64,000 nucleotides of DNA from positions 124,001 through 188,000 of IMG/VR virus record IMGVR_UViG_3300008110_000048. One strand, 5' to 3'. Below are positions 1 to 64,000 of the stretch, one piece after another (position 1 is the first letter of the stretch; the number at the start of each line of letters is the position of its first letter). The stretch is from a virus. A program made the translations under genes and the position numbers. The notes under the pieces are model-generated. The model saw only the letters and a program-made list of their open reading frames with translations. It had not been told where the DNA came from and did no database searches.

Positions 1-52
1 CATCTATTTGGTCTTGTATTTTTTTGTCAAATTTAGGGTAATTAACTGGCAT
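1..52 (-). CDS. Start of a gene running off the window (17 codons visible)
   Basis: An ATG at 52-50 opens a frame that stays open to the window edge and encodes MPVNYPKFDKKIQDQID. A textbook Shine-Dalgarno AGGAG lies five bases upstream and overlaps the stop region of the upstream lysin gene, which suggests translational coupling. Position just after the hub and lysin genes suggests another baseplate or tail protein, but 17 residues are too few to assign a family. Confidence 0.75.
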   Translation of the reverse strand, partial: MPVNYPKFDKKIQDQID

Positions 53-60
53 TTTTTCTC

Positions 61-2385
61 CTAGCTATCTCCGTTTGCATAATTTCTTGGAAAAACTTCT
101 CCATTCATCCATCTTTCTATATATTTAGCTGAGGAATTAGCAACTATTGGCAAGAAGACGGATGGATCAGTCGCATATACATTCCTTAACCATGTCTTAA
201 GATCTGCTGCTGTTTTTCCTGTTCTATCAGAATAAATATCTGCTGCGTCCTGAAACTTTACGCCACCATTCATCCAGCCATAATCTTTGTACCCGTCTCC
301 CCATACCTGGAACTGATACCCATCAAGCTTTGGATCACCAAAGGCTGGAAGCTTACCAGTACGCGCAGTATAAGCCATCCACGCTTGATTTCTAGGTATC
401 CAAACCCTTCTATCAACTAGTGGCCTCATTTCTTCTATTACTTTATTTTTAACTCCCCCATTATAAAATAAAGAAAGGTAGTATTTATCATTTATCATTT
501 TATTATAAGTATCTTGAGTTGGGACTGTTTCTCCAGGATAAACCAAACTCCAGTTTGCTGAAGCAATAAGCCACCCCTGCATTTGCGTTTTGCCAGTTGC
601 ATTTGTTAACTCATATGTCTTAGTTCCGTGAGCCAATCCATCATATCTTCCATACTTTTTGTTAGTTTCAGAATATCTTTTGTAGCCACCCGCACCCATA
701 TTGATCTGCAAAAATCCTAAAGAAATAAAATCGTCATCACCAATATAAAACCCTGTAGGTCTGCAATTACTCTCTCTAACCGCAACGGCAGCGAGACAGG
801 CTGCTAGTTCCGGCGAGCACCAGGTTTGAGTTAACACATCATACACTCCTTCTAGTCCAAGACTAAAATCCCATTGGCCATAATAGTTTGCATCTAACAT
901 ATCTGCAGGGCTAGATCCAGAACCACCATATCCGCCACCTCGCATCTGTTTTTCAATCTGTCTTTCCAGGCTGTCTGCACTACCGCTTAGGTTTGACGGA
1001 CGAGATGTTACGTTTGTTGCTGAAATAGTCATAGCTCCACCTGGGCCAACATATTTTCCGGCTCTCATTCCACTAAAACTTAAATGTATATGATCCCTGT
1101 GGTTAGAGTCCGCATGGAAGTTCAAGTACTGTAAGTATGGCCTATTTAATTTAATAGCTGCAGTAACTGGCTCTAGACCATCTATAATTCCCAAGTCTAA
1201 TTTATCACTAACAACAATTGAATCTGGGATTAAATATTGTGGAACCTCTGATAACGCCTCTATTAAGATATCCAGGGCAGAGCCGTATACAGGAACGTGA
1301 TTTGGAGTGCCGTTAGTTGTCTCAACATTAAAGGATTCTTCATTTATTCTTCCGACTTCTCGTATATCTATAGCTCTACCAAAAGTGTGATCTCCTGGGG
1401 TAAATTTATCTGGCTTAATGTATTGAGGTTGATTAGGGTCTCTTCCTGCGCCAAATCCACCTGCTATATAATAGTTCTTTTCGTGCAGAAGTATTAACAA
1501 TTCTATTAGAGCTGCGGATAGAAAGGCATTTGATATTCCGAGTGTGGGCGATTGTAGTATGAGATCGTCGCTCAGAATTCTTTGACTACTATCTACCTTA
1601 GAATCAGGAAAATGAGTCGAGGAACCGTTATAAACATCTCTCGGATCAGCTGCCCACTCATTTGGAATATCAAATCTAAATCCGCCCATAGAGCTATCGT
1701 CACTTATTTGTGACTCATATTTAGATCTTAATAAAGTCAACCTTTCCTGATACCATCCCTTTTCCTCTAATGTAAGTTCCGCTATTAAGGCTACATCTCT
1801 TCTTCCCGCACTCTGCATCTCGCCTATTCCCGGAGAGCCAGAACCGCCAGAACCCCTATTGTTATCAGATGGATCATCATCCTGTGATGAAGAGATCATT
1901 GTGTTTCTTATAATTTGCAAGGAATTTTCCACAAAAGTATTTCCAATGTTTTTTCCAACCATACTTTTTGACAAAATTTTATTCCATGCGGCGGCTCCTG
2001 TTAAGGTTGCATTATTTGAGCCAGTTGGATTACCTTCTCCGTCAACACTAAAATCTGTTGCTTCCGGATTAGGTATTGAGATTGTGGCATTTTCAGGAGT
2101 AGTAGCAGATGCAGCTGCAGCTCCGCCTGTAATTAGCCCATTTAAAGATCCAGATATGCTTGCATTCATCGCTGCTATTGGATACTTTTTACTTCTATTA
2201 AGAAGGTCTCCTGCCATAACTCCAGTCACATCAAATGAACTTAAGGTCCTACCCGTAGCGGGAGGAGCTAATGAAGCACTGGTATTGAGGACTGGCGATT
2301 TTCCGCCAGGATAAAAATCACCATGTATTGTTTTTGCAAAAGAGGCACTATCAGAAAGGGATTGCGCATTTATACTAAAAGACAT
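61..2385 (-). CDS. Tail-associated peptidoglycan hydrolase: M15-like peptidase plus lysozyme/SLT-like domain
   Basis: The 774-residue product carries two cell-wall-degrading modules. Residues about 290-440 resemble D-Ala-D-Ala carboxypeptidase/M15-type zinc peptidases, with H333 and D340 in HTFGRAID and H432/H434 in DHIHLSF as likely zinc ligands. Residues about 515-680 resemble a lytic transglycosylase or lysozyme, with AVRES (E538, likely acid catalyst) and SLGFLQINM at 555-563. The N-terminal 200 residues are Ser/Gly/Ala-rich and unassigned, and Gly/Ser linkers at 178-188 and 482-492 separate the modules. The gene starts nine bases after the baseplate hub gene. The likely role is local wall digestion at the tail tip during DNA entry rather than host lysis, because no holin is adjacent. 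DHIHLSF-type motifs are common in enzymes of Gram-positive bacteria and their phages. Confidence 0.85.
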   Translation of the reverse strand: MSFSINAQSLSDSASFAKTIHGDFYPGGKSPVLNTSASLAPPATGRTLSSFDVTGVMAGDLLNRSKKYPIAAMNASISGSLNGLITGGAAAASATTPENATISIPNPEATDFSVDGEGNPTGSNNATLTGAAAWNKILSKSMVGKNIGNTFVENSLQIIRNTMISSSQDDDPSDNNRGSGGSGSPGIGEMQSAGRRDVALIAELTLEEKGWYQERLTLLRSKYESQISDDSSMGGFRFDIPNEWAADPRDVYNGSSTHFPDSKVDSSQRILSDDLILQSPTLGISNAFLSAALIELLILLHEKNYYIAGGFGAGRDPNQPQYIKPDKFTPGDHTFGRAIDIREVGRINEESFNVETTNGTPNHVPVYGSALDILIEALSEVPQYLIPDSIVVSDKLDLGIIDGLEPVTAAIKLNRPYLQYLNFHADSNHRDHIHLSFSGMRAGKYVGPGGAMTISATNVTSRPSNLSGSADSLERQIEKQMRGGGYGGSGSSPADMLDANYYGQWDFSLGLEGVYDVLTQTWCSPELAACLAAVAVRESNCRPTGFYIGDDDFISLGFLQINMGAGGYKRYSETNKKYGRYDGLAHGTKTYELTNATGKTQMQGWLIASANWSLVYPGETVPTQDTYNKMINDKYYLSLFYNGGVKNKVIEEMRPLVDRRVWIPRNQAWMAYTARTGKLPAFGDPKLDGYQFQVWGDGYKDYGWMNGGVKFQDAADIYSDRTGKTAADLKTWLRNVYATDPSVFLPIVANSSAKYIERWMNGEVFPRNYANGDS

Positions 2386-2394
2386 AATTTATCC

Positions 2395-5300
2395 TTAACT
2401 ACCGATTCTTCTAGGAATCAAAGCCGATTCCTCTGCACTAATCACCGCATCGCCTTCTATTTGTAGCTGCTTTGCGTATACTGTAGCGAGATTATTTGTT
2501 ACTAGTTCCCAGTTCAAGGTAACTGCATGTCCGTCTTCATAATACTCGTCCCAGAATATAGTAGGCCACTCTCTTGTCTTATTGTAAGTAGCTTCTAGAA
2601 CTTTATATTGAACTAAATCATTATATAGTTTATTTGTCTGCTGATTTGTTAATCCATATCTAACACTCGTATCAAGCAAGACGGATATTGGAGCAGTATA
2701 AACTAACCCTAATACGGACAATGCGCTCAATATAGATTCTTTTTTCACGAAAAGGGGAGAATCTTGATATATTGAATTAAAGAAAGAATCCTTAATTTTT
2801 TGCTCGGCTCCAGCACCAGTTTGGTTCCCTATAAAGCAGCTTTCTACAAAGTCCTTTGCCGACTGAACTATCGACTCTGGCTGGTAATACCATACTGTTC
2901 CAAGAGTTCTCTTTGAGTCTGTAACATCTTTGGTATAATTAGCTACAGTATTTTGTTCAGCGCCAGCTTCAAAATCTGACTCAGATATAACAGAGCTGGA
3001 CGCAGCGTTACTTATTCTTATTCTTAAAACAACCAATCTATTTTCCAATTTAGACTGAACAAATATTTTGGCTTTACCTCCAGGAGTAGTAATTGATGTC
3101 ATTGTTGTTGAAGGGGTCGAAGAATCGCTATAACTTACTCCTAGATCACCATCATTTGAGGTAACGGTAAATGTATTTGTTTCGCCTGAGTTTATGCCAT
3201 CAAATCTTACGGTAAATGTTGCACCAGAGATAACATCTTCTACATCAAACGTGTCACCATCTTTGAATTTAGTTATCTTAGCGATAACGCTAAATAATGA
3301 TGGCTGTAAATCAGTTCTATCTGGCCCCAAGCCACTCAACTGCAACACCCTTGCATGAACAAGAGCATTTTCATAGTCTATGTATCTAACTAGATCTGTT
3401 ATCTGCTTTTCTTGCCAGCCAAGACTCTTAAGGAGATCATCACTTCTAACAAAAACATTTCCTTCTGGAGTTCTAACCTTAGTTCTTGCGCCGAGAAGTC
3501 CAGGTAGCAATACTTTAGAGTGGTGCTTGCCAACGACCATTCCCTGATTGTAGGATAAGCCTGCATCCATTGGTTGACCATTTTTATTTAGGTATTGGAC
3601 ATAGCAGCCGTGTTGATCTAGCACATTATCCCTAATCCATTTCCATCCCTTCCATGCCAATTGGCCAACTATCGGTACCGACAAAGCAATTCCGAAACCG
3701 GCTGCACCAGTTGCTCCAGCTCCCGCCGCCGCAGCGGCAACGCCTACGCCACCAGTTAGCGCCGTTGTCATTCCCTGAAAAACTGTTCTACTCGCAGAAG
3801 AACCATATTGTTGAATGACAGTTTCTGCTCTTTTTGGAAGAGTCGTAGCAGTTTGATTTGCCATTACATCTTTAACTAAAGCCGTAGATCCGTGAGTAAA
3901 CTGCAGACCGCCAATCATTTGTGGGCCTAAAGCGTCTGATAGTCCATCTATAGATATATTTCCTCCTACATTTATTCCAGTATTTGAGGCCATTATATTA
4001 TCCATGTAGAAACGTGTATCATTTCTAAGATTTTGCACAGTGAACCAAGAGTTGATCCAAGAAGTCAAGAACCATCTAGCGGGATCATTTACGGTCACAA
4101 GCGCATTCGGAGTAATTGATGTAATGTATCCCATTTCGGGAGTAAAATGATGGACAACTTGCTCTACCTCAAAAATTCCATACATTCTTTCGTAAACATC
4201 TGACAAATAAACCAAGTCATGCGGACGAATATCTGCATTACCTATAACTATGAGCTCTCCACCATATATATCTTTGATGGATTCCTTCAAGTGAGCTAAG
4301 GCTATTCTTTTTGCGGAAAGTTCATCAGGTGTTCCTTGAACATTCTTCGCAATTCCTCTAATCGTTTCCATTGGATGCATGATTGGATGAAGTACGCCCA
4401 AGAAACCTGATCCTACAAAATTATCATAATACAAACCTGTTTCAACAGTTTTTTCAGTTTGACGCTCTGCTGGAGCACCTTTATCTAAAGCTACTGTAAT
4501 TGGATATTTACCATCTGAAACTGCGGTAACTACGGTTGACACGCCATTCAAATTCTCTTGAATCTGATTTGATATAATATGAGAAAATGAACTTAGATAA
4601 TGGATTCTTTGGAAGGGCTGTCTGATTTCCAATACGGGTTCGCCATATTCGCGAGTAAACGGATTATCAACAGCCCTTAATAAGGTGCCCTCTCTTCCTA
4701 ATGAATAATAAATAGAGTCATTCAGAACTTTGTTTAAAATATGTGCTTGCTTACTAAAATTGCCAACCTCTGAGATGGCATAACCCATTTGCATCATGGA
4801 AAGCTTGAACATTCCAAGAAGACCAGAAAGACCGTCACCTATTGCGGTCATAATTGGTCCGATATTTCTATCGTAGAAATTACCAATATCTTCAAGTGTT
4901 CCAGAAATAAATGTCGTAGCACCAGTTCCCTCAGATTTTGTTGAAACTAATAATTGAAGGAACTTATTGTCATCCTTAGCGTACTGGCTATATGGATTTA
5001 TGAAAGCCTCAAATATCCTATCGATAGGTTTGAATGACCACTGACCGTCAGATCCTCCGCCTCCACTCGTAATTAAACCTCTTTTACGGTTAGGCTTCAA
5101 AACCAACCATGCTCTGCCATAGGCTGAGTTCCAAAGCTTTTGCCTAAATAAACCAACCATTAAAAGGAAAAGCTGTTTTGGAGTTTTAATTTTTTCATTT
5201 AGAGCAATGGCTTCTTCTGGTTTTTTGGAATTATCTAACGCGTATTCAAGAATTGTATTAATTACTGGAGAGTCAAAAAAGTTTTCTCTAATACCATTAA

Positions 5301-8300
5301 GTGCATCAGCAATTGTTGAGTTAAAGTATTGAATGATTCCGGCGTCTGACTCGTTTTCTGCGGCTATTAAATCTATATAATTTTTTCTTATAAACTCTAC
5401 TGCTTTTCTTCTTTCAATTGCATTAGTTATAGGAACGCCTTGCCCACCTAGTTGTGGATTGTTTGGAATATTAAAATAGTCAGCGCCCAGCAGGATTGCT
5501 AATTCATCGACAGCTGTATTTTCGGTATCAGCCAGTCCAGCAATTGGAATGTTCGAATCCTCAAAGTTTTTAAAACTATCCTCAATAGAAGATCCTAATA
5601 TTCTAGAAAACTCTTCTGGGAAAGGATCAATGGACTCTGGATCCATTCCGTAAACTTTTGCAAATATTCCCTTAACGCTATCGTATGTGTGATATCCAAA
5701 TCTAAATTGATCCCATATGTCATTTGCTTCACTAAGATTTCTTCCATCACCAGCTATGACCGAAACATTAGGGTCAAAATTCTCATCATAATAAGATCTA
5801 GCTTCTACTCCAACAGAATCCAATGGATCATACACACTTAAGAATGCAGCTCTTCCTTTGGCGGAATCTACATCTCCAGTTGTTGATAATTCTTCATCCA
5901 AAATAGAATACAAATACTGTCTAGACAAAGAGCTATCACCAATCATGTCGGCAACTTCGCCATCAAGAACAGACTGATCAATATTTGAAACATCACTAAA
6001 GCTAGATATTTCTAACAAAGTATTAAAATAACCAGAGAATGGTTTATCTCTTCCATCTGGTACGGCTAACGCATTACCGCCAAAATCAAATCTACTAGAA
6101 GAGATCTCAGCATTTACTGGAACCCATTCTGAGAATATATTTGGTGGATCCACTAAATCTTTATCATAAATTACAAATCTTGAACTAATACCTCCACCTA
6201 GTTCATTTCTAAGATCTTGAGCATTAGCTTTCCTTGCTGTTAATTCAGCAAGTTGGCCATCTTCTGTCATTGTATAATTTCCAAATCCAAGAATCATGCT
6301 ATCAGCCATTGAGGGGCCGTCTTTTGCTTTAAACTTTTTGATAGGAGCTGCAGAGGAAGATACAACGCCTACAGGAACATCATCTGGAACAAAGGCAAAG
6401 AGACACTCTACTGGTTGCGGGTTTATAGATAAGCCACTTTCGTTTTCGTAATTTAGCTCATCTTCGTTGCCAAAAATAGATACACCTAATCTGTTAGCTA
6501 TCTTACTTCCTATAATGCCGGCACCGCTGGTAAAGCTTAAAACTTTACCGGCGTAACCTATCAAATTATTTTTAAAATCACCAACAGCCTGTACTGCGCT
6601 TAGTGTAGTGTTAATCCATGACGGAAGCTGATCTAATATACTTGTTTCCTCTTCATCAGCTGACAATTTAAAACTTAGGTCTTTAGATACAAAGTTGCCC
6701 AAATACCAGGCGGCGTCGGGTGAAACAACAGCTGCTGTGTCATCATCATCTTCGCCCCAAAGGAAGTATGCCGGAGCGCATACAACAGCTCTATTAGTTC
6801 TAGGGCTAACTACTAAGACTTTTCTATTTTTATAATCTTGTGCTGTTCCATACAAATCTGTAAAATTATATTTTTCTTTAAACTTTTGTATGGCCTCGTC
6901 AGAAACATTGATATCATCACTACCAGGATTATATGGCCATCTCATCGCTATGTAGAATTGTTCTGCTTCAGCAGCTGTTTGTTGAGAAGCCGGTAGGTCA
7001 CCAGGTGAACCCCATTCTTCATATGATATTTGGTTTGCCAATTCATACTCGAAAGAATAATCATCTGCATTTCTTTGCGCTTCAGAAGAAGTTACAGAAT
7101 ACTGAGAAAGAGCAGCTTGATCAAGAGATATGCTAGGTCTATTTGCGTAAACTGATGGTAAGGGCATTCTTACATATGTTGAGGTTGCTCCGCCAATAAA
7201 TGACAAACCATCCACATCAACCATATTGTCTATAAAAGTTGAGAAGCCTAAAGGACGATCTAATTCTAATATTCCAGAAGACGGCACTAGCGTTAGTTCA
7301 TTATTTAAAATGAATTTGCTTTCATACTGAAGTAGGGTGAACATATTTGCCATAAATGTTGCACCACCGAAAGATCGTCTGTCTTCTGCCATAGCCTCAT
7401 TGACAAATCCCTCAAATTCTTCGGCGTCCATGGGCACTTCGCCTTCGTTTGCCAAAAACTTTCTTCCAGATTTTCCAATATCCTTGAAGTGACTTGCAGC
7501 GTTCTCGAAGACCCCACCGTCTCTAACGGTATATGATGTCGTGTCTAATATTACTGTTTCATTTATAGTATAGAATGGGTACCTAAATCTTGGTGGAAGA
7601 TTGTCTAATTGGGCGTGATTATCGCCTGCCTGAGCTATTGTTGTTGTGGGATCTCCAACAGGAAGGTGGAAACCAACTCTTGTTAATCCAACAACCGTTG
7701 GTAGTTTTGCAACTATTTTAGTTGAACCATCTTGCTGTGTTTCAGAAAATGTTGCAGCTAACGGTGAGTTAAAGTTAATTATTTTTTCTTTCAAAAATGC
7801 CGTAGGCTTATAGACACCTTCGGAATTCAACTGATCACTCGCAAGACTGGCCATTGTATCAGAAAGTTCATTAGACCTCTTGAACGCCTCATAGTCAGCC
7901 AATGTGTTACTGGATTTGTTGATGTTATTCATGATATTTTCGATGTCTTCGTCCGGCGAACGATACTTTGGATAGCCTGGCAAACTTAATTCAGATCCCC
8001 TCTCTGTACTAGGAAATCCTGTAGTTACAGGAACAACTCCAGAAGTATAAAGCCAGTGCGGTTTACCATAAAAAATTGTAGATCTATCTTCAAATGGTCT
8101 AATTGCAACAATATAGTTTGGAAGCAATCGGGCACAAACTTGGAAAAGATCCCAAACAGTTCTCATGTATGTTTGCGCTCTAAATGAAACCTCATCAAAA
8201 CCAGGTAGGTCGTCGTCAGCATTTGGTGCGATAATTCCCATTAACCTAAAGAAGTTTGTTCCGCCTCTTCCTCTGAGAATTCCAAAAAGACCTCCCCCAG

Positions 8301-11300
8301 AAATTCCTGCTCCAGCAGCAAAACTTACTCCAGGTATCAATCCGATAGAACCAGCTAAGCCACCCATAAGTATATTTTTTGTAGCGTTAGCTCTACCTTC
8401 AGCAGCTACGAGCTTGTTGCCAGCTGTCATTGTTCCTATGGCCGTCCTCGCTGAAACAGACTCATTTTGAGCTTCAACTATAAGTCGATTCCATGATCTA
8501 TCGACACCTCTTTCAAGGTACCCTTGTCCCTTTAATTTCTTGTCATCCTGTTCCACAAGAGAGGACGCAGTAAGCCACCCATCATCTATATCTCCACCAA
8601 GGAATTGGGCAAAACCTGTTCCATTTCCAGGATAAATATTTCTCTTAAATATTTCCAAGTCTACTTCGGCACAGAAGTTTGACATGAGTTGCCCCATGCT
8701 TGTCATAATTCTTCCATCTCCGAAAAATGTACTAACAGGGTTGTTTGTGAAAACATTTGTAGCTAATTTAAATGATGCGGCATTAGCAGCACCACCTACA
8801 TCGCCTTGTCCAAGGTTAGAGTAAACACTAGCGACTACATTTCTAATTCCATCAGCTCTTGCTCTTTCAGATTCGCTTAATGGTTCATATAACGTTGAAC
8901 CAAAATGACGAATTCCAAATCTATTTTCAGAAAAAACAGTTCCATTTGTGGCTCTAGCAAAAGCTTCTCTAAATCTTGACGCACCCATAGAAAGAAGTCT
9001 CACCATAAGATCTCTAGGCTCAGAAAGATACATTCCTGTATCTATGCCACCATCTATTTTTCCAGTGTCACCTTTTTTGTTTGTAGAGTTAACTATTGCG
9101 CCAAGCTCAATAGCGTCAGACTGCGCAGTAACTGTTACGATTTCTCCTTGCTCAACATTTGTTATGACGCCATTGAAAACTGTTTGTAGAGAATTTGGAT
9201 TTGCTCCATATCCGACTCTTAGATGAACACGAACACCAGGCTTTAGTCTAATATTGTTAATGTCAATTACATAATCGTTTCTCATTCCAGAAACAATATT
9301 TTTAGCTATATTTAAAGTTCTATCCAAGATAGATTCAATGCCTTGAGTAAAATCTATTGGTGCATCGCTTGGTTGATTGTCTCTAGAATTAAATATTTCT
9401 GTAGAAGGACGAGTAGTCAACTTTGAATACATGTTGGACACTCTAAATATTAACGTGTCCCCTAGAAGATCTTCTGAAGATACAACAGAAAAATCTACTA
9501 TAGATTGCATTCCATAAAAATTGTCAAACAGCTTAACTCCGGCAAAAAAGCCACCTTCGTCAATTAGCCACAACATATAAGTAGGAAATGCTCTAATCAT
9601 TCTTCCAGAAATGTCTCGATACTGGACATCATTCATCATCTTCTGTATGTGGCCACCAAAAGATCCATCATAAGCTTTTTGATATTTATCCAGAGATTGT
9701 ACGCCCTCAACTCCAGTAAGCGTATTTGTGCAACCCCTATCTGGAGTTTGTGTATCTTCTATATGATTTTCTGCTAGTCTCTTATTCCCGTTGTCATCTA
9801 TATGAACATTTGAACCATCGACTGTTAGATAGAATCTTCCATTATCTTTATTGATATAACCAAAATGGGTCCCCAATGCAGACTGCATCATTGCAGGTAC
9901 TTCTGATTCTGATCCAGATTCTTGCGGATTTGTTGCCGGAATCATATATATCACTTTATGGAAATCTACTTCATCTGGATTAAAGCTAACTTCTGTTTCG
10001 TTTGCCAAGTGTGAATCTGATAAAACTTCTTTAATTAAATTTAAAGTTTCTGCGCTTGTATATTTTAGATTACCAACAGAATAGCCTGCTCCAACAATTT
10101 CTTCAAATACTGGACTATCCTCTGTGGATTGTGCTGCAATAAAGATGTAGTCAGTTAATAATCCTTGTTTTTCTGAAGTTTCAAATTCAGAAGTTTGAGT
10201 TTGTATAACTTCTTGAAATAAAGAAACAAAATTATGAACACTTATACCGCTACTGTTAACGTAGCTAATAATTTCATTTATTAATGTCTGATTGTTGCTA
10301 GCTCTTTGAGCTGCGGCAAATGGTTCGCTTCCAACATCCCTATAGGCGTAGCGTCTAAGGAAATCTGTAATTCTATTTTTAACTTGATTTTTTCTGATCT
10401 CTATAGCGCGAGCATCCCCGAGCTTTGCCCAATCATCACTGTAATCAAATTTGAATTCTTTTGTTATATCGGGTTGATAAATGAAGTTATTAATAACATC
10501 TTTATCGAACATTTCAAAGCTTCTAAAATAAAAATCTGGATCTAAGTTTCCAACGACTTCATCATTTTTATCGCGAACCTCCAGTGGCATATCGGGATAT
10601 GCATTAAACGCTCCCCACAACTGCTTAATTCTTAAAAATGGATTTCTCTTTGAACCAAAATGTTCAATAAAATCACTTTGCTGTTTTGATGAAAGCTTTT
10701 CTCTTTGCTGCTGGAATATATCAAAGTCGACAAGGCTCAATTGCACATTGTATACGTGCGGATAATTAGGTATAGTATCTACTTTAAAATTCAAAGGAAT
10801 AACATATTTAATTCCGCACAATGCAGTAATAATATTTTTCATCCCCAAGAAACCAATAACACCAGTTGAGTGCTCAAGTCTGGCTAAAGAGTTAATGTGA
10901 TCAAAGATTGCTCTAATCTTATAAAGCTCTCTTTCGCCAAAAACAGTCATTGATATATTAACATAAGAATCTTTTCCGCCTATATATTGATAGGTCGGCT
11001 CATCCTGCATTTGAACCTGTAGCTTTGCAAGATTGTTGCCAAGACTTATGCTAACGCCGTTGACTATAGCTTTTTTAGGATCTAAATCAACCCGATTCAT
11101 GGGAACTTCCCATTCCTGGAAGTGGTAATCTCCCTCTCTTAAACGCTTAGCCTCCATAAGATTCTGCACATAACCGTCTGAAAAGAAACGATTATACAAG
11201 GAAAGCATGAATGCATCAGTTACTTGCTGTCGCACCTTTTCTTCGTCAGGAACAGCTATTTCGACACCTAAAACTTTTCTTCTTTCAACTTCTTCAATGA

Positions 11301-13515
11301 CTAAAGTATCTATGATATTGCCTGATTGAAAAACAGAATTCCATATACTTCTTTTAATGAAGTTTAAGCTAACATTATCATTTTCATCATTAAAAACTGG
11401 ATCATTTAAAATGTATGATCCCTCTGTTGGATATTGCGAGAAGTAATCTGCATCGTAAGGCATCTCATCTGGACTAAGGTATTTTAGTAGCCATTCCTTT
11501 TCTTCAGCGCTTAATTTAATTAAGTTGCTGGAAATAAAGGATTGCATCTTATACCTATAGATACCAGCCCTGTAGTCAGATTGACTAACTCCAGCGGTCA
11601 TAATGTCTACTGCTTGACGAACAAATGTTGCCGTAGAAGAAGCAAATGTTGGCTCCAAAGAAAGAGACTTAACTTGGTTTATATCTTTAATTGCTGGCGT
11701 ATTAGGAGAAATCTCGATTCCAAATTTTGCTAATAAGCCATTCCATAGGCCATAACTTTGTTGATCTAGAATTTTTTCTTGTTCACTTCTAAAAGAAGTA
11801 GTGTCTGGCAAGAACATTTTTGTCTGAGTTTCAGCTGGAGTATAAAAAGTTAAGTTACTTCCATCTCTCCACTGAGAAACTATATTTGTATACAAAACAT
11901 CATTCTCATAAGTATTAAGTAATTCAACTGTATCATCAGTCAAAGAAGAGTCAACAATTGCCGATTCGCTTGTCACTGAAGAACCATAAGGGCTAGTCTG
12001 ATATATGTAATCCCCACTGCGAATCAAGCCAGTATTATCTTCGCTCTCTTCAGAATTTCTATTATCTGAAGTCTTCAACAAGAAAGACTCATTGGCATAC
12101 TTGTGCATTGCGCCAGCAGCCTTGCCCATATACTGCCTATATTTACCCCAGTGAATGGCTTGGTTAAAATCTTTAACCATAGGTAGAAATGGCTTATGAT
12201 TGTAGCTAAGTAACTCAAGATCAACCATTAAAGAAAAAGGATAATTAGGCACTGTTGAAATAGACATAGAAGATAGGGCTACAGCGGTAATTCCATGAAC
12301 AGAATTTATATAATCATTTTTTATCGGGAGTATAGGTGAATATTTAAAAGCTGCAATTAGACCTCGCAAAGAAGAAAGAAACTTATCTATTTTTTCTTCT
12401 GAATCACCACTACTCTTAAAGTCTATTTTAAAATTTTCTTTCAAATTTATTGACGAGGCATCACTTATGTGCATGCCCCATATTTCTTGATAGTTTGGAA
12501 AAAATAGTCTTAGAGAAATTGAAGTCTCTTTATATCCTGCATTATATTTGGGTGTATTTCTTTGCCTGATTGCTCCACCAGTAAGTGATCCAGTTTTGAA
12601 AGCCGAATTAACTGTAACAGAAATAGGCGGAACATAAAAGTTTGCTGCGCCTAAACGAAGATGAAATATATCGGGCTTTTTAGGAGGTATATTTGCTCTA
12701 AATGGAAAATCTTCTATAGCCTTACGAATTCTTGCCGAAGTATTCCCACCATTAATTCTGAACGCCATTGTGAATATTGGTTCACCATTTGGCGCTACAC
12801 CAAAAGCTTTCTCTAACTCTTCAATCGCGTCTTCTTCTCTATTGAGAGTATCTTCTCTTCCCCCACCTTTACCGGCATTAGAATAGTCGCCAGTGACAGC
12901 TAGTGCATCGAAAACGAAAGTCATTAACCCTGGAAGGTAATGATTAATAATAGAAAAAGATATTGGATCTGCTTGCAGACTGTAAACTACTTGACTCAAA
13001 AGAGTTAACCATTGGGTATCTACAGCTGGATCTACATGGTAATCCAATGACTTTTGGGTCATGTAAACATTTTGAAGCCTTTTTTTGCCAAATTCACTTA
13101 TTTCATAAGCAAATGATGCAAGATACAGTAGCCCTGTTGACTCTAGCCTCTTATATAAATTAATTAAGAGAGCGCCATCGTCAACAAGAGAAGATAATGT
13201 TCCGCCAGAAGTAAATACCCTACTGGTTGCTTCAATTCTTTTTTGATAATTGTCTGTATCGGATTTAAAATCCTCTGCTCCACCTGGATCATCAAAATTT
13301 TTTAAATCTGGAATAACATCTGGTCTTGTTATCGAGAAGAACCTTTCGATTGCCTCAAGTGGATTACCTGTAATGTCATCAATACTGCCAGTCAAGCCAA
13401 GCGGGCCAATCATCATCATATTCATAAAAGCCTTTTGGCTATAGTCATATGACAATGGATCAGAAGAGTTTAGATTCTGTTCTCCTTCATTTTCTGACTG
13501 CTCAACATTAGACAT
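2395..13515 (-). CDS. Giant fused baseplate hub protein (3706 aa) with SNase-like domain
   Basis: This is the largest gene in the window. Residues about 250-450 and 830-1000 look like two diverged copies of one beta-rich module, each ending in a VPNYPF- or IPNYPH-like motif and a hydrophobic strand. Residues about 1330-1500 resemble gp27/gpD-type hub domains (KPGVRVHLRVGYG, then VFNGVITNVEQG and VTAQSDAIEL). Near 3090-3150 another hub-like stretch occurs (DLVYLSDVYERMYG, VVHHFTPEMGY). Gly/Ala-rich hydrophobic segments lie near 1710-1750 and 3248-3292. Residues about 3409-3560 match the staphylococcal nuclease pattern: DGDT (D3421), VRFDGINSGE (R3437, E3445) and KRTLGTVW (R3536), but the position equivalent to D40 is N3442. 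Flanking tail genes support a baseplate hub role. Nuclease activity is uncertain. Confidence 0.8.
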   Translation of the reverse strand: MSNVEQSENEGEQNLNSSDPLSYDYSQKAFMNMMMIGPLGLTGSIDDITGNPLEAIERFFSITRPDVIPDLKNFDDPGGAEDFKSDTDNYQKRIEATSRVFTSGGTLSSLVDDGALLINLYKRLESTGLLYLASFAYEISEFGKKRLQNVYMTQKSLDYHVDPAVDTQWLTLLSQVVYSLQADPISFSIINHYLPGLMTFVFDALAVTGDYSNAGKGGGREDTLNREEDAIEELEKAFGVAPNGEPIFTMAFRINGGNTSARIRKAIEDFPFRANIPPKKPDIFHLRLGAANFYVPPISVTVNSAFKTGSLTGGAIRQRNTPKYNAGYKETSISLRLFFPNYQEIWGMHISDASSINLKENFKIDFKSSGDSEEKIDKFLSSLRGLIAAFKYSPILPIKNDYINSVHGITAVALSSMSISTVPNYPFSLMVDLELLSYNHKPFLPMVKDFNQAIHWGKYRQYMGKAAGAMHKYANESFLLKTSDNRNSEESEDNTGLIRSGDYIYQTSPYGSSVTSESAIVDSSLTDDTVELLNTYENDVLYTNIVSQWRDGSNLTFYTPAETQTKMFLPDTTSFRSEQEKILDQQSYGLWNGLLAKFGIEISPNTPAIKDINQVKSLSLEPTFASSTATFVRQAVDIMTAGVSQSDYRAGIYRYKMQSFISSNLIKLSAEEKEWLLKYLSPDEMPYDADYFSQYPTEGSYILNDPVFNDENDNVSLNFIKRSIWNSVFQSGNIIDTLVIEEVERRKVLGVEIAVPDEEKVRQQVTDAFMLSLYNRFFSDGYVQNLMEAKRLREGDYHFQEWEVPMNRVDLDPKKAIVNGVSISLGNNLAKLQVQMQDEPTYQYIGGKDSYVNISMTVFGERELYKIRAIFDHINSLARLEHSTGVIGFLGMKNIITALCGIKYVIPLNFKVDTIPNYPHVYNVQLSLVDFDIFQQQREKLSSKQQSDFIEHFGSKRNPFLRIKQLWGAFNAYPDMPLEVRDKNDEVVGNLDPDFYFRSFEMFDKDVINNFIYQPDITKEFKFDYSDDWAKLGDARAIEIRKNQVKNRITDFLRRYAYRDVGSEPFAAAQRASNNQTLINEIISYVNSSGISVHNFVSLFQEVIQTQTSEFETSEKQGLLTDYIFIAAQSTEDSPVFEEIVGAGYSVGNLKYTSAETLNLIKEVLSDSHLANETEVSFNPDEVDFHKVIYMIPATNPQESGSESEVPAMMQSALGTHFGYINKDNGRFYLTVDGSNVHIDDNGNKRLAENHIEDTQTPDRGCTNTLTGVEGVQSLDKYQKAYDGSFGGHIQKMMNDVQYRDISGRMIRAFPTYMLWLIDEGGFFAGVKLFDNFYGMQSIVDFSVVSSEDLLGDTLIFRVSNMYSKLTTRPSTEIFNSRDNQPSDAPIDFTQGIESILDRTLNIAKNIVSGMRNDYVIDINNIRLKPGVRVHLRVGYGANPNSLQTVFNGVITNVEQGEIVTVTAQSDAIELGAIVNSTNKKGDTGKIDGGIDTGMYLSEPRDLMVRLLSMGASRFREAFARATNGTVFSENRFGIRHFGSTLYEPLSESERARADGIRNVVASVYSNLGQGDVGGAANAASFKLATNVFTNNPVSTFFGDGRIMTSMGQLMSNFCAEVDLEIFKRNIYPGNGTGFAQFLGGDIDDGWLTASSLVEQDDKKLKGQGYLERGVDRSWNRLIVEAQNESVSARTAIGTMTAGNKLVAAEGRANATKNILMGGLAGSIGLIPGVSFAAGAGISGGGLFGILRGRGGTNFFRLMGIIAPNADDDLPGFDEVSFRAQTYMRTVWDLFQVCARLLPNYIVAIRPFEDRSTIFYGKPHWLYTSGVVPVTTGFPSTERGSELSLPGYPKYRSPDEDIENIMNNINKSSNTLADYEAFKRSNELSDTMASLASDQLNSEGVYKPTAFLKEKIINFNSPLAATFSETQQDGSTKIVAKLPTVVGLTRVGFHLPVGDPTTTIAQAGDNHAQLDNLPPRFRYPFYTINETVILDTTSYTVRDGGVFENAASHFKDIGKSGRKFLANEGEVPMDAEEFEGFVNEAMAEDRRSFGGATFMANMFTLLQYESKFILNNELTLVPSSGILELDRPLGFSTFIDNMVDVDGLSFIGGATSTYVRMPLPSVYANRPSISLDQAALSQYSVTSSEAQRNADDYSFEYELANQISYEEWGSPGDLPASQQTAAEAEQFYIAMRWPYNPGSDDINVSDEAIQKFKEKYNFTDLYGTAQDYKNRKVLVVSPRTNRAVVCAPAYFLWGEDDDDTAAVVSPDAAWYLGNFVSKDLSFKLSADEEETSILDQLPSWINTTLSAVQAVGDFKNNLIGYAGKVLSFTSGAGIIGSKIANRLGVSIFGNEDELNYENESGLSINPQPVECLFAFVPDDVPVGVVSSSAAPIKKFKAKDGPSMADSMILGFGNYTMTEDGQLAELTARKANAQDLRNELGGGISSRFVIYDKDLVDPPNIFSEWVPVNAEISSSRFDFGGNALAVPDGRDKPFSGYFNTLLEISSFSDVSNIDQSVLDGEVADMIGDSSLSRQYLYSILDEELSTTGDVDSAKGRAAFLSVYDPLDSVGVEARSYYDENFDPNVSVIAGDGRNLSEANDIWDQFRFGYHTYDSVKGIFAKVYGMDPESIDPFPEEFSRILGSSIEDSFKNFEDSNIPIAGLADTENTAVDELAILLGADYFNIPNNPQLGGQGVPITNAIERRKAVEFIRKNYIDLIAAENESDAGIIQYFNSTIADALNGIRENFFDSPVINTILEYALDNSKKPEEAIALNEKIKTPKQLFLLMVGLFRQKLWNSAYGRAWLVLKPNRKRGLITSGGGGSDGQWSFKPIDRIFEAFINPYSQYAKDDNKFLQLLVSTKSEGTGATTFISGTLEDIGNFYDRNIGPIMTAIGDGLSGLLGMFKLSMMQMGYAISEVGNFSKQAHILNKVLNDSIYYSLGREGTLLRAVDNPFTREYGEPVLEIRQPFQRIHYLSSFSHIISNQIQENLNGVSTVVTAVSDGKYPITVALDKGAPAERQTEKTVETGLYYDNFVGSGFLGVLHPIMHPMETIRGIAKNVQGTPDELSAKRIALAHLKESIKDIYGGELIVIGNADIRPHDLVYLSDVYERMYGIFEVEQVVHHFTPEMGYITSITPNALVTVNDPARWFLTSWINSWFTVQNLRNDTRFYMDNIMASNTGINVGGNISIDGLSDALGPQMIGGLQFTHGSTALVKDVMANQTATTLPKRAETVIQQYGSSASRTVFQGMTTALTGGVGVAAAAAGAGATGAAGFGIALSVPIVGQLAWKGWKWIRDNVLDQHGCYVQYLNKNGQPMDAGLSYNQGMVVGKHHSKVLLPGLLGARTKVRTPEGNVFVRSDDLLKSLGWQEKQITDLVRYIDYENALVHARVLQLSGLGPDRTDLQPSLFSVIAKITKFKDGDTFDVEDVISGATFTVRFDGINSGETNTFTVTSNDGDLGVSYSDSSTPSTTMTSITTPGGKAKIFVQSKLENRLVVLRIRISNAASSSVISESDFEAGAEQNTVANYTKDVTDSKRTLGTVWYYQPESIVQSAKDFVESCFIGNQTGAGAEQKIKDSFFNSIYQDSPLFVKKESILSALSVLGLVYTAPISVLLDTSVRYGLTNQQTNKLYNDLVQYKVLEATYNKTREWPTIFWDEYYEDGHAVTLNWELVTNNLATVYAKQLQIEGDAVISAEESALIPRRIGS

Positions 13516-13523
13516 AATTCACC

Positions 13524-13970
13524 TTAGACAAACGCCATATTATTTTTAATAATTTTAGATAATCTTTCACTTGAAGAATCCTTCATCGTAGAAGAACTAT
13601 AGTTATCTATTATACTACTTTTTGTTTCTTTTGTAAAAGAATTAAAGTTAAAATTGCCACCTAATTTTGTATTAATATTTTTAGAATATCTAGCTTTCTG
13701 ATGCCTTTTTCCGCTATATCCACTTTCATTCATGATGATATGAGCTGGAGAAGAATTTTCTAAACCTTCAAAAGAACCTCGGACCTTATCTGACTGACCT
13801 GTTGCCTGAATTTTTTGACGAGACTCAGACACTACATTTTTAGAAGGACTTTTACTAGAAGATATCTTTGCAGCATACTTGTTTGCTGTAATGCTTCTGT
13901 GAGATGTGTCTTTTGGCTGTTTTGCAGCGGAGGCTAAAGTTTTATTTTGATCTTTAACACTTAATATCAT
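13524..13970 (-). CDS. Hypothetical Ser/Lys-rich protein
   Basis: I do not recognise this 148-residue product. It is hydrophilic, rich in Ser, Lys and Asn, and has no predicted membrane segment or clear motif, so much of it may be disordered. It sits in a tight run between the 1694-residue gene (10-base gap) and the giant hub gene (8-base gap), so it is probably co-translated with tail genes. It may be a small baseplate or tail accessory protein or an assembly factor. Confidence 0.75.
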   Translation of the reverse strand: MILSVKDQNKTLASAAKQPKDTSHRSITANKYAAKISSSKSPSKNVVSESRQKIQATGQSDKVRGSFEGLENSSPAHIIMNESGYSGKRHQKARYSKNINTKLGGNFNFNSFTKETKSSIIDNYSSSTMKDSSSERLSKIIKNNMAFV

Positions 13971-13980
13971 TTAATTAACC

Positions 13981-16900
13981 TTAAAATGAACTAGCGAGCT
14001 GCTGATATGGATCAGACGTTACACTGGGAATCCTGTTATACATAGTACTGTTAACTGATCCATTAGTAACTCCTGAAGCTGCTTGCTGAAATCTTTCTAC
14101 CTCTTCCCTGGAACCATATAGAGAAACTTTATAACTCATTCCAGAAGAATAGCCCCCTCCGGCAACTTGGGGCATGGATATATTTGGGGTAGGATACCCT
14201 TCTTCGTACGCTGATCCACCTGGAAGCAATGGTGGACCAGCTGCATCTTCTGCTGTTCTATCTTTTTTGTTCTGATATAAAAAGCTTCCAGCTATTAACA
14301 AGCCAGCTCCAATGGCAGCTTTTTTGACAGATGGCTTAGAGAACTGTTCAGTTAAATAATCCATGTCTAAACGTTTAAATTTTGATGGATTTACATTTGA
14401 AGGAGATTGATCCCCCAGCTCTCTTAAAACATCTCGCACTATACCAGTTGGTCTATCTTTAGGGCCGACTACTTTATCTGCAGATATTTGCCCGTTCAAA
14501 AAGTCATCTACTGCTGGATCTAAAATCTGCGTTTCGTACAAGGCTCTAGACCTTATCGCATTTGCTATGGTTGCAATATTTTGATCTGTAGTATCCATTA
14601 CCCCTTCATTGAGGGCTGCCCTTAATTGGGTAGCATCAATGTTGATGCCACTAGCAGAAAAAACGCTAGTAATATCACCATATTGTGATAAATCCAAAAG
14701 AGTACCTCCAACAATATCTCCTAGTAGTAGATCTCTCATTGAAGAAGTGGTGGCAAAAAAATTGTCCACCATAGACTGAACCTGTAAGTTAGAAGTAGCT
14801 TTCATATAAGCTGCTTTTTGCCTTTTAGCTATATTTACTCTAGCAAAGAAGTTTGCAAATTCTTCATTAGAATTTTCGGTTAGATCCTGTAGTCCTTCAA
14901 AAACATATGGGCTCATCCCCCTATCTAAAGCCTCTAATTGAAGCGCATTAAGTAAATTAAATCCGGTCAACGGCCTTTGCGATCTAACCTCATTAATGCC
15001 ACTAAGTAAATTATCACCCAATTCAGTTTTTAGTATTTCCGCTCTTAGCCTAGCGCCTTCAAAACCTATCGACAATTCTTCTCTTCTAGCAGCACTGATA
15101 AAATTACCCTCTTCTATCCCAGAGTTAAGAATTTTTTGAGCCTCTCTATATGCGGTAGTTGAATCATTTAACTCTTTAAAAATTTCTTTATTTGCATCCA
15201 ATATAGCCCTTGCTGACTCTCTAGCCTCCGTAGCATTTTTGCCCATGCCAGCAGTTAAAGTATCTCTTAGTTCATTTAGGTTATCGGAAAATCTTTTCCT
15301 TGTTGCGTTTAAATAGTCAAATGCTTCTTTTGCCACAGAAATTGTCTCAGATAAGTTTCCCCTTCCAATAATACCAGTTTGCGTCAACGCATCTATTAAC
15401 TGGCGCTTACCAGGTGCGTCTCCCTTATTGAAAAGCGCTTTTATGGTACTTAGATCTTCTTCTATTCCTATACCTTCTGCAATCCTTTCTTCAGCACCAG
15501 CTATGTAAGACTCTGCAAAGGATCTTAAGTCTTCTGTATTAAGTTTGCCAAAATCTATTAAGGCCTTATCAAGAGTAAAGGTTTTTCCTTCTCTATTTTG
15601 CAGGTAACCAAACATTTTTCCATATCTACTAACGCTGTCTGCCCCATGCTCTTCTAGGTCAAAGTTATTTCCATACATTCTCTTAAAAATATCCATACCA
15701 TATCGTAGGTCTGCTGCTGTTTCGGCTTCAGCTTTTAACGTTAGTCTTCCAGAGGTAAATGTCTGAGTCATGTCAACAGCAGTTTCTGATGCGGGGAGAC
15801 CAATAACATAACCCTTACTGCGCAAAGCGTCGTTTATTGCTTGATTGGATCCAAATGCTTTTTCGAATTGATTCAAGCCATCTGCAATTACGGTGGCTCT
15901 GTTGACGTGTCTACCAAGATTATTTCCATTTTCAGTGGCTGCTTTTTCCATTGCTTCCAAATAATATTTGTTCATTGCAATAGCTCTTTTGTCTTTATCT
16001 AAACCAAATCCATCCAGTGTTTTATAAAAGTCTTTTGAAGCTTTAGATAAATTTGTTTGAGCCTCTTCCAGCGCAGCTACTTGTGAAGGATCGTCGTACA
16101 ATGAACCAGGTATAGCTCTACCAGCATATGCTGGTTCTTTTAGTTGCTCAATTTGATTCCTAATGGCCCCTAGTTGAGTTTTTTGCTGATCTGTCATCAA
16201 ATGCTCTAAGGCTGTAAAGACGTCATTTTCAAGATTTAGAGTCATTACTTCAGTTTTTAACTTTTGAAAACCTAAAGAAGCTAAACCTGGATCAACTCCA
16301 GCAAAATCAACAAGCCTTGATCCTGCAAAAAAATTGACTGTACTTTCGCCTTGCTTTAATACGCCGAGAGCTTCAAAATATGATCTATTAAAAGTTCTAG
16401 CTTTGCCACCATACAGTCTATCTCTAACATCTATTATTGTTTCTTCCAACTGATCTAATATACCTGACTCATCAATTCGAGTCATGTCTTCAGCTGTAAG
16501 TTTGCCTGTTAAATTTTCTTTTAATATATTCAATCGCTGTAATGCCGGAGAGCCACCAGAACCCTGAAGGTATGCCAACTTTTCTTCTTCGTCTAAAATC
16601 ATTTGATCCAATGTCTTAAGGAAGTCTTTATTATGACCAAATAATTCTCTATAGCTTTCTACGTCTCTAAATTCAACAAATCCTACCATTTCTCCTGCGC
16701 CCGTAGGCTGACGAGCCATTGCCATGGCCAAACGCCTTTTACCGTTAGACATATATGTACCAAGTACTGGTAGACCCTTGTCGTCAAGGTCGAACCCACC
16801 AAGTGCATGGTGAAATCTTATTACGTCTCTTTCGGTCATCAATAAATTGTGATTAGAAAATCTTACCCTAGTAGTATTTATACTAAATCCTTCATCCATG

Positions 16901-19065
16901 GCTATATTAGAATCGGCCATATCTAGGAACATTCTTCCACCAGAAATTCCAACCTGAGTTGACTCTGCATTTAAGGCAAATCTGTAAACATCGGGCATTA
17001 CTGGTAGGGGAATTCCTTTCTTTAGTTTAAAAAATTCTTTCTGAGCAAAGTCTAAAATTCTATTCATGGCCCTAGGATGCTGATCCAACGGAACTCCACT
17101 CTTGTGTATTGCCAATATTTCTTGAGCCAACGTCCTGTGCATAAGCTGTGAATATTGTTGAGTTTCTAATAGATCGCTAGACATTTCATTAGCAGCTCTT
17201 TGCAAAGACTGGAAGAAGGTGCTACTTTCGTCAATTCTATTTGCCTTCAACATTGCGTTTAATTCTTTTTGTACTTGCTGTGAATATTCTCTGCCCAACT
17301 TTTGCGATTGCGTTGAACCGAATACTGCAGAGTGAAATGCATCAAGCATCGGGTCTGCGTAGACTGCACCCTTGGACTCCCCAGTTCCGCTTATATTTAG
17401 TATATCTCTAACTCCAGATATTCTTGTTTCCCTCTTTGTTGTGGCTTTAGGTGCAACAATTGAATACTTGGTATACCTTCCGGTAAATTCAACATCCATT
17501 GCTGCGCCTTTTAGGGAAAATATTCTTGCAGGCCTAGTTGCATCACCCTGATCAAATACGACGTTGCCACGAACAGTTATTTGAGATAAACCTTTTGATT
17601 CATCTAATTGGCTCATCGATTTTTGAATTTCTCTTTTCTTTAAAAGAATATCTTCTTTTTCTAGTCTATCTTTAGCTTGTGCGTAACGCTTATCTAGCTC
17701 ATCTAATTCAGCTTGATAGCCTCTTTGAATAGCTTTAGTATACGGAGTATTGATCAACATTGAGCCATCTGATCCTTTTTCAATTTCATCCAGAAGAATA
17801 TCAATTATACTGAATTTTTGATCTATTGCTTTAAGAGCAGCTTCGCTGCCTCCTGCTTTTTTCTCAAGAGTTTCTTTTAACGAGCCTAATTTTTTCTTTA
17901 GAACATCTGTACCATATTTGCCTACCGTAATATCAACATCTCCACTGTCTATCGCATCTTGCATTGCGATCTTGAGGTAGCTTGTAACGTCTGCATATAT
18001 TTGACTTTCTTTTCCAGCCAACTTTTTTGAAGGACCGCTTTGGCCTTGGATAACTTCATCTAATATTGTTTTGTAAAACTCTTTAGATCTATCAGTTCCT
18101 TTGATCATCCAGGAATCTTTTATTCTTTGTGCAGCATCTGCGGCTTTTTCGGCATTTTTCATTGTAGAAACATTTTTTAATGTATCTACATCTAGAGCCA
18201 ATCCTAATGCTTCATAAACCGGATCAGTATTAAGAATTGAGTCAGCAAATGACATCCCTGGCTTACCTACTTCATCAAGGACCCTTCTCATTGCGTCGCC
18301 AGCAATAGAAATTTCTCTTGGTGACAACACTCCGCGCAATCTCTTGTCCAACTTTTGAATCAAGGAGGCGAGTTTTTTGTTACCAGATCTCATTGCTTCT
18401 TCTAAAACATCTGGGTCTATGATGGAAACATTCGCTGATTGCATTACCTCTAAAGTTTGCTCCAGATTTAAAACCTGTCTTTTTCCTGCAATTGTTGCAA
18501 CAAGATTCATTGCTACACCCCCCTCATCAGTAGGCAGGAGTAGACCATATCCTTTTTCTTTTTGCGTTTTAAAGAAAGCCTTTAGCGCCTCATTGCCCTG
18601 CTGGGAATCCATTTGCCCTTTATGAATAGCAATGTTCATTTCTAAACCTTCTATTCCAAATAGATTTTGTGCAATAGCATTTCTTTCTATATCCTTCAAA
18701 ACTTCCGCATAGCCTCTATAAACAACTGGAACATCTTGTTTAGATATTCTATAAACTTCTGTTATCTGTAGAGAAGAAAAATACTGAATAGCATCATCAA
18801 CGGTATCAAAAACTTTTCTGCCAATTGCAGGATCCGGATCATCATAAGCTGATCTATACTTTAAAATATTATCAGAAGGATCAACAAATGGTTCTATTAG
18901 CTTTTTCTGTCCAGTAGGAATTTTACCTAAAATTCTTCTGGCGGCTCTAACTTGTTTTTCTGGAGAAAGAGGAGACAAATAGGAGGCTAAATAATCGTTA
19001 ATAGATTCATATTCCGGAATCTGTTCTCGTCTCCCTTGTAAAAAGGATGCTATTTTTCCCATCAT
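13981..19065 (-). CDS. Giant virion protein (1694 aa), function unknown; tape-measure or internal/ejected protein candidate
   Basis: The protein is mostly helical in appearance, with charged coiled-coil-like stretches (for example a Glu/Lys-rich run near residues 450-490). A single hydrophobic segment, KAAIGAGLLIAGSFLYQ, lies near residue 1580, about 110 residues from the C-terminus, followed by basic residues. Residues 756-770 contain GGFDLDDKGLPVLG. This faintly resembles the DxDGD loop of double-psi beta-barrel RNA polymerases, but the third catalytic Asp position is Lys (D759, D761, K763), so I treat it as a lead only. The ATG lies two bases past the stop of the 2231-residue gene, indicating coupled translation. 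Position between the chaperone genes and the hub suits a tape measure or an ejected inner protein. Confidence 0.7.
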   Translation of the reverse strand: MMGKIASFLQGRREQIPEYESINDYLASYLSPLSPEKQVRAARRILGKIPTGQKKLIEPFVDPSDNILKYRSAYDDPDPAIGRKVFDTVDDAIQYFSSLQITEVYRISKQDVPVVYRGYAEVLKDIERNAIAQNLFGIEGLEMNIAIHKGQMDSQQGNEALKAFFKTQKEKGYGLLLPTDEGGVAMNLVATIAGKRQVLNLEQTLEVMQSANVSIIDPDVLEEAMRSGNKKLASLIQKLDKRLRGVLSPREISIAGDAMRRVLDEVGKPGMSFADSILNTDPVYEALGLALDVDTLKNVSTMKNAEKAADAAQRIKDSWMIKGTDRSKEFYKTILDEVIQGQSGPSKKLAGKESQIYADVTSYLKIAMQDAIDSGDVDITVGKYGTDVLKKKLGSLKETLEKKAGGSEAALKAIDQKFSIIDILLDEIEKGSDGSMLINTPYTKAIQRGYQAELDELDKRYAQAKDRLEKEDILLKKREIQKSMSQLDESKGLSQITVRGNVVFDQGDATRPARIFSLKGAAMDVEFTGRYTKYSIVAPKATTKRETRISGVRDILNISGTGESKGAVYADPMLDAFHSAVFGSTQSQKLGREYSQQVQKELNAMLKANRIDESSTFFQSLQRAANEMSSDLLETQQYSQLMHRTLAQEILAIHKSGVPLDQHPRAMNRILDFAQKEFFKLKKGIPLPVMPDVYRFALNAESTQVGISGGRMFLDMADSNIAMDEGFSINTTRVRFSNHNLLMTERDVIRFHHALGGFDLDDKGLPVLGTYMSNGKRRLAMAMARQPTGAGEMVGFVEFRDVESYRELFGHNKDFLKTLDQMILDEEEKLAYLQGSGGSPALQRLNILKENLTGKLTAEDMTRIDESGILDQLEETIIDVRDRLYGGKARTFNRSYFEALGVLKQGESTVNFFAGSRLVDFAGVDPGLASLGFQKLKTEVMTLNLENDVFTALEHLMTDQQKTQLGAIRNQIEQLKEPAYAGRAIPGSLYDDPSQVAALEEAQTNLSKASKDFYKTLDGFGLDKDKRAIAMNKYYLEAMEKAATENGNNLGRHVNRATVIADGLNQFEKAFGSNQAINDALRSKGYVIGLPASETAVDMTQTFTSGRLTLKAEAETAADLRYGMDIFKRMYGNNFDLEEHGADSVSRYGKMFGYLQNREGKTFTLDKALIDFGKLNTEDLRSFAESYIAGAEERIAEGIGIEEDLSTIKALFNKGDAPGKRQLIDALTQTGIIGRGNLSETISVAKEAFDYLNATRKRFSDNLNELRDTLTAGMGKNATEARESARAILDANKEIFKELNDSTTAYREAQKILNSGIEEGNFISAARREELSIGFEGARLRAEILKTELGDNLLSGINEVRSQRPLTGFNLLNALQLEALDRGMSPYVFEGLQDLTENSNEEFANFFARVNIAKRQKAAYMKATSNLQVQSMVDNFFATTSSMRDLLLGDIVGGTLLDLSQYGDITSVFSASGINIDATQLRAALNEGVMDTTDQNIATIANAIRSRALYETQILDPAVDDFLNGQISADKVVGPKDRPTGIVRDVLRELGDQSPSNVNPSKFKRLDMDYLTEQFSKPSVKKAAIGAGLLIAGSFLYQNKKDRTAEDAAGPPLLPGGSAYEEGYPTPNISMPQVAGGGYSSGMSYKVSLYGSREEVERFQQAASGVTNGSVNSTMYNRIPSVTSDPYQQLASSF

Positions 19066-19067
19066 AT

Positions 19068-22000
19068 TTATCTAACTCCTGCACTTATGTCAACTTGTTG
19101 ACCACCAAATGGATTCATCACAGGCGTTACGGAACCAGTAACCCCCATGCCATTCATTAAAGATCGCAATCTATATGCTACGTCTGCATTGGAGTCCGAA
19201 GAGTAACCGAACCGAGGATAGCTTGGATTAGCAAGATTTGCTTCTCTTATCTGTTGTGGATAGTAACCCATTTGAGACATTTCAAGACCCATGTGTTGGC
19301 CTATTTTAATTTTAACAGAATCCATATTAGTATTGGGATGCCACCCTTCCCAGCCTTCATCTGGCAGCTCGTGTCTGCTGAAATAGTCTGTTAATTCTGG
19401 GCGCTTTTCCACCTGCATACCCCATGCAGCTTCGTATATTCTTCTTTCTAATCTGCCAGCTGTTGAAAGTATTCTTTCTCTATCTTGCTCTGGAGCATTT
19501 ATCATTGCCTTAAAGTGTTCTCTTTTTCTTTTAGGAATAGCAAGAGAAAGAGATTCAACATCTGTTCCATATTTTCCAGTGCCAATATCCTGTATGGGCG
19601 CACCATACATTGTTCTTTTTGCTGCAGAACTAAATTGGAAAGCTGCCGCTGCATCACCAGATGCTTCAGCCATATTGGCTAGTCTTGTATTTTTGACATA
19701 AGTTAAAATATCAGAATACTCTTCAAGAGCTAGTTCTTTCTTTCTTTCGGTTGGAATAAATCTATCCCCAGTTATTGCCTCCTGAAGATTTGCCCCGGCG
19801 GAAGCTGCTAGTCCAGTCACTGCACCCAAGCCAGACATAACCAACTTACCTGGCTGAGTCCTGCCAGCAAAAAGGCCTGCAGCAGCCAAGCTTGCAGAAG
19901 CAGCTATTGGATTGCGGTCTGCTGCTTTATTTATCATTGGCTCCACAAAGCTTTCAAAAGGCCTTTGCCATTCTGGGAAAGTTGCGCCATAAACATTGTT
20001 TCTTTCCCAATCCTCAACCGCAGTTTGTTTATTAATAAACTTTCTATTTATAAAAGTATCTCTATGCGCAATATATTCTGCTGCACGAGATATATTATGA
20101 ATTAAAGGATTTGTTCCAGCCTCTGCTGCTGTTTTACCAACATGACTATATTCGGAGAAGTTTTCTTTTTGCTGTATAGAGGCTACTCTATTTCTAATGT
20201 TATCTGCCTCTAATTTTTCCGAAGGGTCGTTAAGATAACTATCTATTTTTTTATCTAAATATCTATATTGTTTAGAGTAGGGCGCAACATCTCCTAAGAT
20301 CTTAAATTGATCTAATAAACCATATCTTCCAGTTTCATCAGAACGAAGTTGATTTAGCCTTTCGTATGCCACTCCTGGCAAACGCAATTCTCCTTCTTGG
20401 ACTTTAGTGAACGGATCTCCTCTAGTAAAGTCTAAGTAATATTCTGGGCCTGGTAAAAATGGATACTGTTGTCCCATTGTATTTTGTATAGGATTAAGAT
20501 AATCAACTCCAGTTCTTTCTTTTGGTATAAATCTTCTAGTTATTTCAGAAAATTCTATTGAACCAAAGTTCCTTCCACCCAACATCGGAACGTCACCAAG
20601 TCCTCCAAGGTTATAGTCCCAAAACTGTCTACTCATTCCGTAAGCTTTAGATGCAGACTGAAGAACTGCCCTTTGGGGCTCAAAGTCACCCTGACCATAA
20701 CCAAAGGATTCCCTAAATGCTGCGCCAGCAAAACCATATATACCCAAGGCTTCCTGTGTTCTATAGCCAAATTCTTGTATCTGAACCTGTGGATTACCAA
20801 CAGAAATTGGCGATCCTGCACCAACTATTCTTGGTGGCATCATACCAGGAGTTTTCGGCGGACCATATGCCATTTGGGCATACTGACTATTTATCTGCCC
20901 TATGTTTTGCATCGTTGAATATTTAGCTGTATTCAAAGCTCCAGCTCTACCTGCTAGCTCGGCGTTTGATGATGCCTGCATACCCGGACCAGGTCCGCCA
21001 GAAGACATGCCCATAGACATAATTGGTCCTGCTCCCTGCATAGCTCCGCCAATTGACGCTTGACCAAACTGTTGCTGCGGAGCCTGCCCAGGAAGCATAG
21101 GCATTGAAATTTGTCGCAAATAAGCGCTAGCATCATATGCGCCAGATTGTCCTGCCGGAGCATAATTTGATAATGCTTGAGAAACCTCTTGCTCATGCAT
21201 TTTTATTTGTGGCTTTAGTACTCTTCCAACAGTAGCATTTAAGGCGGGAGTCAGCGGACCAAATGGACCAGAAAAATATTCTCCAGTAATAGGATACGGT
21301 CTATCTTCATAGTGTTTTCTTTCGAAACGATAAGGATCTAAAGGACGCAATGGTGATATATCAGTATAGAATAAAGCTCTTTCAATAGGCGAACCATAGG
21401 TGTCAGATGTAAACATGGCGCCAGTTTCAATCTTGCGATAAATACTGGGCCTATAATACATTATCTTTCCGCCCATAAAGGGTGTATTGCCCAAGGGCCA
21501 AAAACGACCCTGTCTTATGGGAACCTCTCCTTCAAAAAGCTGCTCTCTCTTTTCTTCGTAGCTCATACCGCCGGGCATAGCTCCAGCTCCTAGGGCGTGA
21601 ATTTCTCCAACAGCTTTTGCGGCAGCTCCGACAAAAAATGGAGAATAAACTCTTTCTCCTCTTGCATCTTTTTCGTTGACCATCCCGCCAATTGTTCTGT
21701 CAGCAGTCATAAAGGCCATGCCACCAGCATAAAGTGGCAAAACCCTCTTGCCTACCATGCCCCTAGCAAACAAGTCTAATGGCGAACCATACTGATTAAC
21801 GTCTAGCTGTAAGCCTACTGTTCCAAAGTATTTGTTTAATCTTTCAACACCATGAGAAACTGCGGCTGATAAATTTGAATAACTCTCTGGACTACTGTAC
21901 GTATTAATACCAGCAACGCTCTTGAGGGCGCCTATTGGATTTCTAGAAAATACGCTACCAAAAGTAGGAACTAGTAAAACGTCAGCACCGGGGCCAGTTG

Positions 22001-25000
22001 CGGAACCAAGTGGGTCTGTTGCTAGATGAGATATTTTGAAAGAAGCTGTACTTAATGATGGATATAATAATTTTTTAAATAAACCAAGTCTTCCTATTTC
22101 CCCAACTCGTTCAATGGAACCACTAATAAATGGTTGCGCCAATTCTGGAGCAGACTCTAAAGATTCAATAACGTTTGCTAACGCTCTTCTTTGAACTTCA
22201 ATCTCTTTTAAGAAAGATCTATTTGCTCTTACCGAGTTAAGGTTAGTTAGTGCACCAAAGGCCGCAGCTTGTGCTTCAGCTAGTTCACCAGCTGGTATTT
22301 CTTTTGCCATGCTTGTCAGTGCTTGGTTTATTTTAATAAAATTTTGACCAAATGTTTGTCTAGTGCTATTTGAAACTAATTCATTTCTTTGAATTAGAAA
22401 CTTAAACATTTCATTTGTTAATTCATCTTCTCTTGAAATAATTGTTGGACTAACAGAACGAATTTGAGAACCAGACAACAGATCTGCTTCCTCTAATACT
22501 TTATTGATCCTGGATCCGCTTTGATATAGCGCAACAGGATCGATGCCCTGTCTTCTAAGAATATTTGCATCTCTGTCTACGCCTCTAAGCAGGACGTTAG
22601 CAAAATCTATTTTTTCCTGAACATTTTGAAGATCGGTAATTTTTTGTCCATGATAAGTAGCTAATGCTGGGTCAGCTTCTTCAATTCGCTTCATTGCACG
22701 ACGAGAAAAGCCAGCTGCACGAGTTCTTCTTCTGAATCCTTCAAAAGCTTCTAATAAGGCTTTTTCTGAAACCATTTCTTCGCCAGAGGCAACATCGATT
22801 ACATTAATTTTTTCTACAGTTCCATCAGCGCTTTTTACTATATTTCTTTTTGCTGTACCAGCTTTGGTAGGGATTTCCTTGCCAGTCATCACTTGTGCAA
22901 GGAATCTTGGATTTTCTGGATCAATATTTCTTCTAGAGAATCTAGACAAGAAGCCAAATACAGAGTTTGGCTGATCATAGTTAATATCAAAAAATTCTCT
23001 AAACCTAAATTCTCTTTCTGGCGTCATTCCAAATCTTGATAGGCCAGAAAAGAATCTGCTTCTAAATGTACCTTCTTGATAACTTAAAGAGTTTAATGAC
23101 TCAGCATCTCTTTCCGCTGCAGCGTTTCTTGCTGCCCTCGTTAACAATTGCGAGCTATTCTTAGCTAAAGGTCTAAATGTACCATCTAAAGTCCTAGAAG
23201 TATATTGCTGGGCCATGACATTATAATTAAATGCCATAACATTACCTTTTGTTCTTCCTCCGCTGTAGAACAAATAGAAATCAGCCGACTTATCAGCGCC
23301 CTGTAAAAATGGCTGAGAAACTCTACCTTGAATAAACTGGAACGGAGCCCTTCCGGACATTTCATTAAAAGATTGCTTAGCCGCCAAATCTGCCGGATTA
23401 AATCCAAGAACTGGTATTCTTAAATCGTTAGCTAAAAAGTTTCCAACATTTCTTGCAGACTGTCTTATTCCAGAAACATCTAAAATACTACCAGTCTTAG
23501 TTATAAATACATCTGGAAGAACAGAAACGCTAGCAGCGGTTGTCGTTGGATCAGCCCTTACCATGCTGGAAGACATTTGATTTATAACGCGCTTGGTCTC
23601 ATCGTCTACATTTGCAAAAACTCCGCGTTGATTTGCTTCATCAACAGTGATTCTTCTTAATCCAAGAAGGTTAAAACCACTAGCAAAAACTCCCGAACTT
23701 ATTTGTTTTTCTCTAACAAGAAAACTTCTTAATTGACCGGCATCTTTTATGTTAAGGCCGACCTTACCTAAAGACTCCCCTAATTCTCCTCTTGTTAAAT
23801 CTCTGCCATCAGCTGTCTTTAGCCTCATGCCTAATCTTTGAGCTGATCTTTTAACTAAGAAATCTTTTTGTGCGTAAGAAAGATTATCTAAATCTAGGAA
23901 ATCTTCAAAATCTGCTTTTTTAGTTTTTAAGACTTTTCCAGCTACCTTAACCATTCCTTGTTCCTGGAATGCCTTATAAGCTTTGTTTGCCTTTCCTTTT
24001 AATGCTGCCTGGAATTGTGCGCCAGTGAAAAGTCTGTTAGCGTCGATAATAGAATCTTTTAGTACATCAGAATTTCCGACTTTTTGTACGAACTCATCGG
24101 CCCTAGTTTTTGCAAGAGTGCCCTTGAATCTATTTATGATTTCATCAAATGGCTCATCTCCATCGAGTAGTATTTTGGTTTCGCCTATAGTTACTCTTCT
24201 AGAGGGCTCCATTGCAGTTTTGCTAACGTCAATGTCGTCAACAAATTTTGCTATTGTTCTTGCAAACTCATCTCTATCTGAAGTTGCAGTTCTTTCCATT
24301 AAGGATTTATATAAAACTTTTTTATACTCAGTTTGTTCTATTCCCTTATAAAACTCTGATGCATAGAAGTTATCTGATCCAGCCGGACCACCAAATGTTC
24401 TAGCAATCTTGCTAGCCATAGTCGTCATTCTATTAGAGGAGTTCGCCTGAAGGTTGCCGACTATTCCCTTTAGTTCTGTTCTAAAAGCATTTGGATTAGC
24501 TGCGCCATATCTCTGCACAGCTGCATCAAAATCAATAGCTCTCGTTATTACATCGTAGCCGTAGCCAACTTTACGGAATTGATTTATACCCTGCCTTACG
24601 GCACTTCCAACACCTCTTAGTCCCGGAAATAAATCTAAATACCCAGAATTGCCACTGGCGTCATTGCCAAACGCATACTGCGTTGCTACGTTTCTAGCTC
24701 TTTTTAATTTTGAGCCCTTAGAATCCTCATAGATCTGTTTTGCTCTTAAGTTTCTTGTTCGCGAAAGAATTGCATTAATGTCAACTCTTTGCTGACTATA
24801 CTCTGTGGTTGCAGCTTTAATTGCTCCACTAGTTTGAGCAGAAACCTTTAAACCCTTTTGAGTTATGTCTGCCAGGTCATGACCAACCTCTGACAACATG
24901 TCGGCTAGATTGACAAATGCCCTTGAAGATCTTGTTTTTAAATCAGTTGTACCGGTAGACCTAGCTAGGTCTGACATAGAATATCTAAAATTAGATAAGG

Positions 25001-25763
25001 ATGACCTTGCGTTGCCAATGGCAGCGCCACCAACCTCCATTGGAATCATCATGGTAACTAGGTTAATGGTAGAGTCCTTAACGAAGTCCGTAACTACGTC
25101 TACAGGATTGTACCATTTGACCTTAGAATCGTCTCTACCGCCAAAAATTGGATCAACTATAGCTTTCTGGCCAACATACATTGCTGGCAGCTCATAGGGC
25201 ATTCTACGGGCCATAGAGACCAAACGGGACTGAGCTTCTTCTCGGAAGCCCCATATTCCCGCAGTCTCGTATTCTATACCCTTACCACTTTTGCTGATTT
25301 CTCCAGCAGTCCAGTGATAGCCTCTATCTGTATGCTTAATGACGCCGGTAGTTAATTTACCTTCTGCGGTTTCAAAAACAAGTCTTGAATAAGGATCTAT
25401 TTGATCAGGAGTATTCCCATCTATCATTCGGCTAACGCCAGAAAGTTCGTCGAATTCTCTTCTGATTTTAGGAAATACATTAACAATATTTGAAGCAAAT
25501 CTGCTTGCTCCACTATCCGCTCTGTCTTGAACTGTTTTGGCTAGCTTTAGACCACCTTGTTTTGTTATCTTAGACAAAACAAAAGCTGAAGCCATGGTAG
25601 TGGCTGCCGTAGATACAAATCTTAAAACAGGGTGATTATTTAAGGCCTTTGAGATAAAAGACGAATTAGGGGCATCGCCCCTTTCTTCGTCTATCATTGT
25701 AGGAACATCTCTGGATGTTACGCTATAACCTAAGTTATGAATAGGCCCTGGATCTCTAATCAA
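19068..25763 (-). CDS. Giant virion protein (2231 aa), tape-measure candidate by position
   Basis: This gene directly follows the two tail-chaperone-like genes, where contractile-tailed phages normally encode the tape measure. Sequence features: short hydrophobic stretches near residues 50-65 (TAATTMASAFVL), 230-245 and 1950 (AASASLAAAGLFAG); a Pro/Gln/Gly/Met-rich linker near 1550-1595; and a conserved-looking block near 1780-1830 with GDPFTKVQEGELRLPG and ILGDVAPYSKQYRYL. It lacks the long heptad arrays of simple tape measures. If it were a tape measure at about 0.15 nm per residue, the tail would be over 300 nm. The alternative is a large internal protein ejected with the DNA. Function is inferred from position only. 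Confidence 0.65.
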   Translation of the reverse strand: MIRDPGPIHNLGYSVTSRDVPTMIDEERGDAPNSSFISKALNNHPVLRFVSTAATTMASAFVLSKITKQGGLKLAKTVQDRADSGASRFASNIVNVFPKIRREFDELSGVSRMIDGNTPDQIDPYSRLVFETAEGKLTTGVIKHTDRGYHWTAGEISKSGKGIEYETAGIWGFREEAQSRLVSMARRMPYELPAMYVGQKAIVDPIFGGRDDSKVKWYNPVDVVTDFVKDSTINLVTMMIPMEVGGAAIGNARSSLSNFRYSMSDLARSTGTTDLKTRSSRAFVNLADMLSEVGHDLADITQKGLKVSAQTSGAIKAATTEYSQQRVDINAILSRTRNLRAKQIYEDSKGSKLKRARNVATQYAFGNDASGNSGYLDLFPGLRGVGSAVRQGINQFRKVGYGYDVITRAIDFDAAVQRYGAANPNAFRTELKGIVGNLQANSSNRMTTMASKIARTFGGPAGSDNFYASEFYKGIEQTEYKKVLYKSLMERTATSDRDEFARTIAKFVDDIDVSKTAMEPSRRVTIGETKILLDGDEPFDEIINRFKGTLAKTRADEFVQKVGNSDVLKDSIIDANRLFTGAQFQAALKGKANKAYKAFQEQGMVKVAGKVLKTKKADFEDFLDLDNLSYAQKDFLVKRSAQRLGMRLKTADGRDLTRGELGESLGKVGLNIKDAGQLRSFLVREKQISSGVFASGFNLLGLRRITVDEANQRGVFANVDDETKRVINQMSSSMVRADPTTTAASVSVLPDVFITKTGSILDVSGIRQSARNVGNFLANDLRIPVLGFNPADLAAKQSFNEMSGRAPFQFIQGRVSQPFLQGADKSADFYLFYSGGRTKGNVMAFNYNVMAQQYTSRTLDGTFRPLAKNSSQLLTRAARNAAAERDAESLNSLSYQEGTFRSRFFSGLSRFGMTPEREFRFREFFDINYDQPNSVFGFLSRFSRRNIDPENPRFLAQVMTGKEIPTKAGTAKRNIVKSADGTVEKINVIDVASGEEMVSEKALLEAFEGFRRRTRAAGFSRRAMKRIEEADPALATYHGQKITDLQNVQEKIDFANVLLRGVDRDANILRRQGIDPVALYQSGSRINKVLEEADLLSGSQIRSVSPTIISREDELTNEMFKFLIQRNELVSNSTRQTFGQNFIKINQALTSMAKEIPAGELAEAQAAAFGALTNLNSVRANRSFLKEIEVQRRALANVIESLESAPELAQPFISGSIERVGEIGRLGLFKKLLYPSLSTASFKISHLATDPLGSATGPGADVLLVPTFGSVFSRNPIGALKSVAGINTYSSPESYSNLSAAVSHGVERLNKYFGTVGLQLDVNQYGSPLDLFARGMVGKRVLPLYAGGMAFMTADRTIGGMVNEKDARGERVYSPFFVGAAAKAVGEIHALGAGAMPGGMSYEEKREQLFEGEVPIRQGRFWPLGNTPFMGGKIMYYRPSIYRKIETGAMFTSDTYGSPIERALFYTDISPLRPLDPYRFERKHYEDRPYPITGEYFSGPFGPLTPALNATVGRVLKPQIKMHEQEVSQALSNYAPAGQSGAYDASAYLRQISMPMLPGQAPQQQFGQASIGGAMQGAGPIMSMGMSSGGPGPGMQASSNAELAGRAGALNTAKYSTMQNIGQINSQYAQMAYGPPKTPGMMPPRIVGAGSPISVGNPQVQIQEFGYRTQEALGIYGFAGAAFRESFGYGQGDFEPQRAVLQSASKAYGMSRQFWDYNLGGLGDVPMLGGRNFGSIEFSEITRRFIPKERTGVDYLNPIQNTMGQQYPFLPGPEYYLDFTRGDPFTKVQEGELRLPGVAYERLNQLRSDETGRYGLLDQFKILGDVAPYSKQYRYLDKKIDSYLNDPSEKLEADNIRNRVASIQQKENFSEYSHVGKTAAEAGTNPLIHNISRAAEYIAHRDTFINRKFINKQTAVEDWERNNVYGATFPEWQRPFESFVEPMINKAADRNPIAASASLAAAGLFAGRTQPGKLVMSGLGAVTGLAASAGANLQEAITGDRFIPTERKKELALEEYSDILTYVKNTRLANMAEASGDAAAAFQFSSAAKRTMYGAPIQDIGTGKYGTDVESLSLAIPKRKREHFKAMINAPEQDRERILSTAGRLERRIYEAAWGMQVEKRPELTDYFSRHELPDEGWEGWHPNTNMDSVKIKIGQHMGLEMSQMGYYPQQIREANLANPSYPRFGYSSDSNADVAYRLRSLMNGMGVTGSVTPVMNPFGGQQVDISAGVR

Positions 25764-25776
25764 CTTTGTTTCCTAC

Positions 25777-26406
25777 CTATTTCATACCCCACAGCTTTTG
25801 AGCGATAGGATCTTCATATTGAGCCTCTCCATCTTTCTTAGAAAGATTATGCCTAGCTGCAGAAATTTTTCTCTTTTGCTCTTCCTCTTCAGGATCAATT
25901 AACTGAATCTTTAGATCAGTAGATTCCATGCCATTGGCATTCTGTTTTATCTCAATAATCTTTTCAGATAAAGCTACTTTTTCTGCTAATTCAGAAAATG
26001 TCATATCCTCCAAGTCTTCTGGAGCATATGATGTTATAGTAGCCAAAACAAAGGCTTTCATTAAATTCTTAACATCATTTGCTTCAACTCTTTTTTCTTC
26101 AAGAATTCTTTTAGCAATCGATGCGCTAAAGAAACCGGAAATATCAAGTATTTCCGAAGAGAGATTAGCAACTATACCGGGAGGTATTGTCATAGTGTCA
26201 AAACCCTCTGGGTATATGACAGCATATTCGAGTATGATGTCTTCTATATCAGAGGAGTCAATATCTTCTAACGTTTTTAGATAAAGAATTTTATCATATT
26301 CTTTAAAAGTTAATTCTCTAAAAACAACAGTTTGATTTTTTATATCAACACTATAAATGTTGCCGTATTTATTTTTTAAAGAAAAAATAATATCAGCTGT
26401 TAACAT
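25777..26406 (-). CDS. Tail assembly chaperone-like protein, second copy (209 aa)
   Basis: The N-terminal 90 residues share a pattern with the preceding gene: KYGNIY, a VVFREL strand, EYDKI, an acidic helix, YPEGF, and LSSEILDISGF. A Glu-rich helical C-terminus follows, ending in PIAQKLWGMK. Tail assembly chaperones lie immediately upstream of the tape-measure gene and bind it during tube growth, and this gene has that position (13 bases before the 2231-residue gene). The ATG lies one base after the previous stop, so the two are translationally coupled. In many phages the long form arises by ribosomal frameshifting. Here a second full gene seems to supply it. Confidence 0.65.
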   Translation of the reverse strand: MLTADIIFSLKNKYGNIYSVDIKNQTVVFRELTFKEYDKILYLKTLEDIDSSDIEDIILEYAVIYPEGFDTMTIPPGIVANLSSEILDISGFFSASIAKRILEEKRVEANDVKNLMKAFVLATITSYAPEDLEDMTFSELAEKVALSEKIIEIKQNANGMESTDLKIQLIDPEEEEQKRKISAARHNLSKKDGEAQYEDPIAQKLWGMK

Positions 26407-26407
26407 T

Positions 26408-26965
26408 TTATAACTGTCTTACCTCTAGGGCTACGAAACCGGAAGCTTCTAGTACTTCTTGGGATATTAATGATGGCAGTCCGGCCATAAAGCCAACGGA
26501 GTTATTTTTATCAAATCTAGGATAAAGCATGCATAATTCTGCTATAGTTTCTTCGTTCCATAGATTTGCCTCTGCAGTAGAGAGCTGCCCGGATTGTACT
26601 AGCTGCTCCATTTTTTTGACGATCTGCTTATATTCTGCTCTATTTAATACTCTCCAGACGACATGCTTATCGTATGTAATTGAAGTTACATAAATGTCGC
26701 CATATTGCTTTTTCCACTCTTTAACAAGACCGGCCTTGGGACCATTTTTCCAAATTTCTTCTTCATCCGGCACTTCTTCTATGTCAGTATACTGCTTGTC
26801 TTCGTTGTCGTCGGCAATGTCGTCTAGGAATTGCTGATCATCCTCAAGCTCAACATCAATAGCATTAGGATCATCTGATCCAGTCAATGTGAAGTTAATT
26901 TCTTGAGCGCTTGTAGTGTCTTCAATCTCTAGATTTTGCAAAACAACTTTTCTTTTACTATCCAT
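26408..26965 (-). CDS. Tail assembly chaperone-like protein, first copy (185 aa)
   Basis: Residues 1-75 are acidic and probably disordered. Residues about 80-185 match the core of the next gene: QYGDIYV, HVVWRVL, EYKQIV, an acidic helix, LYPRF, and LISQEVLEASGF. The product is therefore a paralogue of its downstream neighbour. A good AAGGAG site sits upstream of the ATG. A TATAAT box lies 28 bases upstream in the short gap after the 333-residue tube-fold gene. The assignment rests on position and on the pairing, because chaperone sequences diverge strongly between phages. Confidence 0.6.
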   Translation of the reverse strand: MDSKRKVVLQNLEIEDTTSAQEINFTLTGSDDPNAIDVELEDDQQFLDDIADDNEDKQYTDIEEVPDEEEIWKNGPKAGLVKEWKKQYGDIYVTSITYDKHVVWRVLNRAEYKQIVKKMEQLVQSGQLSTAEANLWNEETIAELCMLYPRFDKNNSVGFMAGLPSLISQEVLEASGFVALEVRQL

Positions 26966-26992
26966 GATATCTCCTTAAACTAATCATTGTAC

Positions 26993-26998
26993 ATTATA
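26993..26998 (-). promoter_or_regulatory. Possible -10 box before the tail chaperone genes
   Basis: TATAAT on the minus strand lies in the 39-base gap, 28 bases upstream of the first chaperone gene. No matching -35 box is visible and the area is very AT-rich, so chance is a real alternative. Confidence 0.25.
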
Positions 26999-27004
26999 TC
27001 ATAA

Positions 27005-28006
27005 TCATATTATAGGGGCTAAACCACCTAACGTTTGACCCCAATTTGTTACATAATTTAAATTCTCCGCAATTGCCAAAGGAGCCAATGGACCAGAAGA
27101 CACATTTGCAGCAGATGCTCTCTTTATGAAGGTCGTATCTACTTCTGTAAAATAATGGTCTCTTGCCATAAATTGATATGTCTCCACAACTGGCTGCCCA
27201 CCGGGCGCATAGACTGTCGACATGTTAATTAAATTGACTTCTTGAACAACAATTTTCATTGGAGAACTTAAAGAAGTAGACTTTACAACTCTTTGATTAA
27301 CATCTGACAACATTGTCCTAGACAAATTATCTAGGGAGCCATTAAATTCTACATCATTTGTATCTGTTTGAAACAGATTTTTTGGCGACAAAGCCACCTC
27401 TTCCATACCGTAAACTATAACAAAGTTAAATGGCGGATGAGCACTAAAAATATTCTTATCGGAATCTAAAACGTTTTTAGCAAAAGGGTCCTCTGTGATT
27501 CTATCTAATTGGCCCATTTCCCAATATTTATTCATTAAAGCTTCGTCTTCTTCTGTTTCTAACTGACTTCTTAAATTAGACAATATTCTTCCAGGAGCTC
27601 TTTTGTCTGTTGCCAATTCAGATCTCGTTATTGCAGCTTTCTCTAAAAGATCTGTCATTCTTCTGGGATATCTTGTATATAGGGCAATTTCTCCAGTTAT
27701 AATTCTGGTGCCATACATTATTGCATCGTAATTGTATGACCAGAAACCATACAGTGGTTGCTTTTCCTGGCGCACATTAAAAGCAAAAGTTGCTATATCT
27801 AATTCATCATCAGGATGGAACAAGCCATCAATAAAGATTCTAATATCTTCTCCGCTGAAATAATAATCATAATAATTACTAAATCTTTTATCGGTATTAG
27901 TTCCGCCACTCCAAGTTAAATCAAGCTTTTCGTTTACGGGATTAAATTCTTTTCTAGCGTTATTTGAAAATACCCCAGGAAAAACCTGAGCTATTGGTGC
28001 AGGCAT
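27005..28006 (-). CDS. Tail tube-fold protein 3, with large insertion (333 aa)
   Basis: The protein shares a scaffold with the two upstream tube genes: YFSGEDIRIFIDG, then TFAFNVRQEKQPLYG, then a GTRIITGEIAL strand pair, PPFNFVIVYG, and VETYQFMARDHYFTE at the end of the core. Residues about 130-195 form a charged helical insertion absent from the shorter paralogues. As the last of three tube-fold genes and the most divergent, it could be a tube-initiation ring at the baseplate or a cap at the neck rather than the main tube. It lies 12 bases after the second tube gene. Confidence 0.7.
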   Translation of the reverse strand: MPAPIAQVFPGVFSNNARKEFNPVNEKLDLTWSGGTNTDKRFSNYYDYYFSGEDIRIFIDGLFHPDDELDIATFAFNVRQEKQPLYGFWSYNYDAIMYGTRIITGEIALYTRYPRRMTDLLEKAAITRSELATDKRAPGRILSNLRSQLETEEDEALMNKYWEMGQLDRITEDPFAKNVLDSDKNIFSAHPPFNFVIVYGMEEVALSPKNLFQTDTNDVEFNGSLDNLSRTMLSDVNQRVVKSTSLSSPMKIVVQEVNLINMSTVYAPGGQPVVETYQFMARDHYFTEVDTTFIKRASAANVSSGPLAPLAIAENLNYVTNWGQTLGGLAPII

Positions 28007-28018
28007 AGCGTTACCTTT

Positions 28019-28816
28019 CTATAGGTGCAATCTTCCAGGCTGAATAACCTGGGCTGGAACTGTGGGTTTATTATATTTTGTATTATAATAAGCTGTTTCT
28101 TCAGCTTGACTTTGTAGCTGAGCAAGATCCGTTATAATCAAATCGCCAAAAACATTTGTACTAATTTGATCCCTAGCCTTCATTTCATCTGTATAAGAAG
28201 TATCTCTTGATACAGTGCTGTCATTTGGCATTCTTACTAGTGGTTGTATTCCTCTAGCCATGTAAGTGTAGGTCTGCTCTGTAATTAAGTCGTCTACAGA
28301 CAGGGTTTGGCCTTCGTCAACTATTGTTACTCCAAATATTTTCATTTTTGAACCGAGACCGTATTCATTGAAAAATGTAATAACAATATCAAATGGCGGC
28401 AACATGTCCGCTAGAGGGGCAAAGTATCCAGTTTTTCTTGCCAGATATTGCTTAAACTCTTTTATTCTATAAAAAGCGTATTCGTTAAATACTGTAAAGA
28501 TGAGGCTGCCAGCTATAGTTCTTCCACCCTTAATAAAGCCCCGAACATTAACGTGACCAAGGGTTCTTACTGGGGAATTTTCTCTGTGGACAGAATATGA
28601 TATAGTCTGTAACTCTCCTAGATTTATAGAATCGCCTTGAGACTCAACATTTCCATCTGGACCGATAATCGGCAAAACGATTGTCGCAACAGCGTCTGCC
28701 CCAGAGTATGACATTGTTGATAGATATTTTTCCCAGTCATAAAGGTCATTACCACTTTGCTGAACTGCTTCTTCTTGTTTACTTTTTCTAAAAGTAAATG
28801 TCTTAATTTCTGCCAT
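28019..28816 (-). CDS. Tail tube-fold protein 2 (265 aa)
   Basis: I prefer the ATG at 28816 (MAEIKTF) over an ATG 45 bases upstream, because GGAG sits seven bases before it and the longer form would run through a terminator hairpin. The core matches tube protein 1: YSGADAVATI, ISYSVHRENSPVRTLG, the shared block GSLIFTVF, PPFDIVITFFNEYG, IFGVTIVDEG and TYTYMARG. A hydrophilic N-terminus and an extra loop (near residues 40-60) distinguish it. The terminator between it and the main tube gene suggests lower expression, as expected for a minor ring component. Confidence 0.75.
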   Translation of the reverse strand: MAEIKTFTFRKSKQEEAVQQSGNDLYDWEKYLSTMSYSGADAVATIVLPIIGPDGNVESQGDSINLGELQTISYSVHRENSPVRTLGHVNVRGFIKGGRTIAGSLIFTVFNEYAFYRIKEFKQYLARKTGYFAPLADMLPPFDIVITFFNEYGLGSKMKIFGVTIVDEGQTLSVDDLITEQTYTYMARGIQPLVRMPNDSTVSRDTSYTDEMKARDQISTNVFGDLIITDLAQLQSQAEETAYYNTKYNKPTVPAQVIQPGRLHL

Positions 28817-28824
28817 TAAAATCT

Positions 28825-28866
28825 CCAAAAAATAAATAAGTGCATGGAAGATAACTCCCATGCACC
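28825..28866 (-). terminator. Intrinsic terminator after the main tube gene
   Basis: On the minus strand an 8-bp stem GTGCATGG/CCATGCAC with a 10-base loop is followed at once by TTATTTATTTTTT. It lies between the main tube gene and tube-fold gene 2, whose Shine-Dalgarno site overlaps the end of the T-run. It probably lowers but does not abolish expression of downstream tail genes. Confidence 0.85.
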
Positions 28867-28889
28867 TATTCTTACGACACTAAAGACTA

Positions 28890-29552
28890 TCAGGGTCTGA
28901 TAATTGTTGTGTTCAATCCCTCGGGTGTTATTCCTACCAAATTGGTTGGATCAACAAGAGTGTCATTTCTGATTGTGTACATAGGACCAAGTTCACGAGC
29001 AACATAAGTCATGGTTTCTTCGATGACAATGTCGTCCATGGAAGCGCCAGAACCTTCGTTAAGAAGTTCTACGCCGAATATTGATCTAACAGCTGCCTGA
29101 CCATACTCGTTGGCAAATGTTACGGTAATGTCAAAAGGTGGAATCTGGTCAGCGTAGAAAGGAACCTTTTTTACAACGCCAGTCTTCTGTTCGTTGACAT
29201 CAGCAATACCTCTTCTGTGACCATTGTCGCCAGGAAGTGTATTGTGGCTTCTGGTGTAGAAGTCCATTGGTCTATTTTGCGAATAGTTCTGATCTAACAT
29301 CTTATATAGAGCTGGGCGATCAAATACTGTGAAGATCAATGAACCAGCTATACCTCTTTTGCCTCTTGAGAAAGAGCGAGGATTGGGTGATCCCATGGTG
29401 TAGATTGGAGCCTTTTCTCTAGTGACGGAGAAGGTGATACCCGAAAGCGCACCTATTTCCACTCCACCAAATGTAGCTACAATGTCTGCACCTGAGAATG
29501 TGGTATAAGTATTGAGATACTTATTTACTGATGTATATTCCTCTGCGGCCAT
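28890..29552 (-). CDS. Main tail tube protein (220 aa)
   Basis: This is the shortest of three tube-fold paralogues, with the core order FSGADIVATFGG, ITFSVTREKAPIYTMG, GIAGSLIFTVFD, PPFDITVTFANEYG, IFGVELLNEG and TMTYVAREL. It follows the sheath gene by 28 bases, the usual sheath-tube order. A strong AGGAGG site, a terminator just downstream and a G/C-richer coding sequence than its neighbours point to high expression. I therefore take it as the hexameric tube subunit that polymerises along the tail and conducts DNA. It is a soluble virion component with no signal peptide or membrane segment. Confidence 0.85.
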   Translation of the reverse strand: MAAEEYTSVNKYLNTYTTFSGADIVATFGGVEIGALSGITFSVTREKAPIYTMGSPNPRSFSRGKRGIAGSLIFTVFDRPALYKMLDQNYSQNRPMDFYTRSHNTLPGDNGHRRGIADVNEQKTGVVKKVPFYADQIPPFDITVTFANEYGQAAVRSIFGVELLNEGSGASMDDIVIEETMTYVARELGPMYTIRNDTLVDPTNLVGITPEGLNTTIIRP

Positions 29553-29580
29553 TTTGTTTTACCCTCCTAATCGGTAATTA

Positions 29581-30843
29581 TTATAGATTAATGGCTACTC
29601 TGACTTCGATCTCTTTGAGTTCGAAGGCAGGTGTTAAAATGAGGTCTACAATCGCCTTGTTTTCATTTGGTATGTACGAGACTGTAAAGTCACTACCAAG
29701 CAAGGCTCCTACAATTTGCATTCCTCTCAAGCCAGAAGTGATTGCTGTCTCCATCGCATTTCTTGTTTGAATGTTTGATGGTTCGCCAACAAATCTCTGG
29801 CAGGCTTGTCTTACAACTGATGTGGCGTCGTCTACAATTCTCTTTGTTGAGAGACGGGTGTAGTCTGATGTTGCCCAACCAAATGTTAAACCTTCTCCGA
29901 ATACTGGAATCTTATTAAAGTTAATGACAACAGTATTAACACCCTTAGTAGCGAGAGCAGTCTGCTGAGTTCTAGAAGGGGCATAACGAACAGCCTCTAC
30001 ATTGTAGAGAGCCTTATTTACTAGTGAACTATATGAAGGAAGCAAGCTTAAAGCGCCAGCAACATGAGCGGCTCCGTTAGCGTAACCAAACTCTGTTGTT
30101 CCAGACTGATAGTTTACGGGCTTGATTTCCGCAGCGACTACAACCACATATGGGCCAACTTCTTTGAAGGAAGCGCTAGCATTTCTGTCGGGAAGATTTG
30201 TCAGTGCCAAATGTGTAGAAACTTGACCAGGAGTCATAGTTTCTGTTGTTGAAACGTATGGCTTGACTCCCATGATTGCGATGCAAGGGTTGATGTTTTC
30301 AGAAATATCCTTCACCTTTGCAGCTACCTGATAGGCCCAGTTGCTTGATGGGGTTGACGTATTATCTGCAACAAAGCCAATTTTTGCGTCATCGCTAGGC
30401 GTAGCTGGGCTCTGCCAATCGTCTGGGTGAGCGCCTCTTCCCCAAGGAATAATAATGTCGGGAATAGCAGCTTCTGCTGCAATAAAGGCAGCGTCGAAAA
30501 CCGAGCCACCATAACTTACGCTAGTTACAGTTCCAGTAGATACAGGGCTATCCGGATCAGTGTCCCACTTTGTATCAGAAGGAAGTGGTACAATATAAAT
30601 TCTTCCAGCTCCAGCCAAAACTAGCTCTAGATATGCACGGTGAGCGTCTGATCCATCTCCAAAAGCGGTGATTACATCAGCCTCGTTAGTTACTCTTACA
30701 ACGTCAAGATCTGCTACTGAACCAGTATTGTTAGCCGTGCTACGACGTGCTATCGCTACTATTCTAGGACCAACAGGTGTATCCTGACGCGACACACTGT
30801 AGAAGCGATCTCTAATTAATGTTTTTACTCCAGGTATAGCCAT
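29581..30843 (-). CDS. Main tail sheath protein (420 aa)
   Basis: The product has the length and order of phage sheath proteins. The N-terminus has IRDRFYSVSRQDTPVG. The middle has an alpha/beta domain (IYIVPLPSD, PDIIIPWGRG, KIGFVADN, GPYVVVVAAEIKP). The C-terminal domain has a characteristic run VVRQACQRFVGEPSNIQTRN followed by closing strands (KAIVDLILTPAFELKEIEVRVAI). It is the contractile outer tube. It lacks the N-terminal Ig-like module of the other sheath-fold gene (31821-33416). It has a GGAGG site about 12 bases before the ATG, its own candidate promoter in the 112-base upstream gap and G/C-richer codons, so it is likely the highly expressed sheath. Confidence 0.9.
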   Translation of the reverse strand: MAIPGVKTLIRDRFYSVSRQDTPVGPRIVAIARRSTANNTGSVADLDVVRVTNEADVITAFGDGSDAHRAYLELVLAGAGRIYIVPLPSDTKWDTDPDSPVSTGTVTSVSYGGSVFDAAFIAAEAAIPDIIIPWGRGAHPDDWQSPATPSDDAKIGFVADNTSTPSSNWAYQVAAKVKDISENINPCIAIMGVKPYVSTTETMTPGQVSTHLALTNLPDRNASASFKEVGPYVVVVAAEIKPVNYQSGTTEFGYANGAAHVAGALSLLPSYSSLVNKALYNVEAVRYAPSRTQQTALATKGVNTVVINFNKIPVFGEGLTFGWATSDYTRLSTKRIVDDATSVVRQACQRFVGEPSNIQTRNAMETAITSGLRGMQIVGALLGSDFTVSYIPNENKAIVDLILTPAFELKEIEVRVAINL

Positions 30844-30884
30844 ATTGGTTTCAATCCTCCAAATAATAAACTTTTTTGAATCTT

Positions 30885-30900
30885 CAGTTATAGTAACACA
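30885..30900 (-). promoter_or_regulatory. Candidate late promoter for sheath and tube genes
   Basis: The 112-base gap upstream of the main sheath gene holds TTACTAT (30896-30890), 47 bases before the start codon. The string TGAAGATTC follows a few bases downstream and recurs in the same relation at the gap before the scaffold gene. An AT-rich stretch with TTGTTTTTATAAG lies just upstream. No canonical -35/-10 pair is clear. Confidence 0.4.
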
Positions 30901-30955
30901 TAACTTATAAAAACAACTACAAAGTTAAACTGGCAGGATTTTTCTATACACCATT

Positions 30956-31819
30956 TCAGACGTTAGGAGTTGCAGTCTGGAATAGATCGATAATATTCCC
31001 AGTTGTACCCTCGTAATTAGGGGTAGCCAACTGATCTCTAAGTAACTGCTTCTCATATGCCATCCAGGTTCTAGCGTCAACTACAATCTGCTCAATTCTT
31101 CTATTAGACATTGCAAAAGTCTTTTCCGTAGTTAACATATATGTAACAGTTCTCTTATGAACGTCTTTTCCTTCACGATTAATCTCGGAATCAGACAAAC
31201 GCCTAGAATAGACCAATTCAGATGCTCCGGCGGATTTGAAAATTGATGTATATTCCAACATGAAATCTTCAAATGCCTCAATTACCTGATCACATAGAAC
31301 TGCTGCATCTAGGTCATCTCTAGTTGTTGCTCCATTGGAACCCTGAAAGGTGCCAACTTTAGACATTACAGTAAAGCCAACAATATTCTGAAAACGTTGG
31401 CCATAAATAGTCACTGTGTTAGATAGCACATTTTGTCTCATTCTTGGCTTTGGCTCTGTTGTATGAGCCTTTCTTAACTCTAAGTGATATCCTATAATTG
31501 CAGGAAACTCATCTAGGCCAACATAGGTTGAAGACGGGGCAGAAGAGAGATCTCCAGAAGTAACGTCGGTTCCACCATTATCTTTATAAGTTACAGAAGT
31601 TTCTCTATTTACACTTAGTGGCAATATTGGTATTGCTGGATAGCTTTCTTCCCAAAGTTTTTTAACTAAACCAATGAAATCTAGATAGCTTAGATTGCCA
31701 GAATATACTTCCTCTACACCATCTTGATCTAATCTTCTATATCCAGGGGCTTGAAGCTGAGGATAACCGTATCTAAGGTTTTCTGAAAAACTAGGAAAAT
31801 CTCTATTAATGTATGCCAT
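30956..31819 (-). CDS. Probable tail completion/terminator protein (287 aa)
   Basis: The N-terminus has RRLDQDGVEEVYSG, and the middle gives an EFPAIIGYHLELRKA strand and TIYGQRFQNIVGFTV. A helical part then reads DQVIEAFEDFMLEYTSIF, followed by ELVYSRRLSDSEINREGKD and the strand VTYMLTTEKTF. This arrangement resembles small tail-end proteins that cap the tube and sheath before head joining. It sits between the two sheath-fold genes, two bases before the upstream stop, close to the head-tail connectors. I see no enzymatic motif. The assignment is from architecture and position. Confidence 0.5.
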   Translation of the reverse strand: MAYINRDFPSFSENLRYGYPQLQAPGYRRLDQDGVEEVYSGNLSYLDFIGLVKKLWEESYPAIPILPLSVNRETSVTYKDNGGTDVTSGDLSSAPSSTYVGLDEFPAIIGYHLELRKAHTTEPKPRMRQNVLSNTVTIYGQRFQNIVGFTVMSKVGTFQGSNGATTRDDLDAAVLCDQVIEAFEDFMLEYTSIFKSAGASELVYSRRLSDSEINREGKDVHKRTVTYMLTTEKTFAMSNRRIEQIVVDARTWMAYEKQLLRDQLATPNYEGTTGNIIDLFQTATPNV

Positions 31820-31820
31820 A

Positions 31821-33416
31821 TCAAGCTCCTGGACCAGCTGCTAAAGAAAAGTTAATCTTTTTAATAGCAAAATATGATATTAATTCAATATCAAAAATTA
31901 ATTTTTCCTTTGTTGTATCAGAAAATCTTGCATTAAAAGAATAATCTAGTATAGCTTTATTAGTTTTTAAATATTGTAAATATTTTTTAGTATCATCTAT
32001 AATACTGTCAAATGCTAGCAAATCATGACCAGAAGCTGCTATTCCCTTAATTTCGCTAACAACTGCAGCAACTAGTCTCATTTGAAAGAGCTTGCTAAAC
32101 ACAGATTCCTCATGGGCCATAGTGTACTCATTGGTAACATATATCTCAAAAGGAACAGCTCTTCTGGTTTTTCTTCCCCTATAGACAGTGTTCACTCCTA
32201 TAGCTTCTAATCTCTCATAATCTGAATATGTTAAATCTGTCCCAAATAAAGATAGCGCTCCTGGCACTCTAGTACGAATAATTGCCTTAGCTTGCTGATT
32301 CGCTGCGATCATGCCAGCGTATGCTGCTGCGGCACTGGAGGTATAGCTAATTTTAATTTGTGGATGCTGGAAAACTAATTCGCCATAAATCGGAACCACG
32401 TATCTACCTTTATCAGACGCTATTTGGCCATCTAGATAAGTAGTGAATTTATTAGTAAATAATGGATTAGCTTCCAAAATAGATATGTCCGAAGACTTTA
32501 CTCCATCAGATCTTGAACCAATAACTCCCATCTGAATAAAGCCAGTAGAATTATGAAAAGAAGAACAGTAATTAGCCAATTGAGTAACAAAATCTACTCC
32601 ACCAGTATTCATAATACTAGCTTCTAATGGAACTACAATATCAACAAAATCTAAATCAATTATATCTGCGTATGCTTGCTCTAGGCGGTCATAGTATCTT
32701 TCGTAGAAAGTGCTTTGAGTACCTGGCGTAGCGTCGTTAATAGAGAATACTGTTGTGGATAAGTTTCTTTGAGCGTAGCTATCCACATATTCCGACATTG
32801 GAGCGACAGCGCAAATCATAATATCTCTAGCCCCACATGAATAGGCGTCTAAGACTCCTCTCAAAAGAGGGCTATTTGTATTGGCGCCCATCAAATCAAC
32901 TGCATGTTGAATCGAATTAATTCTAATAGGATAGTTTAATCTCATGCCGTCAGCGTGACCAAGCAATAATATTGTGCTTGTGTTTCTTCTATCTAACTGC
33001 TGATAGGTTGGCTTATAGTTGACGACAGATGATTTTGGTGAAGTTATTGTTACCGAAGAAACAGATGTTACAGAATTTTTTACCTGAAAAGTCGCTGTAG
33101 CGTTTATGTTTTGCGCAGTACTGCTTGTTCTGGCTATTATTGTATAAACATATTCATATAAATTTTCTGGAACTTTATATGTAAAGGTATACTCGCCAAC
33201 TGCTGATCTGACTATTGAATTATCATTTTCATTTCCATTATCTAGAAGAAGGGAGAATGGACCATCAATTACGGGGCCAGAACCAGTGTCGCCTCTTAAT
33301 ACATAAACTACAACATCTACTGGAGTAGAAAGATTTGCTGGATCATAGATAGATCCATCATAGTCTGTAAAAATAAATTTAAATTGTGCCGTCTGACCTT
33401 TTGATAAAACTATCAT
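31821..33416 (-). CDS. Second tail sheath-fold protein with N-terminal Ig-like domain (531 aa)
   Basis: Residues 1-115 form a beta-sandwich-like module (GQTAQFKFIFTDYDG, GEYTFTYKVPENLYEYVYTI). Residues about 140-531 follow the sheath pattern: TSTILLLGHADG, ARDIMICAVAP, DIVVPLEASIM, TGFIQMGVIGSR, RYVVPIYGELVF, SAAAAYAGMIAA and C-terminal strands (KLIFDIELISYFAIKKINF). It is longer and more A/T-rich than the main sheath gene and sits beside the connector genes rather than the tube gene. A sheath-fold ring at the neck or a minor sheath form is more likely than the bulk sheath. It starts two bases after the stop of the head-closure-like gene. Confidence 0.8.
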   Translation of the reverse strand: MIVLSKGQTAQFKFIFTDYDGSIYDPANLSTPVDVVVYVLRGDTGSGPVIDGPFSLLLDNGNENDNSIVRSAVGEYTFTYKVPENLYEYVYTIIARTSSTAQNINATATFQVKNSVTSVSSVTITSPKSSVVNYKPTYQQLDRRNTSTILLLGHADGMRLNYPIRINSIQHAVDLMGANTNSPLLRGVLDAYSCGARDIMICAVAPMSEYVDSYAQRNLSTTVFSINDATPGTQSTFYERYYDRLEQAYADIIDLDFVDIVVPLEASIMNTGGVDFVTQLANYCSSFHNSTGFIQMGVIGSRSDGVKSSDISILEANPLFTNKFTTYLDGQIASDKGRYVVPIYGELVFQHPQIKISYTSSAAAAYAGMIAANQQAKAIIRTRVPGALSLFGTDLTYSDYERLEAIGVNTVYRGRKTRRAVPFEIYVTNEYTMAHEESVFSKLFQMRLVAAVVSEIKGIAASGHDLLAFDSIIDDTKKYLQYLKTNKAILDYSFNARFSDTTKEKLIFDIELISYFAIKKINFSLAAGPGA

Positions 33417-33417
33417 T

Positions 33418-33789
33418 TTACTTCTCTCTTGTAGCGCCCACGACCCAATAGTCTATCTTACCCATGCGTCCCCTCATTGCAGTAACAGCGTCTACTGTAA
33501 ACATGGTGTAATTTTTATTTACTTTTAAAGAAAAATTTTCGTATATTCTGTCGCCCTCTTTTGGGTTAATGTGGTCTTCAAAATAATAGACTGCATCGTA
33601 TTTTGTAAACAAACCATCTTGGGCCTCTGTAGTGGATAGCGAATTGCTTACTCCAGATTGACCAACTTGTCGAGTTGTAACTCTTTCGAATTTGCTTGAA
33701 TGATTACCATTTGATAATATTCTTTGTATATAAACATCATGGCCCCATTCTCGAAGAACTTTTTTAAAACTTCTTTTTATATCAATCAT
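33418..33789 (-). CDS. Probable head-closure (stopper) connector protein (123 aa)
   Basis: I choose the ATG at 33789 (MIDIKRSF), which overlaps the end of the adaptor gene by eight bases and has AAGAAG just upstream. A longer frame from 33822 would overlap more and lacks a site. The product is a small, mostly beta protein with GDRIYENFSLKVNKNYTMFTVDAV, typical of SPP1 gp16-like stopper folds (an EGDR turn followed by strands). Its position between an adaptor-like gene and sheath/tail-completion genes is the classical place for the head-closure ring. Confidence 0.55.
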   Translation of the reverse strand: MIDIKRSFKKVLREWGHDVYIQRILSNGNHSSKFERVTTRQVGQSGVSNSLSTTEAQDGLFTKYDAVYYFEDHINPKEGDRIYENFSLKVNKNYTMFTVDAVTAMRGRMGKIDYWVVGATREK

Positions 33790-34684
33790 ACTTCTTGAAA
33801 CCTCTTCTTGGCATGGGGTCATCTTGAGGTGGGACGCTTCTTCCTGGGCCGTACAATTCTCTATCCGACAAGTAAACTATTTTGCCAGTTTCCACTTCTG
33901 GAATCTTGCCCGAAGTCACTGGGAGCCCTCCGCTGGGCAGATTCTTCATTTGGAATCCCTTTGGGCCCACTTTTCCAGCTAATATTTCCTTTCTTAAAGA
34001 AGCAGCTATTTGACACCATGTCGTTGCGTTATCTCTGGTTACCTTGGCTCTTGGCACTGATCTATTAGTTAGCGAAAAATCACCCAAACGAACAGAAACC
34101 TCATCATCTCCACCAAATCCATAAGTCCTACTAAGCTCACATGCTGCTGATGCCTTAATGTATTCCAATACAGTAAAAGATAAACCAGAGCCATCCTCTT
34201 CGTCCAGGAGATTATATAAAGCCTTAACTTCATTAGAGTAATTATGCACTATTTCGCCTATCTCCAATAACGAAGCGTCTGGGAAATACGGAATTAACTC
34301 TTCCGGATCTAAGTATAGCGGAGTAACATCTGGTGCAAAAATAATTGTTTCATCAGATTTGAGGGTTATTGTTGGCTGATATTCTGTGACTGTTGAGCTA
34401 ACATACAATTTTTGCTCAACAACAACCGAGTTGCCACTACTTAAAGTTCCGGTAAATTTAACAGAATACGTATCTGCAGAAGATGCCGTAAAATCATATA
34501 TATAAACAGAAGAAGAACTAGCAGTAGCATTACCAGATTCAACTATGCTGCCTGCTGAATTTTTTATAACAACAGTTACAGGTGGAACTGGAGATAGGTC
34601 AACTTCATTACCTGAAGTGTCTATATCTTTAAACTTAACCGTTATTCTGACTGTATCATTTATTACAATTCTGTCTGTAGACAT
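33782..34684 (-). CDS. Probable head-tail adaptor with N-terminal Ig-like domain (300 aa)
   Basis: Residues 1-95 are a beta-sandwich-like module (VRITVKFKDIDTSG, DTYSVKFTG, VVVEQKLYV) that resembles the N-terminus of the second sheath protein. Residues about 125-215 are helical: LDPEELIPYFPDASLLEIGEI, then a helix with NEVKALYNLLDEEDG, then AASACELSRTYGFGG. This recalls gp6/gp15-type adaptors that sit under the portal. The C-terminus is Pro/Gly/Arg-rich and probably flexible. It is followed by the stopper-like gene. A candidate TTACTAT element lies 34 bases upstream of the ATG. Confidence 0.55.
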   Translation of the reverse strand: MSTDRIVINDTVRITVKFKDIDTSGNEVDLSPVPPVTVVIKNSAGSIVESGNATASSSSVYIYDFTASSADTYSVKFTGTLSSGNSVVVEQKLYVSSTVTEYQPTITLKSDETIIFAPDVTPLYLDPEELIPYFPDASLLEIGEIVHNYSNEVKALYNLLDEEDGSGLSFTVLEYIKASAACELSRTYGFGGDDEVSVRLGDFSLTNRSVPRAKVTRDNATTWCQIAASLRKEILAGKVGPKGFQMKNLPSGGLPVTSGKIPEVETGKIVYLSDRELYGPGRSVPPQDDPMPRRGFKKYD

Positions 34685-34700
34685 AAAACCCCTTATTTAT

Positions 34701-35153
34701 TTATACGTTAGATATAATAGTAACGTCTATTGTTCCAGCAGAATTTTTATCAAAAACTATAGTATCTGCAGTTGCAAATGCATAGGATTCATTTTTATCT
34801 ACGGATATAGCTACATAACCAGAACTATCTGGATTAATTCCTTGCGAACCAGATATTGCATATGCGTCTGCGTTAATTTTATCAAATTCTATTGATCCGT
34901 ATCCATTAAATGCAGAAAAATCTATTGATGAAGAAGTTTCTGAATTTTCTATAACACCCGTTGGTATTATTACCGAAGGAGAAGGAACAAAAACTAATGT
35001 ACTTGTTATAGAAGGTGGCTTTAATACAATTACTTTTAATAAATTTAAATTACCAAATGTAGGAGTTAGACCAAAGGCCTGCGGAGATACTACATATAAT
35101 CCATTATACTGATAATGTTCTTGATTATATGTTATATCACCATCATATTTCAT
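34701..35153 (-). CDS. Hypothetical beta-rich structural protein (150 aa)
   Basis: I do not recognise a family. The protein is rich in Ser, Ile, Val, Tyr and Asn with alternating hydrophobic residues (TSTLVFVPSPSVII, GYVAISVDKNESYAF), consistent with an all-beta appendage or decoration protein. It lies between the long fibre-like gene and the connector genes, with 16-base gaps on both sides. It may be a fibre-tip or attachment partner. Confidence 0.7.
   Translation of the reverse strand: MKYDGDITYNQEHYQYNGLYVVSPQAFGLTPTFGNLNLLKVIVLKPPSITSTLVFVPSPSVIIPTGVIENSETSSSIDFSAFNGYGSIEFDKINADAYAISGSQGINPDSSGYVAISVDKNESYAFATADTIVFDKNSAGTIDVTIISNV
34714..34726 (-). promoter_or_regulatory. Candidate promoter element before the connector genes
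   Basis: TTACTATTATATC on the minus strand lies at the very end of the preceding gene, 34 bases upstream of the adaptor start. It matches the element at other late-gene starts in seven bases. It overlaps coding sequence, so conservation there could be coincidental. Confidence 0.3.
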
Positions 35154-35169
35154 TCATATTCCTTTAACG

Positions 35170-37269
35170 TCAGAATGTCCCACCATCTATTGTGATTCCA
35201 TCAATTGATCCACCTGTAATTGAAACGTTGTTTGAGTTTTGTGTAGCAATTGTCCCTAATCCTAGAGTTGTTCTTGCAGCAGATGCGTCTGCATCATCGA
35301 CTAGTGATCTACCAAATGAAGTAAATGTAGCAAGTGCGGCTGTACCAGAACCAGTAAAGTATGGAAGTCTATCTGCTGCTGATGTTAGTCCAGCTATGGC
35401 AGCCAGTTCGGCGTCATATGCCTGAACGTTTGTTCCAATAGCAAGACCTAATGCAGTTCTTGCATCTGATGCATTAGTTGAGCCAGTTCCACCATTGGCT
35501 ATCGCTATAGTTGTACCATTCCATGTGCCTGTCGTAATTGTCCCTAAGGTAGTAATACTCGACTGTCCGGCATAAGTTGAAGCAATATCTATTGCGTCTG
35601 AAGTTACAGATATTCTGTCAGAAGTTCCACCAACAGCAATGACGCCATTGCTAAAAGTTAAACCATTTCCAGCTATTGTGCTATTTACCTGTAATTCATC
35701 TGACGTAATTAATAAGCCACTGTTTGTAGCTAAATTGATATTAAAAGTAGAACCATCTAATACTAATCCGGTTCCAGCAAGATATGTTCCTGCACCAGAG
35801 AATTGAATCCAGTTAACTGCGTCTGTTCCAACTGTATTAACTTCGTCTGCAGTTACCCAGCCAGTATTGGCATAATTGTCTCCACTATCAACGAATACGA
35901 AGTCGCCACCAGCAATTTCTGCTGCTGTATCAAAGTCAGTAGCTCTTGTTAGTACTGTGCCACCAGTAGCCCATCTATAAATACCGTTGTGTGCTGCGGT
36001 TGCCTGATTCTTAACTAGAATTCTGTCACCATTTTGGAGATTGTAATTATCTAATGCTGTTAAAGCAGTTCCTAAAGTAAGGGTAGCTCCAACGCCATCT
36101 GTTCCATTATCATATGTAACAGTTCCGCCAGTTATGCTGGCCAAAGTAGCTCCAGTAGCAGCCTTAACAGTAGCGTGAATATGTAAACCTTGGGTTGCAG
36201 AATCAACATAAGCTTTAGTGGCGGCATCTTGGGGATTTTCTGGATTTGCAAGATTTTCTATTCTTGCACTATTAACAGAAACGTGACCTGTTCCATTTGG
36301 GTCCAATGAAATTCCACCATTAGTATCAGTTGCGGAAATTGTATTCCCATCAATGCGAATATTGTCAATATCTACCTGCTGCAGGCCAGCAAGCGTATTG
36401 CTGGTTGAACCTAAGGATACGGATGTTGATCCAATTGTTATAGATGAATTAACTAACTGAGAATTACTTACTCCGCTAGGCTTAATACTTACGGCGCCAG
36501 AACTAACAGAAAAGCTATCGGAACTAAAAGATGCGATTCCCTTATTTGATGTCGTTGCATCTTCTCCAGATATTGTAATAGTGTTATTTGTTACAGCTGT
36601 ATCAATTCCTTCTCCGCCACTAAAAGTCAATGTATCAGTTGCTAAAGCTACTGAATCTGCTGTTCCAGAATCTGCGCCGACAGTTAATGATGTAGAGATT
36701 GACTCATAGCTAGCTGCTGTTAATCTACCCTGTGCGTCGACTGTGAATGTTGGAATTTGAGTTGCAGAACCATATGCTCCTGCTGTTACAGTCGTATTAT
36801 CTAGATTTATGGTTACAGTGTTTGTTGATGAAGCGACCGAAGAAAGGCCTGTTCCACCTGCAATTGTTACAGTTTCATTATCATCAATTGTTTGGCTAGT
36901 TCCAGAATCTCCAGCCAGAGTAAAAGTATATGATGCAGCTGTTATTGCCGAATCTACATAAGCTGTTGTAGCAACTGCCGTGCTATTGTCTCCTGCTGAT
37001 TTAGTTGTAGCGCTTGCAGATGAACCAAGTGCAACTGTGCCAGAAAATGTTTTATTTCCAGTAATAGTTTGAGTTCCGGCAAGTCCGACAAATGCGCCTT
37101 TGCCACCGATTGCTTCAACTGTAGTGGCGCTTCCGCCTGCGCCCCCAACGCCTTTACCGTAATAAAGAACATCATCAACTTCATTAAAAGCTAGTTCTGC
37201 GTTCTCCAAACTACTCGGTGCACCAGATGCTCCGGAAGCCCTTCTTTTGATTCTAATTGTATTAGCCAT
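35170..37269 (-). CDS. Long tail-fibre-like protein (699 aa)
   Basis: The protein is low in charge and rich in Thr, Ser, Gly and Ala. It begins with [17 protein letters not shown] and [17 protein letters not shown], a start typical of fibre proteins of aquatic phages. Repeated fibre elements follow: [51 protein letters not shown] and [10 protein letters not shown]. These are the collar/shaft repeats found in lambda Stf-like fibres. The C-terminus ends GITIDGGTF, echoing the LVDGGNF end of the neighbouring small protein. It is probably a trimeric fibre or whisker projecting from the neck or baseplate. Confidence 0.75.
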
Positions 37270-37271
37270 TG

Positions 37272-37610
37272 TTAAAAGTTTCCTCCATCAACAAGATTTT
37301 CTTCATCATAATTTACCCAAGCTGAGCCGTTATAACGCAGAACATCACCTGGATTTGCTGATGTTATAGTAACATCAGTTAAACCATTTAAAACCGATTG
37401 GGCAGCTATAGCTGATTCTGCTGAAATTATTCTATCTTTAACCGTTAAATGCACTCCTGCCGGACTTAAGCCTAGGACAGTTTCTATTGCTTCGACCGCA
37501 TCATTTAAATCCGTATGCTGCTGGTGGTGTGGTACTGTAACAGAATTTAACTTATCTGTAGCAGTGGGGTTTACAAAGTTATCTAATGTTCCGGGATATG
37601 AAGTAGCCAT
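37272..37610 (-). CDS. Small fibre-associated structural protein (112 aa)
   Basis: The sequence begins [14 protein letters not shown], then [20 protein letters not shown], a start seen in many phage fibre and fibre-adaptor proteins. A short stretch like a fibre repeat follows ([17 protein letters not shown]). It ends in VDGGNF, similar to the end of the adjacent long fibre. The gene lies two bases upstream of the fibre gene, so the two are very likely co-translated and may form one appendage. Confidence 0.65.
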
Positions 37611-37619
37611 AAATATCCT

Positions 37620-38030
37620 TTATAGTCCAAATATTTTATAAATATCATTACTCCAATTTATTGTAATTGAAATAATATCTGTAGTAGCGGTTACTGGTAA
37701 GCCAGTTGCCGTATCGATGTATGCAATTAGTCTAGAAGTAGAAGCGGTACCAGTATCTCTATATATAACCAAATAAGAAAAACCAGAATTGCCGTAATCT
37801 TCTATTGTTATGTTTTCTGCATCGAATATACCAAGGGAGGTAGATTTGCCAGTCAAAACATTTGAATACGCTGCAATGGCAGCACCTGATATGTCTGATA
37901 AAAATTCATGGGTGTTTAAGTTTACAGAATAAGTGCTCTTAACTAAAGCTACCTTAATATTATTATCAGTTAGATCTAAAAGACCTTCTAATAACGCCTC
38001 TTTAGCTTTAGCGTAAAGTGCGTTAGCCAT
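37620..38030 (-). CDS. Phage virion protein of the MANALY... type (136 aa)
   Basis: I take the ATG at 38030, which shares one base with the previous stop (TGATG). The product begins MANALYAKAKEALLEGLLDL and continues IKVALVKSTYSVNL, then HEFLSDI, LVIYRDTG and LIAYIDTATGLPV. This pattern occurs in a widespread family of small phage structural proteins encoded near tail-fibre genes, but I know of no firm biochemical role. The fold is probably a compact beta domain. Confidence 0.7.
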   Translation of the reverse strand: MANALYAKAKEALLEGLLDLTDNNIKVALVKSTYSVNLNTHEFLSDISGAAIAAYSNVLTGKSTSLGIFDAENITIEDYGNSGFSYLVIYRDTGTASTSRLIAYIDTATGLPVTATTDIISITINWSNDIYKIFGL

Positions 38031-38803
38031 CACGGACCAACTTCTGAAGAAACAATTACCCTATATTTATATCCAGACTCAAAATATGTTTTACCATCTG
38101 TAGCATAAACTGGCGTTGCGTCATCAGATGGAAAATCTACATAGACATCTGCTCTCCATGAGTGCATTGATACCTGTGCGTCAACGGATTCCCATCTAGA
38201 AGGTGTTTTTTGTATCTTCTTTCTTTGAGCCTTAAAATACTTTGAAGTTAAAAAGTTTGATGCGGGACGGGAACTAAAGTTTATGGTAACTCTTCCATTG
38301 TTTTCGTCATTATTTAAATAGAAACTGCCGGTTGAAGGATCTGTTGAAATAATATAAAAGTCTGGATTTTTTGCTAATATTTGATAACCAGTTTCTATAT
38401 CAACTCGAACCGACTTGTCTTCAATGAGAACTTCATTAAGAACAGTTCCCTGAGTTTCCTGCAGAACTGATGGAGTAGCTGAATTTGTTTGGCTAGTAAA
38501 ACTGATTTGCTCTTGCGGTACAGTGAGACCAGAGGAATCAACTAAATTAGAAACTTTTACAATATAATCTGAATTAGAAGAAAGTACAACATTCCAATAA
38601 AGAGTTAAAGTTCTGCTGATTTGATTATAATCTGTTATTGTATTTATTGTTCTAAAAGGAGAACTAATTTGAACTGGCGTTGCAGTGTCTGTAAAAAGGG
38701 TAAAATTTGCATTAACTAATGATGCTATTTTTATTGTTCTACCAAATTTAATATTAACTGTATTAACAGTTACGGTAGCGTTGTCTATTAGATACAAGCT
38801 CAC
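38030..38803 (-). CDS. Ig-like structural protein (257 aa)
   Basis: The N-terminal 110 residues look like a bacterial Ig/fibronectin-type sandwich (YNQISRTLTLYWNVVLSSNSD, YIVKVSNLVDSSG). The C-terminal half has VDIETGYQILAKNPDFYII, RVTINFSSRPASN and a KAQRKKIQK stretch, then strands to the end. No catalytic motif is visible. It is the first gene of the segment after the major-capsid terminator and has its own candidate promoter 32 bases upstream. It could be a neck, whisker or capsid decoration protein. Confidence 0.65.
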   Translation of the reverse strand: MSLYLIDNATVTVNTVNIKFGRTIKIASLVNANFTLFTDTATPVQISSPFRTINTITDYNQISRTLTLYWNVVLSSNSDYIVKVSNLVDSSGLTVPQEQISFTSQTNSATPSVLQETQGTVLNEVLIEDKSVRVDIETGYQILAKNPDFYIISTDPSTGSFYLNNDENNGRVTINFSSRPASNFLTSKYFKAQRKKIQKTPSRWESVDAQVSMHSWRADVYVDFPSDDATPVYATDGKTYFESGYKYRVIVSSEVGP

Positions 38804-38824
38804 TCAACACACTCCATCAATGAA

Positions 38825-38841
38825 ATCTATTTTAATAGTAA
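38825..38841 (-). promoter_or_regulatory. Candidate late promoter/dyad element
   Basis: The 17-mer TTACTATTAAAATAGAT lies 32 bases upstream of the Ig-like gene and directly after the capsid terminator. The identical 17-mer occurs at 42298-42314 before the protease gene. It contains the dyad CTAT-TAAA-ATAG. Position after a terminator fits a promoter. Confidence 0.5.
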
Positions 38842-38857
38842 TAAACAAAACAGAATA

Positions 38858-38893
38858 AAAGCAGAGGGGGTGGCGGATTTCTCCACCACCCCC
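38858..38893 (-). terminator. Intrinsic terminator after the major capsid gene
   Basis: On the minus strand GGGGGTGG, a short loop region and CCACCCCC form a strong G/C stem (8 bp, one mismatch, then 2 more bp and a 6-base loop). It is followed by a T-rich tract (CTGCTTTTATTCTGTTTTG). It lies about 47 bases after the capsid stop codon. Confidence 0.85.
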
Positions 38894-38898
38894 AAGCT

Positions 38899-38930
38899 TT
38901 AGGGTAATTTGTAACTATAACGACCCTAAG
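38899..38930 (-). repeat. Inverted repeat between capsid stop and terminator
   Basis: TTAGGGT and ACCCTAA arms, with a 17-base spacer, lie immediately after the capsid gene and before the G/C-rich terminator. This second hairpin could protect the capsid message from 3' decay. Confidence 0.5.
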
Positions 38931-38939
38931 GTTTGTTTA

Positions 38940-39998
38940 TCAGGTTGCCTCGTTAGTAACCATGATTTCATAGTTACGGCTGAGTCTGACGTTCTTGGCT
39001 ACGGTAATACCCTCGCCATCGCCAAGCATTACGATGTCGTAACGCTCCTTCATCTTAAGTGAACGAAGATCACGGCTAGGATCGTCAAACTGATCGGTGC
39101 TCATGTCATCCTTGACCAAAAGTGTTCCCACTTCGTTACGGTCAATGAGGAATAGGTCTGACTTAGCTGCTGTTGCGCCACTCTTAGCGGTGAAGCTTAC
39201 GAATGGTGAAACAAGAACATTTAGACCCATTGGGGCTGTTGCGTTAAGGGCGCCGTCAGCTGACTGAGGACGATATCCCCAGCTTGTGCCAACTCCTGAA
39301 GCTGCACCACCGGCGTGGAAGATGGAATCCTTAAGGAATACCGACCACATGAGGGGGTGGAGAATGAAGTCTGTTGGTACATGATTTTCAGCCATAAGTA
39401 CAGCAGCCATGTCTACAATGTCGTCCCAGGTGATTGTCTTATTGGCAACGCCATTAATGTCAAGACCTGTTGTGTCATCATATGAACCGCTATCGTTATC
39501 AAAAACGATAGTAGCTGCATCCTTGAAGCGACTAAGAGCGATTTGCTCTTTTAGGCGAGCCATAGCGCGACCGGCTGCGCGAACATGTAGACCGACAATG
39601 TCCCAAAGTGAGTCAGCGATAACTTCCTCGGTGAAAGCTAGCTTTACACCTTTCTTTGAAACCTTGCCCTCTACCTGCTTTGCGAAGGCGAGTGCTTGCT
39701 CTGGATATTCTTGGCCTTCTGGAATCTCAGCCGCTTGGATAGCATTGACTGCTGGGAACTCCAAAGAACGCCCCTTACCGAGACGAACTGTGGAAAGCAG
39801 GGGGGTCACAAGAAGCTGTGGCTCAGCTGCTTCTCTTAGCGTACGAGAGAGAACCTTGGGGAAAAGGGCTGCTGCATCTGGTGAAGCAAAAGCCTCCTTA
39901 ATGGTTACTCTGTTGTCTGCATCGATATACCCGTCCTCAGTCAGTGCAGTCTCCCAAGCTGGGAGACCAGAGAGGAGCTCTTGGATTGTCTTACTCAT
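38940..39998 (-). CDS. Major capsid protein (352 aa), HK97-like
   Basis: Size, position after protease and scaffold, and sequence fit the HK97 fold. The N-terminal arm has an EAFASPDAAALFPKVLSRTL helix. An E-loop region has LGKGRSLEFPAVNAIQAAEI. GVKLAFTEEVIADSLWDIV leads into the spine helix (GRAMARLKEQIALSRF). Later come an A-domain with ILHPLMWSVFLKD and a C-terminal RYDIVMLGDGEGITVAK. No separate delta domain is obvious, in keeping with a separate scaffold gene. The coding sequence is visibly richer in G/C than neighbours and has an AGGAGG site, consistent with very high expression. Two hairpins follow the gene. Confidence 0.9.
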   Translation of the reverse strand: MSKTIQELLSGLPAWETALTEDGYIDADNRVTIKEAFASPDAAALFPKVLSRTLREAAEPQLLVTPLLSTVRLGKGRSLEFPAVNAIQAAEIPEGQEYPEQALAFAKQVEGKVSKKGVKLAFTEEVIADSLWDIVGLHVRAAGRAMARLKEQIALSRFKDAATIVFDNDSGSYDDTTGLDINGVANKTITWDDIVDMAAVLMAENHVPTDFILHPLMWSVFLKDSIFHAGGAASGVGTSWGYRPQSADGALNATAPMGLNVLVSPFVSFTAKSGATAAKSDLFLIDRNEVGTLLVKDDMSTDQFDDPSRDLRSLKMKERYDIVMLGDGEGITVAKNVRLSRNYEIMVTNEAT

Positions 39999-40001
39999 CT
40001 T

Positions 40002-40016
40002 AGGAATATTCCTCCT
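40002..40016 (-). promoter_or_regulatory. Capsid-gene ribosome-binding site overlapping a palindrome
   Basis: The AGGAGG site is 12 bases from the capsid ATG, longer than usual, and the space holds the perfect palindrome AGGAATATTCCT (40002-40013), which includes the last bases of the site. Folding would shorten the effective spacing or mask the site. Confidence 0.55.
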
Positions 40017-40031
40017 GTGTTGTTGTTTTTA

Positions 40032-40802
40032 TTAGAGTGTCAAATTGACGCGGAATGCACCAATGACATTGTATACGTCCAAGTTAGCACGAATACCGAG
40101 CTTGCCACTGTAGCTTCCGCTACGGGTAAGTTCGTATACTGTCTTTAGTGCACCTGGATCTGATGGAAGCTGCATGTAGCTGAGGAGGCCATCGTCAAAG
40201 TTTGTAGCAAACTTTTCGACTTCGACAACCTTACCTACCTGCAAGTAGCTGTAAACAGCGCTGCTATTATAGAAATCGGCAGCTGCTGCGGCTACTGGGC
40301 GTCCCATGAAGTCGGAACGGATTAGTGAACCGACTGTTACGTCGTCATTAATGCCAGCAACCATTGGATACTCTACATAGCCGTGAGTGATAAAGCCAGC
40401 ACCTTGCGATGTGCCCTTGTCAAATGGTCTGTAGAGATCATATTGTGCGCAACCAATCGGAATTGACCGAGCTGCTACAGTAACTGTATCAGATGATCCA
40501 CTCGTTGATGTTGGCGTAGCGCCATCTAGTGGGTCCCAAGAAGGCATTACGTCGCCCCAGCTCTTGCTTGAAGATGTTCCGTTAGCTGGAACAATACGAG
40601 CATCACCGTTGGCGTCGGCAACCACTGAAAGAATAGTACCCTTTGGAATGACGATCTCAAAGCGATCATCTTCACTGTCCAAATACCATGTTGGCAAGCC
40701 GGGGTGGGGCAGTAAGTATGCACTGGGGGCTACACCCTCAGAAACAACGAAGCGACCAGCACCTGTCTTGCTATGAACCTTGCGGAACTTTGCTAAACTC
40801 AT
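40032..40802 (-). CDS. Probable capsid decoration or minor capsid protein (256 aa)
   Basis: The protein begins AKFRKVHSKTGAGRFVVSEG and continues with beta-rich segments (DDRFEIVIPKGTILSVV, ADANGDARIVPANG) and conserved-looking Gly/Tyr turns (ITHGYVEYPMVAG). The segment VGSLIRSDFMGRPVAA is followed by VGKVVEVEKFATNFDDG, which suggests a barrel-like decoration domain. It lies directly upstream of the major capsid gene, has the same G/C-richer codon pattern and a strong AAGGAG site, so it is likely made in similar amounts. A capsid vertex or cementing role is plausible. I cannot name the family firmly. Confidence 0.65.
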   Translation of the reverse strand: MSLAKFRKVHSKTGAGRFVVSEGVAPSAYLLPHPGLPTWYLDSEDDRFEIVIPKGTILSVVADANGDARIVPANGTSSSKSWGDVMPSWDPLDGATPTSTSGSSDTVTVAARSIPIGCAQYDLYRPFDKGTSQGAGFITHGYVEYPMVAGINDDVTVGSLIRSDFMGRPVAAAAADFYNSSAVYSYLQVGKVVEVEKFATNFDDGLLSYMQLPSDPGALKTVYELTRSGSYSGKLGIRANLDVYNVIGAFRVNLTL

Positions 40803-40820
40803 TTTTTATCTCCTTAATTA

Positions 40821-41573
40821 TTAAAGTTTACGTCTACCCATAAGGGCATCTACTAGAACTTGCTCAAAAGAATCTACAGGAGAACCAGGCTTGCTGATTT
40901 CCTCTTCTTTGTCAAGAGTCAATACATTATCTTCGGATTCAGTTACCTCTGCTTCAGAAGTAACCTCAGGCATGCCAGCAAAATTAGAAAGTCTCTTATT
41001 TACTTTTACTGGAGTCTTAGCTAAATCTCTGAGAGTATCAGCCAATGAAGAAGCTGTGCGAGTAGCATGCTCTTCAATAAGCTTTTCGCGATCATCAACA
41101 GACTCTAAGCCCAAGCCGACCTTAGTATCAACAACTCTTTCAACTAGAGTTCTATGCAGAGCGCTTTTGAGCTTTGCATTTTCTTCTTCAAGAAGCTTAA
41201 TTCTTGCCTTAAGTGTGTCAGCATCTTGCTCAACGCCCTCTTTGTTATCGCTGAGCTCACTGGCCTCTTCGGCATCTTCTTGACTCTCATCAGTCTTTTC
41301 GACCGATGACTCTTCTGGCTTTTCAGCATTTTCGGAATCTACAGTTTGTACATCCGCCTCTTCTGAATCGTCAGCTGAGTTCTCTTCTTCCGAGCCCGTT
41401 TCTACAGACTCTTCTGAAACCTCTTCAGTCTTTTCTTCTGAAGCCTCTTCGACAACCTTTTCGTCAGTTGTAGCTGAAGGCTCTTCGGAAGAAGAAGCTG
41501 CTATATTAGAGAGATCCTCGCTTAGCCCTTCGGCTACAGCTAGAATATCTTCTTCTTTATTAACATCTTTCAT
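40821..41573 (-). CDS. Acidic capsid scaffold-like protein (250 aa)
   Basis: Residues 1-115 are extremely rich in Glu, Ser and Asp and surely disordered. Residues about 117-145 form a coiled coil (ADTLKARIKLLEEENAKLKS), followed by helical segments to about 190. The C-terminus is a short helix SFEQVLVDALMGRRKL with a basic end, typical of scaffold tails that bind the capsid subunit. Position between protease and capsid genes supports a scaffold that is degraded or expelled during maturation. A candidate promoter element lies 45 bases upstream. Confidence 0.7.
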   Translation of the reverse strand: MKDVNKEEDILAVAEGLSEDLSNIAASSSEEPSATTDEKVVEEASEEKTEEVSEESVETGSEEENSADDSEEADVQTVDSENAEKPEESSVEKTDESQEDAEEASELSDNKEGVEQDADTLKARIKLLEEENAKLKSALHRTLVERVVDTKVGLGLESVDDREKLIEEHATRTASSLADTLRDLAKTPVKVNKRLSNFAGMPEVTSEAEVTESEDNVLTLDKEEEISKPGSPVDSFEQVLVDALMGRRKL

Positions 41574-41617
41574 GCTATGAGTCTCCTCAGAATTATTTTT
41601 TTCAGAATCTTCATTGG

Positions 41618-41624
41618 ATAGTAA
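41618..41624 (-). promoter_or_regulatory. Candidate promoter element before the scaffold gene
   Basis: TTACTAT in the 65-base gap, 45 bases upstream of the scaffold ATG, is followed a few bases later by TGAAGATTC, as at the sheath gene gap. The dyad form is absent here. Confidence 0.35.
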
Positions 41625-41638
41625 TGAATTAGCATTAC

Positions 41639-42277
41639 TTATATAACTTTCACTTTCCTGAAGGCTGAGATTTCGGTTTTTCCATCTTGTATTTTTGTGG
41701 ATCTCACTCCGGATTTTTGATCTGCCGGCTGATTTACAAAAGAGTATTCCTTGAAGGAAATATCCTGCATATCAATGTATGCTAGCTTGCCCTTGTAAAC
41801 CTTGCCCTTTTTAAACTTAGGCATACGGGGACGACCTGAGTCATCTTCTCTCGCTAGATCTTCACCAGAAATACTACAAACAGCCTTTGTAGCCCTTCCT
41901 CCAACCGAACCCGTCAAGTATCTCTTATCGATAACCTTTTGGGCTGCAACAGGATCAGTGATTGCAATTTGCAATCTAACAAAAGCGCTTCCATCTGACT
42001 CTTTGTCCATCTTGGCAGCCATTACCCTGCCAATAGGCTCTGTATTTAAGTCATGATTAAGAATAATTGGCTTTGGATAAGGCTCAACCCATGATTGGAG
42101 TGCCTTCTCCAACTCTATGGCTGAATAATGATTATAATTAGAAGTCAAGCCCTCGTGTATTGCGGCGACCTCTATAATCAAGCCGTGCCTGGAGTTAAAT
42201 GATTCTGAAAAATCTATATCTGATTTTGAAAAATCAGGAAGCTGTAATGTAAAGTTTTCTACAAAATCAAAAGACAT
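41639..42277 (-). CDS. Prohead (capsid maturation) protease (212 aa)
   Basis: The pattern fits the herpesvirus/phage prohead protease superfamily. IILNHD gives the likely catalytic His (H75), followed by PIGRVMAAKM. RYLTGSVGG gives the likely nucleophile Ser (S124). The third landmark is YSFVNQPADQ, where S78-type proteases carry a strand ending in a PA motif. The length suits an unfused protease. It sits between glycosyltransferase/portal and scaffold genes, where it would cleave scaffold and perhaps capsid N-termini inside the prohead. A candidate promoter is 31 bases upstream. Confidence 0.8.
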   Translation of the reverse strand: MSFDFVENFTLQLPDFSKSDIDFSESFNSRHGLIIEVAAIHEGLTSNYNHYSAIELEKALQSWVEPYPKPIILNHDLNTEPIGRVMAAKMDKESDGSAFVRLQIAITDPVAAQKVIDKRYLTGSVGGRATKAVCSISGEDLAREDDSGRPRMPKFKKGKVYKGKLAYIDMQDISFKEYSFVNQPADQKSGVRSTKIQDGKTEISAFRKVKVI

Positions 42278-42297
42278 GTATTCCCCTATTTATTAAT

Positions 42298-42314
42298 ATC
42301 TATTTTAATAGTAA
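42298..42314 (-). promoter_or_regulatory. Candidate late promoter/dyad element before the protease gene
   Basis: The 17-mer TTACTATTAAAATAGAT (dyad CTAT-TAAA-ATAG) is identical to that at 38825-38841 and stands 31 bases before the protease start, in a 76-base gap that otherwise holds only AT-rich sequence. Confidence 0.5.
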
Positions 42315-42353
42315 GTTTGTTTTTATAACATTGAACAATTTTATATAAATATA

Positions 42354-43133
42354 TCACACTTTAGTATAGTTTTCAAATATTAGCGCTGATCTTTCATCCC
42401 CGTGCTTCAAAAATGACCCATACATTAACTCAGACATTATGTGTGGAGCATAGATGTATGAAGCGCAGAATAAATTATAACCAGCCTCTTTACACTCCCA
42501 TGACCAACCTACATCCTCACCTTGCTCATGGACACTGTAATCTATATTTGAATATACTTTCTTGTTCATCATTTTTGCAGCCATGATTACGTCAGACTTA
42601 AAATAAGTTCCAAGAGAATACTTTTCCTGTCTAAATGCTTTTCTAGTCATACCCTCTCTCCATGTCATCACACTCGGATACATTGTGCCGAAAGGAGTCA
42701 TGAACATGAGAGGATTAACTGCGTCAGCACCGGACTTAATATGTGCAATTAACAGCTCTAAAGTATTTGGATTTGTTAATAATATATCAGAATCTAAGCT
42801 AAAGTAGTATTCTGGAGAAACATCTCTAACAGTAGAGAGCAAAGAGTTTCTTAAGGAAACCATATTTTGATACTTAGACAATGTCCACTGTCTTCCATTG
42901 TTTTCATGCTGAAAGTGTGGTATATCTTTTCTTATCTTTATATTGAAATAAGGTATCCTATTATCGTATTTTTTCCATGCCTCTAAAGATTGGATTGTTT
43001 CAGTATCATCTGGAGAAACCTCAAAAACAAAACCAATATCTTCAATAGGAAGAGACTGATTAACGATACAGCGAATCCAATGAGGTAATATCCAAGATCT
43101 CTTGTACATTGGACATCCTATTAGAAGTTTCAT
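42354..43133 (-). CDS. Glycosyltransferase, GT-A fold (259 aa)
   Basis: The N-terminus (KLLIGCPMYKRSWILPHWI) is a typical nucleotide-sugar-binding start. FSLDSDILL carries the DxD metal-binding motif (D114, D116). GADAVNPLMFMTP and HEQGEDVGWSWECKEAGYNLF resemble acceptor-side and ED-type catalytic segments of family A transferases. There is no signal peptide or membrane helix, so it should act in the cytoplasm. The start overlaps the stop of the 115-codon gene upstream (ATGA), which puts it inside the head operon between portal and protease. It may glycosylate a virion protein. DNA or host cell-envelope modification is also possible. Confidence 0.75.
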   Translation of the reverse strand: MKLLIGCPMYKRSWILPHWIRCIVNQSLPIEDIGFVFEVSPDDTETIQSLEAWKKYDNRIPYFNIKIRKDIPHFQHENNGRQWTLSKYQNMVSLRNSLLSTVRDVSPEYYFSLDSDILLTNPNTLELLIAHIKSGADAVNPLMFMTPFGTMYPSVMTWREGMTRKAFRQEKYSLGTYFKSDVIMAAKMMNKKVYSNIDYSVHEQGEDVGWSWECKEAGYNLFCASYIYAPHIMSELMYGSFLKHGDERSALIFENYTKV

Positions 43134-43471
43134 TTAGAAGCTTTAATTTCCTCAGACTTTGTCGCTACAGCTTCATCAGACTTTGATTGATCCTTTTCAG
43201 CTTTTACCGAAGACTCTAACTTTGTAGGAGTCTGGCTTTCAATGACTACTTCGCTAGCGGCCAATATTTCCTCAGGCTCATCTTCAACCGAATTAACCTT
43301 TTCCTCTAGGGCAAAAAGTCTTTCTGTTAGCTCCGATACAATTTCAAGAACTACCTGAAGAGCAAGTCTAGACTGACCATTGTCTACTGTTTTTTCTAAG
43401 GCGCGAATTGAATCATTTGTTGCTAAATAAGAAATTAGCTGTTCATTCTTTAGTGTCAGATCTGTCGACAT
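43130..43471 (-). CDS. Small acidic head-module protein (113 aa)
   Basis: I choose the ATG at 43471 (MSTDLTLKN), which has a purine-rich site upstream. It overlaps the end of the portal gene by 29 bases in another frame. Residues about 20-62 form a helix or coiled coil (SRLALQVVLEIVSELTERLF). The C-terminal 50 residues are Glu/Lys/Ser-rich and probably disordered. No family is recognisable. It could be a portal-associated or second scaffold-like protein. Confidence 0.65.
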   Translation of the reverse strand: MSTDLTLKNEQLISYLATNDSIRALEKTVDNGQSRLALQVVLEIVSELTERLFALEEKVNSVEDEPEEILAASEVVIESQTPTKLESSVKAEKDQSKSDEAVATKSEEIKASK

Positions 43472-45107
43472 TATCAATTTCCTTTTCCTCTTTTGTATAG
43501 ACTATAGTATACTCTGATTCAAGGGCATTTTCAACTAATGTCAACCATGCATTGTCTGATCTTCTGATATTTGGTGAAGTATTTCTACCTTGCTGATTTG
43601 CTGGACGTGTTGCATTTCCGACGCCACGTCTTTGATTTGGTAAGTTTCTTTGACCTTTTTGTGCCGGAGCTTGTTTATCGCCATCTATAACAGCATCTTT
43701 AGGAGCCGACTTTGTCATTGTTAGTTCTGCTTGGTTTTTTGCTAAATCTATTTGAACTTTACCCTGTATGGCAGCAAACATTTCATCTTCTTCATAATCA
43801 GGATTAATGCCAAGTTCTAGTCTTGCTTCTTTGATTGAAATAATATTATTAACATACTTTTGTATAACATGCGTTTCTTTTTTAACTTGAGTATCAACGT
43901 CTATTTCGTTAAACTTGAAATAGCATCTGTCAGAAGAACCTTCTTCCAAGGGATTAGTTACGGGGTCAAATCCGCCTTCAAGTAAAAGTTCATTAAAAAT
44001 ATGAACCCTAATCATTTCTGCCATTATCTTCTGATACTGCTTAACTTTATCATACAAAGCAGTGTCTAGACGATCAGTCACTGATCTGTTTCCACCATTC
44101 ATCATCATACCTAGGTGATGAGGGGCAACCCCAAGCCCAACTGCAACTCTTTCCTTAAAGTGCTCCAGGTATTGTGAAGCTTCAAGTGCACTATTGTTGG
44201 CACCGATAACTTCAATATTGTGTCTGTAAGGAAGAATTAGGCCACCCTCTGCTCTTAAGGATTCTATCTCAGATGCTGCGTTAGAGATTTCCTGAGGCTC
44301 TGCTGGCTGGTCTGCGGTGCCTATGGTGTATTTATATAATGGAAAAAGCTCTCTATGAACAAGGTTCTGGATATCTTCTTCAATCTGACGAAGGGCAACA
44401 ACATCATCTAGAACAGAACTTAGAAACGGAGTACCGAAAGCTCGACCTGACTTTTTATCCAAATACATATGAATAACACGATCAGCTGACCATACCGGAT
44501 CTCGTTCTGATGGCATGTAGGTCAGAGGGTCTGTAGCCTGCTGATAAGATCTTGGTCTATTAAACTTATCTCTTAGAATTCTAACTTGTTCCGTAGGAAT
44601 TAAATAATAACCCACTACAGGCTGCGGTGCATTTACTCCTGATATTGGAGTTGGAAAATATTCCGATATGTCACCTCTAGCCTTAACTATAAAAACATTC
44701 GCATACTTTACAATATGTTCAGTAATTTCGATTAAAAAATCTAAGAACGGCCTTTTCATGGCCATTTCCATGTAATCTATTCTTTGATATAGATAAGATA
44801 CAGCTTCCGGATTTTCTCCGACTATTGACCAGCTTTCTTTCCAGAACAATTCTTTATATTTATTTATTGCCTGTTTAACGTAAGAATCTGTATCTGCAGC
44901 TTGCATAATACGATCAAAGTCATAGGGAGAAGGTTCAAATGTAGCTCTATTGTTATAATAGTATGTATTGCCCTGAAAACCAAGTGCAAGGGCAGCGACT
45001 TTCATCGCTTTGCTTACAGATTTAATTTCTTCTGGTTTAAGAGCTTTTGCTACAATATTATTCTTTTTATCAACTTGCCGAAAAGGCAAAAAATCGAGAA
45101 CTGCCAT
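43443..45107 (-). CDS. Portal protein (554 aa)
   Basis: The sequence has the portal order. An N-terminal region has an alpha/beta part (YVKQAINKYKELFWKESWSI). The wing follows with VVGYYLIPTEQVRILRD and VIHMYLDKKSGRAFGTPFLS, then a stem helix (LRQIEEDIQNLVHREL). Next come a crown/clip region (GVAPHHLGMMMNGGNRSVTD) and KVKQYQKIMAEMIRVHIFNEL. The tail is Pro/Asn/Arg-rich and disordered (430-530). As the dodecameric ring at one vertex it works with the terminase at 53819-55681. Unusually, about 8.7 kb of other structural genes lie between terminase and portal. Confidence 0.9.
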   Translation of the reverse strand: MAVLDFLPFRQVDKKNNIVAKALKPEEIKSVSKAMKVAALALGFQGNTYYYNNRATFEPSPYDFDRIMQAADTDSYVKQAINKYKELFWKESWSIVGENPEAVSYLYQRIDYMEMAMKRPFLDFLIEITEHIVKYANVFIVKARGDISEYFPTPISGVNAPQPVVGYYLIPTEQVRILRDKFNRPRSYQQATDPLTYMPSERDPVWSADRVIHMYLDKKSGRAFGTPFLSSVLDDVVALRQIEEDIQNLVHRELFPLYKYTIGTADQPAEPQEISNAASEIESLRAEGGLILPYRHNIEVIGANNSALEASQYLEHFKERVAVGLGVAPHHLGMMMNGGNRSVTDRLDTALYDKVKQYQKIMAEMIRVHIFNELLLEGGFDPVTNPLEEGSSDRCYFKFNEIDVDTQVKKETHVIQKYVNNIISIKEARLELGINPDYEEDEMFAAIQGKVQIDLAKNQAELTMTKSAPKDAVIDGDKQAPAQKGQRNLPNQRRGVGNATRPANQQGRNTSPNIRRSDNAWLTLVENALESEYTIVYTKEEKEIDNVDRSDTKE

Positions 45108-45136
45108 TTATCTTCTCCAATATAAAAGCTATCATA

Positions 45137-45143
45137 ATAGTAG
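45137..45143 (-). promoter_or_regulatory. Candidate promoter/dyad element before the portal gene
   Basis: CTACTATTATGATAG lies 30 bases upstream of the portal ATG in a 59-base gap. It keeps the CTAT-N4-ATAG dyad and six of seven bases of the TTACTAT core seen at other late genes. Confidence 0.4.
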
Positions 45144-45166
45144 CCTTATGGATTTTTTTTTATAAG

Positions 45167-45358
45167 TTACTGACCAGATTGCTGCGATCTAGCAAACGCG
45201 TTATTTAGAATAAGCGTTTTGACAGACTCCATCCAAAACACTGTTTCAGCTTCATTGAAATCGCTCTTATACTGCAAATTTGCATCTGAGATCTTAATCT
45301 CGATGGTGAATTCCTTTTTTGCTTCAACTGCTTCATTTACATCAATTACATCTGACAT
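45167..45358 (-). CDS. Small hypothetical protein (63 aa)
   Basis: I take the ATG at 45358 (MSDVIDVNEAVEAKKEF), which follows the stop of the upstream 60-codon gene and has GAGG upstream. An ATG at 45382 would overlap that gene. The product has two beta-like stretches (FTIEIKISDANLQYK) and a C-terminal helix (VFWMESVKTLILNN). No family is recognised. The position between the self-cleaving fibre and the portal suggests an assembly or attachment partner. Confidence 0.6.
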   Translation of the reverse strand: MSDVIDVNEAVEAKKEFTIEIKISDANLQYKSDFNEAETVFWMESVKTLILNNAFARSQQSGQ

Positions 45359-45368
45359 TTTATTTACC

Positions 45369-45551
45369 TCACTCAAATTCATCTGTTTTTGTTTTTGTTG
45401 TTTTTACTGTTTTTTGTTGTGCGGTTAATTGCTCAATCTGAGCAGATAACTGCTTAATGGTGGCTTCCTTAATAACAATCTCTGTCATCATTTGGGCCAT
45501 TCGCTCATTAAAGGTTTGAACTAATATATTAATATCAAGATCATTGTTCAT
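45369..45551 (-). CDS. Small coiled-coil protein (60 aa)
   Basis: The product is one long helix with heptad-like spacing (QTFNERMAQMMTEIVIKEAT, IKQLSAQIEQLTAQQ) and a Lys/Thr-rich tail. An AAGGAG site precedes the ATG, and a TATAAT box sits 24 bases upstream. It resembles small fibre chaperones or multimerisation adaptors, but that is only an inference from shape and from its place directly after the S74 fibre gene. Confidence 0.65.
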   Translation of the reverse strand: MNNDLDINILVQTFNERMAQMMTEIVIKEATIKQLSAQIEQLTAQQKTVKTTKTKTDEFE

Positions 45552-45574
45552 TTTTTCTCCTTAAATAGGAGTCT

Positions 45575-45580
45575 ATTATA
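45575..45580 (-). promoter_or_regulatory. Possible -10 box before the small coiled-coil gene
   Basis: GATATAATAG on the minus strand contains a perfect TATAAT directly after the fibre stop codon, 24 bases before the next ATG. No convincing -35 box is visible. Confidence 0.25.
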
Positions 45581-47959
45581 TCACTTATTTTCTAAACTCT
45601 CTACTCTAGAGGAAAGTTCTTTAACGGCATTAATAAGTAGCGGGGTAATTAGCGCGTAATTCACGCTTTGTAGTTGCCCTTTTGACAAATCTCCAGATAC
45701 CAGCCATGGTGCAACTAATTCAACTTCATCTGCTATTAAACCAATAATTGTAACTTCATCATGGATTCCATCTACAATTGGTTTTCCATCTTCAAAACTT
45801 GAAACTTTTAAAGGATTATAAGATACTGTATTTAAATTATTAATGATTGATAATCCAGTATTTGTAGATGCAATGTTCCCCTTTAATCTTCTGTCCGATG
45901 TCGTTCCTAATACGATAGAGTTAGCATTATCTACGTGACCCATTATGGAACCAAAAGCACTAATCCATGTCATGCCCATTTGATTCGCTGTTCCTCCCCA
46001 GCCAGTTAGTCCATTATATGAAATACCATTTCCGTTTACTGACATAGTTCCTAATGCCATATTTGCATATGCAGTATCATTAGCTCTTCTGATATAAAGG
46101 GTTGCGTCATTGTCAGCTGTCCTAAGTTGTATATGAGTGTTATAACACCGCAAAGCAAAGTTACATTGATTAACACCTGTAACAGATAGGTGAGAATACT
46201 TAGCAAGAGTAGATTCTTGATTACCTTGTATAACAGTTCCATAAGATCCATAAATATATGTTCCAGGATCTAAATCTGGCCTAAGGCCAACTCTAACTTC
46301 ACCACTACTTGAATACCCCCTCATTCTAATTGTTCCATCGGAAACTATAGAATTACTATATATTGTACTACCTGAAAAATTGATGTTACTAACGTCATTG
46401 CCGTTATAATATAATGTTATATCATTAGTATTGATATGAACCCTATTTCCAGTTGAAGCTGTTGTGAGAGTTGAACCACTAATAGTTGCACCAGTTATCG
46501 TTCCTCCAGAGATTGTTCCGCTAGCAGTTATTGTCCCACTAAATGTTCCGGAAGTTGCATTGATAGCTCCAGTCACAGAAAGGCTAGCTCCATCCCATGT
46601 CAATTTATTGCCTGCGGAATTGCCTATGGAAAACTTGTATGCTGCCCCTGAATACCCTAAGAAAAATCCCGTTCCAGTGTCATAAGCTGTTTGTCCTCCT
46701 TTAATATTTCCTCCAGAACTCAACGTTATTCCTCCGCCAGTTATTGTTGTTCCAGCAATTAATCCAGTTTGCGTTTGGTTTTGGGGACTTAAATTAGAAA
46801 CATTACCTAAGCTTTGATTCCATGCACTTGAGCCATAAATGTAAGATCTATTATCGCCACTAGTTGAGTTATACCAAATTGAAAATTCTGGTATTTGACC
46901 TGCCACAACTTCTGCTCCAACAGAATAAATTGGATTAAATGTTCCAGTGGCGGAACTAGTGACAGTAAATGTATATGTTGTTACCGCGGTAACATATTGA
47001 TTTTTTAAATTATACTGACTTGGAACAACGTTATTTAATGATACTATTTTACCGACAGATAAACCATGAGCTGTTGTCCCAGTAGTATATGTAACCGATG
47101 TTCCATTTCCTGATATTGCTGAAATTAATTTTGCGGTAAATGGACTAGGAATAGATGGTTGTGTGGCCCCATAAAAAATTGATCCAGGTGCAGAACCGTC
47201 TATAAATTGCAACGTTCCACGTATTGTTGCATTATTAAACTCTGCGCGTCCGTCTCCAGAAATAATCCAACCAGCTGTTCCACTAGTCCATGTGTCTGTC
47301 GTATTATTATAAGAACCGTTATAATCTGAAGATCTTAAAATAGCTTTATTATCAGGACTGGTGATTGTTGTTGCAGTTCCGGGTTGAGTTAATATTATTT
47401 CATGTGCGCCAATTGTCCCGGCAGTTATTTTTCCTGCCGTCAATGAACCTATGAACTCTTCGTCAATCAGTGGAGTATCGCCAGATGCAACTATAGATGT
47501 CCATCCGCTAATATTGCCAGCTGTATCAATTGTCCTTACTCTTCCATAATACTTAACGGGATTAGTTGTGGAAGAGGTACTTGTTGTTGTGCTGTTATCA
47601 TCTACTGAAACGACAAAAACATTTGTTTGAACATATCCAGTTCTATGTGGTGTTTCGCCAGAAATAACTTGATACTGTGCGCTGATTAGTTCTACTTGAT
47701 CTTGTTTATATAATTCATACTCATATTTTGCGGCATCTTCGTCAATACTGTCTGTATACTTAAATAATACATTTAAGAATGACGCTGCTAAAACTAAATT
47801 TGTTGGAGCACCTGGAATAGTCGAATCTGTTGGAGTGGAAAATCTTACAGAATCAGTGTAAGGAGAAACGACATTAACATCATTGTTCTTGCTTCTAACC
47901 GTAACGATATATTCTTTATTTGGTTTTAGATTTTCTATATTTACAGGTATAATAGCCAT
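45581..47959 (-). CDS. Tail fibre/spike with fibronectin-like N-terminus and S74 self-cleaving chaperone (792 aa)
   Basis: The N-terminus resembles fibronectin type III repeats (NIENLKPNKEYIVTVRSKNN and DSTIPGAPTNLVLAASF). A short adaptor has SLTAGKITAGTIGAHEIIL. The long shaft is rich in Gly, Ser and Thr with repeats (GTITASGTISGGTITGATIS). The C-terminal about 105 residues match the peptidase S74/intramolecular chaperone domain, starting SDRRLKGNI (likely cleavage before S688), then GLIADEVELVAPWLV and VNYALITPLLINAVKELSSR. Such domains trimerise the fibre and then cut themselves off. The gene is coupled to its upstream neighbour by TAATG. It probably binds the host surface. Confidence 0.85.
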   Translation of the reverse strand: MAIIPVNIENLKPNKEYIVTVRSKNNDVNVVSPYTDSVRFSTPTDSTIPGAPTNLVLAASFLNVLFKYTDSIDEDAAKYEYELYKQDQVELISAQYQVISGETPHRTGYVQTNVFVVSVDDNSTTTSTSSTTNPVKYYGRVRTIDTAGNISGWTSIVASGDTPLIDEEFIGSLTAGKITAGTIGAHEIILTQPGTATTITSPDNKAILRSSDYNGSYNNTTDTWTSGTAGWIISGDGRAEFNNATIRGTLQFIDGSAPGSIFYGATQPSIPSPFTAKLISAISGNGTSVTYTTGTTAHGLSVGKIVSLNNVVPSQYNLKNQYVTAVTTYTFTVTSSATGTFNPIYSVGAEVVAGQIPEFSIWYNSTSGDNRSYIYGSSAWNQSLGNVSNLSPQNQTQTGLIAGTTITGGGITLSSGGNIKGGQTAYDTGTGFFLGYSGAAYKFSIGNSAGNKLTWDGASLSVTGAINATSGTFSGTITASGTISGGTITGATISGSTLTTASTGNRVHINTNDITLYYNGNDVSNINFSGSTIYSNSIVSDGTIRMRGYSSSGEVRVGLRPDLDPGTYIYGSYGTVIQGNQESTLAKYSHLSVTGVNQCNFALRCYNTHIQLRTADNDATLYIRRANDTAYANMALGTMSVNGNGISYNGLTGWGGTANQMGMTWISAFGSIMGHVDNANSIVLGTTSDRRLKGNIASTNTGLSIINNLNTVSYNPLKVSSFEDGKPIVDGIHDEVTIIGLIADEVELVAPWLVSGDLSKGQLQSVNYALITPLLINAVKELSSRVESLENK

Positions 47960-48489
47960 TATCTAACTCCACCAATCTTTGCAAAACTATTATCTGTTTG
48001 ATTTATTATTTCACTTCCAACTTTAAGGTAAACATTATAACTAAAAGAGTAAGAAGATATTTTAATATTATTACCTCTAGAGGATATGTTTTTGTCATAC
48101 AATAACTCTAGCTCGGCTACATAATCTCTTTCTTGGAAATCATTTTTAGAAAATAAATTAATATTATCTATTTGACTAGAGGAGAAACAGTCGATAGTCT
48201 GCCAATCTAGATCTATGACTGCTGAACTTTCGCCATTTTGTAAAGCTGTAAACTTAATTCTAAACTTTCCATAATTAATACCCTTAGAACCATACAGTGT
48301 AAACTTTGGTCCAGAAAAATTCATATAAAGCTTTGATCCAGGCTTATTCGATAGCCCATTATCCCAATCTGTCATAGAGTTAATGAATGAAAAGTTATAA
48401 CTTGAAGATGAATTTAAATCTACTAGATATTGATCTGTGTCAACATTAGAATAAAATCCATAATAAGGATTAGAATATGTTACTGTCAT
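47959..48489 (-). CDS. Hypothetical beta-rich structural protein (176 aa)
   Basis: The protein is rich in Tyr, Asn, Ser and Phe, with alternating patterns typical of beta sandwiches (KLYMNFSGPKFTLYG, FRIKFTALQNG, NIKISSYSFSYNVYLKVG). No motif identifies a family. It overlaps both neighbours (ATGA upstream, TAATG downstream) inside the fibre operon, so it probably forms part of, or helps assemble, the receptor-binding structure. Confidence 0.65.
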   Translation of the reverse strand: MTVTYSNPYYGFYSNVDTDQYLVDLNSSSSYNFSFINSMTDWDNGLSNKPGSKLYMNFSGPKFTLYGSKGINYGKFRIKFTALQNGESSAVIDLDWQTIDCFSSSQIDNINLFSKNDFQERDYVAELELLYDKNISSRGNNIKISSYSFSYNVYLKVGSEIINQTDNSFAKIGGVR

Positions 48490-49001
48490 TCTGGTTCACC
48501 TTCTTGCTCTAATAAAGGCTCAATCTGCACCCAGGACATTGTTTCTTCATTCCATGTATAAGATTTATTATCATTAGGATATGAAATTGGAGGTGTCCAT
48601 TTTTGATTAACTAATTGCCAAGATGGAAATGGTTGCCGTACAAGAATCCAGGAAATTGATTTTTCATCCCATATGTACTGATTTATAGTATCGGGAATGT
48701 CTATTGGGGGTTTCCAAAGTCCGGTTTCTGGATTTATTATAAATGAAGGATTATCTTGTGGTTTTGGTGGCACAAACGCATCTATATCTTCATTGTATGA
48801 ATATCCGATACCAGCATAGTTTTTTCGAAGTGGTTGCTTGCCCTGTAAATGAATACCAGCATATGTATTAATGGATGTTTTTATCCATCGTCCACCAATA
48901 TTATCAACCAGCCATTGATAACCTTCGTCATCATGATTATTATCACCAACAAGTACACTAATTACAATATTATTTTCATCTATTTGTGCCCAATGACTCA
49001 T
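48486..49001 (-). CDS. Fibre-associated W/P-repeat protein common in aquatic phages (171 aa)
   Basis: I choose the ATG at 49001 (MSHWAQIDENN), four-base overlapped with the upstream stop (ATGA) and preceded by AAGGTGG. A GTG nine bases upstream is less likely. The N-terminal module reads WAQIDENNIVISVLVGDN, WLVDNIGGRW, LRKNYAGIGYSY and FVPPKP. Two or three copies of a W-x-PP ... Y-x-W-(D/N)-E-x-x-x-SW unit follow (LWKPPIDIPD, IWDEKSISWILV, KWTPPISYPN, TWNEETMSWVQ). Proteins of this type are frequent beside fibre genes in cyanophages and other aquatic phages. Their exact role is not established. Confidence 0.75.
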   Translation of the reverse strand: MSHWAQIDENNIVISVLVGDNNHDDEGYQWLVDNIGGRWIKTSINTYAGIHLQGKQPLRKNYAGIGYSYNEDIDAFVPPKPQDNPSFIINPETGLWKPPIDIPDTINQYIWDEKSISWILVRQPFPSWQLVNQKWTPPISYPNDNKSYTWNEETMSWVQIEPLLEQEGEPE

Positions 49002-52000
49002 GTTACCCACCTTACGTAAACTGCACCAGCATAACCAGTATAACCTGGACCATAAGTAGCATCGTTTGCTCCCGATCCACCTGCACCACCAGAACCAGGG
49101 TAAGAATATGACCCTTGCCTTGAGTTCCAGTTTCCGCCACCGCCACCATATCCAAATGTAATATTCATCAAAAATGTTGAAGCTCCTGCAGAACCGCCTG
49201 TATAATAGTTTGGAGGAGAGCCACCATTTCCTCCGGCTCCTGCTCCTCCACCACCAGCTGCTATTGTATTATCGTAAAATGGGCCTGCTGCACCAGAGTA
49301 ACTAGAATTACTTGCGCCATTTCCACCGTCTGCTAGATAACTATAATATGGACCCCATGGACTATAACCGCCAGATCTTGCAGACCCGCTACCCCCACCA
49401 GAAGGACCAGACGCTGTTCTAACATCTGAGCCAGAAACTACTGTAAAACTTGATGAACCACCAGATGATCCAGATGATCCTACCGCAGTATATGGAGAAT
49501 AGCTTTCATATGGGGTTTGCACATAGCTTCTATCTCCACCAGCTCCGCCAGCCCCAACAGCAACAGCATAGGTGCCTACAGTCATATTAGAAAGTGTCTG
49601 ATTTACTATATTTCCAGCAGCTCCGCCACCACCAGGGGCCCAAACATCACCAGTGCCGTACCAATCTAGTGAATGCGCACCTCCGCCACCACCTGATCCA
49701 CCAGAAATAACTAATATTTCAACATTTTTTTTACCGGTTAATATTTGAAAATTTCCATTTGAAGTAAAATATCTACCTGTATAACCCGATCCAGCAGAAT
49801 ATGAAGTTCCACCTGATACAGTAAATGGAATTGTAATGCTCCAAGTAAACTCTTTAGTGATATTGCCCTGAGAGTTTTCCGCTTTAACAGTAAAGGTATA
49901 AGAAAAAGATGAATCGTTAACCGGAGTTGTATATGTTCCAGATATTTCACCTGTTGAAGTATTCAAAGAAAAACCTGTAGGTAGAGATCCACTACTAATA
50001 GAATATACTGCTGCAGGATACCCTGACGCAATAACCGAATTACTATATGCTGTATTGTATGTTGGAGTTGTCAGTGTTTCGTCAGTCCATGCTGGAGCGG
50101 CATTTACGTTAAAGTTGAAACTTTTGCTTATGCTGCCAATTGTATTAGTGGCTGCTATAGTAAAAGCACTGGTGCCAGCAGATGATGGAGTACCTGTTAT
50201 CACTCCAGTTGAAGAATTTAAAGAAAGTCCACTTGGTAAAGACCCAGATGTAACAGAAAATGTTGCACTAGGATATGCAGCTACTGTTATGCCGTCAGAG
50301 TATGCTGTAGATAAAGTTGCGTCTGCTAAAGTTTCATCAATCCATGTTGGAGCCTTATTTATTGAACCGCTAAAAGATTGAGTAACATTGCCTGTCTCAT
50401 TTTCGGCTTCAATTACAAACGAATACGCACCATAATAGGTTGCAGTTCCTGTAACTGCGCCATTTGAAGAATTCAAATTTATCCCACTTGGAAGTGAGCC
50501 CGAAATTATACTATAAACTGGTGAACCTGTGGCATTAACACTATCTGAATAAGCAGTATTATATTCAATGTTAGCAATTGTATTATCTGTCCAAGCTGGA
50601 GTAACATATAAATCATCTGTAAATAATTGGGTGACATTACCTGCAGCATTCTCTGCTTTGACTGTAAAGCTATATGAACCAGCTGTTGATGATGTTCCGG
50701 TTATTGCCCCAGTAGAACTATCCAAGGTAATGCCTGATGGTAGTGCGCCAGCAGAAACAGAATATGTAATAGCTGGGTAGCCAGAAGCAGTAACTCCATC
50801 ACTATAAGCTTGACCATAAATCATATTGGCAATTGAACTATCAGTCCAAGCTGGAGCTTCATAGATTGTTCCACTAAAAGCTTTTTCAACATATCCCCAA
50901 GAGTTTGTTGCACGAATTGTAAAACTATAAGACCCACTTGCAGCTGTAGTTCCAGTAATGGCACCTGTCGAAGTGTTTAGTGAAATACTTGAAGGAAGTG
51001 AGCCAGAGTAAACTGAATATGTTATTGGACTAGTTCCAGTAGCTGAAACTCCATCACTATATGCCGAAGCTTTTGTGACAATTCCGAGTGTTTGATCAGA
51101 CCAAGATGGTGGTGTTTGCACTGTTCCAGAAAAAGACTGAGTAACTGATCCAATGTCATTTTCTGCTTTAATTACAAAAGAGTATGGACCACTATCTATA
51201 CTTAAACCACTAACTAGGCCAGTTGTTGAATTTAGTGTTACTCCAGATGGTAAAGCTCCAGAAGAAATTGAATAGGTTACAGCTGGATAAGCGTCTGCCC
51301 AAACCAAATTTGAATAGGATGTATTATAATCAATATTGGACAAGGTAGAATCTACCCATTCTGGGTATTCGTAAACTGTTCCAGAAAATGATGCTTCATT
51401 GTAATATTTTCCATCATCAGTTGTAGCTCGAACTGTAAAAGAATATGTTCCCGTCGAAGTAACTGTTCCGGTCATTTGACCAGTAGATGAATTAATGGAA
51501 ATTCCTGTTGGTAATGATCCAGAAGAAATAGAATAAACTGTTCCAATAGCAGAAACGCTATCAGAATAAAAATCACCATAAATAAATGGACTTAATTCGA
51601 TTGATTCCCAAACTGGGGCCAAATTGACTTGGTAATCATCAGTGCCCGCATTATCGACTTCATTTATTTTTCTTAAGTTTGGTGTTGCATAATATATGAA
51701 ATATGAACCCTGTATTTCTGTCGCAACAGGATGTTCTTCTGCCGTTTGGAAATAAATATAGTCACCCTCTATAACTGTTTTAACCGGAGTGAGTACTGTT
51801 CCTTTTTCATACACCACAATATAGGAATTAGCATCTTGTAAAGTTTGCAGCGTAGAACTTTTATATGTATTAATATTCAAATCTTTTATATTTGCAAATA
51901 ACCAGAAACCAACACTAAGAGTATCCCTTGGCGTGAACTTTGCGATTCCCCTTTTACAATATGGGTATGAATAATTATAATTAGGTGTTGCAGAATTAAT

Positions 52001-52036
52001 AATTTCATCTGACTTAAAATATTTAAACCATGCCAT
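48998..52036 (-). CDS. Adhesin with seven Ig-like repeats and glycine-rich tip (1012 aa)
   Basis: Residues 1-140 form an N-terminal attachment region. Residues 141 to about 737 hold seven copies of an 84-residue putative-Ig (He_PIG-like) repeat. The landmarks are W at the start, AYSDGV, YSISSGSLPSGISL, NSSTGAITG and YSFTVKAEN. From about 745 the protein is a glycine-rich domain (GGSGGGGGAHS, GGGGAAGNIV, VAVGAGGAGG and later GGAGGSGAND) of the kind found at fibre tips and T4 gp38-like adhesins. The N-terminal part shows no signal peptide, which fits a virion component. It probably binds cell-surface sugars. The repeats invite length variation. Confidence 0.8.
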   Translation of the reverse strand: MAWFKYFKSDEIINSATPNYNYSYPYCKRGIAKFTPRDTLSVGFWLFANIKDLNINTYKSSTLQTLQDANSYIVVYEKGTVLTPVKTVIEGDYIYFQTAEEHPVATEIQGSYFIYYATPNLRKINEVDNAGTDDYQVNLAPVWESIELSPFIYGDFYSDSVSAIGTVYSISSGSLPTGISINSSTGQMTGTVTSTGTYSFTVRATTDDGKYYNEASFSGTVYEYPEWVDSTLSNIDYNTSYSNLVWADAYPAVTYSISSGALPSGVTLNSTTGLVSGLSIDSGPYSFVIKAENDIGSVTQSFSGTVQTPPSWSDQTLGIVTKASAYSDGVSATGTSPITYSVYSGSLPSSISLNTSTGAITGTTAASGSYSFTIRATNSWGYVEKAFSGTIYEAPAWTDSSIANMIYGQAYSDGVTASGYPAITYSVSAGALPSGITLDSSTGAITGTSSTAGSYSFTVKAENAAGNVTQLFTDDLYVTPAWTDNTIANIEYNTAYSDSVNATGSPVYSIISGSLPSGINLNSSNGAVTGTATYYGAYSFVIEAENETGNVTQSFSGSINKAPTWIDETLADATLSTAYSDGITVAAYPSATFSVTSGSLPSGLSLNSSTGVITGTPSSAGTSAFTIAATNTIGSISKSFNFNVNAAPAWTDETLTTPTYNTAYSNSVIASGYPAAVYSISSGSLPTGFSLNTSTGEISGTYTTPVNDSSFSYTFTVKAENSQGNITKEFTWSITIPFTVSGGTSYSAGSGYTGRYFTSNGNFQILTGKKNVEILVISGGSGGGGGAHSLDWYGTGDVWAPGGGGAAGNIVNQTLSNMTVGTYAVAVGAGGAGGDRSYVQTPYESYSPYTAVGSSGSSGGSSSFTVVSGSDVRTASGPSGGGSGSARSGGYSPWGPYYSYLADGGNGASNSSYSGAAGPFYDNTIAAGGGGAGAGGNGGSPPNYYTGGSAGASTFLMNITFGYGGGGGNWNSRQGSYSYPGSGGAGGSGANDATYGPGYTGYAGAVYVRWVT
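49825..51616 (-). repeat. Tandem repeat array (seven units of about 252-270 bases)
   Basis: The array encodes the seven Ig-like repeats of the adhesin. Units are diverged at DNA level but keep recurring strings for SGSLPSG and STG. It is protein-coding and in frame throughout. Confidence 0.8.
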
Positions 52037-52037
52037 A

Positions 52038-53819
52038 TTAATTTACTTCCGTATAAATAATTTCATATTCATAATTATCTATTATATCATCAGTTACTTC
52101 TATATTTATAACCGCATCGCATCTAGGCAGGCCATTAACAATGTCTACATTAAATTGACCAACGCTAACAGACACAGGTTTTTTAGCAGCATCTTGTGCA
52201 TAATCTGAGCTTCTAGCTAAACCGTAATCAATATCAAGTGAAGATATTTTTCTGGATCCATCCGCACCAGTATGAGCGTGATCACTGAGATCTACGCCGT
52301 CTATAGTAATGCCTTCTGCGACTTGTATATCACCAATAATTTGTCCACCGTCTCTTAAAAGATATTGAGGATGATCATTCTCGTCCAATCCAGATAAAAG
52401 CTGGTGATCAGATTTAAGCGTATCTTTTCTAGTTAAACTAATCATTGCTCCACTAAAAATCTGAGCATAAACGTCATTAGTAACATTTAATAAAACGTTA
52501 GGTTTTGGTAAACCTTTTATGGAAAGCTGAGATATATAGTTCGCATATTTTCTTTTCTCATGAATTAGCTGCATTAGGGCGTCTGTCTTGCCCATAACAA
52601 TATGATGCCTATCAACAACATCAGCCATAATAGAGGTAAAGTTTCCTTTTAAAAGCGCTGAAGCTATTAACATTTCCTCGGTTAAAAATGGAAATCTCTT
52701 TTTGAAAGAAGTTGTTTGATAGTCCAAATCAAAAGGACTTCCTATTTCAGAGGAAAACTTTAAACCTGGAGCTAAATATCTTGTATAAAAAATTAGAGAA
52801 TTTTCTTCCAAATCTCTCTTAAGAGATTGTAATATATCCTCTATTTCAGAATCTACAGCGTTTAATTTAATCGCAAAAAAAGCTTGGAATTTAGCGGCAT
52901 GTTCTTTTGAGATTTTATCCAATTCGGTTGAAGGAATCGCTCCTGGTTTGGATATGATTGTTTTTGCAATCCTGCTCGAATAATGTTTTGCCGTTTTGCA
53001 CCATGCGTCGTAGTGTGCTGCGACTTTTTGCTGTAGTTCATTTTCATAAACCTCCCTAAAATCTTGATTTAAAGATAACTGTATTGAATATACTTCTCTT
53101 TGAAGAGACTTTAATAATTTTCTGAATTGCAAAAAATACGAAAAGGTAGAGTGTGCTATTGCATAATAAAATTCTTCCAAAAACTTTCTTGAAGTAGTTG
53201 AATTAATTTTTTCTGCAAAGTTTATTTCTTCAAAATTAATGTGACCAGGAATTGGGATTCTGACTTTAACCATTTCATCTTTTCTATCCTTATAGGCATC
53301 GCTGCTTGGGGGTGGAAATGGCAGAATTGTTACTATGCCATCAGATTCCTGTAAGTCTTTTTCAGATATGTCAATTCCATTTGACTGTGGTAAATTTTGA
53401 ACTGAATTTATTTTCAATGAATCTATAACGCGATTATTGTAAACAGAAACAGCTTGAGGTTGTGTTGTATATAAATTTTTATGTAATTCATCCCAAAGAT
53501 TTTGATGCGCAACCAAAAGATCATTATTGATATTCGGATTTATATAAACCTTCTTCATTAGGTTTTCAATATCATTAATTGTATCAGTTATAAGAATTTG
53601 AGCAGATTCTGCTTCTCTTTTAACAAAATCTATAGGTATTGAATATGCCTGTTTTATGCTTGTATCCGCATTTCTGTTATATGCATTTCTGCCTACGGCT
53701 TTGTAAGCGGTTGCGCCAGTGGGATTTGTGAATAAAGAATCTTGGAATTTGTAGTCTCCATAAATATTATTAGAAACTTCAGAATACTGCTCTTGAGAAT
53801 TTACGCCTATATCACTCAT
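52038..53819 (-). CDS. Large structural protein with helical body and fibre-like C-terminus (593 aa)
   Basis: The first 460 residues are mostly helical (QLQKVAAHYDAW-like helices, AKTIISKPGAIPS, EIEDILQSLKRDLEENSL). From about residue 475 a fibre-type motif appears: SGLDENDHPQYLLRDGG, then ITIDGVDLSDHAHTGADGSR, as in phage fibre attachment domains. The final strands are NVDIVNGLPRCDAVINIEV. The protein could anchor the fibre/adhesin genes that follow. It starts in a TAATG overlap with the terminase gene and stops one base before the adhesin. I cannot name a family. Confidence 0.7.
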   Translation of the reverse strand: MSDIGVNSQEQYSEVSNNIYGDYKFQDSLFTNPTGATAYKAVGRNAYNRNADTSIKQAYSIPIDFVKREAESAQILITDTINDIENLMKKVYINPNINNDLLVAHQNLWDELHKNLYTTQPQAVSVYNNRVIDSLKINSVQNLPQSNGIDISEKDLQESDGIVTILPFPPPSSDAYKDRKDEMVKVRIPIPGHINFEEINFAEKINSTTSRKFLEEFYYAIAHSTFSYFLQFRKLLKSLQREVYSIQLSLNQDFREVYENELQQKVAAHYDAWCKTAKHYSSRIAKTIISKPGAIPSTELDKISKEHAAKFQAFFAIKLNAVDSEIEDILQSLKRDLEENSLIFYTRYLAPGLKFSSEIGSPFDLDYQTTSFKKRFPFLTEEMLIASALLKGNFTSIMADVVDRHHIVMGKTDALMQLIHEKRKYANYISQLSIKGLPKPNVLLNVTNDVYAQIFSGAMISLTRKDTLKSDHQLLSGLDENDHPQYLLRDGGQIIGDIQVAEGITIDGVDLSDHAHTGADGSRKISSLDIDYGLARSSDYAQDAAKKPVSVSVGQFNVDIVNGLPRCDAVINIEVTDDIIDNYEYEIIYTEVN

Positions 53820-55681
53820 TAAAACATCCTTCTAACTCTTTTTGTAGAAGTAGATCTACGAAAACCTTTCGACGGATTCAATGCGTCAGCCCGTCCTGTA
53901 ATCACAATTTTATTTTTTTCATCATCTTCTTTATCTATTTTTTTAGTATCTGGAACAAAAAAATGATTAGAAAAACTTTCAGTATTTGTTGCATAATGCG
54001 CTTGTGAAAACTCGCCATAATTTTGAGTAATAGCTAAAAGCGCTAACATCAAAGCATCATGAGCATGGTCCATTGCTGATCCGGCTGCCTCAAAAACGGG
54101 TCGACCAGTTTGCGTTGTTCTAACCACAACGTAAGATATTAATTGCATATATAGTTCTTCATCAGAATCTGGAATCATTAGTTTTTCTTTTTCTAAAAAT
54201 TGACGAAGATTATCAACCATAAATGGTTTCATTTCTTTTTTGATCATCAACTTCGTATAAGGATCTCTGACATCTATACTCTCGCCAAATGCAACTCCTT
54301 TTATTTTTTCTTTTAAGCCAGATCTAGGATTTTCGACTCCATACTTTTTTAACAGCTCTACCTGCACTTCGCCGTATCCGCGGTCAACATAAATATGTTT
54401 AGGATTAAATCTTTCATTTAGTTCAATAATTCTATCAACTGCTTTAGTTAAAGTATATTCAGATCTAGCTATCTCTTCTCTATAACAGATTTTTGTTTTA
54501 CCTCTAAATCTAGATTCTTCATAATTATCAGAGCATACTTCGACAACCACAATATTTGTTCCAGCACCATATTTGTCCCAGTCAACGCCTATAGTATGGA
54601 AAGATCTGGCTGAAGTTATTTCAGGTATATAATCCCATGCTGGCGAAATAAAAGCTCTGTCAACAAATTTTCTAGGATATACACCTTCTGAGTCTTCGCC
54701 CCAGTCGGCTTCAATTTCGTGTCGATATCCACTTGGCGAATATTGTTCCCGGAACTCTTCTTCTTGCTCCTTAGAAAAATATGGGTTGCAATATGAGGGA
54801 AACCAAAATTCGGTAAACCTAGGCGATCTACACCATTCCCAAAATCTTTCTCTACGGCCAGTTGGCGTAGAAGCGCCGATCATAACTTTATCTGGCTGAT
54901 CTTCTGCGGTTTTCTGCAACATGGCGTACAGAGCGTCAAGGTCATCTGCATGCATGTAGTCCATTTCATCAAGAATAATAAGATGAGCTTCCTGACCACG
55001 AGCAACGTCAGACTTGCCTCCGCTTTTCATTCCAGAGGTAAAGAATCTAATAGTTGAACCGTTGGAGAATTGAATCATAAACTGAGGGCTTGTGACTTTT
55101 CTTGTTATAGAATTCATCACTACTTCATTCTTAGAAGCAATTCTTAATATTTCCTGATAAATCAGTTCAACTTGAGTTTTCATTGGCGCAATAACTAATG
55201 ATCTACCATCTTTGTGCGTATAGCTGTAGTGCAACAGCTGCACTGCCAAGCTGAATGTCTTACCTAAACGACGACCAGCTCTTAATACTTTTCTTAAAGA
55301 TGGATCACGCAATATGAGAATTTGATATACACGCAAATTTGCTTCTAGAAATTGTTTTGCCCAAACAACTGGATCCTTAGAAACATGCAGCTGTCTTTGA
55401 TGCTCCGCACTAATTCCATCTGCCAATAAATCCAAATCGACTTCAAATGGCTCATCAATTAAAAGGGCTAATTCCCTATTCGTCATTCTTCTTTCCAAAA
55501 CAGGAGTTCCATCATTCCAAGCTAAATGAGATAGTTTATTTTCAAATACCCATTCAATTCTATTAACCTGCTTAATTAACTCAGGATCTTGAATTCGAAT
55601 AATATCAAGCAAATCTTCTCTAGAGAGTTTTTCTAAAGCGTTTCTAAATTCTTGTGTTTTTGTAAATATACTCATAATCAT
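53819..55681 (-). CDS. terL: Terminase large subunit (620 aa)
   Basis: The ATPase domain shows Walker A AGRRLGKT (135-142), Walker B LIILDEMDYM (D238, E239) and coupling motif GASTPTG near 269-275. The RNase H-like nuclease has GVDWDKYGAG (D367, D369), HIYVDRGYG (D433) and SAMDHAHDALM (D538, D542), the expected acidic cluster. N-terminal residues 1-100 are a helical extension. It pumps DNA into the prohead through the portal and cuts the concatemer. Translational coupling to the preceding Gly/Ala-rich gene (ATGA overlap) and to the next gene (TAATG) is visible. The small subunit is not certain. The 238-residue Cys-cluster protein is one candidate. Confidence 0.95.
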   Translation of the reverse strand: MIMSIFTKTQEFRNALEKLSREDLLDIIRIQDPELIKQVNRIEWVFENKLSHLAWNDGTPVLERRMTNRELALLIDEPFEVDLDLLADGISAEHQRQLHVSKDPVVWAKQFLEANLRVYQILILRDPSLRKVLRAGRRLGKTFSLAVQLLHYSYTHKDGRSLVIAPMKTQVELIYQEILRIASKNEVVMNSITRKVTSPQFMIQFSNGSTIRFFTSGMKSGGKSDVARGQEAHLIILDEMDYMHADDLDALYAMLQKTAEDQPDKVMIGASTPTGRRERFWEWCRSPRFTEFWFPSYCNPYFSKEQEEEFREQYSPSGYRHEIEADWGEDSEGVYPRKFVDRAFISPAWDYIPEITSARSFHTIGVDWDKYGAGTNIVVVEVCSDNYEESRFRGKTKICYREEIARSEYTLTKAVDRIIELNERFNPKHIYVDRGYGEVQVELLKKYGVENPRSGLKEKIKGVAFGESIDVRDPYTKLMIKKEMKPFMVDNLRQFLEKEKLMIPDSDEELYMQLISYVVVRTTQTGRPVFEAAGSAMDHAHDALMLALLAITQNYGEFSQAHYATNTESFSNHFFVPDTKKIDKEDDEKNKIVITGRADALNPSKGFRRSTSTKRVRRMF

Positions 55682-57108
55682 CCATAATGCGCAGCCATCA
55701 TTGCGCCTTCTGTCCCAAGCATACTTCTAGCATTAAGTCTAGAGTTTTGTATTGCCTGAACCCCTCTAGCTCTTGATGTAGCAGCCGCTTCAGTATCCCT
55801 ATATCCCATTCCAAATGTAGGTTTAGCTATTGATCCTTGTAAAGATTTATTGGCATCTCTCGTAAAATTAATTCCACTCTTAACTAACTCTCCACCCATT
55901 TTAGCAAGATCGTATGCTAAAGATGCAGCTGCAACAACTTGAAGTCCAGGAATAGCCAGTGCTGCACCTCTCATTGCCAGCATTCCAGCTGCGCCTTTAC
56001 CGCCTAATTTTAGGGCTGTCTTTGCTCCAACTTGGGAAAAGAATTTTCCTCCACCAGTAGATCGCAGGAATGCTACTGCTTCATCAGCACCCTTTAAAAC
56101 TTGTCCACTTGCTAACTTTACCCCATCGTCTCCAAATGATTTAACTGCGCTAGCAAAAGCGCTTTCTGCGGCCCGAGCACCTTGTGCTGCTCTACCGCTT
56201 AAGCCACTAGTACCGCCAAACCCTAGCGCTCCTCTAGAGTATCCTGCCATAAAGCCTGTAGCTGCACCTGTTAATGCAGAGGCTTGTAAGTTACCCCTAA
56301 CTCCCATCGCTCCAACTTGACCATAAGATGCGCCAACTATTTGATTACTCAAAGTTGCCACCCCACCAGAAGACCCTAATGTCGGTGCTACAAATTTTGA
56401 AGCCAACGCTGGATTATTCATTCTCAGCATTGAGGCAGTTGCATTGTCTACTCTTGATAATTTTGCTGCTGCCCTAGAGGAACCTTTCATGGCTCTTCTT
56501 TCTAAGGCGTCTGTTTTAACTCCAGCTGATATTCCAGAAAGAAGGCCTGGACCAAAAGCTTTTTCGCCCTCCATTAAATCAGCGCTCATAATTTTAGATG
56601 CTAAACGTTCACCGTATTTATTGTTCAACATTTTATAACCACCAAACATTGAATATGCGCCAGCTTTTTCTGTAGCAAAAATGCTTTGAGAGTGTGCTCT
56701 AAAAAAAGCTCTAGGATTTGCTGTTATATTGTTAACTCTGGATGATCTTAAAAATGGCGTTTTTCCAGCTGCGCGGGCACTTGCAGTTCTTGATGCTGAA
56801 CCAACAAAATGAGAATTTGACGCACCGGACAGTTGTCCGCCGACCATGATTCTATGTTTAGAGGCTCTTTTTGCTAGTCTTTTTTGTCGTCTTGCGCTTA
56901 ATACTTTTTGCGGATCTCCAAGATCATCCATAAATCCACCATACATCATGGTGTTTGAACCTCTCATTGAACCAAATGCTATGGATGTACTGAATCCTGG
57001 CAAATGCTCCATCATTCTAAATCCGAGTGGAGTATCTGGAGTATCTATAAATGTTGATTCATTAAGGGGTCCAATTTCACCCATGTCACCTGTATACATC
57101 ATGGACAT
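55678..57108 (-). CDS. Gly/Ala-rich probable virion protein (476 aa)
   Basis: No family is recognised. A basic stretch (SARRQKRLAKRASKHRIMVGG) lies near residues 70-95, several Ala/Gly/Ser-rich regions fill the middle, and one hydrophobic stretch occurs near 378-405 (LAMRGAALAIPGLQVVAAAS). The C-terminus is helical (AVQAIQ-like ARGVQAIQNSRLNARSMLG) and ends AAHYG. Low aromatic content and hydrophobic Gly-rich segments resemble internal or ejected virion proteins. The stop overlaps the terminase start (ATGA), so it is made with the packaging motor. Confidence 0.7.
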   Translation of the reverse strand: MSMMYTGDMGEIGPLNESTFIDTPDTPLGFRMMEHLPGFSTSIAFGSMRGSNTMMYGGFMDDLGDPQKVLSARRQKRLAKRASKHRIMVGGQLSGASNSHFVGSASRTASARAAGKTPFLRSSRVNNITANPRAFFRAHSQSIFATEKAGAYSMFGGYKMLNNKYGERLASKIMSADLMEGEKAFGPGLLSGISAGVKTDALERRAMKGSSRAAAKLSRVDNATASMLRMNNPALASKFVAPTLGSSGGVATLSNQIVGASYGQVGAMGVRGNLQASALTGAATGFMAGYSRGALGFGGTSGLSGRAAQGARAAESAFASAVKSFGDDGVKLASGQVLKGADEAVAFLRSTGGGKFFSQVGAKTALKLGGKGAAGMLAMRGAALAIPGLQVVAAASLAYDLAKMGGELVKSGINFTRDANKSLQGSIAKPTFGMGYRDTEAAATSRARGVQAIQNSRLNARSMLGTEGAMMAAHYG

Positions 57109-57110
57109 AA

Positions 57111-57977
57111 TTAGTAACCTCTTCTTGAGTTATGCATTCCGAGAACTATATCTCCGCTAGCATTTAGCGCGCTTTGTGTAGACCTGGTGGAAGAATACGG
57201 AGAGTTTTGAAAGAATTCTCTATTATTATTCATGTATGCTCCGACACCAAGAGCAGGCAAAAGGATCCCAAGGTTTGCGCCAACAACACCGCCAACTAGT
57301 CCGCCACCAACTTTTCCTATTTTAGAACCAGTTTTTCCAAAACCAGAACCAAGGAACGCTCCTGCTGCTGCCCCCATGGTTCCAGTAACTGGGCCTGTAG
57401 CTGTTCTAGCTGCAACTATTGAGGCTGCAAATGTATCAGAATTTATTGGCGGGTTTGCAGCAAAGTAATCTCCGGGCGCACTAGCTTGCAGCAAACCGCC
57501 ACCAACTCCACCCATCAAACTGCCAGCTAAAAATCTTGCATCCAAATCTCTTCCAGTAAAGTATCTATCTGCTTCGGTATCGTCAAATGCAGCTTCAAAG
57601 GCTGCGTCTTTTATTGGCTGTCCAATGGAAGATCCAAATCCAACTGCACCAGCGCCAATGGCTACTCCAGCTATGCCAGCCTTACTTGAAGCGACTTTAC
57701 TCAAAGCTCCACCTAATCCAGATGCTGCCCCACGAACAGCCCTTCCACTTCGACCCTGAGAAAAGGCTTCAGCTGTTCCTTCTAACTTTGGAATAAATTC
57801 TTCGTCCAATCTTTTTCCAACTGATTCAGACACATCATCAAATGTTTGCTTTGCTCTGCCACGAATTCCTGCGGTCGCAGTAGATGCTCTTGCTCGACTG
57901 CTTTGAGCGACTGGCCTCACTGTATCATCAATATATGATTTAACTCTTTTTCCCAAAGAAGACAAATTAACTGGCAT
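57111..57977 (-). CDS. Glycine-zipper probable membrane-active virion protein (288 aa)
   Basis: Residues 1-85 are basic and helical. Residues about 95-250 are dominated by Gly/Ala small-residue runs (AGVAIGAGAVGFGSS, AGSLMGGVGGGLLQAS, GAAAGAFLGSGFG, GKVGGGLVGGVVGANLG), a glycine-zipper pattern of the kind found in pore or membrane-inserting proteins. The end reads SGDIVLGMHNSRRGY. The gene is three bases from the 1177-residue gene and precedes the 476-residue gene. It could help DNA cross the host envelope. A pilot or internal-head protein is an alternative. Confidence 0.65.
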   Translation of the reverse strand: MPVNLSSLGKRVKSYIDDTVRPVAQSSRARASTATAGIRGRAKQTFDDVSESVGKRLDEEFIPKLEGTAEAFSQGRSGRAVRGAASGLGGALSKVASSKAGIAGVAIGAGAVGFGSSIGQPIKDAAFEAAFDDTEADRYFTGRDLDARFLAGSLMGGVGGGLLQASAPGDYFAANPPINSDTFAASIVAARTATGPVTGTMGAAAGAFLGSGFGKTGSKIGKVGGGLVGGVVGANLGILLPALGVGAYMNNNREFFQNSPYSSTRSTQSALNASGDIVLGMHNSRRGY

Positions 57978-57979
57978 TA

Positions 57980-60900
57980 TTACTGTCCTCCATAAAGGTG
58001 ATTGTATTTGTTATTTCCCATTTTTGTGTGTCCAATTTTATTTCTATCTAAATTACCAACAACTCCAGCTGTTACCAGTGGATCCCTTCTTGAGGAAGGT
58101 AAAGATGTTATAGATGATGTGTAGGCGTTTATAACGTTATTTTGATTATATGTTTCTACAGGCTGCTGCTCAAGCGTTTCGTTGTATAAATCTCTTTCAT
58201 CTTTCTTCTTGGTTAAATAGTAACCACCAATCATGGCTGCTGCACCCAATGCGATTAACCCAGCGTGGGGCTTAATATTGTTATATACTTCAACGCTTTT
58301 TGAAATATCCTGTTTTCTAGTTCCAGCTTTAATATTTTGCATAGCGGTTTTTAATAAATCGCTATCACCAGATAACCTTTCGGCAACGTCGTTAGCTCCC
58401 TTTACTGATGCCTTAGCGATTGCATGCATATTCCTGGTAAAAGTAGTTCCACTTGGAGTGGTGGCTCTTGCCGTGGTTTCGTCAAAGAAAAATGCTCTAA
58501 GCACACCGGTAGAATCATCTATTATATTGCCAAGCATTTTGTTGCCAGTATCTCTAGTGAGATCTACGCCCATAGATCCAGCATTCTGAACCAGTTTTGC
58601 TATTGGGCTATATGCTCCTGTGTCTTGCATGTAGCCTGCAACGATGCCTCTTTTAGCTAATCCTTCTAATTCTAGAATTGCAGACTCTCTAGCTTCTGGC
58701 GTTTTGCCGGAAAAAAGAGTTTTTAAGTTTTCTATTTCACTTCTTAAACGGTCGCCTGGTTCTTTGATAATATTTTTATAATTATCTGTTTCAATAAAAT
58801 CTTCATATAACTTTTCTGCTATTCTCCTTGATGTAAGGCCAGAATCATCCCTACCCTCTTGCCATGTTAAGTTTAGTATATTATGCACCACATCTTGACC
58901 AGTATCAGGACTGGATATAGTTTTATTAACATAGCTTAAAGACATATTAACTTTGCCTTGAGCTATAGCCTCGCCCATGTTAGCAGCGCCTGAATCTGAT
59001 GCTAATTCAATTGACTTAAAATATTCATATGGCAGTATTAGCTTTTTTCCTAGCGATTTCTGTGTCTGGGATTCCATGATTCTTAGAGTATCTTGGAATT
59101 GGAAGTGAGTTATACCAAATTGAGAAACGACATCCCCTATTTCTTGAGATGCTGCGTAACGCATAGAGCTTCTTAAGATTGCACTTTCCTTATCTGGCAG
59201 AGGGTTAACTTGTGGATCCAAAGAGCCCATTCTACCTCTAGCCACGCCAGCGGTTGCTCTTGACATTAAATCTCCAAATGCAAGTTCGGTTGGACTAAAA
59301 ATTGCATTAGCCATTCCCAATCCAGACATTGTCTGGCCATGAGAAACATATTCTGCCAATATTTCAGATGCAGATCGTGCATTCATATTGAATCCCATTG
59401 AAAATGTGGGCTTAGGATTCATTAATGATGCTACCTGCTGCATTGCGCTTCTAATTTTTCCGCCTGCAGGATCGCCAATTACCCTTGGATTATCTGCAAA
59501 GTTTTCATAGAAATTACCAACATTATGAATATAAGAATCTACATCTACAGATCCAATATTTGTTGGCATCCCTATTTGATCTATGAGATGTTGTGCTATT
59601 AGGATATTGGAGTTCTCTCTTCTTGTTAAGCCAAGACTCATTATTTGTTTTTCAAAAGGATTAATTCTTAGCGCAGAGGCATTTAAGTTGACAACTTGTT
59701 CATAACTACTATCTTGAGCTTTAGTTATAACGTCTCTTAAATATGTTTTAGCTTGCGCATTATCTAGTTCTATTGGATTTCCTGCTCCAGTAAAAATCCT
59801 ATATGATCCTTTATCATACTTTATGAAGCCAGACTGAACCTCTTGTTCTGCGCCGAGTTCATCCAATGCTTTACCAAGGCTCTCTATGCCAAAAGAAGCT
59901 TTTGCCTGTTCTGCTGTAATCATTACTCTTGCGCCGGTCAAACCCTCATCTGTTTGAATATACCTAAGGGCTGCTTGAGATAATTGTTGTGGATCAGATA
60001 TGTTTGCTTCTGGAACAATAGCCGAAGATTTTAATGCTGTTAATCTTGCAATATTAATTGCTTCTTCAGATATCTTTTTGCCTTGAACTGTTGAATGCTG
60101 TTTACGAAAATCCAATTTACCTTGATGAATATATTTTAACATGTAGTCCTGCAACATTGTGTCGGTCTCAGCGACGTGTGAACCGCCAAATATTTTTTCA
60201 AAGACAGCTGGAGCATGATCTTCAGCGGCTACTAAGTCTAATAGATTTGTATTCATAATAAAGTTTTCCATAGCAGCGTATGTTGCTTTTCCGCCACGAG
60301 AAATATCAGCTAATGTTTCCTCTGCAAAAAAGCTTTTAATAAACTGCTGACCCCTTGCTATAGAGTCTAATTGTGGATCCATATTCTCTTGTAATATGTT
60401 CCTCATATATTGACGACCAATTTCAAGTGTGTCTACCATAAAGGTCGGATTGTTATTTACTCTATCTAAGAATTTATCAACAACTGTATTTAAAGCTTTA
60501 TTTTGACCATACCCTTTCATTGATCTAGTGGTATCAAGAAGGGTATTGATGTCATAACCAATATTGTGTCCAGTAAGGAAATCTACATTGTTTTCATCAG
60601 AAAGATAACCAAATAGCTTTGTCATCTTTTCCATGAATTCATCTTCATTTCCAATAATATTTCCTGTTTCAGCGAAACCTTCTTGTTTAGCTATGAAATC
60701 AGTTAACGTCATGCTTTCACTTGCCAATACTCCAGATAATCTTGGAGAGCGAAACATAAAATCTATATCCTCAAAACCAGGAGCCGATATCTGTCCAGCT
60801 GCAGCATCTAGGCCAGTTCTTTGTATTAGGGATAGAGATCTAGCCTGAGAACCAAACATTAAACCTGTAGATTCAATGTCTATGGTTGCTATCTTTGATG

Positions 60901-61513
60901 TTTGAGTAAAAAGCGTCCCATTAGAAAGAGCAGACATTTGCGCCATATTTCTCTGTATTTGAGAAGAGGACATAATGTTTTGCGTATTAAATGTCATGTC
61001 AGATATAGATTCCGACATTGGGTCAACGTTGAATATCATTTTATTTAGAACTGTAAAAACAGGATGCTCCATTTTCTGATCTATATCAAAGAGCACACCA
61101 AGCCTGACATCGTTTGCTCCTTCCGGGAGCATGATACTTGGGAAGCCAACATTAGAGATTAGCTTATCTAACTGAAGAACATTTTGTCTATATTGCCCCA
61201 TTAAAGTTCTTTTGGCTTGAAAATTAAAATAAGAGAAATCAATCTTGCCCATTTTACGAATATGATCTACATCAACAACATTTGCCATTCCAGGTTTTAG
61301 ATTTTCTGGCTCAGCCAGCATTCTGTAATACTGGTCTTCAAATTGCTTTTGCTGCTGCATGAAGTCATCTGCGGATCCGTAAATTGCGGATGCCATCTGG
61401 TCATTTAGCATGAACTCGCCAATTCCAGCAGATCTACCCGTGTTCTTTCTCAGAAGACCATGTGTTGTAGCACTAACTAATCTAGATAATCTTTGAAAAA
61501 GTTCTTCGGACAT
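57980..61513 (-). CDS. Large protein with DEDDh 3'-5' exonuclease domain (1177 aa)
   Basis: Residues about 205-455 carry all three DEDDh motifs in order. Exo I is TIDIESTGL (D212, E214), Exo II is FLTGHNIGYDINTLL (H316, D321), and Exo III is HVAETD (H446, D451, an exact HxAxxD). This is a DnaQ/RNase T-like nuclease. The other 700 residues are not assignable. Residues about 1084-1107 form a small-residue hydrophobic segment (LIALGAAAMIGGYYL) followed by KKKDER. The C-terminus ends in a His/Asn/Gly-rich tail (GHTKMGNNKYNHLYGGQ). Location beside packaging and internal-protein genes, not replication genes, suggests a virion-associated nuclease that may be packaged or ejected. A replication or repair exonuclease is less likely. 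Confidence 0.75.
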   Translation of the reverse strand: MSEELFQRLSRLVSATTHGLLRKNTGRSAGIGEFMLNDQMASAIYGSADDFMQQQKQFEDQYYRMLAEPENLKPGMANVVDVDHIRKMGKIDFSYFNFQAKRTLMGQYRQNVLQLDKLISNVGFPSIMLPEGANDVRLGVLFDIDQKMEHPVFTVLNKMIFNVDPMSESISDMTFNTQNIMSSSQIQRNMAQMSALSNGTLFTQTSKIATIDIESTGLMFGSQARSLSLIQRTGLDAAAGQISAPGFEDIDFMFRSPRLSGVLASESMTLTDFIAKQEGFAETGNIIGNEDEFMEKMTKLFGYLSDENNVDFLTGHNIGYDINTLLDTTRSMKGYGQNKALNTVVDKFLDRVNNNPTFMVDTLEIGRQYMRNILQENMDPQLDSIARGQQFIKSFFAEETLADISRGGKATYAAMENFIMNTNLLDLVAAEDHAPAVFEKIFGGSHVAETDTMLQDYMLKYIHQGKLDFRKQHSTVQGKKISEEAINIARLTALKSSAIVPEANISDPQQLSQAALRYIQTDEGLTGARVMITAEQAKASFGIESLGKALDELGAEQEVQSGFIKYDKGSYRIFTGAGNPIELDNAQAKTYLRDVITKAQDSSYEQVVNLNASALRINPFEKQIMSLGLTRRENSNILIAQHLIDQIGMPTNIGSVDVDSYIHNVGNFYENFADNPRVIGDPAGGKIRSAMQQVASLMNPKPTFSMGFNMNARSASEILAEYVSHGQTMSGLGMANAIFSPTELAFGDLMSRATAGVARGRMGSLDPQVNPLPDKESAILRSSMRYAASQEIGDVVSQFGITHFQFQDTLRIMESQTQKSLGKKLILPYEYFKSIELASDSGAANMGEAIAQGKVNMSLSYVNKTISSPDTGQDVVHNILNLTWQEGRDDSGLTSRRIAEKLYEDFIETDNYKNIIKEPGDRLRSEIENLKTLFSGKTPEARESAILELEGLAKRGIVAGYMQDTGAYSPIAKLVQNAGSMGVDLTRDTGNKMLGNIIDDSTGVLRAFFFDETTARATTPSGTTFTRNMHAIAKASVKGANDVAERLSGDSDLLKTAMQNIKAGTRKQDISKSVEVYNNIKPHAGLIALGAAAMIGGYYLTKKKDERDLYNETLEQQPVETYNQNNVINAYTSSITSLPSSRRDPLVTAGVVGNLDRNKIGHTKMGNNKYNHLYGGQ

Positions 61514-62229
61514 TAATCAATATCTTTCGGCAAATCTATCTCAATATAATCATCTTTATCATAAATGCCCAACTTTTGCTTGAGAACTTTCTCTCTTTGA
61601 TTCTCTAAAGATTGAACTTTATAAAGTATGTCAGATATTGCTTGCGCACTATCGAGCTGCGCTTGACCAACCTTTGCTTTAGCCTCTCTAGTTGCAAGGA
61701 GTTGATTTCTTAAATCTTTTCTACGCTTATGTAATCTGTCCTCTAAATCTACAGCTAAGTGTAACTCTTTCTTCAATATTGGCTGACCATCATTGTCTAC
61801 ACCTATAATATTTTCTTGAATAAAATGTTCTTTAGCCAAAAGTTTTGTTTTACGAATATACTGCACTTCTTGATCTACAAGATCTCTGACCATTGAAACC
61901 TCTACCAAGTTGTCGGGATGAACGTCAAGTTGCTCCATATACTCTTTAGTGAACTGAGCTACTATAGACATTTCTATAGGGCAGGGCTTTCCTCTTGGAG
62001 CAAGGTTTTCTTTCAGCAAGGGGCATGTGTCTGCGAATGTGCATTTATGCGCTTCACAATTCATCGGAATAGACGAGAACATTGACGTTCTGGTTTTTTG
62101 TGGCCGGACTAATTCAACGGCCTTTTCTTTTTCTTCATCTGTCCATGTTTCAGGAAAGAACAAATCTGGTCGCAGGGATTCAAAATCTTTTAAAAATTTT
62201 CCCTTGTCACTCTTTTCTATGTTGCTCAT
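61513..62229 (-). CDS. Cys-cluster, coiled-coil protein (238 aa); possible terminase partner
   Basis: Four Cys (C58, C63, C69, C83) in a CEAHKCTFADTCPLL ... GKPCPIE arrangement suggest a metal site. From about 110 to 225 the protein is helical and highly charged (RLHKRRKDLRNQLLATREAK and KVQSLENQREKVLKQKLG). Proteins with such a Cys cluster and coiled coil occur near packaging genes in some large phages, and a small-terminase-like role is possible, but I cannot confirm it. It overlaps the 1177-residue gene by one base (TAATG) and the small Zn-ribbon gene by 23 bases. Confidence 0.65.
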   Translation of the reverse strand: MSNIEKSDKGKFLKDFESLRPDLFFPETWTDEEKEKAVELVRPQKTRTSMFSSIPMNCEAHKCTFADTCPLLKENLAPRGKPCPIEMSIVAQFTKEYMEQLDVHPDNLVEVSMVRDLVDQEVQYIRKTKLLAKEHFIQENIIGVDNDGQPILKKELHLAVDLEDRLHKRRKDLRNQLLATREAKAKVGQAQLDSAQAISDILYKVQSLENQREKVLKQKLGIYDKDDYIEIDLPKDID

Positions 62230-62392
62230 TTAAATCAATCCACTCACTATCATAAGAACTATCGGAATGAAACCTCTCTATTGTAACACTTTTGCAACGT
62301 GAACAATATGTGTCTCTTACTAAATATTGTTTTGCAAAGTCAAAATATTCAGTTACAGTTTGGACCATGCCATTACATCTCGGACAATTCAT
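62207..62392 (-). CDS. Small zinc-ribbon protein (61 aa)
   Basis: Two CxxC knuckles, MNCPRC at residues 3-6 and YCSRC at 30-33, separated by a beta-rich segment, form a typical zinc ribbon. The rest is hydrophilic. It overlaps both neighbours by about 20 bases, a sign of coupled translation. Its partner or nucleic-acid target is unknown. It could support the adjacent Cys-rich proteins or transcription of late genes. Confidence 0.7.
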   Translation of the reverse strand: MNCPRCNGMVQTVTEYFDFAKQYLVRDTYCSRCKSVTIERFHSDSSYDSEWIDLNEQHRKE

Positions 62393-62795
62393 CTAGAGCC
62401 TTCATTAAACCCTTCTGTAGTTTACTGGCTACTTCTGCATTCTGGATTGCGTTATAGAAAATGCCTACTTCTCTGATTTCATCTGATGTTAAATAGGGAG
62501 ATATCTTGTATCTTGACCCTTTGCATATTTCGCAATAAAAATCTTTTTCTTCATTAAAGCACGAGCACTTTTCGATTATGTCAAAGAACTCAAAAGAGTC
62601 AGCTATTTCAAACCATTTAGATTTAAAGAGCTTTTTGGTTTGTTCTTTAAACGCACGAAGTTTCTGAGGATCATTAGAAAGTAGTGTCCCCATATCTAAA
62701 GACTGTTTCATTAAATCATTTATTGTTTTATACAGAAAATTTGCTAACTGAAAATCACCATTAACATCTGTAAACTTCTTCCAATCATTCATCAT
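62373..62795 (-). CDS. Hypothetical protein with zinc-binding motif (140 aa)
   Basis: The protein is mainly helical. Near residues 72-92 it holds KCSCFNEEKDFYCEICKGSR, a CxC...CxxCxG arrangement resembling a half DnaJ-type or rubredoxin-like zinc site. Long helical regions flank it on both sides (AFKEQTKKLFKSKWFE and QNAEVASKLQKGLMKAL). It starts in a TTATGATG context with AGGAA upstream. An ATG three bases downstream is equally possible. Function is unknown. Confidence 0.65.
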   Translation of the reverse strand: MMNDWKKFTDVNGDFQLANFLYKTINDLMKQSLDMGTLLSNDPQKLRAFKEQTKKLFKSKWFEIADSFEFFDIIEKCSCFNEEKDFYCEICKGSRYKISPYLTSDEIREVGIFYNAIQNAEVASKLQKGLMKALDELSEM

Positions 62796-62813
62796 AATTC
62801 CTAACTATCGTTT

Positions 62814-63317
62814 TTAATATTTATATATTGACTGTCTTCCTGACGAAGCGCCTTCCCCTCTTCTATTCATTGCCACGCCAGCTGCAACACCTAATCCTAA
62901 TCCCATTCCTAATAGTGTCTTTCTAGAGAACCGTGGATTTTTTGGACCAGGAATATTATTAGCTCCCGGCATTTTGCCACCAAGGTTCGGTGGCTTCATT
63001 CCGCCACCTCCGCCTGTACTTCTAACTAGAGCGCCACCTCCAGAGCCTGGACCTATTGCTAGTGGTCCTCTATTTGCAGTGCCTATTGCAGTCCTTCCAC
63101 CTCTCAAGGGTGGAGCGCTAGCTCTTGTCATTCCTCCAGCTGGACCTATAGCAGCTATCGGCCTAGGTGAACTTGCTCCCATTCTTGCAGGCAAATTGCC
63201 AGTTGAGGCTGGCATACCGAGGCGCGCCAAAGCTGCTTGCGCTGCACTTCGTTCTCCACCAACGCCCTCTCTAGCAAGCCTTTGCATAGCTGCAAGTTTT
63301 CTTGGATTCATGGCCAT
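62814..63317 (-). CDS. Pro/Gly/Ala/Arg-rich protein with hydrophobic C-terminal segment (167 aa)
   Basis: Residues 1-37 form a helix (RKLAAMQRLAREGVGGERSA, AQAALARLG) reminiscent of short DNA- or protein-binding helices. Residues 40-130 are low-complexity Pro/Gly/Arg sequence, very basic. Residues about 131-150 are small and hydrophobic (TLLGMGLGLGVAAGVAM), followed by NRRGEG and SIYKY. The hydrophobic-then-basic end resembles those of the 1177- and 1694-residue proteins. It may be an internal DNA-associated virion protein. GC content is visibly higher than in adjacent genes because of Gly/Pro/Ala codons. Confidence 0.6.
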   Translation of the reverse strand: MAMNPRKLAAMQRLAREGVGGERSAAQAALARLGMPASTGNLPARMGASSPRPIAAIGPAGGMTRASAPPLRGGRTAIGTANRGPLAIGPGSGGGALVRSTGGGGGMKPPNLGGKMPGANNIPGPKNPRFSRKTLLGMGLGLGVAAGVAMNRRGEGASSGRQSIYKY

Positions 63318-63319
63318 TT

Positions 63320-64000
63320 TTATACCTCGTTATTAGGTGATATTTTTTTCTTTATTGGTTTTTGAAAATCAAAAGTAAAACTATCATCAAGATAGTCAAT
63401 ATAAAATATAGTACCTTTTGGTATGCTGCTATTAACAATTGTTTTAGCTAATGGCGTTTCTATAACATCTCTTCTTATCTGAGAGATACCTCTTGCTCCT
63501 TTTACTGTATCTATACCCTTGTCTATCAGGGCGTTTATAACATTGTCAGTGTATGCTATTGACAAGCCTTTTCTGGATAATTTATCTGCTATAAGATTCA
63601 TTTCCATTTGTGCTATTTTTTGGCAATTTTCATAATTTAAATGATTAAAAATAACAATTTTATCTAATCTATTTATAAGTTCTGGTTTAAAGTATTTATT
63701 AATTGCTTCATTAGCATTTTTCTGCACAACTGATCTTGCTGGAACTTCTCTGGTTTCTCTTTTAAAAACAACGTTACGGGTAAAGCCGGCGCCGGTAGAA
63801 ATCATATGATCAACTGTTTTATCATTTCCTAGATTGGTAGTTAAAATAATAATACAATTTCTGAAGTTGACAGTTTCACCCTTAGAGTCTGTAACCATTC
63901 CTTCGTCAAATATTCTTAAAAATGTATTCCAGATATCAGCGTGCGCTTTTTCTACTTCGTCAATCAAAACGACTGTGTTTGGGTTTTTCTTAATTTGATT
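63320..64000 (-). CDS. ClpA/ClpC-like AAA+ ATPase, C-terminal part
   Basis: The frame is open to the window edge, so only the C-terminal 226 residues are seen. They match the second AAA+ module of Hsp100 ATPases. Walker B is VVLIDEVEKAH, sensor 1 is ILTTNLGND, the arginine-finger region is KPELINRLDKIVIF, and sensor 2 is GARGISQIRRD. The loop after sensor 1 carries GAGFTRN near 63782-63790. It is close to the [LIVMP]-G-[FL] ClpP-docking loop of ClpA/C/X but with Ala at the first position. It ends with a charged tail. A role in protein remodelling during morphogenesis or host takeover is likely. Confidence 0.85.
   Translation of the reverse strand, partial: NQIKKNPNTVVLIDEVEKAHADIWNTFLRIFDEGMVTDSKGETVNFRNCIIILTTNLGNDKTVDHMISTGAGFTRNVVFKRETREVPARSVVQKNANEAINKYFKPELINRLDKIVIFNHLNYENCQKIAQMEMNLIADKLSRKGLSIAYTDNVINALIDKGIDTVKGARGISQIRRDVIETPLAKTIVNSSIPKGTIFYIDYLDDSFTFDFQKPIKKKISPNNEV

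Follow-up and report, generated by a model that had tools for sequence, protein, structure and literature searches.

Profile comparisons and a predicted structure show that the C-terminal domain of a 3706-residue phage baseplate hub protein belongs to the staphylococcal-nuclease (SNase) superfamily (PF00565) as a divergent member. Our preferred reading, to which we lend somewhat more than even credence, is that the hub C-terminus is an SNase-superfamily enzyme in an exchangeable slot and most likely a competent metal-dependent nuclease in the tail tip. The hub gene lies in the window, i.e. the whole 64,000-nucleotide stretch of DNA that was analysed, which comes from a virus record of 193,454 bases. 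The virus is a freshwater phage and belongs to a large lineage whose members are mostly uncultured. The following features are given with their positions in the window (unless stated otherwise), the strand and the residues of the hub protein.

2395..13515, minus strand: baseplate hub protein, 3706 aa (open reading frame and core blocks common to named hubs)
3511..4641, minus strand: last hub core block, residues 2959-3335, directly N-terminal of the SNase domain
2827..3303, minus strand: SNase-like (OB-fold) domain core, residues 3405-3563 (AlphaFold, Foldseek, hhalign); the bounds are approximate, from ~3303 down to at least 2827
3250..3261, minus strand: D3419-G-D3421-T3422, corresponding to SNase D19-G-D21-T22 (kept in 53 of 53 intact relatives)
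3205..3207, minus strand: R3437, corresponding to SNase R35 (invariant column and profile alignment)
3181..3192, minus strand: N3442-S-G-E3445, corresponding to SNase D40-T-P-E43 with Asn for D40 (invariant E43 and profile alignment)
3088..3180, minus strand: first insertion, residues 3446-3476, Thr/Ser-rich, a predicted beta-hairpin (relatives and model)
3046..3084, minus strand: predicted alpha-helix 1, residues 3478-3490, PGGKAKIFVQSKL (AlphaFold model)
2917..3012, minus strand: second insertion, between strands 4 and 5, residues 3502-3533 (model and alignment)
2908..2910, minus strand: R3536, corresponding to SNase R87 (invariant column and profile alignment)
2398..2826, minus strand: C-terminal tail, residues 3564-3706, a helical stretch followed by the conserved motif WDEYYxDG..LNWELVxNNLAxVY
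G000:C1:94208-94468, outside the window (L001), minus strand: canonical stand-alone SNase (PF00565, E 7.7e-15)

The hub protein contains five gp27-like core blocks (residues 284-466, 775-1016, 1284-1539, 1771-1821 and 2959-3335), which are common to KLEB27-3 gp035, MTATph1 CDS0032 and the hubs of Bacillus and Paenibacillus plasmids. Its homologue KLEB27-3 gp035 is annotated as 'putative baseplate protein' and links the window hub to the 'baseplate hub protein' of phage ME3: a search that started from the hubs of KLEB27-3 and MTATph1 retrieved ME3_37, which is annotated as a baseplate hub homologous to that of 0305phi8-36. The best viral match in a Foldseek search with the model of the C-terminal domain was also annotated 'Baseplate hub protein'. 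These homologies bear out the hub identity proposed in an earlier, sequence-only reading of this DNA and support the assignment of the protein to the class of 0305phi8-36/T4 gp27-type baseplate hubs. The gene lies in a contractile-tail gene block with a tail sheath at window positions 29581-30843, and a Baseplate_J wedge (L199:17395-18564) was found just downstream of the hub. Two adjacent genes near the tail sheath (window 28019-28861 and 28890-29552, minus strand) both matched PHROG 9206 'major head protein'; they are possibly tail tube paralogues that are mislabelled in PHROGs.

The sequence-only reading had recognised SNase-like motifs in this protein, and we found D3419 and D3421, R3437 (in V3436-R3437-F-D-G), N3442, E3445 and R3536 (in K3535-R3536-T-L-G) at the residue numbers it gave. 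The segment N3442-S-G-E3445 also contains the two exchanges that it had noted, Asn for D40 and Ser for T41. Its coordinates for the domain, 2970-3300, cover most of the motifs but omit R3536, and the domain reaches at least to 2827. Between E3445 and R3536 it had estimated an excess of about 45 residues caused by one Thr/Ser-rich insertion. The distance is 91 residues compared to 44 in SNase (+47), so the estimate was close, but the alignment and the model divide the extra length between two insertions: ~+23 residues before helix 1 (the beta-hairpin) and ~+25 between strands 4 and 5. The length of the first insertion varies strongly among relatives. As for the C-terminal tail, the conserved motif might be where the SNase fold ends, shifted by a helical insertion, which is suggestive only. 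In the alignment the tail segment falls at the place expected of SNase alpha-2, though alone it scored no better than shuffles, and on that ground we regard the identification of LNWELVxNNLAxVY as a displaced alpha-2 as unsupported. Neither the alpha-2 region nor Y113/Y115 could be placed confidently in the window hub domain.

For the fold and homology comparisons we gathered relatives of the domain from viral contigs. With 11 close sequences AlphaFold gave a poor model (pLDDT 50.8). The model based on 44 diverse relatives had a pLDDT of 78 and the element order beta1-beta2-beta3-alpha1-beta4-beta5-alpha, as in SNase, with an uncertain placement of alpha2. In a Foldseek search of the PDB the top 50 matches were all SNase or SND1, with moderate TM-scores (~0.5 on the target) and E-values of ~1e-3, not one of them below 0.001. 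The search of BFVD placed another baseplate hub protein first (E 2.9e-12) and thermonuclease-like proteins after it. The hhalign comparison of the family profile with seven SNases gave a probability of 95.5 and a score of 57.6 over 89 columns, and the alignment puts DGDT, R35, E43 and R87 in the SNase register. Among the controls, 60 column-shuffled profiles did not exceed a probability of 1.2 and the reversed profile reached 0.57. Against the stand-alone SNases that the virus itself encodes, taken together with relatives of these, the profile-profile probability was 92.6. With the SNase domains found at the N-terminus of other hubs hhalign scored higher (97.2).

Searches with the window hub protein alone against Pfam and PDB sequences gave no SNase match, and a profile search of the PDB found no SNase. 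PF00565 matched 8 of the 44 aligned domains weakly (best E 0.0068), any other Pfam family at most two of them, and the window copy is below the curated PF00565 cut-off. As this cut-off is a detection threshold and not a biological feature, we file the domain as a divergent superfamily member. The structure prediction, a check that the sequence-only reading had proposed, gave the SNase element order with SNases as structural neighbours in both databases and so bore out the fold. The hhalign match is strong at the family level; the single window protein has no match to PF00565. Weak Pfam matches to Ins_allergen_rp, STIV_turret, Sos7 and others were scattered and below their cut-offs, and we dismissed them.

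To see how the active site is retained across relatives we used a hub core block as the query, because searching with the SNase domain itself would bias the sampling. We surveyed the best 80 of 186 confirmed matches, and hubs more distant than these lie outside the count. The C-terminal domain was present in 78 of the 80 hub loci, and the remaining two (L218 and L219) are truncated where their contigs end; the SNase domain is fixed in the window hub lineage. Of 68 distinct copies, 53 contain the complete set of D21, R35, E43 and R87 and 15 have kept at most two of these residues; no copy has kept three. D19 and T22 were also present in all 53 intact copies. In an earlier set of intact relatives, 12 of the 157 columns in the SNase part were invariant, including D21, R35, E43 and R87, and under random placement the chance of all four catalytic residues falling in those columns is ~2e-5. 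All eight degenerate copies of the same set have other residues for T22, E43 and R87, and L067 alone also for D21 and R35; the remaining seven invariant columns are unchanged.

The degenerate copies in the survey form one clade of 14 and the separate copy L284, and the tree requires two losses, although the position of L284 is unsure because of its long branch. The C-terminal domain of L284 has GGDY, Lys for R35, ETER for D40-E43 and Asn for R87, and it is apparently a second, independent degeneration of the hub SNase. Judging from the residues, we read the degenerate lineages as having lost catalysis and kept the fold, and the window lineage as being under purifying selection on catalysis. 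The sequence-only reading had left the choice between a nuclease delivered at the tail tip and an OB fold recruited for structure. The all-or-none retention (53/15/0) favours a division of the two: the enzyme would be active in the window clade, and the two degenerate lineages would have reused the fold for structure. As a point against an active hub nuclease, the degenerate clades show that infection can proceed without the hub active site, though several of these viruses retain the stand-alone SNase.

D40 is a Ca2+ ligand of SNase, and the Asn at this position (N3442) counts against an active hub nuclease. Across the 53 intact copies we observed N in 45, D in 5, Q in 2 and A in 1. The stand-alone SNase occurs in most of the related virus records and resembles cyanophage SNases, and every copy of it that we read has Asn at position 40. 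The exchange is thus common to both proteins, which argues for a family trait and not for decay, and the role of the Ca2+ ligand would be replaced or dispensable in both.

The pattern of hub enzymes in related systems suggests that the SNase of the window group occupies an exchangeable C-terminal enzyme slot, in which homologous hubs hold peptidoglycan hydrolases. Behind the last core block we found Lysozyme_like in B. licheniformis pBL141-2, Glucosaminidase in P. urinalis and a VanY/M15-like domain in MTATph1. Moorella phage MTATph1 (CDS0032) and Bacillus phage KLEB27-3 (gp035) have the closest named hubs and sheaths. Both hubs carry an SNase as well, but at the N-terminus (PF00565 E 4.4e-8 in MTATph1; E 0.043, under the Pfam cut-off, in KLEB27-3), and where MTATph1 has the VanY/M15-like domain the window hub has its SNase. 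The hubs of the Bacillus plasmids pAD3 and pN497 are annotated 'nuclease' and have an N-terminal DGDT. The homologous hub of Acinetobacter phage ME3 (ME3_37, AND75198.1) contains a full PF00565 domain (E 4.7e-14), which unlike that of the window hub is internal (~residues 1097-1241) and beside a Peptidase_M23; the weak similarity of this hub to core blocks one and two lies N-terminal of the SNase. The higher hhalign score with the N-terminal hub SNases (97.2) is compatible with one fusion event or several. Compared to PF00565 SNases in general, the window domain shares the OB fold, DGDT and the register of D21, R35, E43 and R87, and differs in its fusion to a hub, the two insertions of ~47 residues in total between E43 and R87, a poorly recognised alpha-2 and a score under the Pfam cut-off.

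Fusions of hub and SNase have been described before. Hardies et al. 2007 (PMC2147016), the only report of a tail-tip thermonuclease found in the literature searched, described an N-terminal SNase domain in the hub of BtI1, a phage-like string of Bacillus thuringiensis israelensis, proposed an intragenomic transfer from stand-alone genes and called its purpose 'not obvious'. Both proteins combine a gp27-type hub of the 0305phi8-36 lineage with an SNase; in the window hub, compared to that description, the SNase is C-terminal, has two insertions and is not matched by Pfam as a single sequence. The same authors drew the comparison with the T4 gp27-gp5 tail lysozyme complex (PMC2147016). By analogy the window protein would likewise place an enzyme at the hub end of a contractile tail, but one that is nuclease-like instead of a lysozyme and is part of the same chain as the hub. 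The literature searched gave no description of a C-terminal hub SNase, of its fixation in a lineage, of an all-or-none active site or of a recurrence at three hub positions.

Three other explanations have to be weighed against an active nuclease. It is very improbable that the resemblance to SNase is due to chance, with short acidic and basic motifs occurring in a beta-rich domain. The null results of the single-protein searches and of the PDB profile search would fit such a coincidence, but it is contradicted by the fold search, by the profile-profile comparison with its shuffled controls and by the invariance of exactly the catalytic residues. Considerably more plausible, though still unlikely, is that the SNase-derived OB fold is non-catalytic in the window virus as well and serves the hub structurally, e.g. 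as a plug, as a connector or for binding. The domain does persist in two lineages with the active site erased, D40 is Asn, and the long insertions together with the conserved C-terminal tail suggest roles in hub assembly. A role in structure alone would not lead one to expect that 53 distinct and strongly diverged copies retain D21, R35, E43 and R87 jointly and that no intermediates occur. This lineage-wide pattern of keeping or losing the active site suggests that the tail tip carries a working enzyme that would cut DNA or RNA, even if a nuclease beside the DNA exit channel would be a hazard to the phage.

Where an active enzyme would work is a related matter. SNases generally cut both DNA and RNA and the domain adjoins the last core block at the hub C-terminus; both points could be taken to mean that the nuclease enters the host with the genome and degrades the host chromosome, plasmids or competing phage DNA early. 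We consider this improbable, since free Ca2+ is low in the cytoplasm, the domain is within a 3706-residue structural protein that has no visible release site, and the same viruses carry a separate, well conserved stand-alone SNase, which would be better suited to intracellular DNA than the hub SNase. An active hub nuclease would meet whatever the tail tip meets. SNase requires Ca2+ at extracytoplasmic levels, and if the hub enzyme needs Ca2+ its natural site would be the cell exterior or the periplasm. Metal preference varies within the family, however, and a Mycoplasma SNase prefers Mg2+ (PMC3585158). In the mechanism that we propose, the hub nuclease would act outside the cytoplasm, where Ca2+ is abundant, on extracellular or surface-bound DNA or RNA met during attachment and envelope penetration; such nucleic acid would be the simplest target. 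The dependence on Ca2+ would spare the phage's own genome after entry. The enzyme would work alongside cell-wall-cutting functions, and since ME3 and MTATph1 combine an SNase with a cell-wall hydrolase, it may take part in the passage through the envelope. In the record of the window virus the SLT family was detected at G000:7193-7375, far from the hub, and searches for M23, NlpC/P60 and Glucosaminidase found none.

As a wider and more tentative proposal, which we rate at somewhat less than an even chance, contractile-tailed phages would have repeatedly equipped the hub core with an active Ca2+-dependent entry nuclease, in three places, and two lineages of the window group would then have dropped catalysis and kept the fold. 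Hub-borne enzymes are usually regarded as cell-wall cutters. If the proposal is true, the tail tip digests nucleic acid besides the cell wall during infection, and an intact nuclease in the same slot over a long divergence would imply that nucleic acid is an entry barrier or a target, e.g. eDNA in biofilms or on the cell surface.

We also observed irregular hub reading frames among the relatives. In L249, L251 and L237 (same region as L081) the hub ORF stops inside the SNase domain, after strand 4, and the remainder of the L249 domain, from R87 onward, is encoded by an overlapping ORF in a different frame; the ORF end may be either a sequence error or a programmed frameshift. In six further loci (L250, L258, L268, L272, L276 and L287) the hub gene is broken into at least two ORFs between core blocks, and the points differ. 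An Rfam search for introns at the gathering threshold, covering six loci (L249 included, L276 excluded), found none. In the six split hub genes from L250 to L287 the SNase domain is located on the last piece.
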